This document shows, piece after piece, positions 1 through 64,000 of a DNA stretch of 64,000 bases (within the stretch, counting starts at the first letter, position 1; each line of letters starts with the position of its first letter). The stretch comes from Candidatus Stoquefichus massiliensis AP9. Its GTDB lineage: Bacteria > Bacillota_I > Bacilli_A > Erysipelotrichales > Coprobacillaceae. The stretch spans positions 230,287-294,286 of the forward strand of contig NZ_HG005285.1 of the NCBI RefSeq assembly GCF_000455285.1, read 5' to 3'. The position numbers were made by a program, and so were the translations under genes. The notes under the pieces were generated by a model. The model made no database searches, was not told the DNA's origin, and was given only the letters and a program-made list of their open reading frames with translations.

Positions 1-662
1 TTTGATGCCAATTCAGCAATAATTGCAGCACCTGTTGGTGTCACTAATTCCGTATCAATATCTATTTGACGAGAAATAACATGACTTGCTGCAAAGATTT
101 CACTCGTTGCTGGAACAGGTACAGCAATTGTTCCATGTGCACATTCGATAAAACCATAACCATCATTAACAATACTACTATAAATCACATCAGGTTTAAT
201 TTTTTCTATTAAGATCACAGTTCCTATAATATCAACAATTGAATCAATGGCTCCCACTTCATGAAAATGAACATTTTCTAATGGTTCATTATGGACTTTA
301 CTTTCAGCTAAAGCTACTCTTCTAAAGATTCTTTTTGCTAAGTCTTTTGCATTGACATCAATAGCACTCTTATCAATAATTTTCTCAATATCATACAGAT
401 TACGATGTTCATGATGGTGATGATGCTGGTGCTCATGATCATGATGATGTTCATGGTGATGATGTTCTTCTAAAACCACATTGACATGGGTTGCTGTTAT
501 GCCGTTCTTAACTTGGGTTGATACATCAATATGATAACCATCAACATGAAGTTTATTTAATTCATCAATCAATTCTTCTTTGTTATCTACTAATTCAAGT
601 AATGCTCCTAAAGTCATATTTCCACTAATACCACTGTTGCAATCAAAATATAATGCTTTCAT
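1..662 (-). CDS. larC: LarC, nickel insertion protein of nickel-pincer cofactor synthesis (N-terminal part, runs off the window)
   Basis: LarC is the CTP-dependent cyclometallase that inserts nickel into the pyridinium-bisthiocarboxylate mononucleotide, the last step in making the cofactor of lactate racemase and related enzymes. The N-terminus begins MKALYFDCNSGISGNM, typical of LarC. Residues about 66-86 form a histidine-rich segment (15 His in 20 residues), common in LarC and probably nickel binding. The reading frame is open to position 1, so the C-terminal part lies outside. The start codon directly follows the larB stop, and its Shine-Dalgarno (GGAGG) is inside the last larB codons, so the two are translationally coupled. 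Identity is by family recognition and neighbours. Confidence 0.93.
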   Translation of the reverse strand, partial: MKALYFDCNSGISGNMTLGALLELVDNKEELIDELNKLHVDGYHIDVSTQVKNGITATHVNVVLEEHHHHEHHHDHEHQHHHHHEHRNLYDIEKIIDKSAIDVNAKDLAKRIFRRVALAESKVHNEPLENVHFHEVGAIDSIVDIIGTVILIEKIKPDVIYSSIVNDGYGFIECAHGTIAVPVPATSEIFAASHVISRQIDIDTELVTPTGAAIIAELAS

Positions 663-1418
663 TTATCTTTTTCCTCCTAAACAATTTATTGAATGAGCCA
701 TATATCCAGCTCCAAATCCATTATCAATATTCACGACACTCACACCACTTGCACAGCTATTCAACATGGCAAGTAATGCTGATAGTCCTTTAAAATTGGC
801 TCCATATCCTATGGATGTTGGAACAGCAATGACTGGTTTATCTGTTAATCCACCCACAACCGAAGCCAATGCTCCTTCCATTCCAGCACAGACAACAACA
901 ACATTCGCTGCCTGAATAGTCTCTAATTGCAAAAACAAACGATGAATACCTGCAACACCAACATCACTAATTAACTCGACTTCGTTTCCTAAAAACTGTG
1001 CTGTCACATAAGCTTCTTTAGCAACAGGTAAATCTGATGTTCCTGCACAGACAATCACAATCTTTCCTTTATTTTGAATTTGTGGATGTTGATTGTACAG
1101 AAATGTTTGAGCCATTTCATCATATTCAAAATTAGGATAGAGATGATGAAGATACTGATATTTATCAAAAGCAATTCTTGTAGCAAGGATCATATCTGTT
1201 TCATGATCTAACATATTTTGGATAATACCTGCAATCTGCTCCTTTGTTTTACCAGCACCATAAATCACTTCACCCACTCCAGTTCTTTTTTGTCTATCAA
1301 AATCAATGTTAGCATAATCTATAGGATGATCTATCAATTCACTTGCTTCTTCAATAGACATCTCATGATTTTTAACTGCTGTTAGTATTTCTTTAACTTT
1401 CACGATCAAATCCTCCAC
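663..1418 (-). CDS. larB: LarB, pyridinium-3,5-biscarboxylic acid mononucleotide synthase
   Basis: LarB carboxylates and hydrolyses nicotinic acid adenine dinucleotide to give pyridinium-3,5-biscarboxylic acid mononucleotide, the first step of nickel-pincer cofactor synthesis. The 251-residue protein has the usual length. Its C-terminal half is the PurE-like AIR-carboxylase fold: IVIVCAGTSDLPVAKEA, then VVVCAGMEGALASVVGGL and a glycine-rich ending with GFGAGYMA. The N-terminal region contains the LarB-typical DFDRQKRTGVGEVIYGAGKT. The start lies inside the 3' end of larE (26-bp overlap), and larC follows without a gap, so larE-larB-larC is one transcript. Cytoplasmic. Confidence 0.96.
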   Translation of the reverse strand: MEDLIVKVKEILTAVKNHEMSIEEASELIDHPIDYANIDFDRQKRTGVGEVIYGAGKTKEQIAGIIQNMLDHETDMILATRIAFDKYQYLHHLYPNFEYDEMAQTFLYNQHPQIQNKGKIVIVCAGTSDLPVAKEAYVTAQFLGNEVELISDVGVAGIHRLFLQLETIQAANVVVVCAGMEGALASVVGGLTDKPVIAVPTSIGYGANFKGLSALLAMLNSCASGVSVVNIDNGFGAGYMAHSINCLGGKR

Positions 1419-2175
1419 TCTTTATTCCCTCTAAATCTAAAGTCACATAACGAAATCCCAAATCCTTTATTTTCTGAATAATATTATGATGTTTAAGAAT
1501 CACTTCATATTGAGATGGCTCCATCTCAATACGTGCCAGTTGATCTTGAACACGGACTCTCACATGTTTGATCCCTATTTCATGTAAAAGTTTTTCTGCC
1601 TGATCCACTTGATTTAATTTGTCTTCTATAAGAAGCGTATCATAATCAAATCGTGAGGCTAAGCAAGCATTGGCTGGTTTATCAAAGGTTGGCAACTGTA
1701 AATCCTGAGAATAATTTCTGATTTCTTGTTTTGTCATTTGACACATAGATAATGGTGATAAGATTCTTAATTCCTGACATGCCTGAATACCAGGACGATA
1801 TACTTTTTGATCATCAGCATTTTGTCCATCTAAGACATATTGAAAGCCCTGAAGTTTTGCGGTTTCTATGACTTTTGACATAATCGTTTTTTTACAAAAA
1901 TAACATCGTTTCTTATCATTTTCTCTAAACTCTTTGATACTCAATACATCGACTTCAATCTCTTTATAATGAACATCTTTTAATAATTGATGAGCTGATA
2001 GCCAATCTTCTTTTGACATCATGACTCCATGACATATAATAGCCAAAACATTGTTTTTACCTAATACACGCAAAGCCATTGATAATAGAAAATGAGAATC
2101 ACAACCACCACTATATGCAATAGCAACCTTTTGATATCCTTTTAATATATCTTCTAATTGTTTTATTTTATTCAT
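1393..2175 (-). CDS. larE: LarE, sulfur transferase of nickel-pincer cofactor synthesis
   Basis: LarE adenylates the two carboxylates of the LarB product and converts them to thiocarboxylates. The 260-residue protein has the PP-loop ATP-pyrophosphatase motif AYSGGCDSHFLL near residue 20, the LarE motif KRCYFCKK near residue 90, and KPANACLASR near residue 170. The single cysteine of the last motif corresponds to the Cys that Lactobacillus LarE sacrifices as sulfur donor, so this looks like the sacrificial type; whether other cysteines could hold an iron-sulfur cluster cannot be settled here. The gene follows the lipoprotein gene by 10 bp, placing the cofactor genes in line with the ABC importer. 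Confidence 0.95.
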   Translation of the reverse strand: MNKIKQLEDILKGYQKVAIAYSGGCDSHFLLSMALRVLGKNNVLAIICHGVMMSKEDWLSAHQLLKDVHYKEIEVDVLSIKEFRENDKKRCYFCKKTIMSKVIETAKLQGFQYVLDGQNADDQKVYRPGIQACQELRILSPLSMCQMTKQEIRNYSQDLQLPTFDKPANACLASRFDYDTLLIEDKLNQVDQAEKLLHEIGIKHVRVRVQDQLARIEMEPSQYEVILKHHNIIQKIKDLGFRYVTLDLEGIKSGGFDRES

Positions 2176-2185
2176 AGCTACCTCC

Positions 2186-3124
2186 CTAGAATAAATCCGG
2201 ATAGAAACCTTTGGCTAATGTTTCTACAGCATAAGCCATACGATCTCCTGGTAGTACACTTTCTAATGCAATAGATACAATATGATTATTTTTCACACAG
2301 TCTAATTGAGATAAAGCTGGATCATTTTTAATTTCATTAATTTTTTCTTGTAAAGATGGACTATCATAATCATGGACAACAATCACATCAGGTTGTCTTG
2401 ACAAGACTTCTTCACTGCTGACAGTTACCCATTGTGCATCTTTTAAGTCATCAAAGATATTTTGTCCACCTGACTGTTGAATTAATAATGATTCAAAATT
2501 CGTTCCACTACATGTAAAAACACCATTTCCTCCACTATCATAAACCAAAACTTTGACTGGTTTATGTTTTGAGACAATCTCTTGGACATTTTGAATACGT
2601 GTTTTTTGATTTTGGATGAATGTTTCGGCTTTTTCTTCAATATGAAATATTTTTCCAAGGTCTTTGATTTCCTGGTAGATTTCTTCTAATGTCGTTGCAC
2701 TATTAATATATGTTTTGATACCAAACTGTTCTAATTCATCAAGACTTAAAGCCTCTTCTCCAAATTCCCAATCAATGCCATAAATAAAATCTGCCCCACT
2801 TGTCATAACCGCTTCTCTTGTAGCAGAAGAATAGTTTAATTCAGGAATCTTGTTATAAGCTTCCTTATATTCCTCTAAGGGACCTCGGCTATGATTATCT
2901 AATGAATTTCCAATGATATAATTTTCTAAACCTAAAGCACAAAATAGTTCACTGCAATTAGGTCCTAATGTTAAAACTTTTTGAGGTATATCATTGATTT
3001 CAACAGTTCTGCCATAGTTTTGTATAATTAATGCATCCTGTTTGGATTGATTGGCTTGTGACTGTTGACAACCTGTTAATGTAATCATTAACATTGTAAC
3101 TAATAATAATTTTATTGTTTTCAT
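2186..3124 (-). CDS. ABC transporter substrate-binding lipoprotein (Fe/B12 periplasmic-binding family)
   Basis: This is the extracellular binding protein of a FecCD/BtuCD-type importer. A lipoprotein signal peptide ends in LTGC (Cys19), so the protein is tethered to the membrane. The remainder has the two-lobe TroA/BtuF pattern: the first lobe opens with PQKVLTLGPNCSELFCALGL, and the second has VKVLVYDSGGNGVFTCSGT and DVIVVHDYDS. Length (312 aa) is usual. The ATPase and permease genes lie immediately upstream and larE immediately downstream. Ligand is not readable: family members carry cobalamin, haem, siderophores or other metal chelates. Linkage to the nickel cofactor genes makes a nickel chelate or a related compound a reasonable inference. 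Confidence 0.88.
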   Translation of the reverse strand: MKTIKLLLVTMLMITLTGCQQSQANQSKQDALIIQNYGRTVEINDIPQKVLTLGPNCSELFCALGLENYIIGNSLDNHSRGPLEEYKEAYNKIPELNYSSATREAVMTSGADFIYGIDWEFGEEALSLDELEQFGIKTYINSATTLEEIYQEIKDLGKIFHIEEKAETFIQNQKTRIQNVQEIVSKHKPVKVLVYDSGGNGVFTCSGTNFESLLIQQSGGQNIFDDLKDAQWVTVSSEEVLSRQPDVIVVHDYDSPSLQEKINEIKNDPALSQLDCVKNNHIVSIALESVLPGDRMAYAVETLAKGFYPDLF

Positions 3125-3135
3125 AATCTTCTCCT

Positions 3136-3906
3136 TTATATGCTAGGTAAAAATATAATATGTGGTTTTTGTGTTATAGGATGAATGCTGACTTCCGCAT
3201 TCACATGAAAGACCTCTTGAATCATTTTTGAAGTCATTAATTCTTTTGGTGTTCCATGATCATATATTTTCCCATTCTGTAATATATAAATATAATCACA
3301 ATATTGACTGGCTATATTTAAATCATGGACTGCTGATAAAATAGTTAAATCTAAACTTTTGACAAGTTCAAATAACTGTAACTGATAATAGATATCTAAA
3401 TGATTTGTTGGTTCATCGAGAATAAGAAATTCTGCTTCCTGACATAATGCTCTGGCTAATAAAACCCTCTGTTTTTCACCACCAGATAATTCTGTATAAT
3501 TCTTTTGACGATAATCTTCAAGACCAACTTGTTTTAATGCATGTATGAGTGCCTCCTCATCTTTTTGATTATCTAATTCAAAAATTTTTTTATATGGTGT
3601 TCTTCCCATCTTGACAATATCTTCTACTTTAAAATCAAATGAGACTTCATTTTCCTGTCCAACAACTGACATCATCTGTGAAGATTTCTTATAGTTCATA
3701 GACAGTATGCTCTCTTCATTAAAAAGAATTGTTCCACTTTTTGGTTTTAAAGCACGATAAATATTCTTTAATAAGGTTGACTTACCACTACCATTAGGGC
3801 CAATGACTCCAACAAAACTTTTAGGATGAACTTGTAGAGTGACATGATCTAAAGCATGGTCTTGTTCATATTGAAAATATAAATCTTTAACATCTAGTTT
3901 CATCAT
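3136..3906 (-). CDS. ABC transporter ATP-binding protein (FecE/BtuD-like)
   Basis: Cytoplasmic ATPase of the importer encoded by its two neighbours. Walker A is GPNGSGKSTLLK near residue 38, the signature is LSGGEKQRVLLARAL near residue 140, Walker B is FLILDEPTNHLD, and the switch histidine is in SAVHDLN. The 256-residue length and the phrase MMSVVGQENEVSFDFKVEDIV match the iron/cobalamin chelate subfamily. It sits 7 bp after the permease gene and 11 bp before the lipoprotein gene. Two adjacent ATG codons could start it; both follow an AGGAGTGAT ribosome site. Confidence 0.93.
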   Translation of the reverse strand: MMKLDVKDLYFQYEQDHALDHVTLQVHPKSFVGVIGPNGSGKSTLLKNIYRALKPKSGTILFNEESILSMNYKKSSQMMSVVGQENEVSFDFKVEDIVKMGRTPYKKIFELDNQKDEEALIHALKQVGLEDYRQKNYTELSGGEKQRVLLARALCQEAEFLILDEPTNHLDIYYQLQLFELVKSLDLTILSAVHDLNIASQYCDYIYILQNGKIYDHGTPKELMTSKMIQEVFHVNAEVSIHPITQKPHIIFLPSI

Positions 3907-3913
3907 ATCACTC

Positions 3914-4948
3914 CTATCTTAATTGTTTCTTTCTTAATAATATAATAAAGATGGGTCCACCAATAATAGCTGTCAAAATACCAATAGGCAATTCTTCTGG
4001 TGCCAATATCATACGTGCAGCCACATCTGTCCAAATGACCAAGATAGCACCTAAAATAGCACTTAATGGTAAAACTTTTTTATGATCACTTCCAACTAAT
4101 AATCTGGCAAAATGAGGACACATTAATCCAACAAACCCAATTGATCCACTGACTGCAATGGTGACACCTGCTAATAATGATGAAATCAAGATTAACAATT
4201 TCTGCATACGTTCTACATGCACACCTAAAGTACCTGCTGTTTGATCTCCTAACAGCAATACATTCAATGTACGGTAATTCGCGATTAATACACCCATACA
4301 AATGATCATTGTCACTAATGGAAGTGTCAAATAATCCCATTTTGCTCCTGCAAGACTTCCTGACATCCAAAACTCTGCATTATGCAACCCTAAAGCATTA
4401 GGTGCGCTTAATGTGATCATTTTGGTTATCCCATCCATAATCATTGATATGGCTACACCCGATAACAGTAACTGTGTCATGTTAATCTTTCCTTTTATTC
4501 TAGATAACATATAAACCAAAATAATAGTCATAGCCGCTCCAATAAAGGCACTCAATGATAAACGATAAGCTCCTAAAAAAGCAAATGTTCCAAACAACAT
4601 ATCCAAAGTCGCAAAAGCAGAAGCTCCTGATGACACTCCCAAAATAAATGGATCAGCCAATTGATTTCTCACCAGTGCTTGCATCGCAACACCGCAAATA
4701 GCCAGTGATGCTCCTACAATGGCTCCTAATAAAACTCTTGGCAAACGTAAAAGTAAGACTGTATTTTGTTCTATCAATGTCCAATCTGATGCCATCACAG
4801 ATTCTCCAAACAGTTGCACTATGATAATTTTCAATGCTTTGATCATTGGAATCCTCACTGGTCCCAAAGTTGTTGCGATGACAATCGACAATAATAAAAT
4901 CATTAATAAAAAGATAATCACCTTAGAAAACGATAATTTCTTTAACAT
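3914..4948 (-). CDS. ABC transporter permease (FecCD/BtuC family)
   Basis: Integral membrane permease of 344 residues with about nine or ten hydrophobic segments. Family motifs include LLRLPRVLLGAIVGASLAI near residue 68, RNQLADPFILGVSSGA near residue 95, and GSIGFVGLMCPHFARLLVG near residue 270. Homologues dimerise and pair with the FecE-like ATPase and a BtuF/FecB-type binding protein, both encoded next. A good ribosome site (GGAAAGGAGG) precedes the ATG. The upstream intergenic region is filled by a strong hairpin with a T-run, so transcription must read through it or begin very close to the gene. Confidence 0.93.
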   Translation of the reverse strand: MLKKLSFSKVIIFLLMILLLSIVIATTLGPVRIPMIKALKIIIVQLFGESVMASDWTLIEQNTVLLLRLPRVLLGAIVGASLAICGVAMQALVRNQLADPFILGVSSGASAFATLDMLFGTFAFLGAYRLSLSAFIGAAMTIILVYMLSRIKGKINMTQLLLSGVAISMIMDGITKMITLSAPNALGLHNAEFWMSGSLAGAKWDYLTLPLVTMIICMGVLIANYRTLNVLLLGDQTAGTLGVHVERMQKLLILISSLLAGVTIAVSGSIGFVGLMCPHFARLLVGSDHKKVLPLSAILGAILVIWTDVAARMILAPEELPIGILTAIIGGPIFIILLRKKQLR

Positions 4949-4967
4949 TCTCTTCCTCCTTTCCCAT

Positions 4968-5031
4968 AAAAAAACGTATACATCAATAACGATTACAGTT
5001 TCTACTGTTTCATCGTTACTTCATGTATACG
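4968..5031 (-). terminator. Long hairpin with T-run after the DUF3842 gene
   Basis: CGTATACAT at 4975-4983 pairs with ATGTATACG at 5023-5031; inside it TAACGAT pairs with ATCGTTA and ACAGT with ACTGT. On the minus strand the hairpin is followed by seven T. It fits an intrinsic terminator of the DUF3842 gene, whose stop lies 6 bases before it. As the transporter gene starts 20 bases later, it could instead act as an attenuator, or as an operator for a metal sensor; the sequence does not decide. Confidence 0.75.
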
Positions 5032-5036
5032 ATATT

Positions 5037-5435
5037 TTAAATATTTAACATGTTTATTAATTCATCAATATATTGAGGTATTGAAGATGTTTTGACTCCT
5101 ACAATATGAGCACTACACTTACTAATAGGTATCAAGTATTTCTCTGCTTCACTCTCGCTAACAGCTTGTGCAATACGGGGTGATATTTCTCCATACATTG
5201 AATTGGCAAAAGCAATACCAATAGGTCCTATGACAATACTGGCATGTAAGACATTATAGACAACTGCATTCTCTCCAGTTGCGATAATATCCGCACCACC
5301 TTTTTTTAAATTCGTTGTCGCAATACTATTGGTTCCTACACCAATAATTGTAATATCTTTATTTTTTTCTTTTATAGCCGTGATGACACTTTTTCCAATA
5401 CCGCCACCTTGACCATCTACAACAACAATTTCCAT
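5037..5435 (-). CDS. DUF3842 family protein
   Basis: A 132-residue cytoplasmic protein of unknown function. It begins MEIVVVDGQGGGIGKSVI, a glycine-rich Rossmann-like opening characteristic of DUF3842, followed by IIGVGTNSIATTNLKKGGAD and a stretch that reads GPIGIAFANSMYGEISP. The chosen ATG (5435) follows GGAGGT by 4 bases; an in-frame ATG 12 bases upstream overlaps that site and is less likely. It is the first gene after a MerR-type promoter and precedes the ABC importer and lar genes, so it may act in the same metal or cofactor process. No biochemical role is known to me. Confidence 0.85.
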   Translation of the reverse strand: MEIVVVDGQGGGIGKSVITAIKEKNKDITIIGVGTNSIATTNLKKGGADIIATGENAVVYNVLHASIVIGPIGIAFANSMYGEISPRIAQAVSESEAEKYLIPISKCSAHIVGVKTSSIPQYIDELINMLNI

Positions 5436-5515
5436 GTCTACCTCCATCTCTCATCATGTTATCTATAAACTTCATGTTTATAACGCCTTTGCTATAACAA
5501 TCATAAGATATTTAT

Positions 5516-5546
5516 AGTGTATCACCTAGAGTACACTCTAAGTCAA
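5516..5546 (-). promoter_or_regulatory. MerR-type promoter with dyad in a 19-bp spacer, before the DUF3842 gene
   Basis: On the minus strand a -35 TTGACT (5541-5546) and a -10 TACACT (5516-5521) are separated by exactly 19 bp, longer than the 17 bp preferred by the housekeeping sigma factor. The spacer holds the dyad TAGAGT-N2-ACTCTA (5527-5540). This is the architecture of promoters under-twisted by MerR-family activators, and it resembles operators of AdhR-like members. No MerR gene is in the window. Confidence 0.72.
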
Positions 5547-5599
5547 TAGAAATTTCAACTTTTTTATTTCATTTTCATTAAATCGTACAAAACAATAAG

Positions 5600-5622
5600 A
5601 AAACAGAAGAATGACTTCTGTC
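5600..5622 (-). terminator. Terminator after the aldo/keto reductase gene
   Basis: On the minus strand CAGAAG-N5-CTTCTG is followed by TTTTCTT just after the reductase stop codon. Confidence 0.65.
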
Positions 5623-5630
5623 TTCACCGA

Positions 5631-6755
5631 TTATTTTTCAAAATGATTAGCTACATCCTGTAAGTATTCAATAATTGGTAAATGTTGTGGACAGACTCTC
5701 TCACATTGACCGCAACCAATACATTCACTTGCCTTTCCAAATGTCTTTGTTAAATTGGCATAATACTCACCTTGTGGTGTCCAGCCTTTTTCTTCAATTT
5801 CTTGTAAATCTGCATTATATAATGAAAAATATTTTGGAATCGCAATTCTCATTGGACAACCATCTACACAATACGCACAACCTGTACATGGAACAGTAAT
5901 TGTAGAATTGATGATATCAACAGCTTTATAAATCAATTGATATTCTTTTTCATTTAATGGTTCAAAATTCATCATATAACCTGTATTATCCAATAACTGA
6001 TCCATATCACTCATACCACTTAAAACCATCATGACATTATCTAAACTCGCAGCAAAACGAATCGCCCATGATGGAATAGACATCTCTAGTGCACATTCTT
6101 TAAACATCTTTTCAACATCTTCAGGAACTTTTGCAAGCGTTCCACCCTTGACTGGTTCCATCACAATAACTGGTTTTCCATGCTTTGTTGCCACTTCATA
6201 ACATTGACGAGATTGAACACCTGCACTATCCCAATCTAGATAATTGATTTGTAATTGAACAAATTCAAATTCTGGATGTTCAGTTAAGACTTTATCTAAT
6301 AATTCTGGTCCGTCATGATAAGAAAAACCAATTTTTTTCACTAATCCCTGATTCTTTTTTTCTTGAATCCAATGAAAACAATCTAACTTATTATAAACTT
6401 CAATACTATGTGTATTGATATCATGTAATAAATAATAATCAAAATATTCTACACCTGTTTTATTTAATTGTTCATTAAAAATAAGATCTCTATCTTCTTT
6501 TGTTTGAATAAAACCAGAATGAAGTTTTGTTGCTAAAGTATATTGATCTCTTGGATATCTTTTCACTAATACTTCTTTTGTCGCATTTTCACTATTGAAA
6601 CCACAATACATCCATGCAGTATCAAAATAAGTAAATCCTCTTTCAATAAAAGTATCAACCATTTTCTTTGTTTCTTCTAAATCAATTTGAGATGGATCAT
6701 TATCATCTAATGATGGTAACCTCATTAATCCAAAACCTAATTTTTTTGTATTCAT
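5631..6755 (-). CDS. Aldo/keto reductase with C-terminal 4Fe-4S ferredoxin domain
   Basis: A 374-residue NAD(P)H-dependent oxidoreductase. The N-terminal TIM barrel carries the catalytic residues in context: Asp and Tyr in YFDTAWMYCG, Lys in ATKLHSG, and His in YLLHDINTH. The C-terminal part has two cysteine clusters, CTGCAYCVDGCP near residue 291 and CIGCGQCERVCP near residue 343, typical of the iron-sulfur branch of this family common in anaerobes. Substrate unknown; relatives are often linked to aldehyde or redox stress. It is transcribed alone from a promoter with a 19-bp spacer and a dyad, and ends at its own terminator. Confidence 0.93.
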   Translation of the reverse strand: MNTKKLGFGLMRLPSLDDNDPSQIDLEETKKMVDTFIERGFTYFDTAWMYCGFNSENATKEVLVKRYPRDQYTLATKLHSGFIQTKEDRDLIFNEQLNKTGVEYFDYYLLHDINTHSIEVYNKLDCFHWIQEKKNQGLVKKIGFSYHDGPELLDKVLTEHPEFEFVQLQINYLDWDSAGVQSRQCYEVATKHGKPVIVMEPVKGGTLAKVPEDVEKMFKECALEMSIPSWAIRFAASLDNVMMVLSGMSDMDQLLDNTGYMMNFEPLNEKEYQLIYKAVDIINSTITVPCTGCAYCVDGCPMRIAIPKYFSLYNADLQEIEEKGWTPQGEYYANLTKTFGKASECIGCGQCERVCPQHLPIIEYLQDVANHFEK

Positions 6756-6778
6756 TTTTTCTTCCTCCCTCTGCCATT

Positions 6779-6809
6779 ATTATACTTCTTGGAGTTCACT
6801 CCATGTCAA
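6779..6809 (-). promoter_or_regulatory. MerR-type promoter with dyad in a 19-bp spacer, before the aldo/keto reductase
   Basis: On the minus strand -35 TTGACA (6804-6809) and -10 TATAAT (6779-6784) are consensus but separated by 19 bp. The spacer contains TGGAGT-N2-ACTCCA (6790-6803), placed exactly as the dyad at 5527-5540 is in its promoter. The start codon is 24 bases from the -10, with GGAGGAAG in between. A MerR-family activator responding to aldehyde or electrophile stress is the likely regulator (inference). Confidence 0.75.
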
Positions 6810-6825
6810 TGTTTTTCAAAATATT

Positions 6826-6875
6826 AAAAAAAGAACTGAATGTTCAGTCTTGAATACTACACTGAATTCAGTTCT
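6826..6875 (-). terminator. Terminator after fakA
   Basis: AGAACTGAAT pairs with ATTCAGTTCT across an inner CAGT/ACTG pairing, and the minus-strand hairpin is followed by seven T shortly after the fakA stop. Confidence 0.8.
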
Positions 6876-6887
6876 CTCTTATTTTTC

Positions 6888-8543
6888 TTATTCGACTCCA
6901 ACAATAAATGAATAAACTGGTTGTTTTCCATTGACACATTCTAATTCAGCATCAAAGTTTTCTTCTACATATTCTTCAATCTCAGAAACTTCATCATCAG
7001 TCACATCTTCACCATAAATCAATGTAATGATTTCAGCATCTTCATCAACTAATCCCTTTAATGTTTCCTTTAAAGCATCTAACTTATTTGGTACACATGC
7101 AGTAATACTCTTACCACATAATGCCATATACTGATTTGCTTTAATATCAACACCATCAATATTTGTATCTTTAATTGCAAATGTGACTTCACCAGTCTTA
7201 ACATTAGCAATAGCTTCACTCATTTCTTCGATGTTCTCATCCAATGAAACTTCTGGATTATACATGATACAAGCAGATAATCCTTGTGGAATTGTCTTAG
7301 ATGGAATAACTTTGACATCAACTTCATCTTCTAAAATAACAGCAGCCTGCTGTGCAGTCATCACAATGTTAGAGTTATTTGGCAAAATAATAACATGTTT
7401 AGCATTCACATCACGAATAGCCTGAACGATGTCTTCAGTAGAAGGATTCATTGTTTGTCCTCCACTGACAACATAATCACAATGAAGTTCTAAGAACATA
7501 TCTTTAATACCTTCACCAGCAGCCACACTAATAATAGCAACTTCTTTTGCTTCTCTTTGAGGAATAACAGGCGTTGCTTGGGCAGTAGGTGTAGCATTCG
7601 CTTCTAAAATTGTATTATGCTGTTCTTGCATATTTTCAATCTTTAATTTAATAAATTCACCATATCTTTGTGCAACATTTAAAGCATTTCCTGGTTTTAA
7701 TGTATGCACATGAACTTTCACAATATCTTCATCCTGTACAACAACAATACTATTTCCTGGAAGTCTTTCTAATTCATTTCTCAAACTTTCTTCTTTGAAG
7801 GCTTTGATTTTACCTGGATCTAATCTAAAGATAAACTCTGTACAATAACCATATCCTTCTTCACTATCAGTTTCTACATCAACTAAAGCTTCTTTTGTAG
7901 AATCACCTTTAATTTCTACTTTTTCAATTTCTTCACCTGCTAAAGCAGCCATAAAACCAGTAAACACTAAAAGTAATCCAGCACCACCACTATCAACAAC
8001 ACCAACTTCTTTTAATACTGGTAAAAGTTCTGGTGTTCTTTCTAATGATAATTCTGCTTCTTTAACAAAATATGAAAAGACATCTTCAATTTCCATATCA
8101 TCTTTTGCATACTTAACAACAGCATCACTTGCTTCTCTGATAACAGTTAAAATCGTTCCTTCTACAGGACGCATAACTGCCTTATAAGCAACCTTAGCTC
8201 CATTTTTAAATGCAGCTGCTAATTCTACAGCATTGACTTCTTTTTTACCCTCAAATGCCATAGAAACACCTCTAAAAATCTGAGATAAGATAACACCTGA
8301 GTTTCCTCTTGCTCCCATCAATAAACCTTTAGATAATTTTTTAGCAACTTCATAAATATCTGCCGATTCAATTTTTTCAATTTCACTTGCTCCAGCATTG
8401 AATGTCAATGACATATTTGTTCCTGTATCTCCATCAGGTACTGGGAAAACATTTAATGCATCAATTTCCGGATGATTATTGTGAAGCACAATTGCTCCAG
8501 TAACAACCATCTCTCTAAACAGATTACCGTCTATAACCTTCAT
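6888..8543 (-). CDS. fakA: FakA/YloV-like fatty acid kinase, DhaL-type ATP-binding protein
   Basis: FakA phosphorylates exogenous fatty acids held by a FakB (DegV-family) binding protein, feeding acyl-phosphate into phospholipid synthesis. The N-terminal DhaL domain shows VPDGDTGTNMSLTF near residue 35 and LMGARGNSGVILSQIFRG near residue 75, which bind ATP and magnesium; a second DhaL hallmark is VGVVDSGGAGLLLV. The middle and C-terminal domains (NNSNIVMTAQQAA) match the FakA FakB-interaction region. At 551 residues it has the usual length. The start is set by GGAGG followed by TTGAAC before ATG; an upstream TTG adding two residues is unlikely. It follows the Asp23 gene by 12 bp, the order seen in many Firmicutes (yloU-yloV). 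Confidence 0.93.
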   Translation of the reverse strand: MKVIDGNLFREMVVTGAIVLHNNHPEIDALNVFPVPDGDTGTNMSLTFNAGASEIEKIESADIYEVAKKLSKGLLMGARGNSGVILSQIFRGVSMAFEGKKEVNAVELAAAFKNGAKVAYKAVMRPVEGTILTVIREASDAVVKYAKDDMEIEDVFSYFVKEAELSLERTPELLPVLKEVGVVDSGGAGLLLVFTGFMAALAGEEIEKVEIKGDSTKEALVDVETDSEEGYGYCTEFIFRLDPGKIKAFKEESLRNELERLPGNSIVVVQDEDIVKVHVHTLKPGNALNVAQRYGEFIKLKIENMQEQHNTILEANATPTAQATPVIPQREAKEVAIISVAAGEGIKDMFLELHCDYVVSGGQTMNPSTEDIVQAIRDVNAKHVIILPNNSNIVMTAQQAAVILEDEVDVKVIPSKTIPQGLSACIMYNPEVSLDENIEEMSEAIANVKTGEVTFAIKDTNIDGVDIKANQYMALCGKSITACVPNKLDALKETLKGLVDEDAEIITLIYGEDVTDDEVSEIEEYVEENFDAELECVNGKQPVYSFIVGVE

Positions 8544-8555
8544 GTTCAACCTCCA

Positions 8556-8912
8556 TTAATCCGTAACACGAATGCTTTGTACAAAGACATTCACAGCTTC
8601 AATATCTACATCCAAAGTTGTTTCCAATACATACTTTACTTTCTTTTGGACTTCATAAACAACTTCAGAAATCTTAACTCCATACCCTACAATAATATAT
8701 ACGTTAAGAATAATCCCAGTTTCTCCATCTTCCACAACAATCCCTTTAGAATAATTGTCTTTTCCTAACAAATCATAAAAACCATCTTTCATAATTTTTT
8801 GACTTGCCATTCCAACAACACCATAACATTCAGTGGCAGCACCACCAGTAATACTTGCGACAACATCTAATGAAAGATTAATATCACCTAAATCAGTTGT
8901 TTTTTTGATCAT
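8556..8912 (-). CDS. Asp23/Gls24 family envelope stress protein (YloU-like)
   Basis: A 118-residue Asp23/Gls24-domain protein. It shows the family order: ITGGAATECYGVVGMA near residue 22, GIVVEDGETGIILNVYIIVGYGVKI near the middle (quoted in part in the family as DGxxGxxVxxYIxVxYG), and a helical end with VQKKVKYVLE and VNVFVQSI. Members are small cytoplasmic or membrane-associated proteins linked to cell-envelope homeostasis; the fakA-linked form is usually called YloU. A sigma-A promoter lies upstream, and fakA follows in the same transcript. Function in detail is unknown. Confidence 0.9.
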   Translation of the reverse strand: MIKKTTDLGDINLSLDVVASITGGAATECYGVVGMASQKIMKDGFYDLLGKDNYSKGIVVEDGETGIILNVYIIVGYGVKISEVVYEVQKKVKYVLETTLDVDIEAVNVFVQSIRVTD

Positions 8913-8955
8913 ACCTATTCCTCCGATCTTATTAAACTTATATATAGTTATCTAT

Positions 8956-8984
8956 ATTATATCTTATTTTTAAATTATTGACAA
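8956..8984 (-). promoter_or_regulatory. Promoter of the asp23-like gene and fakA
   Basis: Minus strand: -35 TTGTCA (8979-8984), 17-bp spacer, -10 TATAAT (8956-8961). The 303-bp gap between this gene and the divergent rpmB gene contains the two promoters and otherwise only AT-rich sequence. Confidence 0.7.
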
Positions 8985-9143
8985 ACATTTCACACATAAT
9001 GCATACGAATTATACCCCACTTAAAATCACTTGTAAATGAAAATTACAAAAAATGTTGAAATATTCACATATTTTATTTATCATACAAATATAAACTTAA
9101 TCAATAGACATAAATATCATTTACAAAAAAATTAAAAAAAGGT

Positions 9144-9172
9144 TTGCAATTTTTAAATATTAATGATATTAT
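9144..9172 (+). promoter_or_regulatory. Promoter of rpmB
   Basis: Plus strand: -35 TTGCAA (9144-9149), 17-bp spacer, -10 TATTAT (9167-9172), 44 bases before the start codon. Confidence 0.6.
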
Positions 9173-9215
9173 ACTAAAGTATGTGAAAGACAAGTTGCAA
9201 AGGATGGTGAAAATA

Positions 9216-9401
9216 ATGGCTAGAAAATGTGAAGTTAGTGGTAAAGGACCAATGTCTGGTAATACTCGTTCTCACGCATTAAACTCTTCAAGAAGAAAAT
9301 GGAATGTCAACTTACAAAAAGCTACTATTTTAGTCAATGGTAAACCAAAGAAAGTAAAAATTTCAGCGAGAGAATTAAGAAGTCTTAGAAAAAGCGCTTA
9401 A
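9216..9401 (+). CDS. rpmB: 50S ribosomal protein L28
   Basis: L28, a 61-residue protein of the large ribosomal subunit. It begins [16 protein letters not shown] and continues [16 protein letters not shown], both typical of the family, and ends in a basic tail LRSLRKSA. The chosen ATG is 7 bases after AGGATGGTG; a longer reading frame starting at 9144 overlaps the promoter and is not used. It is the only convincing plus-strand gene in the window, standing divergently from asp23-fakA, as in many Firmicutes. Two of the cysteines found in zinc-binding L28 versions are absent (only Cys5 is seen), so this is probably the zinc-free form. Confidence 0.97.
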
Positions 9402-9412
9402 TCATAAAGATT

Positions 9413-9434
9413 GCATCCGATGGATGCTTTTTTT
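9413..9434 (+). terminator. Terminator of rpmB
   Basis: GCATCC-GAT-GGATGC followed by seven T on the plus strand, 12 bases after the rpmB stop. Confidence 0.85.
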
Positions 9435-9496
9435 ATTATATTCACTCTTTTTTCTTTTATTCCATTTCGCATTTATATGAAGAAAAGCCATAGCGA

Positions 9497-9820
9497 TTAT
9501 GCTTTGACTTTTCTTCTTTTCTTAGGAACAGGGATAACCTGTTCCAATATTTCAACAACTTCTCTTACATGATCACGATTATCAATATCTAAAATATAGT
9601 GTTCTTTACTTCCTTCGTAGGGTATACCAATTGATGCATCATGCATCAATTCATGAAGACATTCTATTTTTTTTATATAAACTGTATTATCACAAACCAA
9701 AAGAACTGGTTTATCATTAACATAAACCATATACTCACCAAACATCTTACGATATCTTAATTCACCTATACCATTCAATTGTTCACAAACATACTCTATG
9801 TATTCTAATTCAGTCGCCAT
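9497..9820 (-). CDS. TfoX N-terminal domain protein
   Basis: A 107-residue protein consisting of the TfoX/Sxy N-terminal domain. The diagnostic run is YRKMFGEYMVYVNDKPVLL in the first half, followed by DNTVYIKK; the tail is basic (PKKRRKVKA). In proteobacteria Sxy/TfoX promotes CRP-dependent competence, but single-domain versions in Firmicutes have no demonstrated role. The start ATG at 9820 lies 6 bases after GAGGAGG; the longer frame beginning at 9835 would place its first codon over that ribosome site. It stands alone, converging with rpmB. Confidence 0.85.
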   Translation of the reverse strand: MATELEYIEYVCEQLNGIGELRYRKMFGEYMVYVNDKPVLLVCDNTVYIKKIECLHELMHDASIGIPYEGSKEHYILDIDNRDHVREVVEILEQVIPVPKKRRKVKA

Positions 9821-9857
9821 ATTTGTCCTCCTCATTATTCATTATATTAAAGTAAAA

Positions 9858-9880
9858 GAAAAAGTACAATCATTGTACTT
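9858..9880 (-). terminator. Terminator after the Ntn-hydrolase gene
   Basis: AAGTACAAT-N-ATTGTACTT followed by TTTTTC on the minus strand, overlapping the stop codon. Confidence 0.7.
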
Positions 9881-10952
9881 ATTTTAATGAAAATTCATGT
9901 GCAGATTCATTATACTTTCTACCCATAATAATTTTTGCTGTTAAATCAGTATTATTATAAATAACTGACCATTGCGTTGCACTGTCTTCACCACGATCAT
10001 TTTTATGCCAATCAGAAGAAGCGGCATTTAATATATCCATACCGTCTTTTTCATCTTCAACAATCCCTTGATTCTGATCTAAAATCGTTTTCATTTTCTC
10101 ATAACGATCTTGCCCATGTCCAAAATCATAATCACCAGGTGTTAACAAGAAATTAGTAGCCATCTGATATGACTTCTCAGACTTTACAATGCTTATTTCA
10201 TTATGGATATATTCAACAACTACACTCTTTCCACTTGCATCAGCAATTTGAAAATGGTAAGCACTCTTTGCTGAAGAATGCATATCATATTGTTTTAATA
10301 AAGATATAGCTTCTTCTACAGTTGCTGCTTTATCTAAAACAAGTCTAACAGCTGTTGTTGTTGTAATATCAACTTTATCTGTTTGCTGATTTGTTGCATC
10401 ATCTGGTATCAGCAAAACACCAATTGATAATCCCTTTTCATTTAATCCATCTAATGGTGCATAAGGTGCAGCCAATGTTGTCATTTGTTTCATTAATGAA
10501 TCAGGCTGTCTTTCTTTATTAAATCCTAAAAATCCTAAATTAACAATAGACATCGATGCATAACCATTATCTGGTTTTGTTTTTACAAATAATGCTGGTG
10601 AATAAGTTAAATCAAAATTTCTGCCAAATATTTTATCTCCATCTTTTGTTGAAGCATTAAACGTTGAACAACCCAAATTAGGAATTGAAAATTCAACTGG
10701 TAGTCCTTTCAATAACTTCTTCACAACAAAATCAACCAGTTCTCCATCACTGCTTGCCCCTGTTTTTAAAAAATCATCAAAACCATAATCTCCATCGTAT
10801 TCCATTGTATAAAGTGTATAATCATCCACTTTCTTTAAAGACATCAAAGTCGATATCTCATGTCTAAACATTCCATAAAAAACGCCACCCACAACCAACA
10901 CAAAAACAATAACACCAATGAATACTCTCTTTAATATTTTCTTCCAATTCAT
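9879..10952 (-). CDS. Membrane-anchored choloylglycine-hydrolase-like Ntn hydrolase (linear amide C-N hydrolase)
   Basis: A 357-residue protein with an N-terminal basic patch and one membrane helix (about residues 9-28), then an extracellular domain. The hydrolase core begins at NLGCSTFNA; Cys95, Arg111 and Asp114 (in FGRNFDL) have the same spacing as Cys2, Arg18 and Asp21 of bile salt hydrolase and penicillin V acylase, supporting an N-terminal-nucleophile mechanism cleaving a non-peptide amide bond. Unlike bile salt hydrolase, Cys95 is internal, so a propeptide of about 94 residues would have to be removed to free it. Relatives act on N-acyl amino acids, bile salts or penicillin; the substrate is unknown. 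The start follows GGAGGAAAAGT; an upstream in-frame ATG is not preceded by a ribosome site. Single-gene transcript. Confidence 0.82.
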   Translation of the reverse strand: MNWKKILKRVFIGVIVFVLVVGGVFYGMFRHEISTLMSLKKVDDYTLYTMEYDGDYGFDDFLKTGASSDGELVDFVVKKLLKGLPVEFSIPNLGCSTFNASTKDGDKIFGRNFDLTYSPALFVKTKPDNGYASMSIVNLGFLGFNKERQPDSLMKQMTTLAAPYAPLDGLNEKGLSIGVLLIPDDATNQQTDKVDITTTTAVRLVLDKAATVEEAISLLKQYDMHSSAKSAYHFQIADASGKSVVVEYIHNEISIVKSEKSYQMATNFLLTPGDYDFGHGQDRYEKMKTILDQNQGIVEDEKDGMDILNAASSDWHKNDRGEDSATQWSVIYNNTDLTAKIIMGRKYNESAHEFSLK

Positions 10953-11051
10953 ACTTTTCCTCCATTTACACAACGAACTGTATTATAACAGAGAAAACAC
11001 CAATGTCAATATACTTCAATATATTTAATTAAAATTTTAAAAGTATATAGT

Positions 11052-11082
11052 AAAAAAAGATAGAAACACTATCGTTTCTATC
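11052..11082 (-). terminator. Terminator of the hrcA-grpE-dnaK-dnaJ operon
   Basis: GATAGAAAC pairs with GTTTCTATC and is followed by seven T on the minus strand; the hairpin overlaps the dnaJ stop codon. Confidence 0.85.
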
Positions 11083-12202
11083 TCTTAAATCCTTTTTTAA
11101 ACTGATCAAAAATAGAATCCTTTTTACCAGCTTTTCTTAACTTATTAAATAAATCTTTCTCTTCACGTGATAATTTTGTTGAAATCTTCACATCAATTTT
11201 AACAAATTGATCACCATAATTATCACCACGTAAATCTTTCACACCTTTACCTTTTAAACGTAAAGTTGTTCCTGGTTGCGTTCCTTCAGGCACTTTTAAT
11301 GTCACATCCCCATTAACAGTAGGAACATCAACCTCACATCCTAATGTTGCATCAACTGCTGAAATAGGAATTGTAATATAAATATTCTTTCCATCACGTT
11401 GGAAATGCTGATGTGGCTTCACATAGATTTCTACATATAAATCTCCATTAGGTCCACCATTAGCTCCACGATGTCCTTTTCCTTGAACACGTAATTGCTG
11501 ATGTGTATTAATTCCAGCAGGTATATTTAATTCAACTGTAATATTTTTATTAACATATCCATTACCATGACAATGTGAACATTTTTCTTTAACAACTTTT
11601 CCTGTTCCATGACAATCTGGACATGTTGTTTGATTCACAAATGTTCCAAATGGTGAACGTTGTTGTGTACGAATTGTTCCTGTTCCACCACATTTTGAAC
11701 ATGTTTGGAAATCATTAGGCGTTTTCGCACCCGTTCCATGACAATGAGAACATTGTTCATCATAATTAATTTTAATTTCTGTTTTCTTCCCTTTGATAGC
11801 ATCCATGAAGTCAATCTCTAATTGAACATAACGATCTTCTCCACGCATTGGCCCACTCTTTCTTTGACGCTGTGATCCACCACCAAAGAACGAACCAAAG
11901 ATATCTCCTAAGTCAACATCCTCAAAACCACCAAAACCTCCAGAGAAGCCACCAGCACCACCAAAGCCACCAGTTTGATCAAAGGCCGCATGACCATAAC
12001 GATCATATGCAGCTTTCTTATTGTCATCAGACAAAACATCATAAGCTTCTTGAACTTCTTTAAACTTTTCTTCTGCTCCAGGATCTTTATTGACATCAGG
12101 GTGATATTTTTTAGCCATCTTACGATATGCACGTTTTATTTCATCAGCGTTAGCACTTTTAGAAACACCAAGCACCTCATAATAATCTCTTTTTTCAGCC
12201 AT
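11078..12202 (-). CDS. dnaJ: Chaperone protein DnaJ
   Basis: Hsp40 co-chaperone that delivers substrates to DnaK and stimulates its ATPase. Domains in order: J domain with the HPD motif ([10 protein letters not shown], near residue 34), a Gly/Phe-rich linker (about 75-115), four zinc-binding CxxCxGxG repeats between about 145 and 215 (for example [32 protein letters not shown]), and the two C-terminal substrate-binding domains. The 374-residue length is standard for type I DnaJ. Last gene of the heat-shock operon; a GAGGTGAG ribosome site precedes the start. Confidence 0.98.
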
Positions 12203-12227
12203 ATTCTCACCTCTTGACTAGATAAAA

Positions 12228-12244
12228 CCAAGGCAAAGCCTTGG
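12228..12244 (-). other. Hairpin between dnaK and dnaJ
   Basis: CCAAGGC-AAA-GCCTTGG is followed on the minus strand by TTTTATC, with no long T-run. It may act as a weak terminator or as an RNA-processing or stabilising hairpin that sets the dnaK to dnaJ ratio. Confidence 0.6.
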
Positions 12245-12251
12245 CTTTATT

Positions 12252-14638
<2,387 letters not shown>

Positions 14639-14648
14639 TCTTTCACCT

Positions 14649-15686
14649 CTATTCATCATCTTCGTCTTCATCGCTTAAAAGCACTTGTTCTAAGCTTTCT
14701 GAAATATACTCAACTAAAGAAACCACCTTTTCATAAGGCATACGCGTCGGCCCAATGACAGATATAGATCCTTTAGACTCAATGCCAGTTTTAAATGATG
14801 CAGATATCACCGAAACGTCATTTAAATCTTCAATTGGCGATTCACTTCCAATCCGCACACTGACTCCTTCTTCTAAAGCAATAGGTTGTAAACTTTTCCA
14901 TGACTGGGAATTTTCAAAAGCACTCACCAGTCGTCTTAATTTATTCACGTCATTGTATTCAGGCTGATACAATAAGTTCTCTTTCCCTGAAAAATAGACG
15001 TTACTATTTGCGAATTTCATAAATGCTTCCAAAAAAGCATTAAATAAAATCTCATGTTCTTTAATTCTTGCACTTAAGATAGGTCTAACATCTCTTTCTA
15101 ATCGGTATGCAACCTGATTAATAGGTGTCCCATCCAAAAGTTCATTCATTACATTCACACAGCTTTTTAAATCTTCCAAATAAGCATTGTTTTTAACATT
15201 GAAATTACGATTCTCTACATGTCCCTTATCTGTAACAATAATAGCTGTTACACTATGAGCAGTTAAAGGCACAAGCGTAATATTCTGTAAATGCTCATAA
15301 CCAGAGTCTGGTCCTAAAGCAACAGTTGTGAGATGTGTTAATTCGCTTAACATCTGACAACTTTCCTGAATGATTTCATTTAATGAACGATGCCGATCAC
15401 CCAATATTGTTGCAACTTGATTTTTAACTTCATCATCAACATTTGGCTGCATCAACGTATTGACATAAAACCGATATCCTTCAGTCGAAGGGATACGTCC
15501 AGAAGATGTATGTGTCTTCTCTAAATATCCATGTTCCTCAAGATAAGACATCTCATTACGAATCGTTGCACTTGAATAAGGCAACTGATACTTTGTCATC
15601 AATGCTTTCGATCCAACTGGTTCGGCTGTTTCTACAAACTCTTCAACAATACATTTTAATATAAGTAATTGTCTAGCTGTCAGCAT
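14649..15686 (-). CDS. hrcA: Heat-inducible transcription repressor HrcA
   Basis: HrcA binds CIRCE operators and represses class I heat-shock genes; its folding depends on GroEL. The 345-residue protein opens with a winged helix (TARQLLILKCIVEEFVETAE, then VGSKALMTKYQLPYSSATIR), followed by LEEHGYLEKTHTSSGRIPS, both family hallmarks, and a GAF-like dimerisation region. An acidic tail ends the protein. The start follows GGAGG with 7 bases between; the in-frame ATG 21 bases upstream overlaps the ribosome site. It leads the operon and is controlled by the two CIRCE elements upstream. Confidence 0.98.
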   Translation of the reverse strand: MLTARQLLILKCIVEEFVETAEPVGSKALMTKYQLPYSSATIRNEMSYLEEHGYLEKTHTSSGRIPSTEGYRFYVNTLMQPNVDDEVKNQVATILGDRHRSLNEIIQESCQMLSELTHLTTVALGPDSGYEHLQNITLVPLTAHSVTAIIVTDKGHVENRNFNVKNNAYLEDLKSCVNVMNELLDGTPINQVAYRLERDVRPILSARIKEHEILFNAFLEAFMKFANSNVYFSGKENLLYQPEYNDVNKLRRLVSAFENSQSWKSLQPIALEEGVSVRIGSESPIEDLNDVSVISASFKTGIESKGSISVIGPTRMPYEKVVSLVEYISESLEQVLLSDEDEDDE

Positions 15687-15700
15687 ACTCCAACCTCCTT

Positions 15701-15727
15701 TTAGCACTCTTTTTCCTTTTGTGCTAA
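15701..15727 (-). promoter_or_regulatory. CIRCE operator, proximal to hrcA
   Basis: On the minus strand TTAGCACAA-N9-GAGTGCTAA, 7 of 9 positions in the first arm and all of the second matching the consensus. It lies between the -10 element and the hrcA ribosome site, where bound HrcA would block transcription. Confidence 0.92.
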
Positions 15728-15731
15728 TTAC

Positions 15732-15759
15732 ATTATACTCATCATTTTAGCACTGTCAA
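15732..15759 (-). promoter_or_regulatory. Sigma-A promoter of the hrcA operon
   Basis: Minus strand -35 TTGACA (15754-15759) and -10 TATAAT (15732-15737) with a 16-bp spacer. The -35 overlaps the distal CIRCE element. Confidence 0.85.
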
Positions 15760-15773
15760 CCCTTTTGTGCTAA
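15747..15773 (-). promoter_or_regulatory. CIRCE operator, distal, overlapping the -35 element
   Basis: On the minus strand TTAGCACAA-N9-CAGTGCTAA, a slightly weaker match than the proximal element but with the exact 9-base spacing. Two CIRCE copies bracket the promoter. Confidence 0.88.
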
Positions 15774-15803
15774 AAAACAAAAATAACTAAACATCGTTTA
15801 GTT
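15774..15803 (-). terminator. Terminator upstream of the heat-shock operon
   Basis: AACTAAAC-N3-GTTTAGTT followed on the minus strand by ATTTTTGTTTTTT. It ends the transcript of the small genes at 15802-16495. Confidence 0.75.
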
Positions 15804-15939
15804 ATAATAATGAAAAATATAAAGATAATACAGCTTGTAATATAAGTACACCTAGAAATAAAGTATTTCTTAATAATCTTTTATACATGCCTTTCTTATG
15901 AAGTTCAGTATAGTATTGAACTGATTCATTGGTTAGCAT
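15802..15939 (-). CDS. Small single-helix membrane protein (45 aa)
   Basis: A 45-codon frame from ATG at 15939 to TAA at 15802. The first half is polar (MLTNESVQYYTELHKKGMY), the second a hydrophobic helix with LFLGVLILQAVLSLYFSLL. It overlaps the last 14 bases of the preceding 97-aa gene, which suggests translational coupling, and ends directly at the terminator. No clear Shine-Dalgarno precedes it and no family is recognised, so it is supported mainly by position and composition. Confidence 0.5.
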   Translation of the reverse strand: MLTNESVQYYTELHKKGMYKRLLRNTLFLGVLILQAVLSLYFSLL

Positions 15940-16219
15940 ATGAGCGTACATATTTCTTAAAATCAATCCCCCAAAAAACAAGTATACTTAAAGCAATTGA
16001 AAAAATCATATCAAATAAATCAATTTTCTCATTAAGTACGATACCTGCTATATTCCAAATGACAAAACCGACCAAAGCATAAATGACATTCATTTCTTCT
16101 ATTCTCCTGCATTTCAGTTTATCAGCTAACTGCTCCGAGTAAATGACATAAAACACAATAGCATCAACAATTAACATTCCCAACCCAATAACAATAACCC
16201 CACATATTTTTTCCTCCAA
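15926..16219 (-). CDS. Small membrane protein of unknown function (97 aa)
   Basis: A 97-residue protein with three hydrophobic segments at about residues 6-27, 43-62 and 68-85, separated by short charged stretches (LADKLKCRRIEEM) and ending in a basic tail. No family is recognised. It starts 6 bp after the DUF1905 gene with a good GGAGG site near the end of that gene, so the two and the 45-aa frame form one small operon. Confidence 0.65.
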   Translation of the reverse strand: MEEKICGVIVIGLGMLIVDAIVFYVIYSEQLADKLKCRRIEEMNVIYALVGFVIWNIAGIVLNEKIDLFDMIFSIALSILVFWGIDFKKYVRSYANQ

Positions 16220-16225
16220 TAATAT

Positions 16226-16495
16226 TTATAGTCTTCCCTGAATTGTCACATGAACAATATCACCAGGCTGCTTATGAATAAGTGACCTTATATCCTTTCT
16301 TAATCCAATAATATGATATGGCGTCTTCATTTTGACTAGACTGCCCAAATACTCTACTCCATCAAATGTTGCTTTGACTTTTACACGTCCCTTTTGAAAC
16401 TCTTCTCTTACATCATAAGGGAAAATAACATATGCTCCATCAATGTCAGGCACCTTTTCAATTGTTGCATCAAATTCATATACTTTTAAATTCAT
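16226..16495 (-). CDS. DUF1905 domain protein
   Basis: An 89-residue protein of the DUF1905 family. The pattern is clear: YEFDATIEKVPDIDGAYVIFP, kept here as the opening E-x-G-AY-V-x-FP, then FQKGRVKVKATFDGVEYLGS and the ending GDIVHVTIQGRL. Members are small beta-barrel proteins, sometimes fused to a YdeI-like domain; the role is unknown. A GGAAAGGAAG ribosome site precedes the ATG. First gene of a three-gene unit. Confidence 0.85.
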   Translation of the reverse strand: MNLKVYEFDATIEKVPDIDGAYVIFPYDVREEFQKGRVKVKATFDGVEYLGSLVKMKTPYHIIGLRKDIRSLIHKQPGDIVHVTIQGRL

Positions 16496-16516
16496 TTTAT
16501 CTTCCTTTCCATAAAC

Positions 16517-16627
16517 CTACAACATACCAAATATCATATCAAAACACTCTTCAATTCTTCGGCGATGTTCTGGTGAAAACAAGTAAACAATAATGGTAAT
16601 GAAAACAACATATACCCAACTGCACAT
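16517..16627 (-). CDS. Possible 36-aa membrane peptide
   Basis: A short frame MCSWVYVVFITIIVYLF followed by a charged SPEHRRRIEECFD, a plausible single-helix peptide just upstream of the DUF1905 gene. It has no convincing ribosome site and no recognised relatives, so it could be chance or the end of a decayed gene. The adjoining stretch 16628-16827 is AT-rich with nothing else visible. Confidence 0.28.
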   Translation of the reverse strand: MCSWVYVVFITIIVYLFSPEHRRRIEECFDMIFGML

Positions 16628-16827
16628 TTCAATTATTTCTAGAGCATTATCAGAAATAATTTATGAAAAATTTACAACTCTTAATAACATCGCCATAAAA
16701 ATAAAAACAAACTCTTTTTCTAGTATTCCTCTTTTTTTCTTAAAGTATTGAAAATTTAAAGATATAGAATTTTTTCATCCATAAGAAGATAAAATTATCT
16801 ATTCTTTATTTCATCTAACTATCTATT

Positions 16828-17788
16828 TCATAAACTTATACTCATATTTGATAATGGTCCATCAAATTCATAAGCTTTATTCTGCTGAAAAATCATATCC
16901 GATTCTATTTCATCCATATTCTGCTTCTTTCCTTTTATAGAGTTATATAGATAAAAATATCTTAATATTTTCATTGTATCAGGTTTATAGTCATCTATCA
17001 TATACATATTTACACTCAAATACTTCTTATAATCAGTTGGCCTAATATATTCTTTTTGATCTATAATACTATCTATAATTGCCTCGATAATTAAATCATG
17101 ATGATAAAAGTATGAATAATGATCTGTAGAATAAATACCTAATGCTGTTTTATATAATTGTTCTTTATTAAAATTTTCTATTTGTGCATGTTTCAATGCA
17201 GTTCTCAATATACTCATATGAGAAGATACAGAAGGAGTGATATTGGAAATCCCCGTATATAGACAATCATCTTTTGACAGAATATATTCTGATGTCCCTA
17301 ATCCTATAAGCGGTATGGCTAAGGCAAATTGATGATACCTAAATAAGATTAAAAATATGATCAATATAATGATAATAGAATACACTCTCACATTATTAAA
17401 TGGAATTTCATATTTTTCTATATTATAGATGAACTCATCTTCTTTTCCTGTTTTCACATACTGAATATTCGTCAAATCAGAAATTGCCATATCAAACAAA
17501 TGACCAATATGAATATGCCATGGAGATGTTTCAATAATAAATGGAAATAAAGCAATTGACTGTATTTTACAATGATGTCTTATGCAATATATAACTTTGC
17601 AAACAGTGATGATTATACCTATAAAATAATATGAAATAAATCCTATAACTATCAAATAAAAGATCATAAACATGAATTCTATAATCATATTCCCTTGATT
17701 CTTGAAAAAAATCAAATTGAACGATATAAGCGACAAGAGTTAATAATCCTGTAATGCTTTGTATAATAGAAGCAATCTTTTTCATCAT
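16828..17788 (-). pseudogene. Membrane protein gene broken by a single-base frameshift; paralogue of the 379-aa neighbour
   Basis: The frame opens at 17788 with MMKKIASIIQSITGLLTLV, a normal membrane N-terminus, but after VQFDFF the sense frame continues one position off, giving FKNQGNMIIEFMFMIFYLI and about 290 further residues. The shift falls in a run of seven T (A at 17705-17711); six would restore one protein of about 320 residues. The product resembles the gene at 17835-18974 from its membrane helices to the C-terminus: IIEAIIDSIIDQKEY against IIEMIFDSIIDNKDY, and KPDTMKILRYFYLYNSIKG against KLNTMDVLRYFAVYNQLKG. No family is recognised. It may be decayed, phase-variable, or a sequencing error; a shorter product from internal starts is possible. 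Confidence 0.65.
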
Positions 17789-17834
17789 CTACCGCTTTCT
17801 AGATATTTTATAACAATGATTATAGTTTGATTGA

Positions 17835-18974
17835 TTACTTTAACACATTGAATTGTTGACTTACTAAAATTCGTTTTGTAGAAAACACATCAAAATAATA
17901 ATAAAAATCATGTCTAAAATCTTTCAGCAAATGAACCTTTCCATCTTCTAGTTCATTAACATATCTCCAATACATATTCACAAACCATTTCAATATTGGT
18001 TCTTCTCCAAATTCAATTTCAATGACCTGATTTCTCATATCATCAATAATCTCCTGAAAAACTATACGATCACCTTTTAATTGATTGTATACTGCAAAAT
18101 AGCGCAATACATCCATTGTATTCAGTTTTAAGCCTTGTACAACTGGAATATTGTTATGGCTTAGATAGAGCTTGTAATCATCTTTAGATATATAATCCTT
18201 ATTATCTATAATACTATCAAATATCATTTCAATAATAACTTCACAATTATATTGCCAATATTTATTATCTTGAAAAAATGTCATATGACTTAATTCATGA
18301 TATATCTTTTCTTTATCAGCATTATCTTCTGTTCTACAATATGTCAGCATCTGTCTATATAGATTGATCTGATAACCATCATCATTTTTAGAAATGATGG
18401 GATTCATAATATCATGATCAGTATCAATAGACATATACATAATCCGATATAATGCCAACCCTAATATCTCTATAAAAATATAATATAATCTATAATATAG
18501 AAATATCGTACCTACTAAAACAGTCGTTGCCATCGCTACTTTAACTAAATGAGAAAAGGGAATTAAAAATTGATCATAAACCTCAACAAATTCTTTTTCT
18601 TTACACAAATCCTCCAAATAGAAAGTTGTTAAGTTATTTGCAGTTAAGAAATTAGAACTGATCATCAACTTCACTCTAAGAGGTTTCAATTCAATGAATA
18701 CAAAAGATAAATCAACACTTTTTAACTCAAGTCTATTTCTTTTGCAATAACAGATTTTTACAAATGTTATCAAAATATTTTGAACAATGTATATTAATAT
18801 TAACATAATGAATAAATTGAATACAATATACATAGTTGCCAATATAAAATGATGAACTGCTACATCAAGTATATTTGTTCCAAACAAATATACTAGCATA
18901 GATAGCAATAAGAATATTCCTTGAATAAAATGTGCAATAACTTTCTTATTATTCAAGTATTTGAATAAATGCAT
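17835..18974 (-). CDS. Membrane protein of unknown function (379 aa), paralogue of the next gene
   Basis: A 379-residue protein with four hydrophobic segments: two at about 15-65 (including IVQNILITFVKICYC) and two around 150-185, then a soluble C-terminal half of about 190 residues. The soluble part contains DDYKLYLSHNNIPVV and MDVLRYFAVYNQLKGD, shared with the frameshifted gene at 16828-17788. A good AAAGGAAA ribosome site precedes the ATG. No domain is recognised. It lies downstream of the peptide-export locus on the same strand, so a link (such as self-protection) is conceivable but unproven. Confidence 0.72.
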   Translation of the reverse strand: MHLFKYLNNKKVIAHFIQGIFLLLSMLVYLFGTNILDVAVHHFILATMYIVFNLFIMLILIYIVQNILITFVKICYCKRNRLELKSVDLSFVFIELKPLRVKLMISSNFLTANNLTTFYLEDLCKEKEFVEVYDQFLIPFSHLVKVAMATTVLVGTIFLYYRLYYIFIEILGLALYRIMYMSIDTDHDIMNPIISKNDDGYQINLYRQMLTYCRTEDNADKEKIYHELSHMTFFQDNKYWQYNCEVIIEMIFDSIIDNKDYISKDDYKLYLSHNNIPVVQGLKLNTMDVLRYFAVYNQLKGDRIVFQEIIDDMRNQVIEIEFGEEPILKWFVNMYWRYVNELEDGKVHLLKDFRHDFYYYFDVFSTKRILVSQQFNVLK

Positions 18975-19025
18975 ATAATTTCCTTTCTGCCATGATGATA
19001 TATGTACTATTTCATGGAAAATATT

Positions 19026-19385
19026 TTATACTATAACAAAGAAATATATCAAAACAATAAAAAGCATACAAATTCCCAAGCCCAAAAGACCAAATTTAAA
19101 AGCGTTTTGTTGTCCTTTGGTTTTTTGTGAATTCTCAGTTAGAAATATAGAAGTTATTTTTCTTTTATTTAACCAAAAAGCAATCAAAAATAATTCTATA
19201 AATTCAATAACAAGTGTGACAATTTCAATTGACTCATCATTTATAAACTCTTTCCCTAATGTTAAATCTGAAAACATAAATATTAAATTTAATATAAGCA
19301 AGTATAATATCTTTTTATCATTTTCAATTTTATCTTGATATAAAACATAAAAAATACAAATCATCCAAACTAAATTCGGTAACAA
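19026..19385 (-). CDS. Small membrane protein of unknown function (about 119 aa), start uncertain
   Basis: A 119-codon frame with hydrophobic segments at about residues 1-16, 26-42, 55-70 and 97-118, separated by charged stretches such as LNKRKITSIFLTENSQKTKG. The only in-frame start for the full frame is TTG at 19385 with no ribosome site. A perfect GGAGG at 19411-19415 is followed by an ATG in the same frame, but two stops (TGA, TAA) intervene five codons later, so the 5' end may be damaged. No family is recognised. Confidence 0.5.
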   Translation of the reverse strand: MLPNLVWMICIFYVLYQDKIENDKKILYLLILNLIFMFSDLTLGKEFINDESIEIVTLVIEFIELFLIAFWLNKRKITSIFLTENSQKTKGQQNAFKFGLLGLGICMLFIVLIYFFVIV

Positions 19386-19435
19386 TTATCATCCACATAA
19401 CAACATTCCTCCTGAAACTGTATATATTTATAAAA

Positions 19436-19751
19436 TTATTCTTTATGATAACTCTTTTTGATATTAGAAATTTTCACATCAGTCATTTCTCTGATTTTTT
19501 CTAGAAGCAAAATATCATCACATTCATCATTAATAAAACATAGAAGTTCATTTATTTTATCATTATATATTTTTTCAGCCTGATTGCTACTCCATTTATC
19601 AATTAATATTAATAAATATTTAGTTATTAACAATGATCCTAAAATAGAAATAAATATAGATATGACAATAAATACTATATTGTATTCTTTAAAAAGAAAT
19701 GCATAATAAAAATAGAAATATAAATATCAAAACATTTAAAATCTTTTTCAT
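19436..19751 (-). pseudogene. Small membrane protein gene with a one-base frameshift near its start
   Basis: The frame opens at 19751 with MKKILNVLIFIFLFLLCISF and stops, while the next frame continues without a gap as FKEYNIVFIVISIFISILG and runs on through LLITKYLLILIDKWSSNQAE to a charged end, stopping at 19436. Removing one T from a TTTTT run near 19690 joins them into a protein of about 104 residues with two membrane helices and a polar C-terminal half. AAGGA precedes the first ATG. No family is recognised. Decay and sequencing error are both possible. Confidence 0.6.
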
Positions 19752-19832
19752 AATAATATCAATCCTTACCCAATATGACTATAATAACTCTCCAATCTTA
19801 CAATTTAACTTCTTTTTATGCTTTGAATATAA

Positions 19833-20228
19833 TCATTCAACAAATGCCTTTTCTATCTTTATTCTATATTCAAAATCATATCTTATTTCATTAATTTTAT
19901 GATGCTTAAATGAAATAACTCCATTACACATGTTTTGAAAAGTATCTTCATATTCATAGTAACCTTCCCTTATAATCTGTAATTCAAAAATATTATCAGA
20001 AACATCTTCTTCAAATATTTTCTTTAACATAAAATCAACATAATCAATAATTCTTTTTAAATTTTCATTATCATTATTTTTTTGAAACCAATATCCCATT
20101 ATCATTAATAAATCAAAATTTTCATAAAACACTCTTTTTTCAATATCTCAAGTATTACGAAACTTCTTTTGATATAAATAGCTTTCATTATTATGTTGAT
20201 TTATTATTTCATCTAATTTATATAGCAT
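19833..20228 (-). pseudogene. Short soluble protein gene interrupted by an in-frame TGA
   Basis: A frame begins at 20228 with MLYKLDEIINQHNNESYLY and meets TGA at 20148-20150 after 26 codons; the same frame then continues without interruption through DIEKRVFYENFDLLMIMGYW to the stop at 19833. Read through, it is a polar protein of about 131 residues rich in Glu, Asp and Lys. Alternatively translation begins at a GTG (20132), giving 99 residues. No family is recognised; the absence of membrane segments sets it apart from its neighbours. Confidence 0.5.
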
Positions 20229-20373
20229 ACATCTTTTCTTAAAATTTTAAATTTTCTTAATTCATTATGCATAAATCAAAGCCTCCTCATTCACATAATT
20301 CAAAATTCCTTGATAATTCTGAAAAGACAACATTTTTCTACTTAAAAAGAACTATTTTAATCTAGCTTATTGA

Positions 20374-21108
20374 TTACTCAGTTTTCATATGATATCTCAG
20401 TAATATTTGATAACATCTTATACAATAAGGGAAGAAAAATACTACTGTCATCAATATAATAGGAAGACCTTGTAATATAGTATCAGCAAAATTAATATAA
20501 GTTAGCATTCCAATCAATGAAAGAAATGTTTCAACGAAAAACATAAATAATGTCATATTCATAACCCTGTATTTAAAATAACTGATTAATATATAAACCA
20601 TATTTATTATGATCAATAAACCAATAAATACAGAATTCATTCCAATAAAACTAAGCAAACTTCTTATGACCAAAGGAATAAACATCATTAAAATAAAACT
20701 TATCATATTTGCAATAACAACTCCAATATATACATCACTTTGTTTTCTATATTCCCAATTCATTATTAATCTTTTGATATATTCTTCAACCTCTAACTTT
20801 GAATATTCTTGAATTCTTTCATATGGAGTTTCAACCCGTTCTTTTAAACATATAAAGTTTAATATACACATACCAATCAAACATATGCATAATATGTAAA
20901 TTATGACTTCTTTTGAAATATCAAATAAATTTAATGAATAACACAATATATAGACATGAGTAATTATAATGAGTAAAAAATACTGACAAATTTTTAATAT
21001 AACCCTGATATACCTATTCATAAATATATCAGTCAATAAAATTATGTTGATTATAAGATGTATCCAAATTGTCCAAGACCATAAAGTCATCCATGTATCT
21101 AAATTCAT
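20374..21108 (-). CDS. Polytopic membrane protein of unknown function (244 aa)
   Basis: A 244-residue protein with about seven hydrophobic segments: three in residues 1-95, then a cytoplasmic stretch with RVETPYERIQEYSKLEVEE, and four more in residues 128-235. It ends in a basic YQILLRYHMKTE tail. No conserved motif or family is recognised and the ribosome site is weak. It resembles bacteriocin-immunity or ABC-2-type accessory membrane proteins only in general shape, so no function is assigned. Confidence 0.65.
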   Translation of the reverse strand: MNLDTWMTLWSWTIWIHLIINIILLTDIFMNRYIRVILKICQYFLLIIITHVYILCYSLNLFDISKEVIIYILCICLIGMCILNFICLKERVETPYERIQEYSKLEVEEYIKRLIMNWEYRKQSDVYIGVVIANMISFILMMFIPLVIRSLLSFIGMNSVFIGLLIIINMVYILISYFKYRVMNMTLFMFFVETFLSLIGMLTYINFADTILQGLPIILMTVVFFFPYCIRCYQILLRYHMKTE

Positions 21109-21276
21109 GAAGTTCTTGTTTTATTTATTATAATATAAAAGATACTGTTAAGTAAAAATATGACTTGTAAGTAATTGATTTTTTTCATAGTTCCTCCCAT
21201 CACATAAATAAACAAAGACTTCTATTATTTAGATTCCAAATCACCACTTTAATAATATAATAACAAAATATTTATT

Positions 21277-21834
21277 TTAACTTTGCATTTTCAATTCTAT
21301 ACTTCCACCTTTCCCAACCTCTTCTGTCTTTAACTCTAGAAATTCTTTATCTTCAATAAAAATATACATATCAGATTTTCTTAAAAACAAAGCATGAAAA
21401 TTGATACATCCTTCTTCATATTGAAAAAAACAAAATGCTTTTTTCTCCATTTTATCAGAATTTCTCAATAAAATATCTAGGGTGTTTAAAAATTTATCTA
21501 TATCTGTTTTCTTAACTTCAGAAATACCCATAACTATCAATGGAATAAAGTGACTAGATATTTTTAAATAAATCTCTTTTCTGCATAAATCTTTTTTATA
21601 ATCAACTTTGATAAAATAAATTAACATTCCCTGTACAAATAGTAAAATGATTAGTACGCCTAAATCCAAAACCTCATTTTCTTTAAAATACATGATTGTT
21701 TTCCATAAAATAATACCTTCTACAAAACAGAAATAGATTTTAAGTGCTGTAAAATGAATGACTTTAATGAATGTGTACATAAACAAAAAAGACAACATAA
21801 CAATTGCACCCACAATAAACTCATTTTCCATCAT
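21277..21834 (-). CDS. Membrane protein of unknown function (185 aa), paralogue of the upstream 180-aa gene
   Basis: A 185-residue protein: three membrane helices in about residues 5-95, then a soluble domain with KISSHFIPLIVMGISEVKKT and DKFLNTLDILLR. The helices and this soluble stretch align with the neighbour at 22005-22547, so the two arose by duplication. AAAGGATGAT precedes the ATG. Family not recognised. Two-paralogue membrane proteins beside a peptide-export locus could be immunity or receptor-like proteins, but nothing in the sequence proves it. Confidence 0.7.
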   Translation of the reverse strand: MMENEFIVGAIVMLSFLFMYTFIKVIHFTALKIYFCFVEGIILWKTIMYFKENEVLDLGVLIILLFVQGMLIYFIKVDYKKDLCRKEIYLKISSHFIPLIVMGISEVKKTDIDKFLNTLDILLRNSDKMEKKAFCFFQYEEGCINFHALFLRKSDMYIFIEDKEFLELKTEEVGKGGSIELKMQS

Positions 21835-22004
21835 AGCAAATCATCCTTTCTTTCTAATCAATATAACAAATATAGAACAAAATGCACCAGCCCAAAACGA
21901 ACTAATCGTCCAAATTTATTATCATTTCTATAATTCTATATACATTAATAAATAACTTAATAATAAAGTAGATATTCAAATTGCATTAACATTTAATAGA
22001 ATAA

Positions 22005-22547
22005 TTAATCTGACAACCTTTTTTTTATGTTTTCAATTTTTAAATTCTCAGATTGAGAAATTTGACTAGCTATATCATCAAAAACGAAATTCTTCTTAAA
22101 AAGAATAATAGATATTTGTAATTCATCATTTTCCATTACTATATATCCAAAATTAGGTGTTCTTGTAGAAAGAACATGATTCAAAAAATTATTTAATTCA
22201 TTATAAAATATATCTAATTTTTCATTCTGAATCTCTTGCAATCCACACAAGAAAATCGGATTCAAATGACTTCTTGATATCATCTTATAAAGACAAGCAA
22301 CTCTTTGATCTTCTTTATATAGGTCTCTGATAAATGCTATCAAAAAAAATTCATAAAATAATAATAACACAATAAACATAACATCAATTTCTTCAGCGAG
22401 AACACATGATACTATTTCATAAATAAGTATCATTTGAGTAATAAAAATATAAAATTTTGTGAACCAAATATTTATATTTCTTATTAGAAAATATATAATA
22501 AAAAAAATTGTTATAATTAAGGCACCACTTATAAACGACTCTATCAT
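22005..22547 (-). CDS. Membrane protein of unknown function (180 aa), paralogue of the downstream 185-aa gene
   Basis: A 180-residue protein with three membrane helices (about residues 5-90) and a C-terminal soluble domain containing MISRSHLNPIFLCGLQEIQ and DIFYNELNNFL, matching the paralogue's ISSHFIPLIVMGISEV and DKFLNTLDILLR. The ribosome site is weak. It begins about 60 bp after the terminator that closes the peptide-export operon, so it probably has its own promoter. Family not recognised. Confidence 0.7.
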   Translation of the reverse strand: MIESFISGALIITIFFIIYFLIRNINIWFTKFYIFITQMILIYEIVSCVLAEEIDVMFIVLLLFYEFFLIAFIRDLYKEDQRVACLYKMISRSHLNPIFLCGLQEIQNEKLDIFYNELNNFLNHVLSTRTPNFGYIVMENDELQISIILFKKNFVFDDIASQISQSENLKIENIKKRLSD

Positions 22548-22609
22548 ATTTTATTTCTTAGCATAATACTTATATATTACACTTCTCCTCTCTTATAATA
22601 ATAAAGTTG

Positions 22610-22647
22610 AGTCAAACAATATTATTCCAACATAATATTGTTTGACT
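22610..22647 (-). terminator. Perfect 16-bp hairpin closing the peptide-export operon
   Basis: AGTCAAACAATATTAT (22610-22625) is the exact reverse complement of 22632-22647, with a 6-base loop. The minus-strand side is followed by CAACTTTATTATTA, without a clean T-run, so termination is likely but not certain. Confidence 0.65.
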
Positions 22648-22655
22648 ACTTGGTT

Positions 22656-22781
22656 TTAAAATCTTAAAGTTATAGATGAATTTGTTGCATATACAACTCC
22701 TATGGCCAAACTACTAGCCAATACGACACCTGCAAATGCACTTGATAGAGTTATTGCCCAAAAGTTTTCTCTACATAAATC
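22656..22781 (-). pseudogene. Remnant or startless frame of 41 codons with one membrane helix
   Basis: Minus-strand frame without a start codon, reading from a TGA through CRENFWAITLSSAFAGVVLA and a second hydrophobic stretch to NSSITLRF and a stop. It lies between the 65-aa gene and the hairpin that ends the operon. It looks like the C-terminal part of a small membrane peptide whose 5' end has been lost or shifted out of frame; its end slightly recalls the C-terminal part of the precursor at 23039-23410, but this is too short to judge. Confidence 0.35.
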
Positions 22782-22840
22782 TCATTTATATAGCACATCA
22801 AAATTGTAGATATTAAATTGATCGATACTACTAACCAAAT

Positions 22841-23038
22841 TTACTTGTGACTATTATCCGATGATTTATTTAAAATATTAAACAACATAATTTCAACAAA
22901 GAGAGAGATAATATTAAACATATTTAGATAAATACCATATGTAGATCCAGGAATACCATTAATGAATGATATAACGTTCACTACTAAAACAATACAAATA
23001 ATTGTAAGAAAAAAAATTAAAAGTTTTATATTTTTCAT
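22841..23038 (-). CDS. Two-helix membrane protein after the precursor (65 aa), possible immunity protein
   Basis: A 65-residue protein with helices at about residues 5-27 and 38-57 separated by INGIPGSTYGIYLN, and a hydrophilic NKSSDNSHK tail. Its ATG follows the precursor's stop codon with no gap, so it is almost certainly co-translated with it. Small membrane proteins directly after a double-glycine precursor are often bacteriocin immunity proteins; that role here is inferred from position only. Confidence 0.6.
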   Translation of the reverse strand: MKNIKLLIFFLTIICIVLVVNVISFINGIPGSTYGIYLNMFNIISLFVEIMLFNILNKSSDNSHK

Positions 23039-23410
23039 CTAAAATTGTATTCTTCCATTCGTTCCTGTTCTATCATATCTATCCAATGCATATGCAATAG
23101 CACCTCCAGCACTAAAATTAAGTAATGTCATCGCAAAATTTGCTATAGAAGAAGCCATTCCAATATAAATTCCAACTCTAGTTATTGCTCTAGTAATATA
23201 CTGTTTCATCGTTTTCTTCCCAAAGAAGTTCACTAAAGTTCTATATCCCATCCATAAACTAAAACCACATGTTATTGCACCGATTGCCACATCAATAAAT
23301 CGAGCAGTTGTCTTTCTACTCCAATCTATACTATAGCCTCCATCTAAATACATCATCTCCTCTTCTTCAATTTCTACATAGTTTCTTGGTAAATTCATTG
23401 TCATTTCCAT
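23039..23410 (-). CDS. Peptide precursor with a double-glycine leader
   Basis: A 123-residue precursor. Residues 1-25 form a leader rich in acidic residues that ends EEEEMMYLDGG, matching the double-glycine type cut by C39 peptidases after Gly25. The mature part of about 98 residues begins YSIDWSRKTT and has hydrophobic helices at about 40-57, 74-94 and 97-110 around a basic loop (FFGKKTMKQY), and ends NGRIQF. This is larger than usual class II bacteriocins. The start follows GGAGGAAAAAGTT. It lies after the HlyD-like gene and before a tiny membrane protein, in the operon of the C39 exporter. It could be a bacteriocin, a signal or a surface-acting peptide. Confidence 0.78.
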   Translation of the reverse strand: MEMTMNLPRNYVEIEEEEMMYLDGGYSIDWSRKTTARFIDVAIGAITCGFSLWMGYRTLVNFFGKKTMKQYITRAITRVGIYIGMASSIANFAMTLLNFSAGGAIAYALDRYDRTGTNGRIQF

Positions 23411-23442
23411 AACTTTTTCCTCCTTCTTTTTACCAAATTTAT

Positions 23443-23473
23443 ATAAAATAGAGTTATGTATACTCTACTTTAT
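23443..23473 (-). other. Hairpin between the HlyD gene and the precursor gene
   Basis: ATAAAATAGAGT (23443-23454) pairs with ACTCTACTTTAT (23462-23473) with one mismatch and a 7-base loop, ending 33 bases before the precursor start. No T-run follows, so it is more likely an RNA-processing or stabilising element that raises precursor expression over exporter expression than a terminator. Confidence 0.5.
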
Positions 23474-23479
23474 ACCATA

Positions 23480-24742
23480 TTAATTCCTAAAACTCAATAA
23501 TTCTAATAGCCAATCTAGATATGTTTCTTTCTCATAAACAATCCTTGCAACAACTGGCATTGATTTTATAACATCTATCTTAGCTCCATCTGTTGAATGG
23601 AGTTGCTTATTGTCTAAGGAAACAAGACACTTATATAACACAATATTTCCTTGTTCTGTTTCTTGTGTTAGTGTTCCTGAATCTATGGAAACAAGTTTTC
23701 CATTCAATGTTCCATACTTTTGTATATTGACTCCATTAATCGCAACCTTCACATCATTGTTAAGTTGTACCTTAGAGATATCAGTTGCCTTTATGTATGC
23801 TTCTACAATCATTTGATCATCCTTATTGGTACTGATTTCAGCAACTGTCTGTCCTTTTTGAATAGTAACCCCTTCTTTAATTGTTGAAAGATAATGGACA
23901 TAACCATTCTGAGATGCTTCTACTGTTGTAAGTGCATCTTGTGACTGATATGCTTTTAACTGTCCTTCTAGTTCAACTAAAGTTGATTGTAAGGTTGTAC
24001 GGGTATTCCCTGCTTCACTAATTAACTGAATCTTTGTTTGTTCAGCTTGTGAAGAACTTGTTTGATTTAACTGATTGATTTCTTCTTGTAAAGATTCTAA
24101 TTCAGATTGTTTTGTTTCTAAGGAAGAATTGAGTTCTTCTTTTTTGATTTTATCTTCTTCTGTATCTTTAAGTTTAGAAATCTGATCTTTTAAAGATTGG
24201 ATTTCTTGTTCTTTCTTTGTTTTCTTTTCTTCTTTTTGTTTGAGTGAGTTTTGGTTATTTTCTTTTGTTTGATTTTCATCATCTAATGATGATAAATAAT
24301 ATCTGACTTTTTCATAATATTCTTGTTCTATGCCTGAATTATACATTTTGTTCTTCTGTTTATTTAATGAATCAATATATTTATTAATTGCAGTAATTTT
24401 ATCTTTTATATTGGATATTTGTCTCTGCAAGGCACTATATTGGATGCCTTCACTACCCGTAGAAATTTCAAATAAAACATCTCCTTTTTTAACGAAAGTT
24501 CCTTCTTTTATTTTCAAATTTGTAAGAACGCCATCAGATAAAGAACTGATATAAATATTATCTGATGTTGTGATTGTTCCACTCGCTTCAACAATATAAG
24601 ATTTACTCATCCAGGAACTCATCCAAATTGCAAATATAATCATGAAAAGAATAAACACAATAAAGATGGTCAGAAACATAGGTGGCTGTTTATCAAAGAA
24701 AATACGTGAATCATTGAGTTCTGATTTTTGATAAAGTTTCAT
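23480..24742 (-). CDS. HlyD/LcnD-like membrane fusion protein of the peptide exporter
   Basis: A 420-residue accessory protein. One N-terminal membrane helix (about residues 25-46) is followed by a half-lipoyl segment (GVLTNLKIKEGTFVKKGDVL), a long coiled coil from about 130 to 245 rich in Lys, Glu and Gln (EKKTKKEQEIQSLKDQISKL), the second lipoyl half (ASQNGYVHYLSTIKEGVTIQ) and a beta-barrel end. This is the layout of bacteriocin-secretion adaptors, which bridge the ABC exporter to the cell wall. The start overlaps the preceding gene by 4 bases, so they are coupled. Confidence 0.87.
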   Translation of the reverse strand: MKLYQKSELNDSRIFFDKQPPMFLTIFIVFILFMIIFAIWMSSWMSKSYIVEASGTITTSDNIYISSLSDGVLTNLKIKEGTFVKKGDVLFEISTGSEGIQYSALQRQISNIKDKITAINKYIDSLNKQKNKMYNSGIEQEYYEKVRYYLSSLDDENQTKENNQNSLKQKEEKKTKKEQEIQSLKDQISKLKDTEEDKIKKEELNSSLETKQSELESLQEEINQLNQTSSSQAEQTKIQLISEAGNTRTTLQSTLVELEGQLKAYQSQDALTTVEASQNGYVHYLSTIKEGVTIQKGQTVAEISTNKDDQMIVEAYIKATDISKVQLNNDVKVAINGVNIQKYGTLNGKLVSIDSGTLTQETEQGNIVLYKCLVSLDNKQLHSTDGAKIDVIKSMPVVARIVYEKETYLDWLLELLSFRN

Positions 24743-25206
24743 AACTGCATCACCGGTCTAAAGAAATCTGTAATGACATATTCTTCACTATCGTGAATAC
24801 AGACAGTATAGCTTTCACCAGTGCTTTCTAAATCATTTTCATAAAAATATAGATCTAATTTTGAATTAGCAAAATTGATTTCTAATGGATCACCCTCATA
24901 ATGAATATAAACACAATGAGGGCATTCTAATTTATCAATAATTTGAAATTCATTTTTATATTGTTTATAATCATGAGCCTGAATAAGTAAGTCATAATCT
25001 GTTGTGATATTGCCATCTTCTAAAATATTTGTTCCACAAGATTTGATAACCAATGGACCAAAGACTTGAACTTTAAGTATATCTAGTTTATTTGCGAACT
25101 TATTAATTTGCTGATCTATATCTTCAAAAGAAATTCCCCTTAATTCTTTTTTGAGAACATTTTTTAAAACTAATTTTTTATTTTCTAATACTTCTAACTT
25201 AGCCAT
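24739..25206 (-). CDS. Uncharacterised 155-aa protein inside the peptide-export operon
   Basis: A soluble protein of 155 residues placed between exporter and adaptor genes. It starts MAKLEVLENKKLVLKNVLKK, contains VFGPLVIKSCGTN, CPHCVYIHYEGDPLEINFAN and ends VITDFFRPVMQL. The layout of a short helical start followed by strands that end in DFF-P recalls DUF5085 or effector-binding (GyrI-like) proteins, but I am not certain of the family. The start overlaps the exporter's stop by 8 bases, so it is translated with it. Possible roles are chaperone, peptide binder or immunity; none is shown. Confidence 0.6.
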   Translation of the reverse strand: MAKLEVLENKKLVLKNVLKKELRGISFEDIDQQINKFANKLDILKVQVFGPLVIKSCGTNILEDGNITTDYDLLIQAHDYKQYKNEFQIIDKLECPHCVYIHYEGDPLEINFANSKLDLYFYENDLESTGESYTVCIHDSEEYVITDFFRPVMQL

Positions 25207-27409
25207 AATTGATTTCCTCCTCATCTACTACTGTTTTATTGACTTTTTGCATTGTCATGTTTTGTAAAGAAATCATCTTTGCATACTGACCATTCATTGC
25301 CATCAGTTCATCATGAGTTCCTTGTTCAATGATTTTCCCATTTTCAATAAAACAAATAAGATCACAGTTGATGATTGTTAATAAACGATGAGCAATAATA
25401 ATTGTTGTTGTATTTCTAATCTTTTTAAACAATAAATCATGTATCTTTCTTTCACTAAATGAATCAAGATTGCTTGTTGCTTCATCAAAGATAAAGATTT
25501 GAGATTTAGAAAGAATAGCTCTAGCAATGGCTAATCTTTGTTTTTCACCACCAGATAAATTACTACCACCCTCTTCAATAAACGCTCCATAACGATTAGG
25601 TAATCTTTCTATGAAAGAACTCGCTCCTGCCATCTGACATGCTGTCATGATTTCTTCATATTTTGCTTCTGGATTTCCAATTTTTAAGTTATCTATGATT
25701 GTCCCTGTAAAGAGTTCTATATTTTGTGGAATATAAGCAATATTTTTTCTTAAATAAGTTTCATCTATATCATGAACATTATAACCATTGATTGTAATCT
25801 TTCCTTCATTAACATTCATAAATCTTAATAGAAGTTTTGCAATAGTACTTTTCCCAGCACCACTTTCTCCAACTAATGCGACTCTTTTTCCACTTGGAAT
25901 TGTAAGATGAAAGTCCTTAATAACTGGTGGTCTTGATCCATAAGCAAAACATACATTTTCAAAACATATATCACCTGATAAATCAATATCCTTGATTAAA
26001 TCTTCCTGATGTTCATCTTCCCTATCTAATGACATGAGTTCATTGAGTCTTGTCATTGCTATATCTGCTTCCTGAAATGTCAATTGTAAAGAGACTAAAC
26101 TTTGAATAGGTTCAGTAAAATATTGACTTAATGTCTGAAATACCAATAAATCCCCAATACTCATTTTCCCATCTATAATAAACATTGCTCCAATTGCCAT
26201 AAATACTAATCCACCTAATGAATCAATAAAATTGGAAATAACACCTTGTACATTTTGTAATGTTCCTTCTTTATATCCTAATTTTAATAATGAAACAAAA
26301 CGATTTTCTAATTTATAAATCTGTTGTATTTCATCATTTTGTGATTTGACTGTTTCAATATTTTGCATTGATTCAATCAAATGACTATTCATCATAGCAT
26401 TTGATTCCATTTGTTCATAATTTAATTTCTTATAGGGTTTCTTAAAAACATAAATAAGAATGATATCAACAATAACCATTACAATTAATATAAGAAACAA
26501 GCTTGCATTGAGACTAAATAATATAATGGCTGCAATTACTGACAAAACAATATCTAACACTAATGAAACAGATACAGTTGTAAAAATATCTTTAATAGTC
26601 AATGCATCTTGAAATCTTGTAATAATATCTCCTACTCTTCTAGACGCAAAAAACACATAAGGTAAATGGATAATATGGTTGTAATATCCCATCAATAATG
26701 GGATATCAACCTTTCTTGAGAGAAATAAGATAATCTGTTGTTTAAAAGCTGATAATAAGTTTTGAAATAATATAACAATTCCATAAGCTAGTAAAAATAT
26801 ATAAAGTTTATTTTTAAGTTGATAGGGAATAATTTCATCCATTAAAACCTTAGAAAAAGTACTTGATAATATGCCTATAATACTTAATACAAAGCTGGCA
26901 AGAATAATTGTCAATAGTAATTTCTTTTGTGGTAATATCAAAGCACAAAATAAATCCCACATTCCTTTATCTTTATATTTCATACGTTCAAACTCAGATG
27001 TTGGAATCATCATAATCAGAACACCTGTGTATAATTCTTGAAACTCATTTCTTTTCAATTTCAAATTTCCTTTTGCAGGATCAGAAATATAAAAAGTTTC
27101 ATTCTTTACTTTTTGAATCACAACAAAATGATCCAGTCCTTCTTTTGTATGTATTTGTGCAATAGTTGGATATGTCATATCATCTGTTATACCTTTTATC
27201 TCTACACGTACTGCTTTCACCTGGAATTTCATTTTTTCTAACCCATCAACAATTCCCTTCACACTTGTTCCATAAAGATCTGTTCCAATAATTTCTCTTA
27301 TTTTCATTAAAGACATTTCTTGTCTGTAAACAAGCATGACTGTTGATAATGCAGCAGCTGCACAATCTGACGCATCATGCTGCATAGTACATGGATATTT
27401 TCTAAACAT
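25199..27409 (-). CDS. Peptidase-containing ABC exporter (C39 peptidase, PCAT type)
   Basis: A 736-residue exporter that removes double-glycine leaders and pumps the mature peptide out. The N-terminal C39 peptidase has QHDASDCAAAALSTVM (catalytic Cys15 or thereabouts), HFVVIQKV (His) and DPAKGNLKLKR (Asp). Six membrane helices follow between about 155 and 440, then the ATPase: Walker A GESGAGKSTIAKLL, signature SGGEKQRLAIARAIL, and Walker B FIFDEATSNLD. The length and order match bacteriocin or ComA-type PCATs. First large gene of the operon; promoter region with phased direct repeats and a 15-codon frame upstream. A GGGGAG site precedes its ATG. Confidence 0.95.
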   Translation of the reverse strand: MFRKYPCTMQHDASDCAAAALSTVMLVYRQEMSLMKIREIIGTDLYGTSVKGIVDGLEKMKFQVKAVRVEIKGITDDMTYPTIAQIHTKEGLDHFVVIQKVKNETFYISDPAKGNLKLKRNEFQELYTGVLIMMIPTSEFERMKYKDKGMWDLFCALILPQKKLLLTIILASFVLSIIGILSSTFSKVLMDEIIPYQLKNKLYIFLLAYGIVILFQNLLSAFKQQIILFLSRKVDIPLLMGYYNHIIHLPYVFFASRRVGDIITRFQDALTIKDIFTTVSVSLVLDIVLSVIAAIILFSLNASLFLILIVMVIVDIILIYVFKKPYKKLNYEQMESNAMMNSHLIESMQNIETVKSQNDEIQQIYKLENRFVSLLKLGYKEGTLQNVQGVISNFIDSLGGLVFMAIGAMFIIDGKMSIGDLLVFQTLSQYFTEPIQSLVSLQLTFQEADIAMTRLNELMSLDREDEHQEDLIKDIDLSGDICFENVCFAYGSRPPVIKDFHLTIPSGKRVALVGESGAGKSTIAKLLLRFMNVNEGKITINGYNVHDIDETYLRKNIAYIPQNIELFTGTIIDNLKIGNPEAKYEEIMTACQMAGASSFIERLPNRYGAFIEEGGSNLSGGEKQRLAIARAILSKSQIFIFDEATSNLDSFSERKIHDLLFKKIRNTTTIIIAHRLLTIINCDLICFIENGKIIEQGTHDELMAMNGQYAKMISLQNMTMQKVNKTVVDEEEINYG

Positions 27410-27430
27410 ATATCTTTTCTCCCCTCATTT

Positions 27431-27478
27431 TCATCCTTTTAATAGTTTCATAATAAGAACCCATAATCTATAATACAT
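27431..27478 (-). CDS. Tiny ORF of 15 codons with a perfect ribosome site
   Basis: ATG at 27478 follows AAGGAGG (27486-27492) with 7 bases between, and the frame MYYRLWVLIMKLLKG stops at 27431, 21 bases before the exporter start. It is hydrophobic with cationic ends, amphipathic in a helix. It is the first frame after the regulatory repeats of an operon controlled by a GHKL/LytTR pair, so it might be an unmodified inducing peptide, or a leader that sets exporter translation. It has no leader of the double-glycine type. Real translation is not shown. Confidence 0.5.
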   Translation of the reverse strand: MYYRLWVLIMKLLKG

Positions 27479-27532
27479 ATTGATCCCTCCTTGAAAATAA
27501 ACTTAATTTATATGAGAGATTTTTTGAATATA

Positions 27533-27564
27533 TTTGTTCCGAAGGGTACTGTTTTTGTTCCGAA
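27533..27564 (-). promoter_or_regulatory. Phased direct repeats, probable LytTR regulator binding site
   Basis: TTCGGAACAAA occurs twice on the minus strand (27564-27554 and 27543-27533), with identical bases and a start-to-start distance of exactly 21 bp, two helical turns. LytTR regulators such as AgrA, ComE and PlnC bind pairs of 9-bp repeats with this spacing upstream of bacteriocin and signalling operons. The site lies about 130 bp before the exporter gene, with a candidate -10 (TATAAAT) downstream. Confidence 0.72.
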
Positions 27565-27568
27565 TGAC

Positions 27569-27600
27569 AAAAAAAGAGAAAATTTATTATAAATTTTCTC
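27569..27600 (-). terminator. Terminator of the two-component system
   Basis: GAGAAAATTTA-N3-TAAATTTTCTC followed by seven T on the minus strand, 28 bases after the kinase stop and directly before the direct repeats, separating the two transcripts. Confidence 0.88.
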
Positions 27601-27628
27601 CACTACTTCATTCAATCATCATATATTA

Positions 27629-28918
27629 TTATTTTACAACATCTTGTAAAATAATAACCATTGTCAATTGTCTTTTATTATATTCATATGTCATTCGACC
27701 ATGATATTTATTTATGATATTTTGAATATTCTTAAGCCCAATACCATGATCTCTATAATTAGATTTTGTTGTTTTCATCTGTTCTATATTATCAATATTA
27801 AATTCTTTTGTAACATGATTTATTATTTCTATTTTTAAGTGATTTTCAAAATTCATAATAGTTATAGATATCTCTCTTGAAAAATCATTAACTTTCATTT
27901 CTTCTTCAATTGCATTACTCAGCAAATTATGAAAGAGCGAACAAATATCAATGGACTCAACTTCTATATTTCCATTAACAAAATATTGGATATTTAATTG
28001 AATTTGCTTATCTTCAATCGTTTTTTGAAACGAATTGAGTACAGCTGCAATATAAATGTTTGAACACTGAAATATACCATATTCTTGTATTGTATCTTGA
28101 AGTTCAATTAAATAATCATGTAATTCATTATAATTTTGTGTTTTTTCTAAATGTAAAAGAGTTCTTAAATGTCCTTTAATATCATGTTTAAATGAACGAA
28201 TATATTCATAATTTTTAACAGTTTCATCATAGTATTCATTTTGCATCATTAATAGTTCATCTTTAAGTTGACTTTCATCAAAATATTTATTTTTTTCTTG
28301 AAAATTCTTTATAAAAAGAATAACAGTAATGGTAGTACATATTAATCCTAAATATGATACAAACATAATCAAATAATATAATCTTCCTAATAGTTCTTTC
28401 CCTAGATAATTGATAATCGTTAATGGAAATACACCAGCACATAATCCTAATATAATATTCATATACAAATATGAAGGTATATCATCAAAATGAAAGTCAT
28501 TCATTTTTCTCATCTTTATAAATTTAATAATCCCCGCAACAATTAAAATGCTAATTCCCATATATGCATTAATAACACCAAATGAATTCATCTGAGAAGT
28601 TAAAAATATTTGAGGATTTATGATTAATGAAACAAATTGTTGAATCATTAAAATAAAACTGATTGTCGAAAAAGTAATCCATACTCTTTTTAACAATTTT
28701 GCTTGTGTTGCTAAAAACAATATGACAAAAGGCGCAAGTATTAAAATATCTATAGAAATCAATTTTCCAAAGAAACAAAACAATAAGAAAATAATTGCTA
28801 AGAATAAATAGTTTTTCACACCTTTTTTCATATCATTTTCAAAAATAGCGAAAGCTAAAATAATATATAGTGAAATATCAACAAACTGATAAAATCCCCA
28901 CAATAAATATCTAATCAT
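27629..28918 (-). CDS. GHKL-domain sensor histidine kinase (AgrC/ComD-like)
   Basis: A 429-residue kinase with about six membrane helices in the first 200 residues and no extracellular domain, as in peptide-pheromone receptors of the HPK10 group. The phospho-acceptor is in YIRSFKHDIKGHLRTLL, the N-box is LFHNLLSNAIEEEMKV and the G-box is DHGIGLKNIQNII. It follows the response regulator gene directly with adjoining codons and ends at a strong terminator. The pair lies immediately upstream of the exporter operon, so it most likely senses a peptide and activates that operon. Which peptide is sensed is unknown. Confidence 0.93.
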   Translation of the reverse strand: MIRYLLWGFYQFVDISLYIILAFAIFENDMKKGVKNYLFLAIIFLLFCFFGKLISIDILILAPFVILFLATQAKLLKRVWITFSTISFILMIQQFVSLIINPQIFLTSQMNSFGVINAYMGISILIVAGIIKFIKMRKMNDFHFDDIPSYLYMNIILGLCAGVFPLTIINYLGKELLGRLYYLIMFVSYLGLICTTITVILFIKNFQEKNKYFDESQLKDELLMMQNEYYDETVKNYEYIRSFKHDIKGHLRTLLHLEKTQNYNELHDYLIELQDTIQEYGIFQCSNIYIAAVLNSFQKTIEDKQIQLNIQYFVNGNIEVESIDICSLFHNLLSNAIEEEMKVNDFSREISITIMNFENHLKIEIINHVTKEFNIDNIEQMKTTKSNYRDHGIGLKNIQNIINKYHGRMTYEYNKRQLTMVIILQDVVK

Positions 28919-29614
28919 TTACTTCAATCTCCCTATATACTCAAAGAATGCATTTTCTAATAAGTCCTGATATCTTTTCGACACAGGTATAACCACGTTG
29001 TTTTTCAAAATCACTTTATTAGTTTCACATTTTTTAATATGTATAACATTGACTATATAAGAACGATGTACCCTTATAAATAAATCTTTATATAATAATT
29101 GTTCCATGTCTGACAAACAATTTCTAACAATCTTATTTGTTTGATTACATAGATATACAGTGCAATAAGAACGGCATCCTTTGATATACAATATATCATA
29201 TTTATCAATTTTTTCTCCTGCTAAAGAAATCATTTGATGTGCATTATACTTTTTCATTATCTTATCTAAATAAGGGTAAATTCCTGTTATATTGTTTTTT
29301 TTCACAAAACCACAAACGCATATTCCAAATGCTTTTTCCATTAATTCATCATGATCAGTTAAGAAAATAATTTTTGATGGTACATTATTCCATTCTAAAA
29401 CCTCACTAACTTCAAGCCCATCTTTTCTTTTCATTTCAATATCTAATATAATAATTTTATAGACCTCTGAATCTTTTAACAATTCTTCCCCATCATTAAA
29501 TAATTCTATGTGTATTTTTATATGTTTGTTTGAAAAATATTTTTTGATCATATCTTTTACTTGTCTTTGTATCATTTGATCATCATCGCAAATCACAATC
29601 TTTAATTCATCCAT
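28919..29614 (-). CDS. LytTR-family response regulator (AgrA/ComE-like)
   Basis: A 231-residue regulator. The receiver domain has acidic pocket residues in ICDDDQM and the probable phospho-accepting Asp58 in IIILDIEMKRKDG; the C-terminal LytTR DNA-binding domain has ILYIKGCRSYCTVYL, LYKDLFIRVHRSYIVNV and VVIPVSKRYQDLLENAFFEY. It is cotranscribed with the GHKL kinase gene. Probable target: the 21-bp-spaced repeats at 27533-27564. A TATAAT -10 lies about 25 bases before the start with no clear -35, which could mean activator-dependent expression. Confidence 0.94.
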   Translation of the reverse strand: MDELKIVICDDDQMIQRQVKDMIKKYFSNKHIKIHIELFNDGEELLKDSEVYKIIILDIEMKRKDGLEVSEVLEWNNVPSKIIFLTDHDELMEKAFGICVCGFVKKNNITGIYPYLDKIMKKYNAHQMISLAGEKIDKYDILYIKGCRSYCTVYLCNQTNKIVRNCLSDMEQLLYKDLFIRVHRSYIVNVIHIKKCETNKVILKNNVVIPVSKRYQDLLENAFFEYIGRLK

Positions 29615-29670
29615 CTTCCATCATCCCCTTGTGATAATTATAACATATATTTAATCATTGAGTAAGATAT

Positions 29671-29697
29671 CAAAAAGAACAGTATTGAAACTGTTCT
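29671..29697 (-). terminator. Terminator of hemW
   Basis: AGAACAGT-N6-ACTGTTCT followed by TTTTTG on the minus strand, 3 bases after the hemW stop region. Confidence 0.8.
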
Positions 29698-29699
29698 CA

Positions 29700-30785
29700 T
29701 TAGTCTAAGAAATCCACTAAAATTGTATTTAAGTAATTCATACCTAAGGTTGTTACTCTTAAATGATTATCAACGATTTCTAACATATCAAGTTCTTGAT
29801 ATTTTTGAATAGGAGTTTGGTATTTCGATAAGAAATCAATATCAAATAATGTATTCATTTCAGAAATACTAATACCTTCAGTTAATCTTAATCCCATCAT
29901 GATTTTTTCGAAGAGTTCATCTTTTTGACTTAATGGGATGATTTCTTTTAAATAGTGATGTTTAAGATATTGTGTTAAACTATTTGTATTTTCAATACGC
30001 TGATGATTGAGTAAAGAATGCGCAGATAATCCAATTCCCTGATAATCCTGATATTGCCAATAAGCTAAATTATGAAGCGAGGGTTTTGTACGATAGTAAT
30101 TACTGACTTCATAATGTGTAAAACTAAGTTTTCCTAATGTATAATTGATTTCTCGATACCAATTAGCATCTTCTTCATCATTTAAAGGATGATAACCTTG
30201 AATCTCTAAAGCAGTGTGTTCTTCTAATATTAATGAATAAATAGAAACATGAGATATTGGTAGTTTCTCAAGAATATATAAATCCTTATTAATATCATCT
30301 AAGACTTGATTAGGCAGTCCATACATCAAATCAACATTAATATCATCAATGCCTTTTGAATGAATGAGTTTAATAAGTTCATATGCCTGAAGAGATGTAT
30401 GATGTCTACCAATATATTTCAATAAATGATTACGAAATGTCTGGACGCCAACACTGATACGATTAATATGATATGACACCATTAAATCTAATTTCTCTTC
30501 ATTCATTGATTCAGGGTTGACTTCAAAACTATATTCTTTTGTATTTTTAGAAAAAGGCTTTAAGATTTCAAATAATTTTGTTAATTGTTTTATTGATAAA
30601 GAACTGGGCGTTCCTCCACCAATATAAATTGTATCAAATGATCCTTCTATATGTTTATCTTGAATCTCATAAGCTAAAGCATCTAAATACTGATCAGACC
30701 AATCTTCCTTGTAAAAAACTTTACAAAAATCACAATAGAAACAAATATGGTCACAAAAAGGAATATGAACATACAAATATCTCAT
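29700..30785 (-). CDS. hemW: Radical SAM family haem chaperone HemW
   Basis: HemW is a radical SAM protein thought to bind haem and hand it to membrane targets; it was formerly mistaken for coproporphyrinogen oxidase HemN. The 361-residue protein begins YVHIPFCDHICFYCDF, carrying the CxxxCxxC cluster ligands (Cys11, Cys15, Cys18), and has IYIGGGTPSSLS for SAM binding and the HemW-specific HNLAYWQY motif. The start overlaps the sdaA stop by one base, so they are coupled. Whether this organism makes or uses haem is not visible from the window. Confidence 0.94.
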   Translation of the reverse strand: MRYLYVHIPFCDHICFYCDFCKVFYKEDWSDQYLDALAYEIQDKHIEGSFDTIYIGGGTPSSLSIKQLTKLFEILKPFSKNTKEYSFEVNPESMNEEKLDLMVSYHINRISVGVQTFRNHLLKYIGRHHTSLQAYELIKLIHSKGIDDINVDLMYGLPNQVLDDINKDLYILEKLPISHVSIYSLILEEHTALEIQGYHPLNDEEDANWYREINYTLGKLSFTHYEVSNYYRTKPSLHNLAYWQYQDYQGIGLSAHSLLNHQRIENTNSLTQYLKHHYLKEIIPLSQKDELFEKIMMGLRLTEGISISEMNTLFDIDFLSKYQTPIQKYQELDMLEIVDNHLRVTTLGMNYLNTILVDFLD

Positions 30786-31990
30786 TATAAGCCAAATTCC
30801 TTTGCTAAACCACCAAGTGAAGTTTCTTTATAAGCACTTGATAAGTCTTTTCCTGTTTCTTTCATGACTTTCACAATAGTATCAAATGAAACTTTGTTTT
30901 TACGTAAGTAACCGAGCTGTTTTGCCATCATTGCTGCATCTAATGCACGTAATGAACCATATCCATTTCTTTCAATACAAGGTATTTGTACATATCCTCC
31001 TACTGGATCACATGTTAAACCTAAATTATGTTCTAGTCCCATTTCAGCCGCGTATTCTATCAATGAATTATTCAACTCATAAATCCAAGCCATAGTTGCA
31101 GCTGCCATTGCACATGCTGTTCCAACCTCAGCCTGACATCCTCCATCAGCTCCAGATATTGTTGCATTTGATTTGACAACATTTCCAAATAATCCACCAA
31201 TAGCTAGAGCCTTAATCAAATCCTTCTTTTCAATATGTAATTGTTTATAACAATAATATAATATTGCTGGCATAATACCACTCGCTCCACATGTTGGTGC
31301 CGTGACAATCTGTCCACCATCAGCATTTTCTTCTGCCACTGCATAAGCATAACTGCTTATAAATAATCTTTCACGATCTGCTTCACGTCTCGTATTTTGA
31401 GCCTGTTGAAACATTGATTTCGCAACTCTTTTGAGTTTCAATCTGCCATGAATAATCCCTTCTTTTTGTAAACCATTCTCGACACTTAAAAACATGGCTT
31501 CTAAAATATCTGAAAGATAGTGATCAAAATTTTCACCTTCATTTAATAAAACATATTCATATAAGGATATACCATGGGTATCGACATACTCTAGTATTTC
31601 ATCCATATTCTTTTGTAAATAAACTTGTTTTGGTAGTTCTTCCATATCACCTTTAAATAAAATCGAACCTCCACCTACAGAATAAACTTCAATCGCCTTG
31701 ATTTCACAATCAGACTCATCAAAAACATGAATTATCATCCCATTAGGATGATAAGATAAAGCATCACTCTTAAATGAAAAAGTTACAGGAAGAGGTGCCA
31801 ATGTTTTTTCAATAATATAATCAGTTAAATGTCCTTTTCCTGTCAACGCAAGTGATCCATGCAAGTCAACATGAAAGCGTGAAGCATTGGGATAAAGTTC
31901 TAAAACTCGTTTGGCTGCTCGTTGTGGTCCCATGGTATGTGATGATGATGGTCCAACTCCTATTTTATATAATTCTCTTAATGATTCCAT
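30785..31990 (-). CDS. sdaA: L-serine dehydratase, single-chain iron-sulfur type
   Basis: Deaminates L-serine to pyruvate and ammonia using a 4Fe-4S cluster, typical of anaerobes. The 401-residue chain joins both halves: the beta part with IGVGPSSSHTMGPQRAA near the start, and the alpha part with TAPTCGASGIMPAILYY, then cysteines in GGCQAEVGTACAMA and LTCDPVGGYVQIPCIERNG that ligate the cluster. Slightly shorter than E. coli SdaA. It overlaps the holA end by 13 bases and is followed directly by hemW. Confidence 0.95.
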   Translation of the reverse strand: MESLRELYKIGVGPSSSHTMGPQRAAKRVLELYPNASRFHVDLHGSLALTGKGHLTDYIIEKTLAPLPVTFSFKSDALSYHPNGMIIHVFDESDCEIKAIEVYSVGGGSILFKGDMEELPKQVYLQKNMDEILEYVDTHGISLYEYVLLNEGENFDHYLSDILEAMFLSVENGLQKEGIIHGRLKLKRVAKSMFQQAQNTRREADRERLFISSYAYAVAEENADGGQIVTAPTCGASGIMPAILYYCYKQLHIEKKDLIKALAIGGLFGNVVKSNATISGADGGCQAEVGTACAMAAATMAWIYELNNSLIEYAAEMGLEHNLGLTCDPVGGYVQIPCIERNGYGSLRALDAAMMAKQLGYLRKNKVSFDTIVKVMKETGKDLSSAYKETSLGGLAKEFGL

Positions 31991-32955
31991 TCATGATTTC
32001 CTCCTAAACGCATTAAAAACAACTCTAGACCCCGATATCTATCAATCTTACCAGTCTTGATATCAACATCTAATTGTGATAATTCTTCTATTTTAGTCAG
32101 TAATTCTTTAATTTCATAATCTTTCCCATCTTGTCTTATATATTTTAAACGATAGGGATTCAAAGCTAATATTTGTCCTATTTCTCGATCATTATAGCCT
32201 TTACGATCTAAAAGTTTCACTTGATATAATAAACGCATAGAATTGGCAATCAAAACAATCAATTTGATTGGTTCTTCATTATTCATAACCAAATCTTTAT
32301 AGATTTGGACACTTTTCGCTAACTCTTTATTTAAGATAGCTTTTGTAAGTTCAAAAACATTCTCTTCTACTTGTTTAACAACCATCTTGTCAATAACTTC
32401 TCTTGTAATATGATGTGAATATAAGCAGAGCTTATTTACTTCCTGTGATATTTCTAATAAATCATTAGGCATCCGAGATAAAAACAATTCTAAAGCATCT
32501 TCTTCAATTTCACATCCTCTTTTTTTTATCGCAACTGATGTTGCTTTATATAATTGATGATAATCCATTTTTTCAACATCAATAAACTGGGTACTTTTCC
32601 TTAATGCTTTCACAACTTTCTTTCTTTCATCAAAATTTCTTTGATCATGATAAATAATGAAAATTGTTGTTGGATTCTCTCGAGATAAATATTCTAAAAG
32701 CATCTTGATATCATCTTCAGATACATCTTTTTGTTTTTGAGTTGTTAAAAAGAGTGGATTTCTCACAACAATCATCTTATATTCAGATAAAAAAGGTGGT
32801 GTTAAAGCATCCTCTATAATCGCAGCCATAGGTGTTTCCTGACACCAATATGTCATCATATTCATATTCTCTTCATAAATATCATACTTCTTTTTTAATG
32901 CGTTTAACTTCTGTTCCATCAAAAGTTTCTCATCACCATAAATCACACAATTCAT
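31978..32955 (-). CDS. holA: DNA polymerase III subunit delta
   Basis: Delta subunit of the clamp loader that opens the sliding clamp. The 325-residue protein begins MNCVIYGDEKLLMEQKLNA; the AAA+ fold lacks a Walker A, as expected, and has FIIYHDQRNFDERKKVVKAL and LFLSRMPNDLLEISQEVNKL. The family C-terminal region reads LNPYRLKYIRQDGKDYEIKE. The start at 32955 follows AGGTG; a frame from 32985 has no ribosome site. It follows comEC by a small gap, the common Firmicutes order comEA-comEC-holA. Confidence 0.92.
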   Translation of the reverse strand: MNCVIYGDEKLLMEQKLNALKKKYDIYEENMNMMTYWCQETPMAAIIEDALTPPFLSEYKMIVVRNPLFLTTQKQKDVSEDDIKMLLEYLSRENPTTIFIIYHDQRNFDERKKVVKALRKSTQFIDVEKMDYHQLYKATSVAIKKRGCEIEEDALELFLSRMPNDLLEISQEVNKLCLYSHHITREVIDKMVVKQVEENVFELTKAILNKELAKSVQIYKDLVMNNEEPIKLIVLIANSMRLLYQVKLLDRKGYNDREIGQILALNPYRLKYIRQDGKDYEIKELLTKIEELSQLDVDIKTGKIDRYRGLELFLMRLGGNHEWNH

Positions 32956-32988
32956 CTTTAACACCTCACTTTCTTTATTATACATGAA

Positions 32989-34977
32989 TCACCTCAAAAT
33001 GTAACGTGATTTTCCATAAAATCGTATATGAAACATCCCATCTTCATCAGTTCTTAAAATTGTTATGTTTTTTCTATTTAATCTATCAATGACTTCATTG
33101 GAAGGATGATGATAAAGATTATTCTTTTTAACCCCTATCATAGCAATACTAGGCGAAATAGCATCTAAAAATTGAGGTGACGAAGCTGTTTTGCTGCCAT
33201 GATGAGAGACTTTAAGAACATCTACATTAAGTTCTTTTAATTGATTTAACAAATCATTTTCAACTTCCGTCGATGCATCACCAGTCAATAAGATATACAT
33301 GGCTGGTAATTGTACATACATGATTAATGATTGATCATTTGTATTTGTATAGACTTTTTGATTTTCAATCATATCAATTGTAGCACAACCTATTTCTCTA
33401 TGTTTCTCATAATGCTCAATTATATGATTAATAGGAAAATTCTCTTTTAATGACTCTAATGCTCCACAATGATCATAATCATCATGTGAAATATAAACAT
33501 AATCTAATTTTTTAATACCAACAGATTTTAAATAAGGAATAATCGTTTGAGTGGCTAAATCATAATCCTTGATACCACCTGTATCAATCAAAATATTCCC
33601 TTGATTCATTGGTAAACGAATGAGTGTACAATCACCCTGTCCTACATCTATCATTGTGACTTCACCATATATCTTATATTGACTATAAAATGAAAAAGAG
33701 ATGAATAAAGCAATCATTATAGAAATATATTTTTGAATAGATTGTTTCAGTTCTAAATGATAAATGATTTGAAAAAACAGTATATAAAACAAAAATATAA
33801 AAAGAAGATTTGGTTTAGAAAACACTAAAAAAACATTTAAAACATCGAGAAATGCAATTATACTTTGAAACAATGTCACACATAGAGTCAATAATGGTGT
33901 TGTCCAAAGAAATAAAATAGATAAAGCTGACAAACAATAAAAGATTTCTACAAATGGAGTAAGAAATTGTGTAATCAGTAATGAAATAAGAGAAATCTGA
34001 TAATTGAGATTTAAAATAATGGGAAGAGTAGAAAGATAAATAAGTGTTGCCTGATGAGGCAATCTTTGAGTCAATATCACAATAAAATAAACAAAGTATG
34101 AAAAAACAAATGAGATATTATAGATAATATAAGGATTATAGAATAATGAAATCATAACAAGAAAAGAAAGAGCATCTAACTCATGAAACCATTTTTTAAA
34201 TAAATCATATAAAACTAATACAAAAAAAGCCCGATACAAAGAAATTTGCATAGGAATAGAAAAGATATAAATAGCCATACAGAGATAACTCATGATGCGA
34301 GAGAATCTTTGTTGTACAAACAGACCAAAAATTCTTTGTAATGCAATAAATAAAATATGAATATGCATACCAGATAATGCAAATAAATGAACAAGTGATA
34401 ATTGTGATAATTGCTGATAATCTTCTTGAATGCTTTCACTTCTTTCTCCCAGCAAAAACAATCTTTGATAATCACTCACATTCTCCTGTTTTGAAAAACG
34501 ACTCTCTACCCAATGATAAAACGTCTCATGACTTTGCCTAGAAATTAATTTTTGACAACGTCCTTTATAATAAATCCCTTGTCCATATAGATATAGTTTT
34601 TCATTAAAAGCATGATCATTCGTGTTTTCATTCATCTCTATGCTTTCCATTTCTACTTCAATATCATCATGATAACTTAATTCTTCCTCATGATATAACT
34701 TTATGACACCAAAATCCGTCTTGAAATAACAGTATTTCTCACTTACTTTAATAACTTGACCAGATACTATATCAGGTAAAGCATTGATTTCAATTTGATA
34801 TAAAAACAAACCAATTGAGATAAATAATAAAATTATACAATATTTCCATCCCAGCCGCCATATCATCCATAACAAATAACCCCCATAAAACAAATAAAAC
34901 AATGGATGAAAAACTTTTCCTAAAACAACCAGTAAGCATCCGACAGCATAATAAAAAAGATGATATCTTATAAGCAT
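32989..34977 (-). CDS. comEC: ComEC/Rec2 DNA-uptake channel protein
   Basis: Membrane channel that passes one DNA strand into the cytoplasm during natural transformation. The 662-residue protein has N-terminal helices and an OB-like region (about 70-130), the Competence domain with LVHLFALSGMHIHILF near residue 195 and about eight helices, and a C-terminal metallo-beta-lactamase domain with DVGQGDCTLIRLP, SHDDYDHCGALE and LKVSHHGSKTASSPQ. The start overlaps the comEA end by 10 bases. Somewhat shorter than B. subtilis ComEC (776), with no missing key motif seen. Confidence 0.93.
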   Translation of the reverse strand: MLIRYHLFYYAVGCLLVVLGKVFHPLFYLFYGGYLLWMIWRLGWKYCIILLFISIGLFLYQIEINALPDIVSGQVIKVSEKYCYFKTDFGVIKLYHEEELSYHDDIEVEMESIEMNENTNDHAFNEKLYLYGQGIYYKGRCQKLISRQSHETFYHWVESRFSKQENVSDYQRLFLLGERSESIQEDYQQLSQLSLVHLFALSGMHIHILFIALQRIFGLFVQQRFSRIMSYLCMAIYIFSIPMQISLYRAFFVLVLYDLFKKWFHELDALSFLVMISLFYNPYIIYNISFVFSYFVYFIVILTQRLPHQATLIYLSTLPIILNLNYQISLISLLITQFLTPFVEIFYCLSALSILFLWTTPLLTLCVTLFQSIIAFLDVLNVFLVFSKPNLLFIFLFYILFFQIIYHLELKQSIQKYISIMIALFISFSFYSQYKIYGEVTMIDVGQGDCTLIRLPMNQGNILIDTGGIKDYDLATQTIIPYLKSVGIKKLDYVYISHDDYDHCGALESLKENFPINHIIEHYEKHREIGCATIDMIENQKVYTNTNDQSLIMYVQLPAMYILLTGDASTEVENDLLNQLKELNVDVLKVSHHGSKTASSPQFLDAISPSIAMIGVKKNNLYHHPSNEVIDRLNRKNITILRTDEDGMFHIRFYGKSRYILR

Positions 34978-35441
34978 AAAGATTCCCTTAACCTTAAATA
35001 AGTCTTTTCTCCAATCCCGCTGATATTCATAATCTCTTCTAAACTCATAAAAGGCTGAATCTCACGATATTCAATAATCTTTTGAGCGGTCTTTTCTCCA
35101 ACGCCTTTTAATGTCATCAGTTCTTCTTTACTGGCATGATTTAAGGAAATACTATTTTCATGAAGAGATGGTAAATAAATACGAGATTCATCAATAACGA
35201 GCCTATCTAAAGATAACGCTTCTAGATTGGCCTGTTTATTGACACCAACCTCTAAAACAATATCACTCACTTTCTTAGAACCTGTAAATTCATATTTTCC
35301 ATTCATTAAGAATTCTCCTTCTAGCATGACATAGGATTGGGGAACTTCTTGTATGGTTTTCTTTTCTGGCTGTTGCCATTCATAAAGAATAGAACAGACA
35401 ATCAGTATGATCATACCTATAACTTGATATTTTTTCTTCAT
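34968..35441 (-). CDS. comEA: ComEA competence DNA-binding protein
   Basis: Surface DNA receptor for transformation, 157 residues. One N-terminal membrane helix (about residues 5-20), a SLBB-like middle with VSDIVLEVGVNKQANL, and a C-terminal helix-hairpin-helix pair: ASKEELMTLKGVGEKTAQKI and LEEIMNISGIGEKTYLRLRE. The chosen ATG at 35441 lies 5 bases after AAGGAGGAG; a longer frame from 35522 overlaps ruvB and its terminator. comEC follows with overlapping codons, so both form one transcript. No other competence genes such as comG are in the window. Confidence 0.92.
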   Translation of the reverse strand: MKKKYQVIGMIILIVCSILYEWQQPEKKTIQEVPQSYVMLEGEFLMNGKYEFTGSKKVSDIVLEVGVNKQANLEALSLDRLVIDESRIYLPSLHENSISLNHASKEELMTLKGVGEKTAQKIIEYREIQPFMSLEEIMNISGIGEKTYLRLRESLCL

Positions 35442-35456
35442 AATCTCCTCCTTAAA

Positions 35457-35480
35457 CAAAAAAAGAATCCTAAGATTCTT
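35457..35480 (-). terminator. Terminator of ruvB
   Basis: AAGAATC-N4-GATTCTT followed by seven T on the minus strand, overlapping the ruvB stop codon and 16 bases before the comEA start. Confidence 0.75.
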
Positions 35481-36462
35481 TTGTAATATGAAAATGCTCA
35501 TAAGCCATTTCTGTAACAACACGTCCTCTGGGCGTCCTTTTAATTAAACCAGTTTGTAATAAGTAAGGTTCATAGACATCTTCTAATGTCATTGGTTCTT
35601 CACCAATACTAGCTGCAATGGCTTCTACCCCTACTGGTCCTCCTCTAAAACGATGAATAATTCCTAAAAGATATTTATGATCGACATCATCCAATCCTAA
35701 TTCATCAACTTTTAATCTTTGCAAGGCTTCTACAGTTCTTTCTTTTGTAATTGTTTCATCACCATTATACTGTGCAAAATCTCTCACTCTTCTAAATAAT
35801 CGATTCGCTATTCTTGGTGTTCCTCTTGATCTTTTGGCGAGTTCAGTTTTTGCAGAATCTTCCATAATCATATGATAGACTTGACTTGTACGATCAATAA
35901 TCTTTGTTAATTCTGACTCATCATAGTACTCTAATTTGGAAACAATACCAAAACGATCTCTCAAAGGCGCTGATAAATCGCCTGCTCTTGTTGTTGCACC
36001 AACAAGAGTAAAAGGTGGTAAATCTATTCGTATCGATCTTGTTGATGCTTCTTTTCCAATCACAACATCAACACAGAAATCTTCCATGGCTGGATATAAG
36101 ATTTCTTCAACAACCTTGTTTAAACGATGAATTTCATCAATAAATAAGACATCTCCAGGATCCAAAGATGTTAATATGGCAACCAGATCACCTGTTTTTT
36201 CAATACTTGGTCCTGTTGTCATTTTTAAATGTGTTCCCATCTCATTCGCAATAATCATTGACATCGTTGTCTTTCCTAATCCTGGTGGACCATATAGTAA
36301 AACATGATCTAAAGATTCATCTCTTAACTTAGCAGCCCCTACAAATACCTTCAAATTTTCTTTTAAATGAGACTGTCCTACATACTCATCAAATGATTGA
36401 GGACGCAATTGACTTTCATCATCTTCAATATGTTCCTCTATATCTAAAATATCACGATCCAT
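35470..36462 (-). CDS. ruvB: Holliday junction branch migration DNA helicase RuvB
   Basis: AAA+ motor that drives branch migration with RuvA. The 330-residue protein contains [19 protein letters not shown], Walker [19 protein letters not shown], Walker [16 protein letters not shown], sensor [20 protein letters not shown], and the C-terminal winged helix with [20 protein letters not shown]. Normal length. It follows ruvA by 10 bp. No ruvC is visible, as usual in Firmicutes. Confidence 0.98.
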
Positions 36463-36472
36463 ATGACACCTC

Positions 36473-37039
36473 CTATAACTTCACTAATAAACCTAAAGCT
36501 TTCTTAACATAACCATTTGTATCCAATTGTTCATGCGATAAACGATTCATTACTCTATCCACATCAGCATGTTTATATCCTAAAGCCATTAAAACTTCAA
36601 TCGCTTCATCATATTCAACAGAAGTCAGAATCATTTCACTCGCCACCGCCTGAAACTTGCCTTGTAAATCCAAGACAATCTGTTGAGCAGCTTTTGGCCC
36701 AATACCAGGAATCTTCTTTAAATATGTAATATTTTTTGATTCAATAGCCTGAATAATTGCATGAACATCACCAGTCGCTAAAATACCAATGGCTGTCTTA
36801 CAGCCAATCCCTTTTACAAGAATTAATTTTAAAAACAATTCTTTTTCTTCTTTTGTTAAAAAACCAAATAATAAAATCCCATCTTCTTTCACTTGCTGAT
36901 AAACATATACCAACGATTCTTTTCCTTTTGTAAACTGATAAGGATTTGAAACATAAATCAAATAACCAATCCCCTGATTATCCACAACAATATGATCTCT
37001 TGCCATATCTACAATAACACCTTTTATATAACTATACAT
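36473..37039 (-). CDS. ruvA: Holliday junction branch migration protein RuvA
   Basis: Binds Holliday junctions as a tetramer and recruits RuvB. The 188-residue protein has the OB domain at the N-terminus ([20 protein letters not shown]), two helix-hairpin-helix motifs ([16 protein letters not shown] and [19 protein letters not shown]) and a three-helix C-terminal domain with [16 protein letters not shown] that contacts RuvB. Standard length and order upstream of ruvB. Confidence 0.97.
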
Positions 37040-37093
37040 ATCATTACTCCTATTTCATAACATTGTATCCATTATAACATAGAAATACAGGAA

Positions 37094-37120
37094 ATAAAAA
37101 AATGAGAATAAATTTTCTCA
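37094..37120 (-). terminator. Terminator after the DUF554 gene
   Basis: TGAGAA-N6-TTCTCA followed by TTTTTTT on the minus strand, between the DUF554 and ruvA genes. Confidence 0.75.
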
Positions 37121-37125
37121 CTTTT

Positions 37126-37809
37126 TTACATAAATAAACAAAGAATAATAGGTAAGAACATGGCTGGAATATAATTCATCAACTTAATTTTTGTTATACC
37201 AAGTAAATTAAAACCGGTTGCAATAATGACCAATGAACCGACACAAGTCATTTCATTAATGACCGATGCTGTTAAAAGGGGTGCAGCAAGAGTTGCTAGC
37301 ATTGTTAAACCGCCTTGATAAACAAGTACAACGCCACCTGCTAACATGACCCCAACACCTAATGTTGATGCAAAAATCATGGATGAACAAAAATCAAGTG
37401 TTGCTTTTGTATAAAGCATTGTATTATCATTCAGCAATCCAGCATTTAAACAGCCAACAATAGTCATAGAACCAACACAAAATAATAAACTTGATGTAAT
37501 CAAACCTTCAGAAAGAGAATGTTTTCCTGTTTGTTTTTTTACGAATTTTTTCTCTAAACGATTCACAATACCTGTGACTCTACGATCAATGTCAATTCCT
37601 TCACCAATGACAACACCAATCACCATTGAAATAATCATAATCAAAGTATTTTCACCCTTAAAAGCCCCTTGAACACCAATAAATATTGTACATAATCCAA
37701 GTGCTTTCATCATTTGATTTGCAATTCTTTCAGGTATTCCTTTATTAAGAAGCAACCCTATAAGACTTCCTAAAAGAACAGTTCCAGTATTGACAATTGT
37801 TCCTAACAT
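37126..37809 (-). CDS. DUF554 family membrane protein
   Basis: A 227-residue polytopic protein with about seven hydrophobic segments. It begins MLGTIVNTGTVLLGSLIGLL and contains GLCTIFIGVQGAFKGENTL, VVIGEGIDIDRRV and LLFCVGSMTIVGCLNAGL, all characteristic of DUF554 (YdfK-like) proteins. Function unknown; a transport role is often guessed. It lies 14 bp after obgE and is followed by a terminator. Confidence 0.88.
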   Translation of the reverse strand: MLGTIVNTGTVLLGSLIGLLLNKGIPERIANQMMKALGLCTIFIGVQGAFKGENTLIMIISMVIGVVIGEGIDIDRRVTGIVNRLEKKFVKKQTGKHSLSEGLITSSLLFCVGSMTIVGCLNAGLLNDNTMLYTKATLDFCSSMIFASTLGVGVMLAGGVVLVYQGGLTMLATLAAPLLTASVINEMTCVGSLVIIATGFNLLGITKIKLMNYIPAMFLPIILCLFM

Positions 37810-37823
37810 CTTATTTCCCCCTA

Positions 37824-39110
37824 CTATTCATAAAATTCAAATTCAAAGTCTAAAATAGCAACCGTATCTCCAGGTTGAACACCAGCAACACGTAAAGCAT
37901 CATCTAAACCAATATTTCGCATTTTTTGTGCAAAACGTTTCACACCATCATCACTGCCAAGTGATGACATTTGAACAATCCTTTCAACTTTCGAACCTGT
38001 TACACGCCAATTTCCATTACCTTCATTTAAGATTTCAAATCCAATTTCATCATCACTTTCATAAGTATAAAGAACACTGTTTTCCATTTCTTCTTCAACT
38101 GTTGCAAATGATGGTGTTTTTTCTAATAAATCAGCGATTGCATATAAAGGCATATCTACGCCTTCCTGAATTAATGCTATGACTGGAAATACAGGAATAT
38201 CCTCACTAATTTTTTCTTTAAAATTCTTCAAATTTTCTTCAGCCAGGGGTTCATCCATCTTATTTGCAATAATGATCTGTGGTCTTTCTAATAAACGATA
38301 TTTGTATTCACCTAACTCTTTATTAATAGCTAAATAATCTTCATAAGGATCTCGACCTTCAGTTCCACCCATATCAATGACATGAACAATAACACGACAT
38401 CTTTCAATATGTCTTAAAAACTGATGACCTAAGCCTTTTCCTTGGCTTGCACCTTCAATGAGTCCAGGTAAATCTGCCATAACAAATGAACGTCCATCTT
38501 TTGCCTGTACAACACCTAAATTAGGAACAATTGTTGTAAAATGATAATCAGCAATTTCTGGTTTCGCTCGTGTAACAACAGATAGAAATGTTGATTTTCC
38601 AACTGATGGGAAACCCACAAGACCTACATCAGCCAACAATTTTAACTCACAGACTAAATTATGCTTTTCCCCAGGTTCTCCACGTTCACAAATGGTTGGA
38701 GCAGGATTACGACTTGTTGCAAATCGTGCATTCCCACGACCACCACGGCCACCTTTTGCAATAATGGCACGTTGTTTATCTTGCGTTAAATCTGCTAAGA
38801 TTTTACCAGTATCTTCATCATAAATCACCGTTCCTACAGGAACATGTAAAATCATATCATTTGCATCAGCACCATGCATTTTTTTAGCCATACCTTGACC
38901 ACCATTTTGAGAACGATATTCACGACGATAACGGAAATCTAACAAAGTGGATAAAGAAGTTGTTGCTTCAAAAATAATACTACCACCTTTTCCACCATCA
39001 CCACCAGCAGGTCCCCCTTTTGGTACATACGCTTCACGCCTAAAGGCGACAACTCCATCGCCACCTTTACCCGCCTCAACATAAATATTGACTTTATCTA
39101 TAAATTTCAT
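37824..39110 (-). CDS. obgE: GTPase ObgE/CgtA
   Basis: Large-subunit assembly and stress GTPase. The 428-residue protein has a glycine-rich Obg fold (KVNIYVEAGKGGDGVVAFRR, then GGKGGSIIF), the G domain with G1 GFPSVGKSTFLSVVT, G3 DLPGLIEGASQGKGLG and G4 ANKMDEP, and a C-terminal OCT domain ending VQPGDTVAILDFEFEFYE. Standard for Firmicutes and downstream of rplU-prp-rpmA as usual, with a terminator between. Confidence 0.98.
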   Translation of the reverse strand: MKFIDKVNIYVEAGKGGDGVVAFRREAYVPKGGPAGGDGGKGGSIIFEATTSLSTLLDFRYRREYRSQNGGQGMAKKMHGADANDMILHVPVGTVIYDEDTGKILADLTQDKQRAIIAKGGRGGRGNARFATSRNPAPTICERGEPGEKHNLVCELKLLADVGLVGFPSVGKSTFLSVVTRAKPEIADYHFTTIVPNLGVVQAKDGRSFVMADLPGLIEGASQGKGLGHQFLRHIERCRVIVHVIDMGGTEGRDPYEDYLAINKELGEYKYRLLERPQIIIANKMDEPLAEENLKNFKEKISEDIPVFPVIALIQEGVDMPLYAIADLLEKTPSFATVEEEMENSVLYTYESDDEIGFEILNEGNGNWRVTGSKVERIVQMSSLGSDDGVKRFAQKMRNIGLDDALRVAGVQPGDTVAILDFEFEFYE

Positions 39111-39136
39111 TCTTCCACCTTCTTTCCTTCTTTTTC

Positions 39137-39163
39137 AAAAAAAGAACCCCATTTAAGGGGTTC
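39137..39163 (-). terminator. Terminator of the rplU-prp-rpmA unit
   Basis: GAACCCC-N6-GGGGTTC followed by seven T on the minus strand, between rpmA and obgE. Confidence 0.9.
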
Positions 39164-39167
39164 CCCA

Positions 39168-39452
39168 TTAAGCTACTGGGTAAACAGAAACTTTCTTTCT
39201 TGTTCTTCCGTCTCTTTCGAATTTAACAACACCATCTACTTTAGCAAATAAAGTGTCATCTCCACCTTTTCCAACATTCACACCAGGATGAATCTTTGTT
39301 CCTCTTTGTCTGTAAATGATAGAACCAGCAGTACAGAATTGTCCATCAGACAACTTAGCTCCTAATCTTTTAGAATGAGAGTCACGACCATTCTTCGTTG
39401 ATCCAACTCCTTTTTTAGAAGCGAATAATTGTAAATCTAATTTAAACATCAT
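39168..39452 (-). CDS. rpmA: 50S ribosomal protein L27
   Basis: L27 reaches the peptidyl transferase centre with its N-terminus. The 94-residue precursor begins [17 protein letters not shown]: the Firmicutes-type extension ending LQLFA that must be removed by the cysteine protease Prp to expose the functional N-terminus. Core motifs [15 protein letters not shown] and [20 protein letters not shown] follow. Its gene starts 11 bases inside the end of prp. Two ATG codons in a row are possible starts; the first has the better spacing from GGAGG. Confidence 0.97.
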
Positions 39453-39780
39453 GGTTTCCTACCTCCATCTTCTTAATCTTCATGTATTTTGCATAAGACT
39501 CCTCAATTGTTTCAAGTATTGTTACAAATGTCTCTAGTACCACCTGTATAACACAATCACTATGATTCACCTTAATATAAACAAATCCCTCTCGAACTTC
39601 CAGTATCCCTTTATGCTCATCTAGAAAATGATTTTTAACCAATGCATTCGCAATTCCTACACAAGCAGTACTCACTCCTGCACAAACCAAATCTTTTCCA
39701 TGTTCAGCACTATCAGCATGACCAGATACTCCGATTTCTACGATTTCCTGTTCTTTTTCTTTAACAATAACTTCAATCAT
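39442..39780 (-). CDS. prp: Ribosomal-processing cysteine protease Prp
   Basis: Cleaves the N-terminal extension of L27, an essential maturation step in Firmicutes. The 112-residue protein has the catalytic pair in [20 protein letters not shown] (His21 and Cys34 in the GHA and VCA patterns), followed by a helix and the strand [10 protein letters not shown]. It lies between rplU and rpmA, the conserved location, with overlaps at both ends that imply translational coupling. Confidence 0.95.
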
Positions 39781-40142
39781 TATTCTGCAGTTTCAGCAAC
39801 TGTTTCTTCTTTTTTAGCAGCAGCTTTTCTTGCAGTTTTCTTAATATCTTCAATGACTAATTTTGTATAAGGTTGTCTATGACCTTGTTTCTTATGATAA
39901 TGTTTTTTAGGATTATATTTGAAAATAACAACTTTCTTTTCTTTCCCTTGTTTTTCTACTTTAGCAGTAACAGTTGCACCCTTAATATATGGATTACCGA
40001 TTTTACTTGTTTTATCACCAATAAATAAAACTTTATCTAAAACAACAGTTTCTCCTTCAGCAACATCTAATTTTTCTACAAAAATAGTATCTCCAACTTC
40101 TACTTTTAATTGTTTTCCACCAGTTTCAATAATTGCGTACAT
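39780..40142 (-). CDS. rplU: 50S ribosomal protein L21
   Basis: A large-subunit protein of 120 residues with [20 protein letters not shown] at the start and [20 protein letters not shown] near residue 80, both diagnostic. The C-terminus carries an extra Ala/Lys/Glu-rich tail ([17 protein letters not shown]) beyond the usual end, about 15 residues. First gene of the L21-Prp-L27 unit, preceded by an L21-type leader and a sigma-A promoter; expression is probably controlled through that leader by L21. Confidence 0.98.
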
Positions 40143-40149
40143 GATGTAC

Positions 40150-40240
40150 CTCCTTCTTTCGTATTTATCTCAGACTCGCCAACCAAGGCAGCTGTGCTTT
40201 AATACCTTTTATGTGCGGTTGTAGCTAGAGGTCTACAACA
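40150..40240 (-). ncRNA. L21 ribosomal protein leader
   Basis: Untranslated leader between the promoter and rplU. GTTGTAG pairs with CTACAAC in its 5' part, followed by a conserved-looking segment with CTGCCTTGGTTGGCGAGTC near the gene, in the position of Firmicutes L21 leaders. Identified by position and partial sequence resemblance; no covariance search was possible. Confidence 0.65.
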
Positions 40241-40245
40241 GTAGT

Positions 40246-40274
40246 ATATTAGCATTTTCAATTGAATTCGTCAA
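40246..40274 (-). promoter_or_regulatory. Promoter of rplU-prp-rpmA
   Basis: Minus strand -35 TTGACG (40269-40274), 17-bp spacer, -10 TAATAT (40246-40251). Confidence 0.72.
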
Positions 40275-40288
40275 TATTTTTTTCAAAC

Positions 40289-41194
40289 TTATTTGTTACG
40301 AGGATGAGCATGATCATAAACTTCTTTCAAATGCTGATTCGTAATATGTGTATAAACTTGTGTTGTTGAGAGATGACTATGTCCTAATAATTCCTGAACA
40401 ACACGGATATCTACACCCTGTTCTAATAAATGAGTAGCAAATGAATGTCGGAATGTATGGGGATGAATTTTTTTGGTTGCATCATATTTTTGAGTCACAC
40501 GATTCACAATATCTTCAATACCACGATTTGTCATTTTTCCACCGAACTTATTTACAAATACATATTGATGATCCAAATGTTTTTTAGCCATTAATTCTAG
40601 GCGATCTGTTTCCATATAATCTTTGAGACATTGGGCTGCATAATCATGAAAAGGAACATAACGATCTTTTTGTCCTTTTCCATGAATGAGTAAGAGATGT
40701 CTGTAAAAATCGATTTGTGGGATTGTGAGTTCTACGACTTCACTGCAGCGTAAACCTGAAGCATACATTAATTCTAACATCGCCTGATTGCGACGACCCA
40801 ATGGTGTGTTGGTTTCAATGCTATCTAATAAATCCGTCATTTCATCTATATAGAGAAAATCTGGGTTTCTTTGTGGTTCTTTTAAAGAATCAATCAGTAA
40901 AAAGGGATTATCATGAATCAGTTCCTGATTTAATAAATAACGATAAAATCCTCTTAAACTACTCATTTTATGATTGATTGTCTTGGCTGAAAGATTTTCC
41001 TGATATAGCTGGGTTAAATAGCCTCTTAAAAAAACATATTCAACAGCATCTAAACTTTCAATACCTTCCGTTCTTAAATAAAGAAGAAAATGTTCAATAT
41101 CTCTTTGATAAGCAGTAATCGTTAAATCAGAATAGTTTTTCTGATATTTTAAAAAATCCAAATAATCTTTTAATTGCTTATGAAAATCATTCAT
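40289..41194 (-). CDS. xerD: Tyrosine recombinase XerC/XerD family
   Basis: A 301-residue site-specific recombinase resolving chromosome dimers at dif. An N-terminal SAM-like DNA-binding domain ([20 protein letters not shown]) precedes the catalytic domain with Arg in [13 protein letters not shown], His-x-x-Arg in [14 protein letters not shown], His in [11 protein letters not shown] and the nucleophilic Tyr in VYTHI. Whether it is XerD or XerC cannot be read reliably; XerD is the more common name beside trmFO-like neighbours only loosely, so the symbol is tentative. It overlaps the trmFO end by 8 bases. Confidence 0.88.
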
Positions 41195-42479
41195 GATTCA
41201 TAAATCCCTTCATGGCTTCAATAGCACGATTTGCATAAGCTGCTTTTCTTTCCTTCTTTTTAATGCGTGTTTCAAAATCAGGCAATATACCAAAGTTTGC
41301 TTTCATAGGCTGAAAATCAGTTTCACTCCCATGAGTAATATAATAAGCCAGTGATCCCATGACTGTCTCACGAGGAAAAACAAGTAATTCTTTATCTTGT
41401 AACAAGCGTGCCATATTCATACCAGCAACCATTCCACTTTGAGCTGATTCAACATATCCCTCAACACCTGTCATTTGACCAGCAAAAAACAAATCATCTC
41501 GTCCAACAAACTGATAGGTTGGTAATAAGTACTTCGGTGAACAAATAAAGCAATTTCGATGCATCACTCCATAACGCACAATATGAGCATTTTCTAATCC
41601 GGGAATCATATGAATAATACGCTCCTGTTCACCCCATTTTAAATGTGTTTGAAATCCTACAATATTATAGAGTGTTCCAATCGCATTGTCTTGTCTTAAC
41701 TGTACGACAGCATGTGATCTTTTCCCACCATCTTTTTCTAAGCCAACTGGTTTCATAGGACCAAATAATAATGTTTGTTTACCACGTCTTGCCATTTCTT
41801 CAAATGGCATACAGCCTTCAAAGAACTTTTCTTCATGTTCTTTAGGTTTCACCACTTCAGCGTGGATTAATGCATCATAGAATTGATCAAATTCTTCTTC
41901 ATTCATTGGACAATTGATATATTCAGCATTTCCTTTATCATATCTTGATTTAAAATAAGCTTTTTCAAAATTAATGCTTTCTTTTGTGATAATTGGTGCT
42001 GCTGCATCATAAAAATAAAAATAATCTTCTTTTAATAATTCTTGAATAGCATGAGATAACGGCGTGCTTGTTAAAGGTCCAGAGGCAATAATTGTTGGTC
42101 CATCCAATATATGATTGACTTCCATATGTTTCACTTCAACCAAAGGATGAGATAAAATATATTCTGTAATGGCTTTAGAAAAGCCAATACGATCAACAGC
42201 TAAAGAACCACCAGCAGGAACCTGATGTTCTCTGGCAAATCTCATAATTAAACTATCATTCATACGCATTTCTTCTTTTAACACACCAACTGCATTATTT
42301 AACCCATCAGCTCTTAACGAATTAGAACAAACCAATTCCGCAAAATAATCTGTTTTATGAGCTTCTGTTGATTTAACTGGTCGCATTTCATATAAACATA
42401 CTGATATGCCCTGACGAATTAACTGATATGTTGCTTCAACCCCTGCTAATCCAGCACCTATAACATTGACTTTTTTCAT
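41187..42479 (-). CDS. trmFO: Methylenetetrahydrofolate-tRNA-(uracil-5-)-methyltransferase TrmFO
   Basis: FAD- and folate-dependent enzyme that methylates uridine-54 of tRNA. The 430-residue protein begins [19 protein letters not shown] (FAD-binding), and contains [38 protein letters not shown] and [20 protein letters not shown], all family motifs. Normal length. The order topA-trmFO-xer recurs in many Firmicutes and matches this window. Confidence 0.97.
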
Positions 42480-42500
42480 TACTTCATCCCTCTTTCATCT

Positions 42501-42525
42501 AAAAAGCCCATTAACGGGCTTTTTT
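42501..42525 (-). terminator. Terminator of topA
   Basis: AAAAAGCCC-N6-GGGCTTTTT is symmetric, with T-runs on both strands, immediately after the topA stop and 22 bases before the trmFO start. Confidence 0.82.
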
Positions 42526-44599
42526 ACTTAAGTATTGTTTTACACTTTGGATAATTAGAACATGCTTTAAATTCACCAAAACGACCTTTTTTAATGACAA
42601 TTGGACTCCCACAGTTTGGACAAACTTCATCAGTCATTACTGGTTCTGCTTTTTTCTTCTCATTTTTAATATACTTACACTCTGGATAATTAGAACATGC
42701 TTCAAATTTTCCAAAACGTCCTTTCTTAAAGATCATTGGACTCCCACATTTTGGACATGTCTCACCAGTATATTCAATTTCTTCAGGTTCTTTTTTCACA
42801 TATTTACATGTTGGATAATTAGAACATGCTACAAAAGTACCATATCTTCCCTTACGGATAACCAAATCGCCACCACATTCAGGACATTGTTCTCCTGTTT
42901 TTTCTGGCTGAATCTGTTCCATTTTATCATATGCAACTTCTAGCAATGGTTCAAACTTTTCTTCAAAAGTTGTTAAAGCATGAACATAATCATCTTCACC
43001 TTCAGCTATTTCATCTAATTCTTTTTCCATTTGAGCAGTGTATTCAACATTAATAATACTATCAAAGAATTGGACTAACTTCTCATTTGTTAAAACACCA
43101 GAATCAGTAGGTTTGAATGCTTTATCAATCATTTCAACATATTGTCTTGTCACAATTGTATCAAGTATACTTGCATAAGTACTTGGACGTCCAATTCCTA
43201 ATTCTTCTAATTCTCTAATTAATTTAGCTTCTGTATATCTTGCTGGTGGTTTTGTAAAGTGCTGAGATTTTTGAATATCCTGACTTAACAGTTTTTCATC
43301 AGTTTTGACTTCTGGTAAAAATTCATCTGTTTGTTTTTCATAAGCACTATAAACTCTTAAATACCCATCAAAAGCAATGACTGAACCACTTGCTTTAAAT
43401 TCATAACCATTATTATCTAATGCTAATGTTGTTGCATTAAGCTTAGCAGGTGCCATTAATGAAGCAACAGCACGTGCATAAATCAATGAATACAGTTTAA
43501 ACTCATCAGCAGTTAAATATTCTTTCATGCTTTCAGGAGTACGCATAACACTTGTTGGACGAATACCTTCATGAGCATCCTGAACATTTTCTTTTTTCTT
43601 AGAAACTTTGACACTTCCAACATAATCTTTTCCATATTTTTCTTGGATATAATGTTTCGCCTCATCTATAAATGTATCTGATAAACGAATAGAGTCCGTT
43701 CTCATATAAGTAATTAAACCAACAGTTTCATCTCCAATATCAATACCTTCATATAACTTTTGAGCAATCATCATTGTTCTTTTGGCTTTAAAATTTAATT
43801 TAGATGATGCTTCCTGCTGCAATGTCGATGTAATAAATGGTGGCTTAGATGCACGTTTCTTTTGTGTCTTTTTCACATCAGAGACAATAAATTCTTTATT
43901 TAATGATTCAAAGACTTGATTAGTTTCCTCGGCATTCTTTAATTCAATTTTCTTATTCTGATATTTGGCTAGTTCTGCTTCAAAAGAAATATCATCTTTT
44001 TCAAATAAAGCTTTAACTCGCCAGTATTCTTCTGGTATAAATGCTTCAATTTCTTTTTCTCTTTCACAGATTAATCTTAATGCAACAGATTGCACACGTC
44101 CAGCTGATTTAGATTTAATCTTCTTTTGTAAAAGTTTGGAAAGCTTAAATCCAATAATTCTATCTAATACACGTCTTGTTTCTTGTGATTTCACAAGATT
44201 CTGATCAATTGTACGTGGATGATTCAAAGCATCAATAACAGCATCCTTTGTTACCTCATTAAATACAACACGGTTTGTTAATGTCTGATCCAAACCTAAA
44301 ACTTCTGCCAAATGCCATGAAATTGCTTCTCCTTCACGGTCAGGGTCAGTTGCCAGATAAACATAGTCAGCATCTTTAACACATTTCTTTAAATCCTTCA
44401 CAACGTCTTTTTTCTCTTTATTAACGACATAGTTTGGTTTAAAACCATCTTCTATATCTACACCTAGCCCACCTTTTCCAGTTGTAGCTAAGTCTCTTAT
44501 ATGTCCTTTTGAAGAAGTCACTTCAAAATCAGCACCAAGATATTTTTCTATTGTTTTTGATTTTGAAGGTGATTCGACAATCACTAAATTCTTACCCAT
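42524..44599 (-). CDS. topA: DNA topoisomerase I
   Basis: Relaxes negative supercoils. The 691-residue protein has a Toprim domain starting LVIVESPSKSKTIEKYLG, the active-site Tyr in LITYMRTDSIRLS, GIGRPSTYASILDTI in the core, and three C-terminal zinc ribbons (CPECGG...CSNYPTC, CPKCGS...CSNYPEC, CPNCGS...CSNYPKC). The chosen start at 44599 follows TAGGAGG; a longer frame from 44665 overlaps the dprA end and is not used. Usual length for Firmicutes. Follows dprA, the conserved order. Confidence 0.98.
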   Translation of the reverse strand: MGKNLVIVESPSKSKTIEKYLGADFEVTSSKGHIRDLATTGKGGLGVDIEDGFKPNYVVNKEKKDVVKDLKKCVKDADYVYLATDPDREGEAISWHLAEVLGLDQTLTNRVVFNEVTKDAVIDALNHPRTIDQNLVKSQETRRVLDRIIGFKLSKLLQKKIKSKSAGRVQSVALRLICEREKEIEAFIPEEYWRVKALFEKDDISFEAELAKYQNKKIELKNAEETNQVFESLNKEFIVSDVKKTQKKRASKPPFITSTLQQEASSKLNFKAKRTMMIAQKLYEGIDIGDETVGLITYMRTDSIRLSDTFIDEAKHYIQEKYGKDYVGSVKVSKKKENVQDAHEGIRPTSVMRTPESMKEYLTADEFKLYSLIYARAVASLMAPAKLNATTLALDNNGYEFKASGSVIAFDGYLRVYSAYEKQTDEFLPEVKTDEKLLSQDIQKSQHFTKPPARYTEAKLIRELEELGIGRPSTYASILDTIVTRQYVEMIDKAFKPTDSGVLTNEKLVQFFDSIINVEYTAQMEKELDEIAEGEDDYVHALTTFEEKFEPLLEVAYDKMEQIQPEKTGEQCPECGGDLVIRKGRYGTFVACSNYPTCKYVKKEPEEIEYTGETCPKCGSPMIFKKGRFGKFEACSNYPECKYIKNEKKKAEPVMTDEVCPNCGSPIVIKKGRFGEFKACSNYPKCKTILK

Positions 44600-44648
44600 G
44601 ATTTTACCTCCTACGTTTTTTCTATTATTAAGTCTTTTTTTGATTTTG

Positions 44649-45413
44649 TCAACCAAAATCTTCATCTTCTATAATATCCTGCACATTTGTTATTAATTTT
44701 GCTCCTTGTTTAATTAACTCATTACAGCCATCAAAATCATCAAAACGTCCAGGAACACAATAAATATCTTTGCCTTGTTCTAAAGCATATCCTGCTGTTA
44801 TCATTGTCCCACTTTTCACTCTGGCTTCACTAATCATAATTTTCTGTGAAAGTCCCGCAATAATACGATTACGAAACGGAAAGAGCTTCTTTTGAGGCGC
44901 TGTCATATCTGGATACTCACTTAAAACAAGATGATGAGCCTTTAACTCCTCATACAATACCTTATTCTCCCTAGGATAACAATATTCTATACCTGTTCCT
45001 AAAACAGCAATTGTTTTTCCTTTGTTTTCGATAGCACTCTTATGTGCCACTGTATCAACACCGCGAGCCATTCCACTTACAATGACATAATCAGACTTCA
45101 CTAATTCAGATGTAAAATGCTGTGTTGCTTTCTTACCATAGTCACTCATATCTCGCATTCCAACAATACCGATTAATTTCTTTTTGACCAAAGATAAATC
45201 ACCATAATAATACAACACAAATGGTGGACAATTAATCAGTTTTAATGCTTCTGGATAATCATCGCTAAAAATTGTCGTATATGAACATTTCAACTTCTTT
45301 TTCAATTCACATCTCAAATTTTCATCAACTGTCTCCTTTCTTAATAATGCATTGTAAATGCTTTGAAAATTCCCTTCATACTTTAATGAAAAATACAATA
45401 CTAATTCTTCCAT
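44649..45413 (-). CDS. dprA: DNA-processing protein DprA
   Basis: Loads RecA on incoming single-stranded DNA during transformation. The 254-residue protein has the Rossmann-like core: GIVGMRDMSDYGKKAT, SGMARGVDTVAHKSAI, FPFRNRIIAGLSQKIMISEA, SGTMITAGYALEQGKDIYCV and GCNELIKQGAKLI. It lacks a C-terminal winged helix and has only a short N-terminal part, so it is shorter than DprA of B. subtilis (about 297) and S. pneumoniae (282). The core looks complete. Next to topA as usual. Confidence 0.93.
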   Translation of the reverse strand: MEELVLYFSLKYEGNFQSIYNALLRKETVDENLRCELKKKLKCSYTTIFSDDYPEALKLINCPPFVLYYYGDLSLVKKKLIGIVGMRDMSDYGKKATQHFTSELVKSDYVIVSGMARGVDTVAHKSAIENKGKTIAVLGTGIEYCYPRENKVLYEELKAHHLVLSEYPDMTAPQKKLFPFRNRIIAGLSQKIMISEARVKSGTMITAGYALEQGKDIYCVPGRFDDFDGCNELIKQGAKLITNVQDIIEDEDFG

Positions 45414-45474
45414 ATAATAATCCTCCTACTTCTTATATACGCAAAAAAATCGCATTTTTCTTTTTTTATTTGAA

Positions 45475-45508
45475 AAAAAATAAAAAAATTATACTTTTTT
45501 GTATAATT
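45475..45508 (-). terminator. Terminator of rnhB
   Basis: AATTATAC-N6-GTATAATT followed on the minus strand by a long T-rich run, directly after the rnhB stop. Confidence 0.78.
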
Positions 45509-45509
45509 T

Positions 45510-46136
45510 TTAGAGTTTTAAGGATAATTGTTCATTTAAGACATCAATAACAGGTTGAAATGAACGTCTATGAATAGGTGTCACTCCATGGTTTTTTAAT
45601 GCTTCTTTATGCTGTTTTGTCGGATAACCTTTGTGCTTAGCAAAGCCATATTCTGGATAAATCAAATCATATGTTTTCATAATCCGATCACGTGTGACTT
45701 TCGCAAGAATACTAGCAGCTGCGATGCTAATGGATAGACTATCCCCTTTAATAATAGCTTGATGTTCTATAGCATTCCCTAAAGGCATTGCATCACTTAA
45801 AGCATAATCAGGATGAATAGAAATATGCTTTATAGCATCAAGCATCCCTTTTTTACTTGCCTGATAAACATTCAAACGATCAACTTCATCAACTTCAATA
45901 ATTTCAATCTGATAAGCCAAAGCATCTTGAGTAATGACATCATATAAATATTCACGTCGAGCTTCAGTAAGCTGCTTAGAATCGTTAATCAAATCATTTG
46001 TATAACCTTTTTCAAAAATCACTGCCCCAACGACCAAAGGCCCTGCCATAGGGCCACGTCCAGCTTCATCTAAACCAATAATATAATTCTTTCCTAATGC
46101 ATAAGCTGCCTGTTCGTATTCTACTCTTTGATGCAT
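45510..46136 (-). CDS. rnhB: Ribonuclease HII
   Basis: Removes ribonucleotides from DNA and RNA-DNA hybrids. The 208-residue protein has the catalytic opening YIIGLDEAGRGPMAGPLVVG (Asp-Glu pair), the third acidic site in HPDYALSDAMPLGN, then SIAAASILAKVTRDRIM and the ending YGFAKHKGYPTKQH. The start at 46136 follows GGGAGG with 7 bases between; a frame from 46151 begins inside rbgA and overlaps that site. It overlaps the rbgA end by 16 bases. Confidence 0.96.
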   Translation of the reverse strand: MHQRVEYEQAAYALGKNYIIGLDEAGRGPMAGPLVVGAVIFEKGYTNDLINDSKQLTEARREYLYDVITQDALAYQIEIIEVDEVDRLNVYQASKKGMLDAIKHISIHPDYALSDAMPLGNAIEHQAIIKGDSLSISIAAASILAKVTRDRIMKTYDLIYPEYGFAKHKGYPTKQHKEALKNHGVTPIHRRSFQPVIDVLNEQLSLKL

Positions 46137-46990
46137 GATGGATCCTCCCAAGTGATTCTTCCTATACTGCCATCATTGACTTCACTAAAAAAGAGTTCAA
46201 TCACACGATCGTAATCTGTTTCACCTTTTAATGGCTTAATTTTACGTAATTTGGCAATATGATCAAATGTATCTAATACCCAATCAGGATCTTCTAAATC
46301 AATTTCTAATTGATAACGCTGTTGAAGCAATTCTGGATAATGTAATGTAATAAACTTAATGGCATCTATAAATAAATCATCTAAAGGTAATATACTTTGT
46401 TTAATTGATCCTAATAAAGCAATATTTTTCGCAACATGTTCATCATCAAATTTAGGCCATAGGACACCCGGTGTATCAAATAATTCAAAATCCTTATCTA
46501 CGCGAATAATTTGTTGAGCTTTTGTAACCCCTGGTTTATTACCAGTTACTGTTGCTTTACGATTCGCTAATTTATTGATAAATGTTGATTTACCAACATT
46601 TGGTATTCCTAAAACCATAGCACGTATGGCTCTTGGTTTTAACCCCCTTGATAATTCTTTATCCATCTTTGGTTTTAAGACAGTTCGACATTTTTCAATA
46701 ATCTTCTGATATTCATTAAAATTCTTTAAATTAACACTCATGGCCTGATATCCTAATGACTCATAGTAATGAACCCATTTGGCAGTCATAGATTCATTAG
46801 CCATATCTTTCTTTGTTAAAACGATTAACCTCGGTTTACTTTTTATAATTTCATTAATCATTGGATTCTTTGATGAATAAGGCGCTCTCGCATCCACCAA
46901 TTCAATCACAATATCAATAACTTTCATTCTTTCACTAATTTCTCTTCTTGCCTTAGCCATGTGACCTGGAAACCATTGAATCTGTGCCAT
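46121..46990 (-). CDS. rbgA: Ribosome biogenesis GTPase RbgA (YlqF)
   Basis: Needed for late assembly of the 50S subunit. The 289-residue protein is a circularly permuted GTPase: G4 (LTKKDMAN) comes before G1 (GIPNVGKSTFINKLANRKA) and G3 (DTPGVLWPK). It begins QIQWFPGHMAKARREI, the family signature. A C-terminal ANTAR-like region follows, and its end overlaps rnhB, the usual rbgA-rnhB order. Confidence 0.97.
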   Translation of the reverse strand: MAQIQWFPGHMAKARREISERMKVIDIVIELVDARAPYSSKNPMINEIIKSKPRLIVLTKKDMANESMTAKWVHYYESLGYQAMSVNLKNFNEYQKIIEKCRTVLKPKMDKELSRGLKPRAIRAMVLGIPNVGKSTFINKLANRKATVTGNKPGVTKAQQIIRVDKDFELFDTPGVLWPKFDDEHVAKNIALLGSIKQSILPLDDLFIDAIKFITLHYPELLQQRYQLEIDLEDPDWVLDTFDHIAKLRKIKPLKGETDYDRVIELFFSEVNDGSIGRITWEDPSCIKE

Positions 46991-47077
46991 CTTTACCTCC
47001 TATGACTCTCTATCTTGACTATACTTGTTAACATATTTACATTATTTTTTAGGATGAATCATACTATAGAACGATTT

Positions 47078-47626
47078 CTATTGAATCCATTGAATCTCAT
47101 CAAATGGAAAAATAACCAATCCTTTTACCCCAATAATATCATTGATTCTAAAAGTACCTAAATCCCTAGAATCCGTAGATCGTAAACGATTATCACCCAT
47201 TACAAAATACTCTTCATCACTAACCGTCACCTTAAAATCATCAGTAAAATTCTGAGCATTATATGTTATTTTTGATTCATCTACAAAATCCTGATCTAAA
47301 AAATCCTGATTCATCTGCTGATTATTAATATATAAGATATCATCTTTAAACTCTACTGTATCTCCAGGCATTCCAATGACTCTTTTAATAATCTTTTCTT
47401 TTAATGCTTCACTATAAATCACCACAACATCAAAACGATGGATATTCTCTTCACTCACTCCAATTGCATTAATCATTGCTATACTTTGATCATGTAATGT
47501 GTTTTCCATAGAAATTCCATCAATTCTTACTGGAATAACAACAAATTTAAAAATACCTATTGTAATGGCTATAACGGCAATCATTTCTAACAATGGGTAT
47601 AACCATTTCTTATTCTTTTCACTCAT
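47078..47626 (-). CDS. lepB: Signal peptidase I
   Basis: Membrane serine protease that cleaves signal peptides. The 182-residue protein has a single N-terminal helix (about residues 9-28), then VRIDGISMENTLHDQS with the nucleophilic Ser, the general-base Lys in KEKIIKRVIGMPGDTVE, and GDNRLRSTDSRDLGTF. Single-helix Gram-positive form. The start at 47626 follows AAAAGGTGATAAT; an in-frame ATG 33 bases upstream has no ribosome site. It lies just before rbgA, after rplS. Confidence 0.94.
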   Translation of the reverse strand: MSEKNKKWLYPLLEMIAVIAITIGIFKFVVIPVRIDGISMENTLHDQSIAMINAIGVSEENIHRFDVVVIYSEALKEKIIKRVIGMPGDTVEFKDDILYINNQQMNQDFLDQDFVDESKITYNAQNFTDDFKVTVSDEEYFVMGDNRLRSTDSRDLGTFRINDIIGVKGLVIFPFDEIQWIQ

Positions 47627-47672
47627 ATTATCACCTTTTCCTATTATACCTTTATTCATCTCAAAAAACTAG

Positions 47673-47698
47673 AAAAAAAGCATGGAATTTCTCCATGC
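47673..47698 (-). terminator. Terminator of the rplS transcript
   Basis: GCATGGA-N5-TCCATGC followed by seven T on the minus strand, directly after the rplS stop. Confidence 0.9.
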
Positions 47699-47701
47699 TT
47701 T

Positions 47702-48052
47702 TTATTTACGAATTTCTTTAATTCTTGCTGCTTTACCAGATAATCCACGTAAGTAATGTAATTTTGCTCTACGTACTTTACCAATTTTTACAACTTCAAT
47801 TCTATCAATAATTGGTGAATGAATTGGGAAAGTTCTTTCAACACCAACTTGGTAAGAAATCTTTCTTACTGTAAAAGTTTCAGAAATTCCTCCACCCTTT
47901 TTAGCAATACAAACACCTTCAAATAACTGAGTACGTGTTTTGTCACCTTCTTGAATTTTTACATAAACTTTAACTGTATCCCCAGCTTTAAAATTAGGAA
48001 TATCTTTTCTTAATTGTTTCTTAGTAATTTCTTGTACTAATTGCATATTCAT
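47702..48052 (-). CDS. rplS: 50S ribosomal protein L19
   Basis: A large-subunit protein at the interface with 30S. The 116-residue protein shows the order [54 protein letters not shown] and the ending [20 protein letters not shown], all diagnostic. A GGAGG ribosome site precedes it; a second in-frame ATG two codons later is less likely. Upstream lies an L19-type leader, then trmD and rimM. Confidence 0.98.
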
Positions 48053-48061
48053 AATATGACT

Positions 48062-48130
48062 TCCTCCTTCACAAAAATTAGTCTACGAAGTTCATACGTT
48101 TGATAACCAGCGGAGCTTCTGCGTCCAAAG
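48062..48130 (-). ncRNA. Probable L19 leader
   Basis: The gap between trmD and rplS contains, on the minus strand, TCAGTCTTTGGACGCAGAAG followed by CTCCGCTGGTTATCAAACG, in the position of Firmicutes L19 leaders, where the leader binds L19 and controls its own mRNA. Called from position and the compact G+C-rich pairing (GCAG/CTGC-like) only. Confidence 0.5.
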
Positions 48131-48163
48131 ACTGAATTAGTTTATCATCTTTTTTATTTAAAA

Positions 48164-48883
48164 TCAATCATTTTTTTGAATTTCCTGTAATATTTTCAAT
48201 TCTTCTTCACTCATTGTTCTCTTTTGAAGTAAGTCAGGTCTTTTTCGATATGTTTTTAATAGTGATTGCTTTAATCTCCAGCGTCTAATATTTTCATGGT
48301 GCCCACTCATCAAAACTTCTGGAACAACATTTCCATCATACTCATAAGGACGTGTATATTGTGGATATTCCAAAAGTCCATCACTAAAAGAATCATCTGT
48401 ATGTGATGCTTCTCGAATAGTTCCTTCCAATAAACGAATCACTGAATCACAAACAACCATACTTGCAAGTTCTCCACCTGTTAAAACATAATCGCCAACA
48501 GATAATTCCATATCAACATAATCCCTAATCCGTTCATCAAACCCCTCATAATGTCCACATATAAAAACCAAATGAGAATACTGTGATAAATCATGACTCA
48601 AGGATTGATGTAACGTCTGTCCCTGTGGTGACATTAAAATAACTAATGAATCTTTTGTCACAATTGTTTTCAAACAATCAATAATAGGCTGGCACATTAA
48701 AACCATACCTTGCCCTCCACCATAGGGATAATCATCAACTTTTTTATGCTTATTATCAGCAAATTCACGAAAATCATGAATTTTCACTTCAACAATATTT
48801 GTTTCAATAGCACGTTTAATGATCGATGTCTTTAAAAATCCATCAAACATTTCAGGAAATAATGATAAAATATCAATCTTCAT
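48164..48883 (-). CDS. trmD: tRNA (guanine-N1-)-methyltransferase TrmD
   Basis: Methylates G37 of tRNAs reading CNN codons and prevents frameshifting. The 239-residue protein begins KIDILSLFPEMFDGFLKTSI and contains the SPOUT trefoil knot with LVFICGHYEGFDERIRDYV and ELSVGDYVLTGGELASMVV, then DEGRP-free but usual PEVLMSGHHENIRRWRLKQ. The ATG at 48883 overlaps the rimM end by 11 bases; a TTG 15 bases upstream is not preferred. Operon rimM-trmD-rplS. Confidence 0.97.
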   Translation of the reverse strand: MKIDILSLFPEMFDGFLKTSIIKRAIETNIVEVKIHDFREFADNKHKKVDDYPYGGGQGMVLMCQPIIDCLKTIVTKDSLVILMSPQGQTLHQSLSHDLSQYSHLVFICGHYEGFDERIRDYVDMELSVGDYVLTGGELASMVVCDSVIRLLEGTIREASHTDDSFSDGLLEYPQYTRPYEYDGNVVPEVLMSGHHENIRRWRLKQSLLKTYRKRPDLLQKRTMSEEELKILQEIQKND

Positions 48884-49376
48884 TGTAAAAACCTTCAATC
48901 AAATGAACATCAATACGTTTATTTTCAATATCTTCTGTTTCAACAAATGCATCAACATAAGGAATTAAAACTCTTTGTTTCCCTTCCACAACCAAAACAT
49001 CATGATGATCATATAACTGAACATCACTTACTTTTCCAATCAATTGTCCTAAATTATAAACTTCACAGCCAATTAAATCACCAATATAATATTCACCTTC
49101 ATCTAATAATTCAGAGTTTTTTAAAGCATAAAGCATACATCCTTTATACTTTTCTACTTTATTAATATCCTGATAACCATCAAACGTTACCAAAACATGC
49201 CCTTTATGAAAACGATGCTTTAAAACAACCATATCAACCATTTGCCCATCATCATCAATCAAAATATGTTGTCCTTTCTGAAAACGTTCCTCTATAAAAT
49301 CAGTTGATGCTTTGACTTTTAATTCACCTTTTATCCCATGTGTATTAACAATTTTACCAATAATGACCTGTTCCAT
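48873..49376 (-). CDS. rimM: 16S rRNA processing protein RimM
   Basis: Assists maturation of the 30S head. The 167-residue protein begins EQVIIGKIVNTHGIKGELKV, has an N-terminal beta-barrel and the C-terminal PRC-barrel with EYYIGDLIGCEVYNLGQLIG and VLIPYVDAFVETEDIENKRI. The start at 49376 follows AAAGGAG by 6 bases; a longer frame from 49412 runs through a hairpin. A structured region of about 280 bases lies upstream and may influence its expression. Confidence 0.96.
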   Translation of the reverse strand: MEQVIIGKIVNTHGIKGELKVKASTDFIEERFQKGQHILIDDDGQMVDMVVLKHRFHKGHVLVTFDGYQDINKVEKYKGCMLYALKNSELLDEGEYYIGDLIGCEVYNLGQLIGKVSDVQLYDHHDVLVVEGKQRVLIPYVDAFVETEDIENKRIDVHLIEGFYNED

Positions 49377-49396
49377 GTTTTCTCCTTTCAAGAAAA

Positions 49397-49677
49397 GGAA
49401 TGATTTCATCATTCCACTGGTCTATTATCTCAATAGTCCAGATCCAGTCAGTTTCTTGCCCGCTGGATTATGTTATAGCTTATGCAGATCTGTTTATCAG
49501 ATAATATCCATTATCTGTAAGTCGGCTCATCTGCTTCTTCTACAACACTGATTTCTCTTTTCATGATGATTATTTCATTCACTATGACCATAGCAATAAT
49601 CATCATGAGTTCTTTTATTTATATATTGCTTATTAACTGATGATACTTCCGCGCCCATATCATATCACAATAAGCAA
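49397..49677 (-). ncRNA. Candidate structured RNA upstream of rimM
   Basis: The 366-bp gap between khpA and rimM has no gene but several perfect hairpins on the minus strand: TTGCTTATT/AATAAGCAA (49669-49677 with 49626-49634), a 13-bp stem CATGATGATTATT/AATAATCATCATG (49562-49574 with 49595-49607), CAGATAAT/ATTATCTG (49498-49517), ATCCAG/CTGGAT (49442-49468), a mostly paired 49417-49441, and GGAATGAT/ATCATTCC (49397-49415) followed by TTTTC just before the rimM ribosome site. It may be a leader that attenuates rimM-trmD-rplS or an independent RNA. No known riboswitch family is recognised. Confidence 0.5.
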
Positions 49678-49718
49678 ATATATATCATAAATATTTGATG
49701 CATCCAAATTCTTTATAG

Positions 49719-49747
49719 AAAAAAATAGATGTGATATCACATCTATT
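49719..49747 (-). terminator. Terminator of rpsP-khpA
   Basis: AATAGATGTGAT is followed at once by ATCACATCTATT, a perfect 24-bp palindrome, with seven T after it on the minus strand, overlapping the khpA stop. Hence rimM probably has its own promoter; a weak candidate has TTGGAT and TATATA 17 bp apart (49679-49707). Confidence 0.88.
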
Positions 49748-49994
49748 CTCCATAAGATTCAAATTTGATATCTAATTTCTTATCATGTAAACGTCCGCTA
49801 ATAGACATTAATTGACGAATAGAATTAGCCATCATACCTTTTCTTCCAATTAGCTTAGCAATATCATCATGTGCAGCATAAACATATAATACAATTGTAT
49901 CTTCTTCCAAAGAAGGCATTTGTCTTACTTCTAATTTATTTTTATCACTGACTAATTCACTAGCAATATCATGCAAAGTTTTTACATAATCCAC
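49743..49994 (-). CDS. khpA: KH-domain RNA-binding protein KhpA
   Basis: A small cytoplasmic RNA-binding protein (83 residues) that pairs with KhpB/EloR in some Firmicutes. It begins DYVKTLHDIASELVSDKN and has the KH motif with AAHDDIAKLIGRKGMMANSI (GxxG loop GRKG). The start is a GTG (49994) after GGTGAT; a GTG three codons upstream (50003) lacks a ribosome site and would add ITV-type residues. It follows rpsP by 14 bp, the usual rpsP-khpA order, with rimM and trmD next. Confidence 0.92.
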   Translation of the reverse strand: MDYVKTLHDIASELVSDKNKLEVRQMPSLEEDTIVLYVYAAHDDIAKLIGRKGMMANSIRQLMSISGRLHDKKLDIKFESYGE

Positions 49995-50008
49995 TGTTAT
50001 CACCAGCT

Positions 50009-50293
50009 TTATTTCTTAGCTTTGGCAGCATCTTTAGCTTCAGCGAATTTTTTCATAATTCCTTTTTGGCTTAAAATGTTTTTCACAGTATCAGAAGGTT
50101 GTGCCCCTTTGTTTAACCATGCTAAAACTTCTTCTTCCTTGATTGTTACTACTGCAGGATTTTGTCTAGGATCATAAGTTCCTAATTGTTCAATAAAACG
50201 TCCATCTCTAGGCATTCTTGAATCTGCAGCTACAATTCTATAAAATGGTGACTTCTTAGCACCCATTCTTTTTAATCTAATCTTTACAGCCAT
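50009..50293 (-). CDS. rpsP: 30S ribosomal protein S16
   Basis: A small-subunit assembly protein. The 94-residue protein begins [20 protein letters not shown] and has [20 protein letters not shown] and [20 protein letters not shown], all diagnostic. A lysine and alanine-rich tail extends a few residues past the usual end. A GGAGG site precedes it. It is first in the rpsP-khpA unit. Confidence 0.98.
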
Positions 50294-50444
50294 AATATTA
50301 CCTCCATTTTTTTGTTTGCCTACATATCATATCATAAAAATAACATCTGTCAAGTATTTTTACTTAACACTCTTATTTTTATAAGTTTTATTTCAACAAT
50401 TATAACTCATATCTTGTTTCATGTGAAAATAACATGCTCTCTGT

Positions 50445-50815
50445 TCATTTCACACATAAAATGATAGTATTCTCATCATTGACATCATTATGCCCAATAT
50501 CTATCCATTCAGAAAATCCATTTTTAACTTCTCAGCAATACTATGATTTTCTTTTCTTCCAAAATAGCCTAAATTGATACCTTCTCCATAGACAATAAAC
50601 CATTCTCTCACTATTACAATAATAGAATCATTGCTCTTATGTTTCATTTTCTATCGATGCTAATGCAATAAAAATATCTTTTCCAAAACGTTCTAACACC
50701 ATATTTTTAACTTTTTATATAGATTTTTCACAAGACTATCTTCTTAAAACAGGATAATAACTTTCATCAGCAATAACCCATTTTATTATTTTTTGATATC
50801 TTTCTATATGACTCT
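50445..50815 (-). pseudogene. Decayed gene between rpsP and the SGNH-like gene
   Basis: Protein-like stretches survive in changing frames on the minus strand, broken by stops and shifts: RYQKIIKWVIADESYYPVLR, then LERFGKDIFIALASIENET, then IIVIVREWFIVYGEGINLGY with FGRKENHSIAEKLKMDFLNG, and WIDIGHNDVNDENTIIL near the end. The pieces are in the right order for one gene of roughly 120 residues. The family is not recognised. The rest of the 614-bp gap (50294-50907) is AT-rich and without visible features. Confidence 0.45.
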
Positions 50816-50907
50816 ATTTAAGCACAAGAATATAAAAAGTGATTCATATTTTTGAGATTACAATCTGTCAAAGAGTCTTTGTTATTCATAAATCAAACTT
50901 TCTATAT

Positions 50908-51687
50908 TTATGATACTATAACATCTTTCAATATTTCCCCTATTAATGTTGTTACTTTTATAGCACCATTATTATTTAAATGGATACCTCCATCTCTTGA
51001 ATCAGTCAACCAATGTATATTGACATCTGAAGATAGATTCAAATCAATATATGTTAAACTGTATTGATTCGCTAAATAACTGACTTGATTATGTTTAGGC
51101 ATAGACCAATCAATAGCAGAAGGAACAGATAAGAGGATAAGCTGAACTTGATAGGTTTGACATAATTTTACAATTTCTTCAAAGTATTGTTGTGCTGTTT
51201 GACTCATTGGTTGTATTGTTTTTGTAGGCTTCATATAATTTCCTAGCAGATAAGGAATACATTTTTGGCTTTCATAAAAGCCATAACCATCAAGATAGTC
51301 TTTACGTTGCTCAATAGATTGCATATATTCGACAGGCTCAAATGAAAGATGCTGGAGATGTTCCTTATTATGAGAACAATATAATGGATTCACTTCAAAT
51401 AAAACCATATGTGGCTTTGTATGTTCTAAAAATTCTTTTAAATAAAGATATGTTTCAGAAATAGTTTGATTAGGATTAGCCATAACATAACTTTCTGACT
51501 CATATAATTGATAATATAGGCGTGGTGAAAAAGCACTATAAAGATTACTATCACCAACAGCTAACAAATCTAATTGTGTATATTGAAATGATTCTCCATC
51601 AATACGCTTGACTATATGCAAATAACAATAACATGCTGAAGTAAATATAAACATAAATAAACCAATTATTGATAAAAATTTCTTCAT
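50908..51687 (-). CDS. SGNH/GDSL-hydrolase-like membrane-anchored protein
   Basis: A 259-residue protein with one N-terminal helix (about residues 3-22) and an extracellular domain. It has an SGNH-type opening, LDLLAVGDSNLYSAFSPR (GDS with Ser nucleophile), and a probable Asp-x-x-His end, DGGIHLNNNGAIKVTTLI, with FEVNPLYC in between. This would make it an esterase or O-acyl hydrolase of a surface polymer; the DltD or cell-wall modification families are possible. Substrate unknown. The start follows GGAGGT. It is transcribed after the ffh terminator, so separately. Confidence 0.72.
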   Translation of the reverse strand: MKKFLSIIGLFMFIFTSACYCYLHIVKRIDGESFQYTQLDLLAVGDSNLYSAFSPRLYYQLYESESYVMANPNQTISETYLYLKEFLEHTKPHMVLFEVNPLYCSHNKEHLQHLSFEPVEYMQSIEQRKDYLDGYGFYESQKCIPYLLGNYMKPTKTIQPMSQTAQQYFEEIVKLCQTYQVQLILLSVPSAIDWSMPKHNQVSYLANQYSLTYIDLNLSSDVNIHWLTDSRDGGIHLNNNGAIKVTTLIGEILKDVIVS

Positions 51688-51760
51688 ACTTTCCACCTCC
51701 TTATCTCTATTGTACAAGATATAAACAAAGATTGATGAGAGATGTTTATAAAGACTTTCT

Positions 51761-51802
51761 AAAGAAAAGAGAAAGATAACTAGGTATCTTTCTCTTTTCT
51801 TT
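51761..51802 (-). terminator. Terminator of the smc-ftsY-ylxM-ffh transcript
   Basis: An 18-bp perfect stem (51761-51778 with 51785-51802) and a 6-base loop after the ffh stop. The arms are purine/pyrimidine asymmetric so that the T-rich arm follows the loop on the plus strand, and the minus strand is less clear; bidirectional use is possible. Confidence 0.65.
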
Positions 51803-51886
51803 TACATCAGTACTTATATAATTTCTTATTTTAACAAGGGTTATTGTTAAATCTAAAACACTATGAAATTAAGATTCAACACAAAA

Positions 51887-53278
51887 TTATCTTTTCTTTT
51901 TCTTCTTATGTCTTTCTTTTTTACGATTAGGATTAAATGACATATTCTGTTTAGGCTTTTGTGTAGGCATACCTGTCACAGGATCAAGATTTCCCATTTG
52001 CTTCATCATTAAACGTGATTGCTCAAATTGTTTTAATAAACGATTAATATCTGCTACACTACGTCCACAGCCCTTAGCAATTCTTTCTTTACGTTTGGCA
52101 TTTAATATCTCTGGATGACTGCGTTCTTGTTTTGTCATTGAATAAATAATAGATTCTGTCATCTTTAATTTCTTATCAGTATCTTCATCATTGATTTCAG
52201 GCATTTTTGGCATTCCTGGAATCATTTTCAAGATTCCTGATAAAGGTCCTAGTTTACGCATTTGATGCATCTGATCAAGCATATCATCTAAACCGAATGT
52301 ACCTTGCTGCATCTTTTGAAAAGTTTTCATTGTTTCTTTTTCATCATAAACATCTTGAACTTTCTCTACTAAAGAAACAACATCCCCCATTCCTAAGATT
52401 CTATCAGCCATACGATCAGGATAGAACAAATCAATAGCATCTAATTTTTCACCAGTCCCAATAAACTTAATTGGCACATGTGTTATATGACGTACAGATA
52501 AAGCTCCACCACCACGTGAATCACCATCTAACTTCGTTAATACCGCTCCTGTAATCCCTAAATGATCATTAAATGATTGTGCCACATTGACAATATCTTG
52601 TCCTGTTAAAGCATCTACAACCAATAATATTTCACTTGGTCGAACAATATCCTTTATATTTTGTAATTCTTGCATTAAAGGTTCATCAATATGTAAACGT
52701 CCAGCTGTATCGACAATGACAACATCATGACGATTGTTAATAGCATACTCCATTGCCTCACTGACAATTTGTTCAGCTTTGATATCTGTTCCCTTTTCAA
52801 AAACAGGTATATCCAATTGTTGTCCTAATGTTTTTAACTGATCAACAGCTGCTGGACGATAAATATCAGCAGCAACTAACAGTGGTTTTTTTCCATATTT
52901 ATTTGTAATTAATTTTGCAATTTTCCCTGATGTTGTTGTTTTCCCTGAACCTTGTAAACCAACCATCATAATCACTGTTGGTGTTTTTGATAAATCTAAT
53001 TCACTTACTGTTGTTCCTAATAAATCAACCAATTCATCATGGACAATCTTCACAACAACCTGTCCTGGTTTTAAAGAACCAAGAACATCCTGTCCTAATG
53101 CTTTTTCCTTTGTATTTGCAATAAATTCTTTGACAACCTGAAAGTTAACATCAGCTTCAAGTAATGCTAATCTTATCCCACGAAGCATCTCATCCATATT
53201 GTCTTCAGTTAACGTTGCTTGTCCCCTGATTTTCTTTAAACTCTCTTGTAATCTTTCTGAAAGAGATTCAAAAGCCAT
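51887..53278 (-). CDS. ffh: Signal recognition particle protein Ffh
   Basis: SRP54 homologue that binds signal sequences and 4.5S RNA. The 463-residue protein has an N-domain, the GTPase domain with G1 GLQGSGKTTTSGKIA, G3 DTAGRLHIDEPLM and G4 TKLDGDSRGG, and the methionine-rich M domain with LDDMLDQMHQMRKLGP and MIPGMPKM, then SRLMMKQM. A very basic end (KKERHKKKKKR) closes it. Usual length. Last gene of smc-ftsY-ylxM-ffh. Confidence 0.98.
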   Translation of the reverse strand: MAFESLSERLQESLKKIRGQATLTEDNMDEMLRGIRLALLEADVNFQVVKEFIANTKEKALGQDVLGSLKPGQVVVKIVHDELVDLLGTTVSELDLSKTPTVIMMVGLQGSGKTTTSGKIAKLITNKYGKKPLLVAADIYRPAAVDQLKTLGQQLDIPVFEKGTDIKAEQIVSEAMEYAINNRHDVVIVDTAGRLHIDEPLMQELQNIKDIVRPSEILLVVDALTGQDIVNVAQSFNDHLGITGAVLTKLDGDSRGGGALSVRHITHVPIKFIGTGEKLDAIDLFYPDRMADRILGMGDVVSLVEKVQDVYDEKETMKTFQKMQQGTFGLDDMLDQMHQMRKLGPLSGILKMIPGMPKMPEINDEDTDKKLKMTESIIYSMTKQERSHPEILNAKRKERIAKGCGRSVADINRLLKQFEQSRLMMKQMGNLDPVTGMPTQKPKQNMSFNPNRKKERHKKKKKR

Positions 53279-53290
53279 AAATGCACCCTC

Positions 53291-53620
53291 CTATATATTC
53301 TTTAACATTTCTAAATAATCATTTAATTGTTCATTCGTTGTTGCTTGTTCAGATTCAATTCTTGAAATCAAATCTAATCTTTGCATATGTTTCTCTAGTA
53401 AATGTAATTTCTTTTCATAATCTTCCAAAGATGCCACTGCTCTTTTTAAATTATCATAAACAGCATTTCTAGAAACATTTAGATCTTCAGCAATTTCCGA
53501 TAAAGAAAGATCTTCCTGATAATACAAAGATAAATAATCTCTTTGTTTATCAGTTAATAAATCAACATAACAATCCATTAAAAGATTAACACGCTGTTTC
53601 TTTTCTAAACTTGACTCCAT
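53291..53620 (-). CDS. YlxM-like sigma-type helix-turn-helix protein
   Basis: A 109-residue protein of the UPF0122/YlxM family, sitting between ftsY and ffh in most Firmicutes and thought to adjust SRP activity. The core has MDCYVDLLTDKQRDYLSLYY and the helix-turn-helix LSEIAEDLNVSRNAVYDNLK. Its role is uncertain. It begins right after the ftsY stop (1-base gap) and ends 12 bases before ffh. Confidence 0.9.
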   Translation of the reverse strand: MESSLEKKQRVNLLMDCYVDLLTDKQRDYLSLYYQEDLSLSEIAEDLNVSRNAVYDNLKRAVASLEDYEKKLHLLEKHMQRLDLISRIESEQATTNEQLNDYLEMLKNI

Positions 53621-53621
53621 C

Positions 53622-54602
53622 TTATTCCTCCATCAAGTTCTTACATAAACCATAAATATATTGTTCTAGATCAAACTCCTGTAAATCATCCATACTTTCA
53701 CCTAAACCAATAAATTTTACTGGTATATTTAACGTATCTTTAATTGATAAAACAATGCCACCTTTAGCAGTCCCATCCATCTTTGTTAAAACAATACCAG
53801 TAATATCAGTAATCTTAGAAAATTCCTGAGCTTGAGATACACCATTTTGACCTGTCGTTGCATCAATAACTAACAAAGTTTCCTGTGGCCCATCAGGCAC
53901 AACACGTTTAATAATACGATTCATCTTCTCTAATTCATTCATCAGATTAACCTTATTTTGTAAACGACCTGCTGTATCACAAATTAAGACATCAACGCCT
54001 TTTTCCTTAGCTTGATTCAATGCATCAAAGACAACAGATGAAGGATCTCCACCTTCTTTTCCCTTAATACATTCAATCCCTAAACGATCTGCCCAAACAG
54101 CTAACTGATCAATCGCCCCAGCTCTAAATGTATCTCCTGCTGCAACCATCACTGATTTTCCTTCAGTTTGCATCATATGCGCTAATTTAGCTATTGTTGT
54201 GGTTTTTCCTGCGCCATTCACACCAACCATTAAAATAACAGTTAAATCATTATCATCATAATTAATCTTTGTTGTCATATAAGAATCATTAGCATAAATA
54301 ACAAACATCTTATCAACAATAATATCATTAATAGCTTGTGGATCTTTAATATTCTGCAGGCGAACTTCCTTTTTGATTTCATCAATGATTGTCATAACCA
54401 TTGATACACCAACATCACTCATAATTAAAATATTCTCTAATTCTTCAAAATAATCATCATCCAATTCACGATATCTTGCTGCTAATTCATTAATCTTTGA
54501 AGATAATGATGAACCTGACTTATCTAAACCTGCAACATATTTATCATTCTGTTTGGCAGAATTACCAACCAACGCTTCTTTAATCTTATTAAAAAATCCC
54601 AT
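53622..54602 (-). CDS. ftsY: Signal recognition particle receptor FtsY
   Basis: SRP receptor GTPase that docks nascent chains at the membrane. The 326-residue protein has an N-domain, then VGVNGAGKTTTIAKLAHMMQ, DTAGRLQNKVNLM, TKMDGTAKGGIVLSI and IKFIGLGESMDDLQEF-type end (here VKFIGLGESMDDLQEFD), all diagnostic. The acidic A domain is short or absent, as in several Firmicutes. It follows smc with 10 bases between. Confidence 0.97.
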   Translation of the reverse strand: MGFFNKIKEALVGNSAKQNDKYVAGLDKSGSSLSSKINELAARYRELDDDYFEELENILIMSDVGVSMVMTIIDEIKKEVRLQNIKDPQAINDIIVDKMFVIYANDSYMTTKINYDDNDLTVILMVGVNGAGKTTTIAKLAHMMQTEGKSVMVAAGDTFRAGAIDQLAVWADRLGIECIKGKEGGDPSSVVFDALNQAKEKGVDVLICDTAGRLQNKVNLMNELEKMNRIIKRVVPDGPQETLLVIDATTGQNGVSQAQEFSKITDITGIVLTKMDGTAKGGIVLSIKDTLNIPVKFIGLGESMDDLQEFDLEQYIYGLCKNLMEE

Positions 54603-54612
54603 TGTTTTCCTC

Positions 54613-57558
54613 CTATGCAGTCTGTGCTAAATCAATCGCATCTTTTAATTTAACACTGACAAGTTTTGTAACACCCTTTTGTTGCATTGTCGCACCATAA
54701 AGCAAATCGCATTCTTCCATTGTCCCTTCTCTATGTGTCACGACAATAAATTGTGTTTCACTTGAAAATTCTCTTAAATACTTTGCAAATCTTTCAACAT
54801 TTGCAACATCCAATGCAGCTTCAACTTCATCTAAGATACACATTGGTACGGGTCTTACACGTAAAATGGCAAATAAACATGAAATAGCAATCAAAGCTTT
54901 TTCTCCACCAGAGAATAATGTGATGTTCTGCACTGATTTACCTGGTGGCTGAACATCGATATCAATACCTGTTTCTAGAATATTATCTGGATCTGTATAC
55001 TTTAATTCAGCACGTCCACCACCAAATAAATTTCTAAAAACAATATTAAACTCTTTATTGATTTTCTCAAAAGTTTCACTAAATCGTGCCACCATAATTT
55101 CATCCATTTCATCTATTGCTTTGAGTATACTATCCTGTGCACTAATCAAATCTAATCTTTGATTATTTAATGTTTCATAACGTGTAGAAACTTCTTCATA
55201 ATCTTCTATTGCCTGTAAATTGACATTTCCTAAAGAATCAATCTTATGGCGAAGTAAGCGTACTGTTTCTTTAGCTTCTCCCATGTTGATATTAGCAACA
55301 TATTCTTCTTTAGCAAACTCGTAAGTCATCTTATACTCATCATTTAAACGTAATAAATAATTTGATAATTCAGTTTCCTGTTTTGCTTTATTAACTTGTT
55401 TTTGGGTCATATCTGATTGAATTTCACGTAAATGAGAACGCGCAGCTCTTAATGTTTCTTCTAATTGATCATTCTGATTAACAAAACTCATACGTAATTC
55501 ACGTTTTGCCTGAATACTTTCAGTCAAACGATCACGACGTTTTTTTGCTTCATTTAATTCATTAATCAATTGATTATCTTCACTACCACTTTCAATTTCT
55601 GATAATTCAATGCTTCTATTGGTTAAACTTTCATACTCACTTTTAGCGACTTGTAACTCGCTTTTTTTATTTGTGACAACAACTTCTAATTTTGCAAATG
55701 ACATTTGCTTTTGTAAGAGATTGTGCGAAATCTCTCTTGCCATGTTATCTAGCTCATTTAATTTTGCTTTCTTTAATGAAATTTCCTTTTCCTGTGAATT
55801 GATTACATCTTTAATCATCTCTAATTCACGTTTACTTGCAAAATTAGATGACTGCTGTTTATAACTTCCACCTGTTAAAGAACCACCAACATTTACAACT
55901 TCACCATCTAATGTAACAATCTTATATCTAGCAAAAGTTGCTCTTGAAAGAGACGAAGCATGTTCAAGAGTATCTACCAAAATAATATTTCCTAACTGGT
56001 TGGATACAACCGATGCAATAGTTGGATCATAACGTACAAAATCACTCATCGTACCCAAATAGCCATCAAAGTTCTGACAAACAATCATATGTTCTTCACG
56101 CACTGTTCTTGGTTTCATAATTTCAACTGGTAAAAAAGTTGCACGTCCTGATTTATTATCCTTTAAAAAGCGAATAGCACCTCTCGCATCAACATCAGTT
56201 TTTGTAACAATGAACTGAACAGCATTTCCTAATGCTGTAGCAAGTGCTGTTTCATATTCAGAATCACTTTCTAATAAATCGCCTAGGACTCCTATCACAC
56301 CACTCAGTGATTCTTTAGCTTTCATAACAGAACGAACACCATAACTATAACCTGATTTATTTTCAACAATATCAATCAGCTGCTCTTTACGATTACGATT
56401 ATTATGTAGCTGTAAATTTAAATTCTCAATATTCTGCCTTAAATTGACCATTTCAGCACGATTTCTTTCTTGGGAAGCTTCTAAATCTAATTTTTCTTCT
56501 TTTGTTTCATGATAACGTTTCACACGGTCATTATATTCATTAACTGCATCTTGCAAAATTGCTTTTAATTGTGCAATACGTGCTTCTAAGTCCTCTTTAT
56601 CAGTATTTTCTAAGATATGTTTACGATTGGTATCAATCTCTACTTTTTGTGTTTCCAACTCATTGACATTGTTCATTGCAGTCAAGAGTTGTCCTTGTAA
56701 CCCATTGACTTCCTGATCTAAATCATACATTTTCTTTTTCAATGTTTCATTTTGTTGTTCATTTAATAAGATTTGCCCTTCTATTGTGACTTTTTCTTGA
56801 TCTAATGAATCTAAAGATGTATTGAGTTCTTTTAATGATGTAGAAAGATTCTCTATTTCTTTCACCAATACACTCACTTCAATGGATTGTAATTGATCTT
56901 TAAGATCTAAATAAACTTCTGCCTTTTCTTTTTGTCTTTTTAATGGTGATATTTGTTTCTCTAATTCTAAACAAATATCCTCAACACGATCTAAATTATC
57001 CTGAGTTCTTTCTAATTTACGAATTGACTCCAATTTACGTTTTTTATACTTCGCAACCCCTGCAGCTTCTTCAAACATACCTCGTCTTTCTTCTGGTTTA
57101 CTATCAGCAAACGACGAAATATTTCCTTGTGATATAATAGATAAAGAATCTCTTCCCAAACCAGTATCCATAATTAAATCTACAATATCTTTTAAACGAC
57201 ATGGTTCCTTATTAATTAAATATTCAGCTTCATTATTTTGACGATATAGACGCCTAGTAATTTCAACTTCATTATAATCAAAATTCATAAATCGATCTTC
57301 ATTATCAAATACTAATGTCACTTCAGCAACGCTCTGTGGTTTCCGATCCTCACTTCCATTAAAAATGACATCAGACATATTAGATCCACGTAACGATTTA
57401 ACTGACTGTTCACCTAAAACCCATCTAACAGCATCACTAATATTAGATTTTCCACAGCCATTAGGTCCAACTATCCCTGTAATACCTGGTTGAAACTCAA
57501 TTACCGATTTATCAGCAAATGACTTAAAACCATGTAATTCTATCCTCTTTAAATACAT
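54613..57558 (-). CDS. smc: Chromosome partition protein SMC with short coiled-coil arms
   Basis: Condensin subunit that organises and segregates the chromosome. The 981-residue protein has Walker A GIVGPNGCGKSNISDAVRW and Q-loop in the head, a hinge at about residues 395-565 (YSYGVRSVMKAKESLSGVIG), and the C-terminal head with LFSGGEKALIAISCLFAIL and CILDEVEAALDVANVER. It is about 200 residues shorter than B. subtilis SMC (1186), the missing part being from both arms, about 110 residues each, while head and hinge look complete. The usual scpA and scpB genes are not in the window. In an operon with ftsY. Confidence 0.97.
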   Translation of the reverse strand: MYLKRIELHGFKSFADKSVIEFQPGITGIVGPNGCGKSNISDAVRWVLGEQSVKSLRGSNMSDVIFNGSEDRKPQSVAEVTLVFDNEDRFMNFDYNEVEITRRLYRQNNEAEYLINKEPCRLKDIVDLIMDTGLGRDSLSIISQGNISSFADSKPEERRGMFEEAAGVAKYKKRKLESIRKLERTQDNLDRVEDICLELEKQISPLKRQKEKAEVYLDLKDQLQSIEVSVLVKEIENLSTSLKELNTSLDSLDQEKVTIEGQILLNEQQNETLKKKMYDLDQEVNGLQGQLLTAMNNVNELETQKVEIDTNRKHILENTDKEDLEARIAQLKAILQDAVNEYNDRVKRYHETKEEKLDLEASQERNRAEMVNLRQNIENLNLQLHNNRNRKEQLIDIVENKSGYSYGVRSVMKAKESLSGVIGVLGDLLESDSEYETALATALGNAVQFIVTKTDVDARGAIRFLKDNKSGRATFLPVEIMKPRTVREEHMIVCQNFDGYLGTMSDFVRYDPTIASVVSNQLGNIILVDTLEHASSLSRATFARYKIVTLDGEVVNVGGSLTGGSYKQQSSNFASKRELEMIKDVINSQEKEISLKKAKLNELDNMAREISHNLLQKQMSFAKLEVVVTNKKSELQVAKSEYESLTNRSIELSEIESGSEDNQLINELNEAKKRRDRLTESIQAKRELRMSFVNQNDQLEETLRAARSHLREIQSDMTQKQVNKAKQETELSNYLLRLNDEYKMTYEFAKEEYVANINMGEAKETVRLLRHKIDSLGNVNLQAIEDYEEVSTRYETLNNQRLDLISAQDSILKAIDEMDEIMVARFSETFEKINKEFNIVFRNLFGGGRAELKYTDPDNILETGIDIDVQPPGKSVQNITLFSGGEKALIAISCLFAILRVRPVPMCILDEVEAALDVANVERFAKYLREFSSETQFIVVTHREGTMEECDLLYGATMQQKGVTKLVSVKLKDAIDLAQTA

Positions 57559-57574
57559 AGATTCAAATCCTTTC

Positions 57575-58963
57575 TTAAGAATGATTATCTTTCTTAATTA
57601 ATCTTTCACCAATATGGAAAGACCTCACTTGAGGAAGTCTAACAATAAACTGGCTTCCCCCATCTTCTCTTGATTTTACATCAATCGTTCCCTGATGCAA
57701 ATCAATAATTCTTTTAACGATAGATAATCCTAAACCATTACCTTCCACACTTCTTGACTTATCTTGTCGATAGAATCTTTCAAAAATATGTGAAATAGCC
57801 TCCTTACTCATTCCAACTCCAGTATCCTGAATTGTCACTTCAACTTCTTTAGAAGTCTTTTTGATAGAAATTGTCACAACACCATTATCATTGGTATATT
57901 TAATTGCATTATTCACAAGATTAATCCAAACTTGTTCTAATCTAGATTCATCTGCTTCAATAATAACATCATTTTTAGGAATATTAAATTCAATTTCAAT
58001 ATTCTTACTCATTGCTAAATTATCCTGTGTTTCAATTACACGATTCAATTGTTCTATAAGTGAAAATTCACTTGTTTCTATTTTAACATCCTCACCATCT
58101 AAAATCGTCAACTGTAACATATTTTTAGAAAGTGTAGAAAGTCTTTTGCTATGAAATAAAATAATATCAGCATACTTTTGTCTTTGTTCATCAGTCAGTT
58201 TCTCATTCTTTAAAATCGTTGCAAAACCTTGAATAGCAGTTAAAGGTGTCTGAAACTCATGAGAAACATCAGAAATAAACTGCTGTCGTGTTTCTTCTTG
58301 TTTAGCTAATTGTTGGGCCATCTGATTAAAACTGCGATTTAAACGAGCAATTTCATCATTTCCTGAATAATTAACACGCACACGATAATTTCCCTTAGAT
58401 AATTCATTAGTAGCTTTATTCAAACGTGAAATAGGTTTAACAATAATATCAGCAATAACTAAAAAAGTAATACTACCAGCAATCAACATACAAAATACTG
58501 CAATCATTGCCGAATCAACAAAAACCATTTCTTTTTTTCCAATATCTTTTTGAACAAAAACAATATACTCTTGTCCATTCACTTCAAAAGACTTTGCTAA
58601 TTTACGCATAGAAGAATCACGTAAAGAAATCGTTTTGCCAAGATTCTCTTCCAATAACTGATGTTCTTTTGTCGTTAATTGTCGTCCAGATAAAGTCCCA
58701 TAAACTTCCTTATGACCCTGTGTCTCGATAAAAAAACTCACTTCTGAAGTAGACGCATAGCCACTTAAAACCTTAGGAAGATTATCATTATCAATCATTG
58801 CTAAAAAATCAGCAATCAATTCTGTTGAATTATTTAATTCTTCAACTGTTAATCTTCCTAATTCATCTGAATTTTTACGTAATGAAAAATATCCTGCAAT
58901 TGAAAAACTAAAAAGAATACTTGCTAGAAAACCTAAAATCAATTTTCCATAAATGGATTTCAT
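57575..58963 (-). CDS. Sensor histidine kinase (HAMP, HisKA type)
   Basis: A 462-residue kinase of the PhoR/ResE class. It has a helix near residues 7-28, an extracellular region of about 120 residues, a second helix near 160-182, a HAMP domain (ISRLNKATNELSKGNYRVRV), the HisKA box FISDVSHEFQTPLTAIQGFA, and HATPase boxes WINLVNNAIKYTNDNGVV and GNGLGLSIVKRIIDLHQG. It overlaps the regulator stop by 4 bases (ATGA), so both are coupled. Signal unknown. Not obviously WalK, since PAS domains and the yycH genes are absent. Confidence 0.92.
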   Translation of the reverse strand: MKSIYGKLILGFLASILFSFSIAGYFSLRKNSDELGRLTVEELNNSTELIADFLAMIDNDNLPKVLSGYASTSEVSFFIETQGHKEVYGTLSGRQLTTKEHQLLEENLGKTISLRDSSMRKLAKSFEVNGQEYIVFVQKDIGKKEMVFVDSAMIAVFCMLIAGSITFLVIADIIVKPISRLNKATNELSKGNYRVRVNYSGNDEIARLNRSFNQMAQQLAKQEETRQQFISDVSHEFQTPLTAIQGFATILKNEKLTDEQRQKYADIILFHSKRLSTLSKNMLQLTILDGEDVKIETSEFSLIEQLNRVIETQDNLAMSKNIEIEFNIPKNDVIIEADESRLEQVWINLVNNAIKYTNDNGVVTISIKKTSKEVEVTIQDTGVGMSKEAISHIFERFYRQDKSRSVEGNGLGLSIVKRIIDLHQGTIDVKSREDGGSQFIVRLPQVRSFHIGERLIKKDNHS

Positions 58964-59634
58964 TGTTCAACCTCAATCTTATACCCTAATCCTCTCACAG
59001 TAACAACCTTAAAACCAGGCAAATGACCTAAGTTCTCTCTAATACGCTTGATATGAACATCTACTGTACGATCAAACCCGTCATAATCCATTCCCCATAT
59101 TTTTTCAATTAACTGTTCACGTGTGAAAATCTGATTCGGATTTTTAGCCAATTCAAAAGCTAATTCAAATTGTTTAAGTGGCAGATGAATAGTTTCATCA
59201 AGATAACGAATTTCATATTTATCACCATCAAATACAACATCTTTAATTTGAACTATATTTTGACTATTAATGCTATAACGTTTTAAAATTGTTTTGATTC
59301 TTGCTAATAGTTCATCTGGATCAAATGGTTTTGTCACATAGTCATCAATTCCCAAAGAAAATCCTCTTAATTTATCCGTAGATTGTGATTTTGCTGTTAA
59401 CATAATCACAGGAATATCTTTAAATTCCTTCATTGATTCAACCAACTGAAAACCATCCATCACTGGCATCATAATATCTACAATAGCTAAATCAATATAT
59501 TCATTCTCAAGTATTTCTAAAGCATCTTCACCATTAGATGCTTCCATAACAGAAAATCCTTCTTTATCCAAATAAAAACGAATCAATTCCCTAATATGCT
59601 CTTCATCATCAACAATTAAAATTTTAGATTTCAT
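58960..59634 (-). CDS. OmpR-family response regulator
   Basis: A 224-residue regulator. The receiver domain has KILIVDDEEHIRELI, the phospho-accepting Asp53 in AIVDIMMPVMDG, and VIMLTAKSQSTDKL; the winged-helix effector has TREQLIEKIWGMDYDGFDRT and VDVHIKRIRENLGHLPGFKV ending GLGYKIEVEQ. The start at 59634 follows GAGGTG; an in-frame ATG 15 bases upstream is less likely. Translationally coupled to the kinase that follows. Targets unknown. Confidence 0.94.
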   Translation of the reverse strand: MKSKILIVDDEEHIRELIRFYLDKEGFSVMEASNGEDALEILENEYIDLAIVDIMMPVMDGFQLVESMKEFKDIPVIMLTAKSQSTDKLRGFSLGIDDYVTKPFDPDELLARIKTILKRYSINSQNIVQIKDVVFDGDKYEIRYLDETIHLPLKQFELAFELAKNPNQIFTREQLIEKIWGMDYDGFDRTVDVHIKRIRENLGHLPGFKVVTVRGLGYKIEVEQ

Positions 59635-59720
59635 GATTATACACCTCAATTCATTTTGTAATTATATCATAATTACAAATAAATTCCTATAATTATCAAG
59701 AGATTTGATTGACAAACCAA

Positions 59721-59750
59721 GAAAAACAGTATCCCATAATGAGATACTGT
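59721..59750 (-). terminator. Terminator after the SEL1-repeat gene
   Basis: ACAGTATC-N9-GATACTGT followed by TTTTTC on the minus strand, directly after the gene at 59756. Confidence 0.75.
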
Positions 59751-59755
59751 CTAAC

Positions 59756-62700
59756 TTAGTGTTTATTTCTTTTAAAAATTGAAAAACCTTTTTTAGTTTG
59801 TGACTTTGATTCAATTTCTTCCATTAATTCTTTTGCATCATTAATTTCACAATCAATCGCTTTTTGACACCATTCTTTAGCTAGTTTTAGATCAATATCA
59901 GTACCTTGCCCATAAGTATAAGCACGAGCTAAATTAAGATAGGCATGCTCATCTTCACCTTTGGCGGCAGCTACAAAAAGTTTATAAGCTTCGTCAAAAT
60001 CAATCTTAACACCATCGCCTTCTTTATAACATACACCTAAGTTATTCATCGCACCATAATGTCCACGTTCAACAGCCTGGTGATAATATTCAATAGCTTT
60101 ATCCATATTGCGATACTCTTCCTCTGCTTCAAAATCATATAAAACAGCGAGATTGTACATTGCTGAAACATGACCTTTACTAGCAGCTATAGTAAAATAT
60201 TCAATCGCTTTTGATGTGTCTTTTTCTACACCTAGTCCCGATTTGTAGAGATTTCCCAATGCATAGTATCCTCTTGAAAAATCAGCCTCTTTCGCCTCAG
60301 TATAATATTCTATAGCTTTTTGAAAATCTTTTTCAACTCCACGTCCAACTTCATACATATAACCAAGAGATATACAGGCATCTAGATAACCTTGCTCATA
60401 AGCTTTTGTGTAATATTCTATAGCTTTTGTATAATCAACTTCATTCGCAATACCAAATTCATAGAAACGACCAACATTGAAATAACCACGAGCTGATCTT
60501 GCATTTGCTGCCCTTTGATAATATTCAAGTGCTTTTTGTAAATCTACTTCTAATCCAATACCATCTTCATAACAACAAGCTAAATTACATAACGCAGGTG
60601 GATAAGAAGCATCTGCTGCTTCCTTGTATAAAGCAACTGCTTTTTCTTCATCCACTTCACCGGCTCTTCCTAATTCATAAAACAAACCTAAATTTGATAA
60701 ACCTCTTGGATAATGAGTTGCAGCAGACATTTCATAGTATTCTTTGGCCTTTTGCATATCTTCTTCAACACCAATTCCATTTTCATAACAATAACCCAAG
60801 TTACACTGAGCGACTTCATCACCTAAATCAGCTGCTTTTTGATAATATTCTACAGCTTTTACAGGGTCACACTCTACTCCTGTTCCTTCTTCATAAAACA
60901 ACCCTAAATTGCATAAGGCACGTGTATAATTATATTGGGCTGCCTGTTCATATAATTCCTTAGCTTTTTCATAATTAGGTTCACCTTCAAGTCCTTGTTC
61001 ATAAAGATAACCCAAATTACATAAAGCACGTAAGTTGTTTTGTTGACAAGCCAATTCATAATATTCTCTTGCTTTCTCAATATCACGTTCTACTCCAATT
61101 CCAACTTCATAACAGTAACCAATATTACATTGTGCAATATCGTATCCTCTATCAGCCGCAATCATATAAACTTCAAAAGCTTTCTTTTCATCAATTTCTG
61201 TTCCAATTCCTGCCTCATAACAATAACCAAGATTTGTTGTTCCACGTAAGTTTCCACCAGCACTTGATTTCTGGTAATAGGAAAAAGCTTTTTCTAAACT
61301 TCTTTCACAACCCAATCCATGTTCATAGAAATATCCAATCGTACACATAGCAATTGGATCACCAAGATCAGAGGCCTTGTTATAATAATCAAAAGCTTTT
61401 TGTGGATCCTTTTCAACCCCTACACCTTCATCATAGAAATATCCCAGATTACAAAGGGCACGTGTGTAATCATATTGAGCTGCCTGTTCATAAAGTTCTT
61501 TGGCTTTTGCAAAATCAGGTTCACCATCAATTCCTTGTTCATATAAGAACCCTAAATTACATACTGCTCGTAAATTATTCTGAGTAGCAGCACGTTCATA
61601 ATAATATTTTGCCTTTTGAAGATTTTTTTCAACACCAATACCTACTTCATAACAGTATCCCAAATTACAAATAGCAACATCATAATCTAAAGCCGCTGCT
61701 TTTTCATATGTCTCAACTGCTTTTTGGGGATTAACTTCAGTTCCTATTCCAGCTTCATAACAATATCCAAGATTTGTCATACCACGTAACCTACCCGCAT
61801 CACTTGACTGTTGATAATATTCAAAAGCCTTTTGTAAATCAACTTCACAACCAATTCCATTTTCATAATAGAATCCAAGCGTACATAAAGCACCAGAATC
61901 TCCATAACCTGCTGCTTTTTCACAATATTGAAAAGCTAAATCTTCGTTTTTGTCTACACCTATACCATTTTCTAAATAATAAGAGTATTTACACATAGCA
62001 TAAACGTAGCCAATATCTGCACTGCGTTTTAAATATTCCATAGCTAATGGCATATTTTCATCTTCAATTAGCTTTCCATATGACATCATGGCACGTGGAT
62101 AACCCATATTTGCACTTCTTAAATAAAGTTCTTTGGCTTTTTCAATATCTGTTTCTACTCCAATACCCATTTCATAACAATAGCCCAAATAACAATGCGC
62201 TGGTGCATAATTACGATCTGAAGCCTGCTGATACCAATAAACAGCTAATTCAGCATTCTGTTCAACACCTTCACCGGCTTCATAGAAATAACCTAATTGT
62301 AACTGTGCAACTTCTAATCCTTCATTAGCAGCTTCCTGATACCATGATGCTGCCATACTTAAATCTTCAGGTACACCGACTCCATATTCATAACAATAAC
62401 CCACACTATATTTAGCTTGTGTAAATCCATAATCTGCAGCTTGTTTATAATGTGTCATCGCTTTAATTTCATCTTTGTCAACACCTTTACCAAAGCAATA
62501 ACATTCTCCTAAATAATAAAGCGCACGAGGATGATTTTTAGCAGCCGCTTTTTCAAAATATTCAAAAGCTTTTTCTAAATTCACTTCACAGCCAATTCCT
62601 TCATAACAGCAATATGCAAAATTACAAGCTGCCACTTCATCATCTAAATCAGCTGCCTGCTGATAATAGGCAACAGCTTTTTCTTTATCAATAGGTGTTG

Positions 62701-63214
62701 CTAATCCAACCTCATGCATATAACCAAGAGAACAAATAGACTTTGCATGATTTGTGCGAGCTGCTTTTTGATATAATTCAAAAGCACGATATTCATCTTG
62801 AACACGTTCTGTTCCATTCATATATTTTAATGCTAATTGAAATAAATCTTCTTCTAACAAAGGTGTTTCTTCATCTTCAAGATGAGAAATAACAGATAAT
62901 AAACAAATATCAGTACCTATAATCTGATTATCATTTTCAATATAATAGTGTTCTTCTTTTAAATATGGAGAATGAGATAAATCAGGAAATGCACTCACAT
63001 CATATTTCATCATCACATCATATACATTTCTTTCAATTTCACTTTCCTGACAAAGAACAGTCTTCACTTTCATCAATGCATATTCATTTTCACTGCCACG
63101 ATCATCAACTAGATAAACCCATGCCATATCATCATAATTCATTGCAATAAAATCTACTTTCCATTGTCCAAACAATGGCTCATACATCTTCAAACGATCC
63201 ATTAATTCATTCAT
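59756..63214 (-). CDS. Large SEL1-repeat protein (1152 aa)
   Basis: A cytoplasmic protein without signal peptide or membrane segment. After an unrecognised N-terminal domain of about 130 residues, the protein consists of roughly 27 SEL1 (TPR-like) repeats of 36 residues with the pattern LGYCYEAGIGTE-x-KAFEYYQKAA, to near residue 1110, then a basic tail (KTKKGFSIFKRNKH; quoted loosely, see end). SEL1 arrays bind proteins in signalling or envelope processes; no partner is evident. Two five-repeat blocks (180 residues) are near copies, see findings. It follows the gene at the right edge with a 16-base gap, so they probably share a transcript. Confidence 0.93.
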   Translation of the reverse strand: MNELMDRLKMYEPLFGQWKVDFIAMNYDDMAWVYLVDDRGSENEYALMKVKTVLCQESEIERNVYDVMMKYDVSAFPDLSHSPYLKEEHYYIENDNQIIGTDICLLSVISHLEDEETPLLEEDLFQLALKYMNGTERVQDEYRAFELYQKAARTNHAKSICSLGYMHEVGLATPIDKEKAVAYYQQAADLDDEVAACNFAYCCYEGIGCEVNLEKAFEYFEKAAAKNHPRALYYLGECYCFGKGVDKDEIKAMTHYKQAADYGFTQAKYSVGYCYEYGVGVPEDLSMAASWYQEAANEGLEVAQLQLGYFYEAGEGVEQNAELAVYWYQQASDRNYAPAHCYLGYCYEMGIGVETDIEKAKELYLRSANMGYPRAMMSYGKLIEDENMPLAMEYLKRSADIGYVYAMCKYSYYLENGIGVDKNEDLAFQYCEKAAGYGDSGALCTLGFYYENGIGCEVDLQKAFEYYQQSSDAGRLRGMTNLGYCYEAGIGTEVNPQKAVETYEKAAALDYDVAICNLGYCYEVGIGVEKNLQKAKYYYERAATQNNLRAVCNLGFLYEQGIDGEPDFAKAKELYEQAAQYDYTRALCNLGYFYDEGVGVEKDPQKAFDYYNKASDLGDPIAMCTIGYFYEHGLGCERSLEKAFSYYQKSSAGGNLRGTTNLGYCYEAGIGTEIDEKKAFEVYMIAADRGYDIAQCNIGYCYEVGIGVERDIEKAREYYELACQQNNLRALCNLGYLYEQGLEGEPNYEKAKELYEQAAQYNYTRALCNLGLFYEEGTGVECDPVKAVEYYQKAADLGDEVAQCNLGYCYENGIGVEEDMQKAKEYYEMSAATHYPRGLSNLGLFYELGRAGEVDEEKAVALYKEAADASYPPALCNLACCYEDGIGLEVDLQKALEYYQRAANARSARGYFNVGRFYEFGIANEVDYTKAIEYYTKAYEQGYLDACISLGYMYEVGRGVEKDFQKAIEYYTEAKEADFSRGYYALGNLYKSGLGVEKDTSKAIEYFTIAASKGHVSAMYNLAVLYDFEAEEEYRNMDKAIEYYHQAVERGHYGAMNNLGVCYKEGDGVKIDFDEAYKLFVAAAKGEDEHAYLNLARAYTYGQGTDIDLKLAKEWCQKAIDCEINDAKELMEEIESKSQTKKGFSIFKRNKH

Positions 63215-63230
63215 GTTATCCCCTCCATCA

Positions 63231-64000
63231 TTATTTTATTTGAATAGATGAAACTGTCTGACTAGATGCTTCATCATCTACATATTCAATTGTTACTTCA
63301 CTTCCACTCTTTAATAAAGGTAAACCACTATTTAAAGAAATAGGTGCAATAAATGTTTTCTTTTCACCCTCTAATTCAAAATAATACTGTGAATTTCCAT
63401 TCACAACTGCCTCTTGAATAGCAGTGATTTTTGCAGTAACAGTCTTTGTATCAAAATCAACCTTGACCTTGCCATTATCACTCAATAACTGATAATATCC
63501 TTTTTCAGCCTCAGCAACACTATCACCAACTGAAACAATCTGATAATTTTCAACACTTACAAAGGCATATTTTTTCACTAAACCAGCACTATCTTTTAAA
63601 GATAAGAAATAAGTTGGCTGTCCACCTGCGTTAATCAAAATAGGGAAAGTCGCTGTATACTTCAAGTTCTGAACTTTACCTTCAGCGGAAGACATAGCCG
63701 AAAATTCTTCAGCACCACTAATTGCATAGTATTTAGATTCTTTTGTACGCATATTGATTAATGCAAATCCAACATTTGATGCATCACTTGAAACAGATGT
63801 TAAACCTGTATATAAATAAACATCATCATTTAATGCAATATAGTTATATCCATCAGTTGGTTTTAATACACCCTTTTGTGAAAAGATTGTATTAAAGTAA
63901 CCATTTGTATATTTACCCCAATTTTCTAATTGTGTTAATAATAAATCAGAAGGATAAACACGATCAACCCATGTAGGCACTTTATCTATATCATAATACT
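63231..64000 (-). CDS. Uncharacterised protein, C-terminal part; start lies beyond the window
   Basis: The minus-strand frame is open to the right edge (continuing YYDIDKVPTWVDRVYPSDLL at the edge), so the annotated ATG-like start near 63980 is internal. About 256 residues are visible, without cysteines or membrane segments in this part. There are strand-rich stretches: GYNYIALNDDVYLYTGLTSV, RTKESKYYAISGAEEF, and an end that looks like a small OB-type barrel (TAKITAIQEAVVNGNSQYYF). No family is recognised. The next gene (SEL1 protein) begins 16 bases later. Confidence 0.75.
   Translation of the reverse strand, partial: YYDIDKVPTWVDRVYPSDLLLTQLENWGKYTNGYFNTIFSQKGVLKPTDGYNYIALNDDVYLYTGLTSVSSDASNVGFALINMRTKESKYYAISGAEEFSAMSSAEGKVQNLKYTATFPILINAGGQPTYFLSLKDSAGLVKKYAFVSVENYQIVSVGDSVAEAEKGYYQLLSDNGKVKVDFDTKTVTAKITAIQEAVVNGNSQYYFELEGEKKTFIAPISLNSGLPLLKSGSEVTIEYVDDEASSQTVSSIQIK

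Follow-up and report, generated by a model that had tools for sequence, protein, structure and literature searches.

A pair of identical 11-bp direct repeats, TTCGGAACAAA, located in the gap that separates the genes of a LytTR/GHKL two-component pair from a peptidase-ABC (C39) exporter operon of Candidatus Stoquefichus massiliensis AP9, is very probably the site at which the adjacent LytTR response regulator (RR) activates an operon for a short peptide and the exporter. The stretch of DNA analyzed (the window) comprises 64,000 nucleotides, and all coordinates given here are window positions. The upstream repeat (27554–27564), the proposed promoter-distal LytTR half-site, and the downstream repeat (27533–27543), the proposed promoter-proximal one, are both read on the minus strand and are present exactly where the initial annotation had placed them, with a start-to-start distance of 21 bp and a 10-bp gap (AACAGTACCC). 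On this strand, the repeats are preceded by the genes of the RR and the GHKL kinase and by a terminator, and are followed by a −10 element, a Shine-Dalgarno (SD) sequence, a short open reading frame (sORF), and the genes of the exporter, a 161-amino acid protein, an HlyD-type protein, and a bacteriocin precursor.

The initial annotation had noticed no other copies of the repeat in the window, and this held: TTCGGAACAAA occurs exactly twice, and a copy with 1 mismatch (18874–18884, TTTGGAACAAA) lies within an ORF and fits chance, as 3 matches with at most 1 mismatch were found in the window versus 1.6 expected. The genome-wide motif search it had proposed returned no second pair in the 3.5-Mb genome, even when up to 3 mismatches over 22 positions were allowed. 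A looser search over 18 positions gave 5 more scattered matches with 3 mismatches, versus 1 for the reversed control pattern. At period 21, no other complex exact repeat reaches 11 bp anywhere in the window. Under a Markov model of the 219-bp intergenic gap, the probability of an exact repeat of 11 bp or longer was 0.0023 for a period of 20 to 22 bp and 0.023 for any period between 12 and 60 bp. The latter value, together with the many near-repeats that AT-rich DNA yields, could be read as indicating a chance repeat without function, but the low P value at the expected period, the location of the pair between the terminator and the −10 element, and the systematic occurrence of such repeats at comparable loci make this extremely improbable. 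Two database matches were themselves attributed to chance: the only viral exact match to the pattern among 2.9 million contigs encodes SFGTNTDRFGTN in a phage gene, and the one weak match to Rfam, where no convincing family was found (mir-4659, scoring 20.6 bits where the gathering score is 92), overlaps the hairpin of the terminator.

The proposed binder is encoded at 28919–29614 (minus strand) and consists of a receiver domain (PF00072) and a LytTR domain (PF04397, 1.1e-17). Its gene is followed by that of an AgrC-like GHKL sensor kinase (PF14501; 27629–28918, minus strand). The nearest relatives of this RR are approximately 30% identical to it, and a peptide-pattern scan of named genomes found no close RR relatives. 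Published LytTR repeats are 9 bp long and separated by 11 to 13 bp, and their length, spacing, and placement are conserved while their sequence is variable (PMC6193735); the PlnC repeat TACGTTAAT, for example, has a 12-bp spacer (PMC2714321). The 21-bp spacing, which the initial annotation had recognized as that of LytTR-family targets, fits this arrangement. The repeat had also been noted to differ from the AgrA, ComE, and PlnC core sequences, and indeed TTCGGAACAAA matches no known core (ACCNNTTAN, TACGTTAAT, ACAGTTAAG). This difference is however no objection to the LytTR reading, because the sequences of published LytTR repeats vary (PMC6193735). The period and placement of the repeats, the LytTR neighbor, and the comparative counts given below agree with the initial proposal that the nearby LytTR regulator is the likely binder. 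When the region upstream of the RR gene was checked for autoregulation, no repeats like the TTCGGAACAAA pair were found.

An intrinsic terminator of the RR-kinase operon, formed by a 12-bp stem followed by a T run (27571–27601, minus strand), lies just upstream of the repeats. The hairpin (27601–27571) has a minimum free energy of −10 kcal/mol and a z-score of −4.75, and was missed by a consensus terminator scan that requires 3 G-C pairs. On the other side of the repeats, 20 bp past the second one, lies the best −10 candidate by sequence, TATAAA (5/6; 27507–27512, minus strand), and a consensus promoter scan found no promoter at this site. At 17-bp spacing, the position for a −35 element overlaps the end of the second repeat, and its sequence, AAATAT, does not match a −35. 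Because no usable −35 is present, the promoter looks activator-dependent. The distance of approximately 20 bp between the second repeat and the −10 is shorter than the 26 to 32 bp found at relatives with a clear −10, and the published placement, with the repeats 4 to 11 bp upstream of the −35, was not reproduced using TATAAA, the sole good −10; the short distance may mean that the start site has been misjudged. The SD of the sORF, GGAGGG (27485–27490, minus strand), starts 41 bp after the second repeat, and the repeat-to-SD distance is 41, 42, and 42 bp in the related loci L065, L066, and L067, respectively. In locus L091 it is 43 bp, but the SD there is that of the exporter.

The occupation of the expected −35 position by the second repeat would also suit a repressive box, in which the RR sits over the −35 region and blocks RNA polymerase until the kinase signal alters its state, and LytTR regulators can repress, as do PlnD (PMC2714321) and AgrA at bsaA (PMC4227749). 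We consider this unlikely given the lack of a usable −35, the activator-dependent look of the promoter, and the layout of the relatives with a clear −10, in which repeats 26 to 32 bp upstream correspond to an activator. Activation by the RR is the reading that we retain for the box.

We then analyzed repeats behind related kinases. For GHKL kinases with a LytTR partner, collected within the same order and class, the sequence between 30 bp upstream and 140 bp downstream of the kinase stop codon was scored against Markov shuffles for direct repeats with a period of 20 to 22 bp. Repeats at p ≤ 0.02 were found after 15 of the 42 kinases, for part of which the adjacent LytTR gene was checked, versus 2 of 92 other genes. 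The latter count derives from 98 genes from comparable loci: 8 were positive, and 6 of these were kinases of the set itself. An overlapping first set of RR-kinase pairs, in which the LytTR gene was checked for all, gave 15 pairs with a repeat at p ≤ 0.02 out of 54. The repeat words vary across loci (ACCGTTCGTC, TGACGTTCAT, TAAATACAAT, CCGTTGGATC, and others), and the period is constant at 20 to 21 bp. Among the 6 best-scoring relatives of the RR, 5 (L065–L067, L069, and L070) have both repeats of period 20 to 21 bp and an sORF directly after the kinase gene. The exception is L068, the closest pair of the sister species, which has no clear repeat and no sORF. Each copy of the window repeat contains TTC-G-GAA, a short pseudo-palindrome, and a different protein, such as a dimeric helix-turn-helix regulator, could in principle bind this TTCGGAA half-palindrome. 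Yet the gene for such a regulator is not adjacent, LytTR-partnered kinases are as a group followed by repeats of this period, and no palindrome is present in other repeats of the class (TAAATACAAT, ACCGTTCGTC), which makes such a binder very unlikely.

Clear repeats with a period of 20 to 21 bp were also seen right behind the kinase genes of loci L190, L194, L195, L184, and L129, where the words are CAGATTAGAC, C(T/C)AAGCAGAC, AATGACGATC, CT(A/G)TTCGTGC, and ACATTT(G/A)GTG; these are candidate LytTR boxes. In locus L112, a repeat-bearing promoter (ACCGTTGGATC/ACCGTTCGATC, period 21) precedes an ORF that by our own reading resembles AgrB, making this locus a candidate agr system in this family.

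The initial annotation had located the repeats in front of the exporter operon. The operon does follow, but its first ORF is not the exporter gene: it is a 15-codon sORF (27431–27478, minus strand; MYYRLWVLIMKLLKG) that encodes a candidate short signal or effector peptide. This sORF has a strong SD and lies directly before the SD of the exporter, at 21 bp from the start codon of the exporter gene, and it is probably translated. Six related kinases have an ORF for a mostly aromatic-rich peptide of 16 to 19 amino acids just downstream (VQLYSFFEWIIEWLYGKK in L065, MMMTYGFYEWLIKWLGGGH in L066, MTTYGLYEWLLKWLGGWS in L067, MVYTLLREIWRLIYGKR in L069, MLLFYNFWKIWRYGKI in L070, and MSPVYLKTLLRLLGLL in L091), in 5 cases with a strong SD and in L070 with a weaker one. 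An ORF of 12 to 26 amino acids with a strong SD within 160 bp was found after 6 of 69 genes with an open downstream gap, and all 6 are these kinases, including that of the window; none of the non-kinase control genes in these loci has a strong-SD short ORF downstream. Three of the peptides, from related species, have the common pattern Y-x-x-[YF]-E-W-[IL]-[IL]-[EK]-W-L, the peptide ORFs of L066 and L067 show synonymous codon changes, and tryptophan is present in 6 of the 7 peptides versus 19% of short ORFs at large. The amphipathicity of the window peptide was no better than that of shuffles (0.18). The sORF-bearing kinases are clustered on the kinase tree (4 label changes versus 6.9 in shuffles) without forming one clean clade, and the idea that they make up a single clade was not upheld. 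Nor is the arrangement universal, as seen with the L068 pair, and in L091 the sORF sits ahead of the terminator without a clear repeat of its own.

Lying directly before the SD of the exporter and so close to its start codon, the 15-codon ORF might serve the exporter only as a leader or for translational coupling and might not encode a signal. This is compatible with the RR box, and the double-glycine precursor of the window could then be the inducer. We regard it as possible but rather doubtful, considering that in L065–L067 no exporter or other same-strand gene follows the sORF nearby, and that similar peptides recur behind related kinases. The proposal that the window peptide is the inducing signal of the kinase is a lead that we put forward tentatively, somewhat short of calling it probable. 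A search of the open literature found no report that describes leaderless short peptides accompanying LytTR pairs in this group of bacteria.

The main target of the box would be the peptidase C39-ABC exporter (25199–27409, minus strand), which scores 581.8 bits against the bacteriocin_ABC model TIGR01193 (cutoff 523.85). It is followed on the same strand by the 161-amino acid GyrI/BmrR-C-like protein (24739–25224), which is a marker of this type of exporter operon, the HlyD-type accessory protein (23480–24742), and a 123-amino acid precursor with a double-glycine leader (LPRNYVEIEEEEMMYLDGG...; 23039–23410) that is likely the exported bacteriocin. The precursor leader contains MMYLDGG and is common to the operons of relatives. 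The 161-amino acid protein is present in 12 of the 316 genomes of the order, is conserved between the exporter and HlyD genes in those 12 genomes, and belongs to no Pfam or NCBIfam family. Its AlphaFold model (pLDDT 91) matches GyrI/BmrR-C-type ligand-binding folds such as those of CTR107, CtaZ, and SbmC, and the protein possibly binds the exported product or confers self-protection. A plasmid search with this marker, performed to check the spread of the operon, gave no match, and an exporter scan gave just a 25% generic ABC match.

Locus L091 has the same order of RR, kinase, exporter, 161-amino acid protein, and HlyD genes, with an exporter 74% identical to that of the window and an RR gene that is frameshifted in that assembly. 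An imperfect repeat pair, TTTACAACAA/TTTATAACAA, with a period of 20 bp (P = 0.02) precedes its exporter gene. Alignment of the window and L091 promoters was suggestive by eye but not significant (P = 0.125), and L091 thus supports the box by architecture and not by sequence. In seven exporter operons of this family that lack an adjacent RR-kinase pair, the exporter gene is preceded by no SD-led sORF and no comparable repeat.

Several other features of these operons were observed. Precursors of 50 to 126 amino acids with the leader type LPxxYxxLxxEEMMYxDGG and very different cores form a family that accompanies this exporter type and has no Pfam entry; its members are the window precursor (23039–23410, minus strand), L062 4614–4994, L091 11426–11578, and L092 7705–8052, and L062 carries a second precursor of the family upstream (M..LPYSATELTSEEMMYTEGG). 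The tail of the window cluster (16800–23000, minus strand) contains many short or degenerate ORFs with TTG or GTG starts, an ORF (17835–18974) with an HELSH (HExxH) motif, and several small membrane proteins that are apparently paralogous in pairs (22005/21277 and 17835/16828). This tail appears to be in part decayed, or else enriched in membrane proteins of the immunity type. In L068 (9328–14271), from another species of the genus, the RR-kinase pair is followed by a lactococcin-972-type bacteriocin (PF09683), a DUF1430-like membrane protein, and an ABC ATPase.

On this reading, the box would be a further example of the known LytTR direct-repeat promoters. As with PlnC/PlnD of Lactobacillus plantarum and HdrR/BrsR of Streptococcus mutans, near-identical short repeats with a period of approximately 20 to 22 bp lie upstream of the promoter of a bacteriocin or export operon, with the LytTR regulator adjacent or in control (PMC2714321; PMC6193735). 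Unlike in those systems, the window word TTCGGAACAAA matches none of the published words compared, the second repeat is nearer to the −10, and the kinase gene is not preceded by a gene for a double-glycine inducing peptide, the 15-codon ORF being found after the box instead. The agr system of Staphylococcus aureus, with AgrA acting at P2-P3, shares the GHKL kinase, the LytTR RR, the direct-repeat box, and the weak promoter (PMC4227749). However, neither an AgrB peptidase nor an AgrD precursor is found among the neighboring genes, the candidate peptide, unlike AgrD, has no cysteine or serine for a ring, and the window RR reaches just 23 bits with the AgrA equivalog model, whose cutoff is 400. 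The LytTR regulatory systems of the S. mutans type resemble the box in repeat size and spacing and in variable sequence (PMC6193735), but they consist of a LytTR protein and an inhibitory membrane protein and are autoregulated, whereas the window regulator carries a receiver domain and is paired with a GHKL kinase, and the region preceding its gene lacks repeats. Finally, a C39-ABC exporter, an HlyD-family accessory protein, and a double-glycine precursor are shared with the double-glycine-peptide three-component bacteriocin regulons of the Pln/Blp/Spp type; in the window, by contrast, the kinase-RR pair is adjoined not by a gene for a short double-glycine inducing peptide but by an sORF without a double-glycine leader, and the 123-amino acid precursor is long and located downstream.

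From the repeats and their uniqueness, the gene order, the −10 and SD elements, and the recurrence of repeat, promoter, and sORF behind related kinases, we infer a circuit of binding, activation, translation, and signalling in which the kinase (28918–27629) would sense an extracellular or membrane peptide and phosphorylate the RR. RR subunits would then occupy the two repeats along the same face of the helix and bring in RNA polymerase at a promoter that has the −10 TATAAA but lacks a recognizable −35. The predicted transcript would start past the RR-kinase terminator and cover the 15-codon ORF and the genes of the C39-ABC exporter, the GyrI-like protein, the HlyD protein, and the bacteriocin precursor. 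The short peptide would probably be either the own signal of the system or a small membrane-active product, and a positive feedback loop would be closed. As a broader and still rather speculative proposal, a group of GHKL/LytTR pairs in the order might constitute a peptide-signalling system that uses neither AgrB nor a double-glycine leader, in which the RR acts via the period 20–21 box behind the kinase gene on an aromatic, amphipathic peptide of 15 to 19 amino acids that is the ligand of the kinase, and in which the window cassette has captured a bacteriocin-exporter operon. The combination of the box with an ORF for a short leaderless peptide behind the kinase, AgrB and a double-glycine inducer both being absent, would be new if confirmed. 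If this is true, the repeat box offers a direct entry to how poorly studied bacteria decide on making and exporting bacteriocins, and a 20- to 21-bp-period repeat just behind a kinase gene would serve as a rule for locating, in many LytTR two-component systems, the target and a candidate signal peptide, with peptides small enough for direct synthesis and testing.
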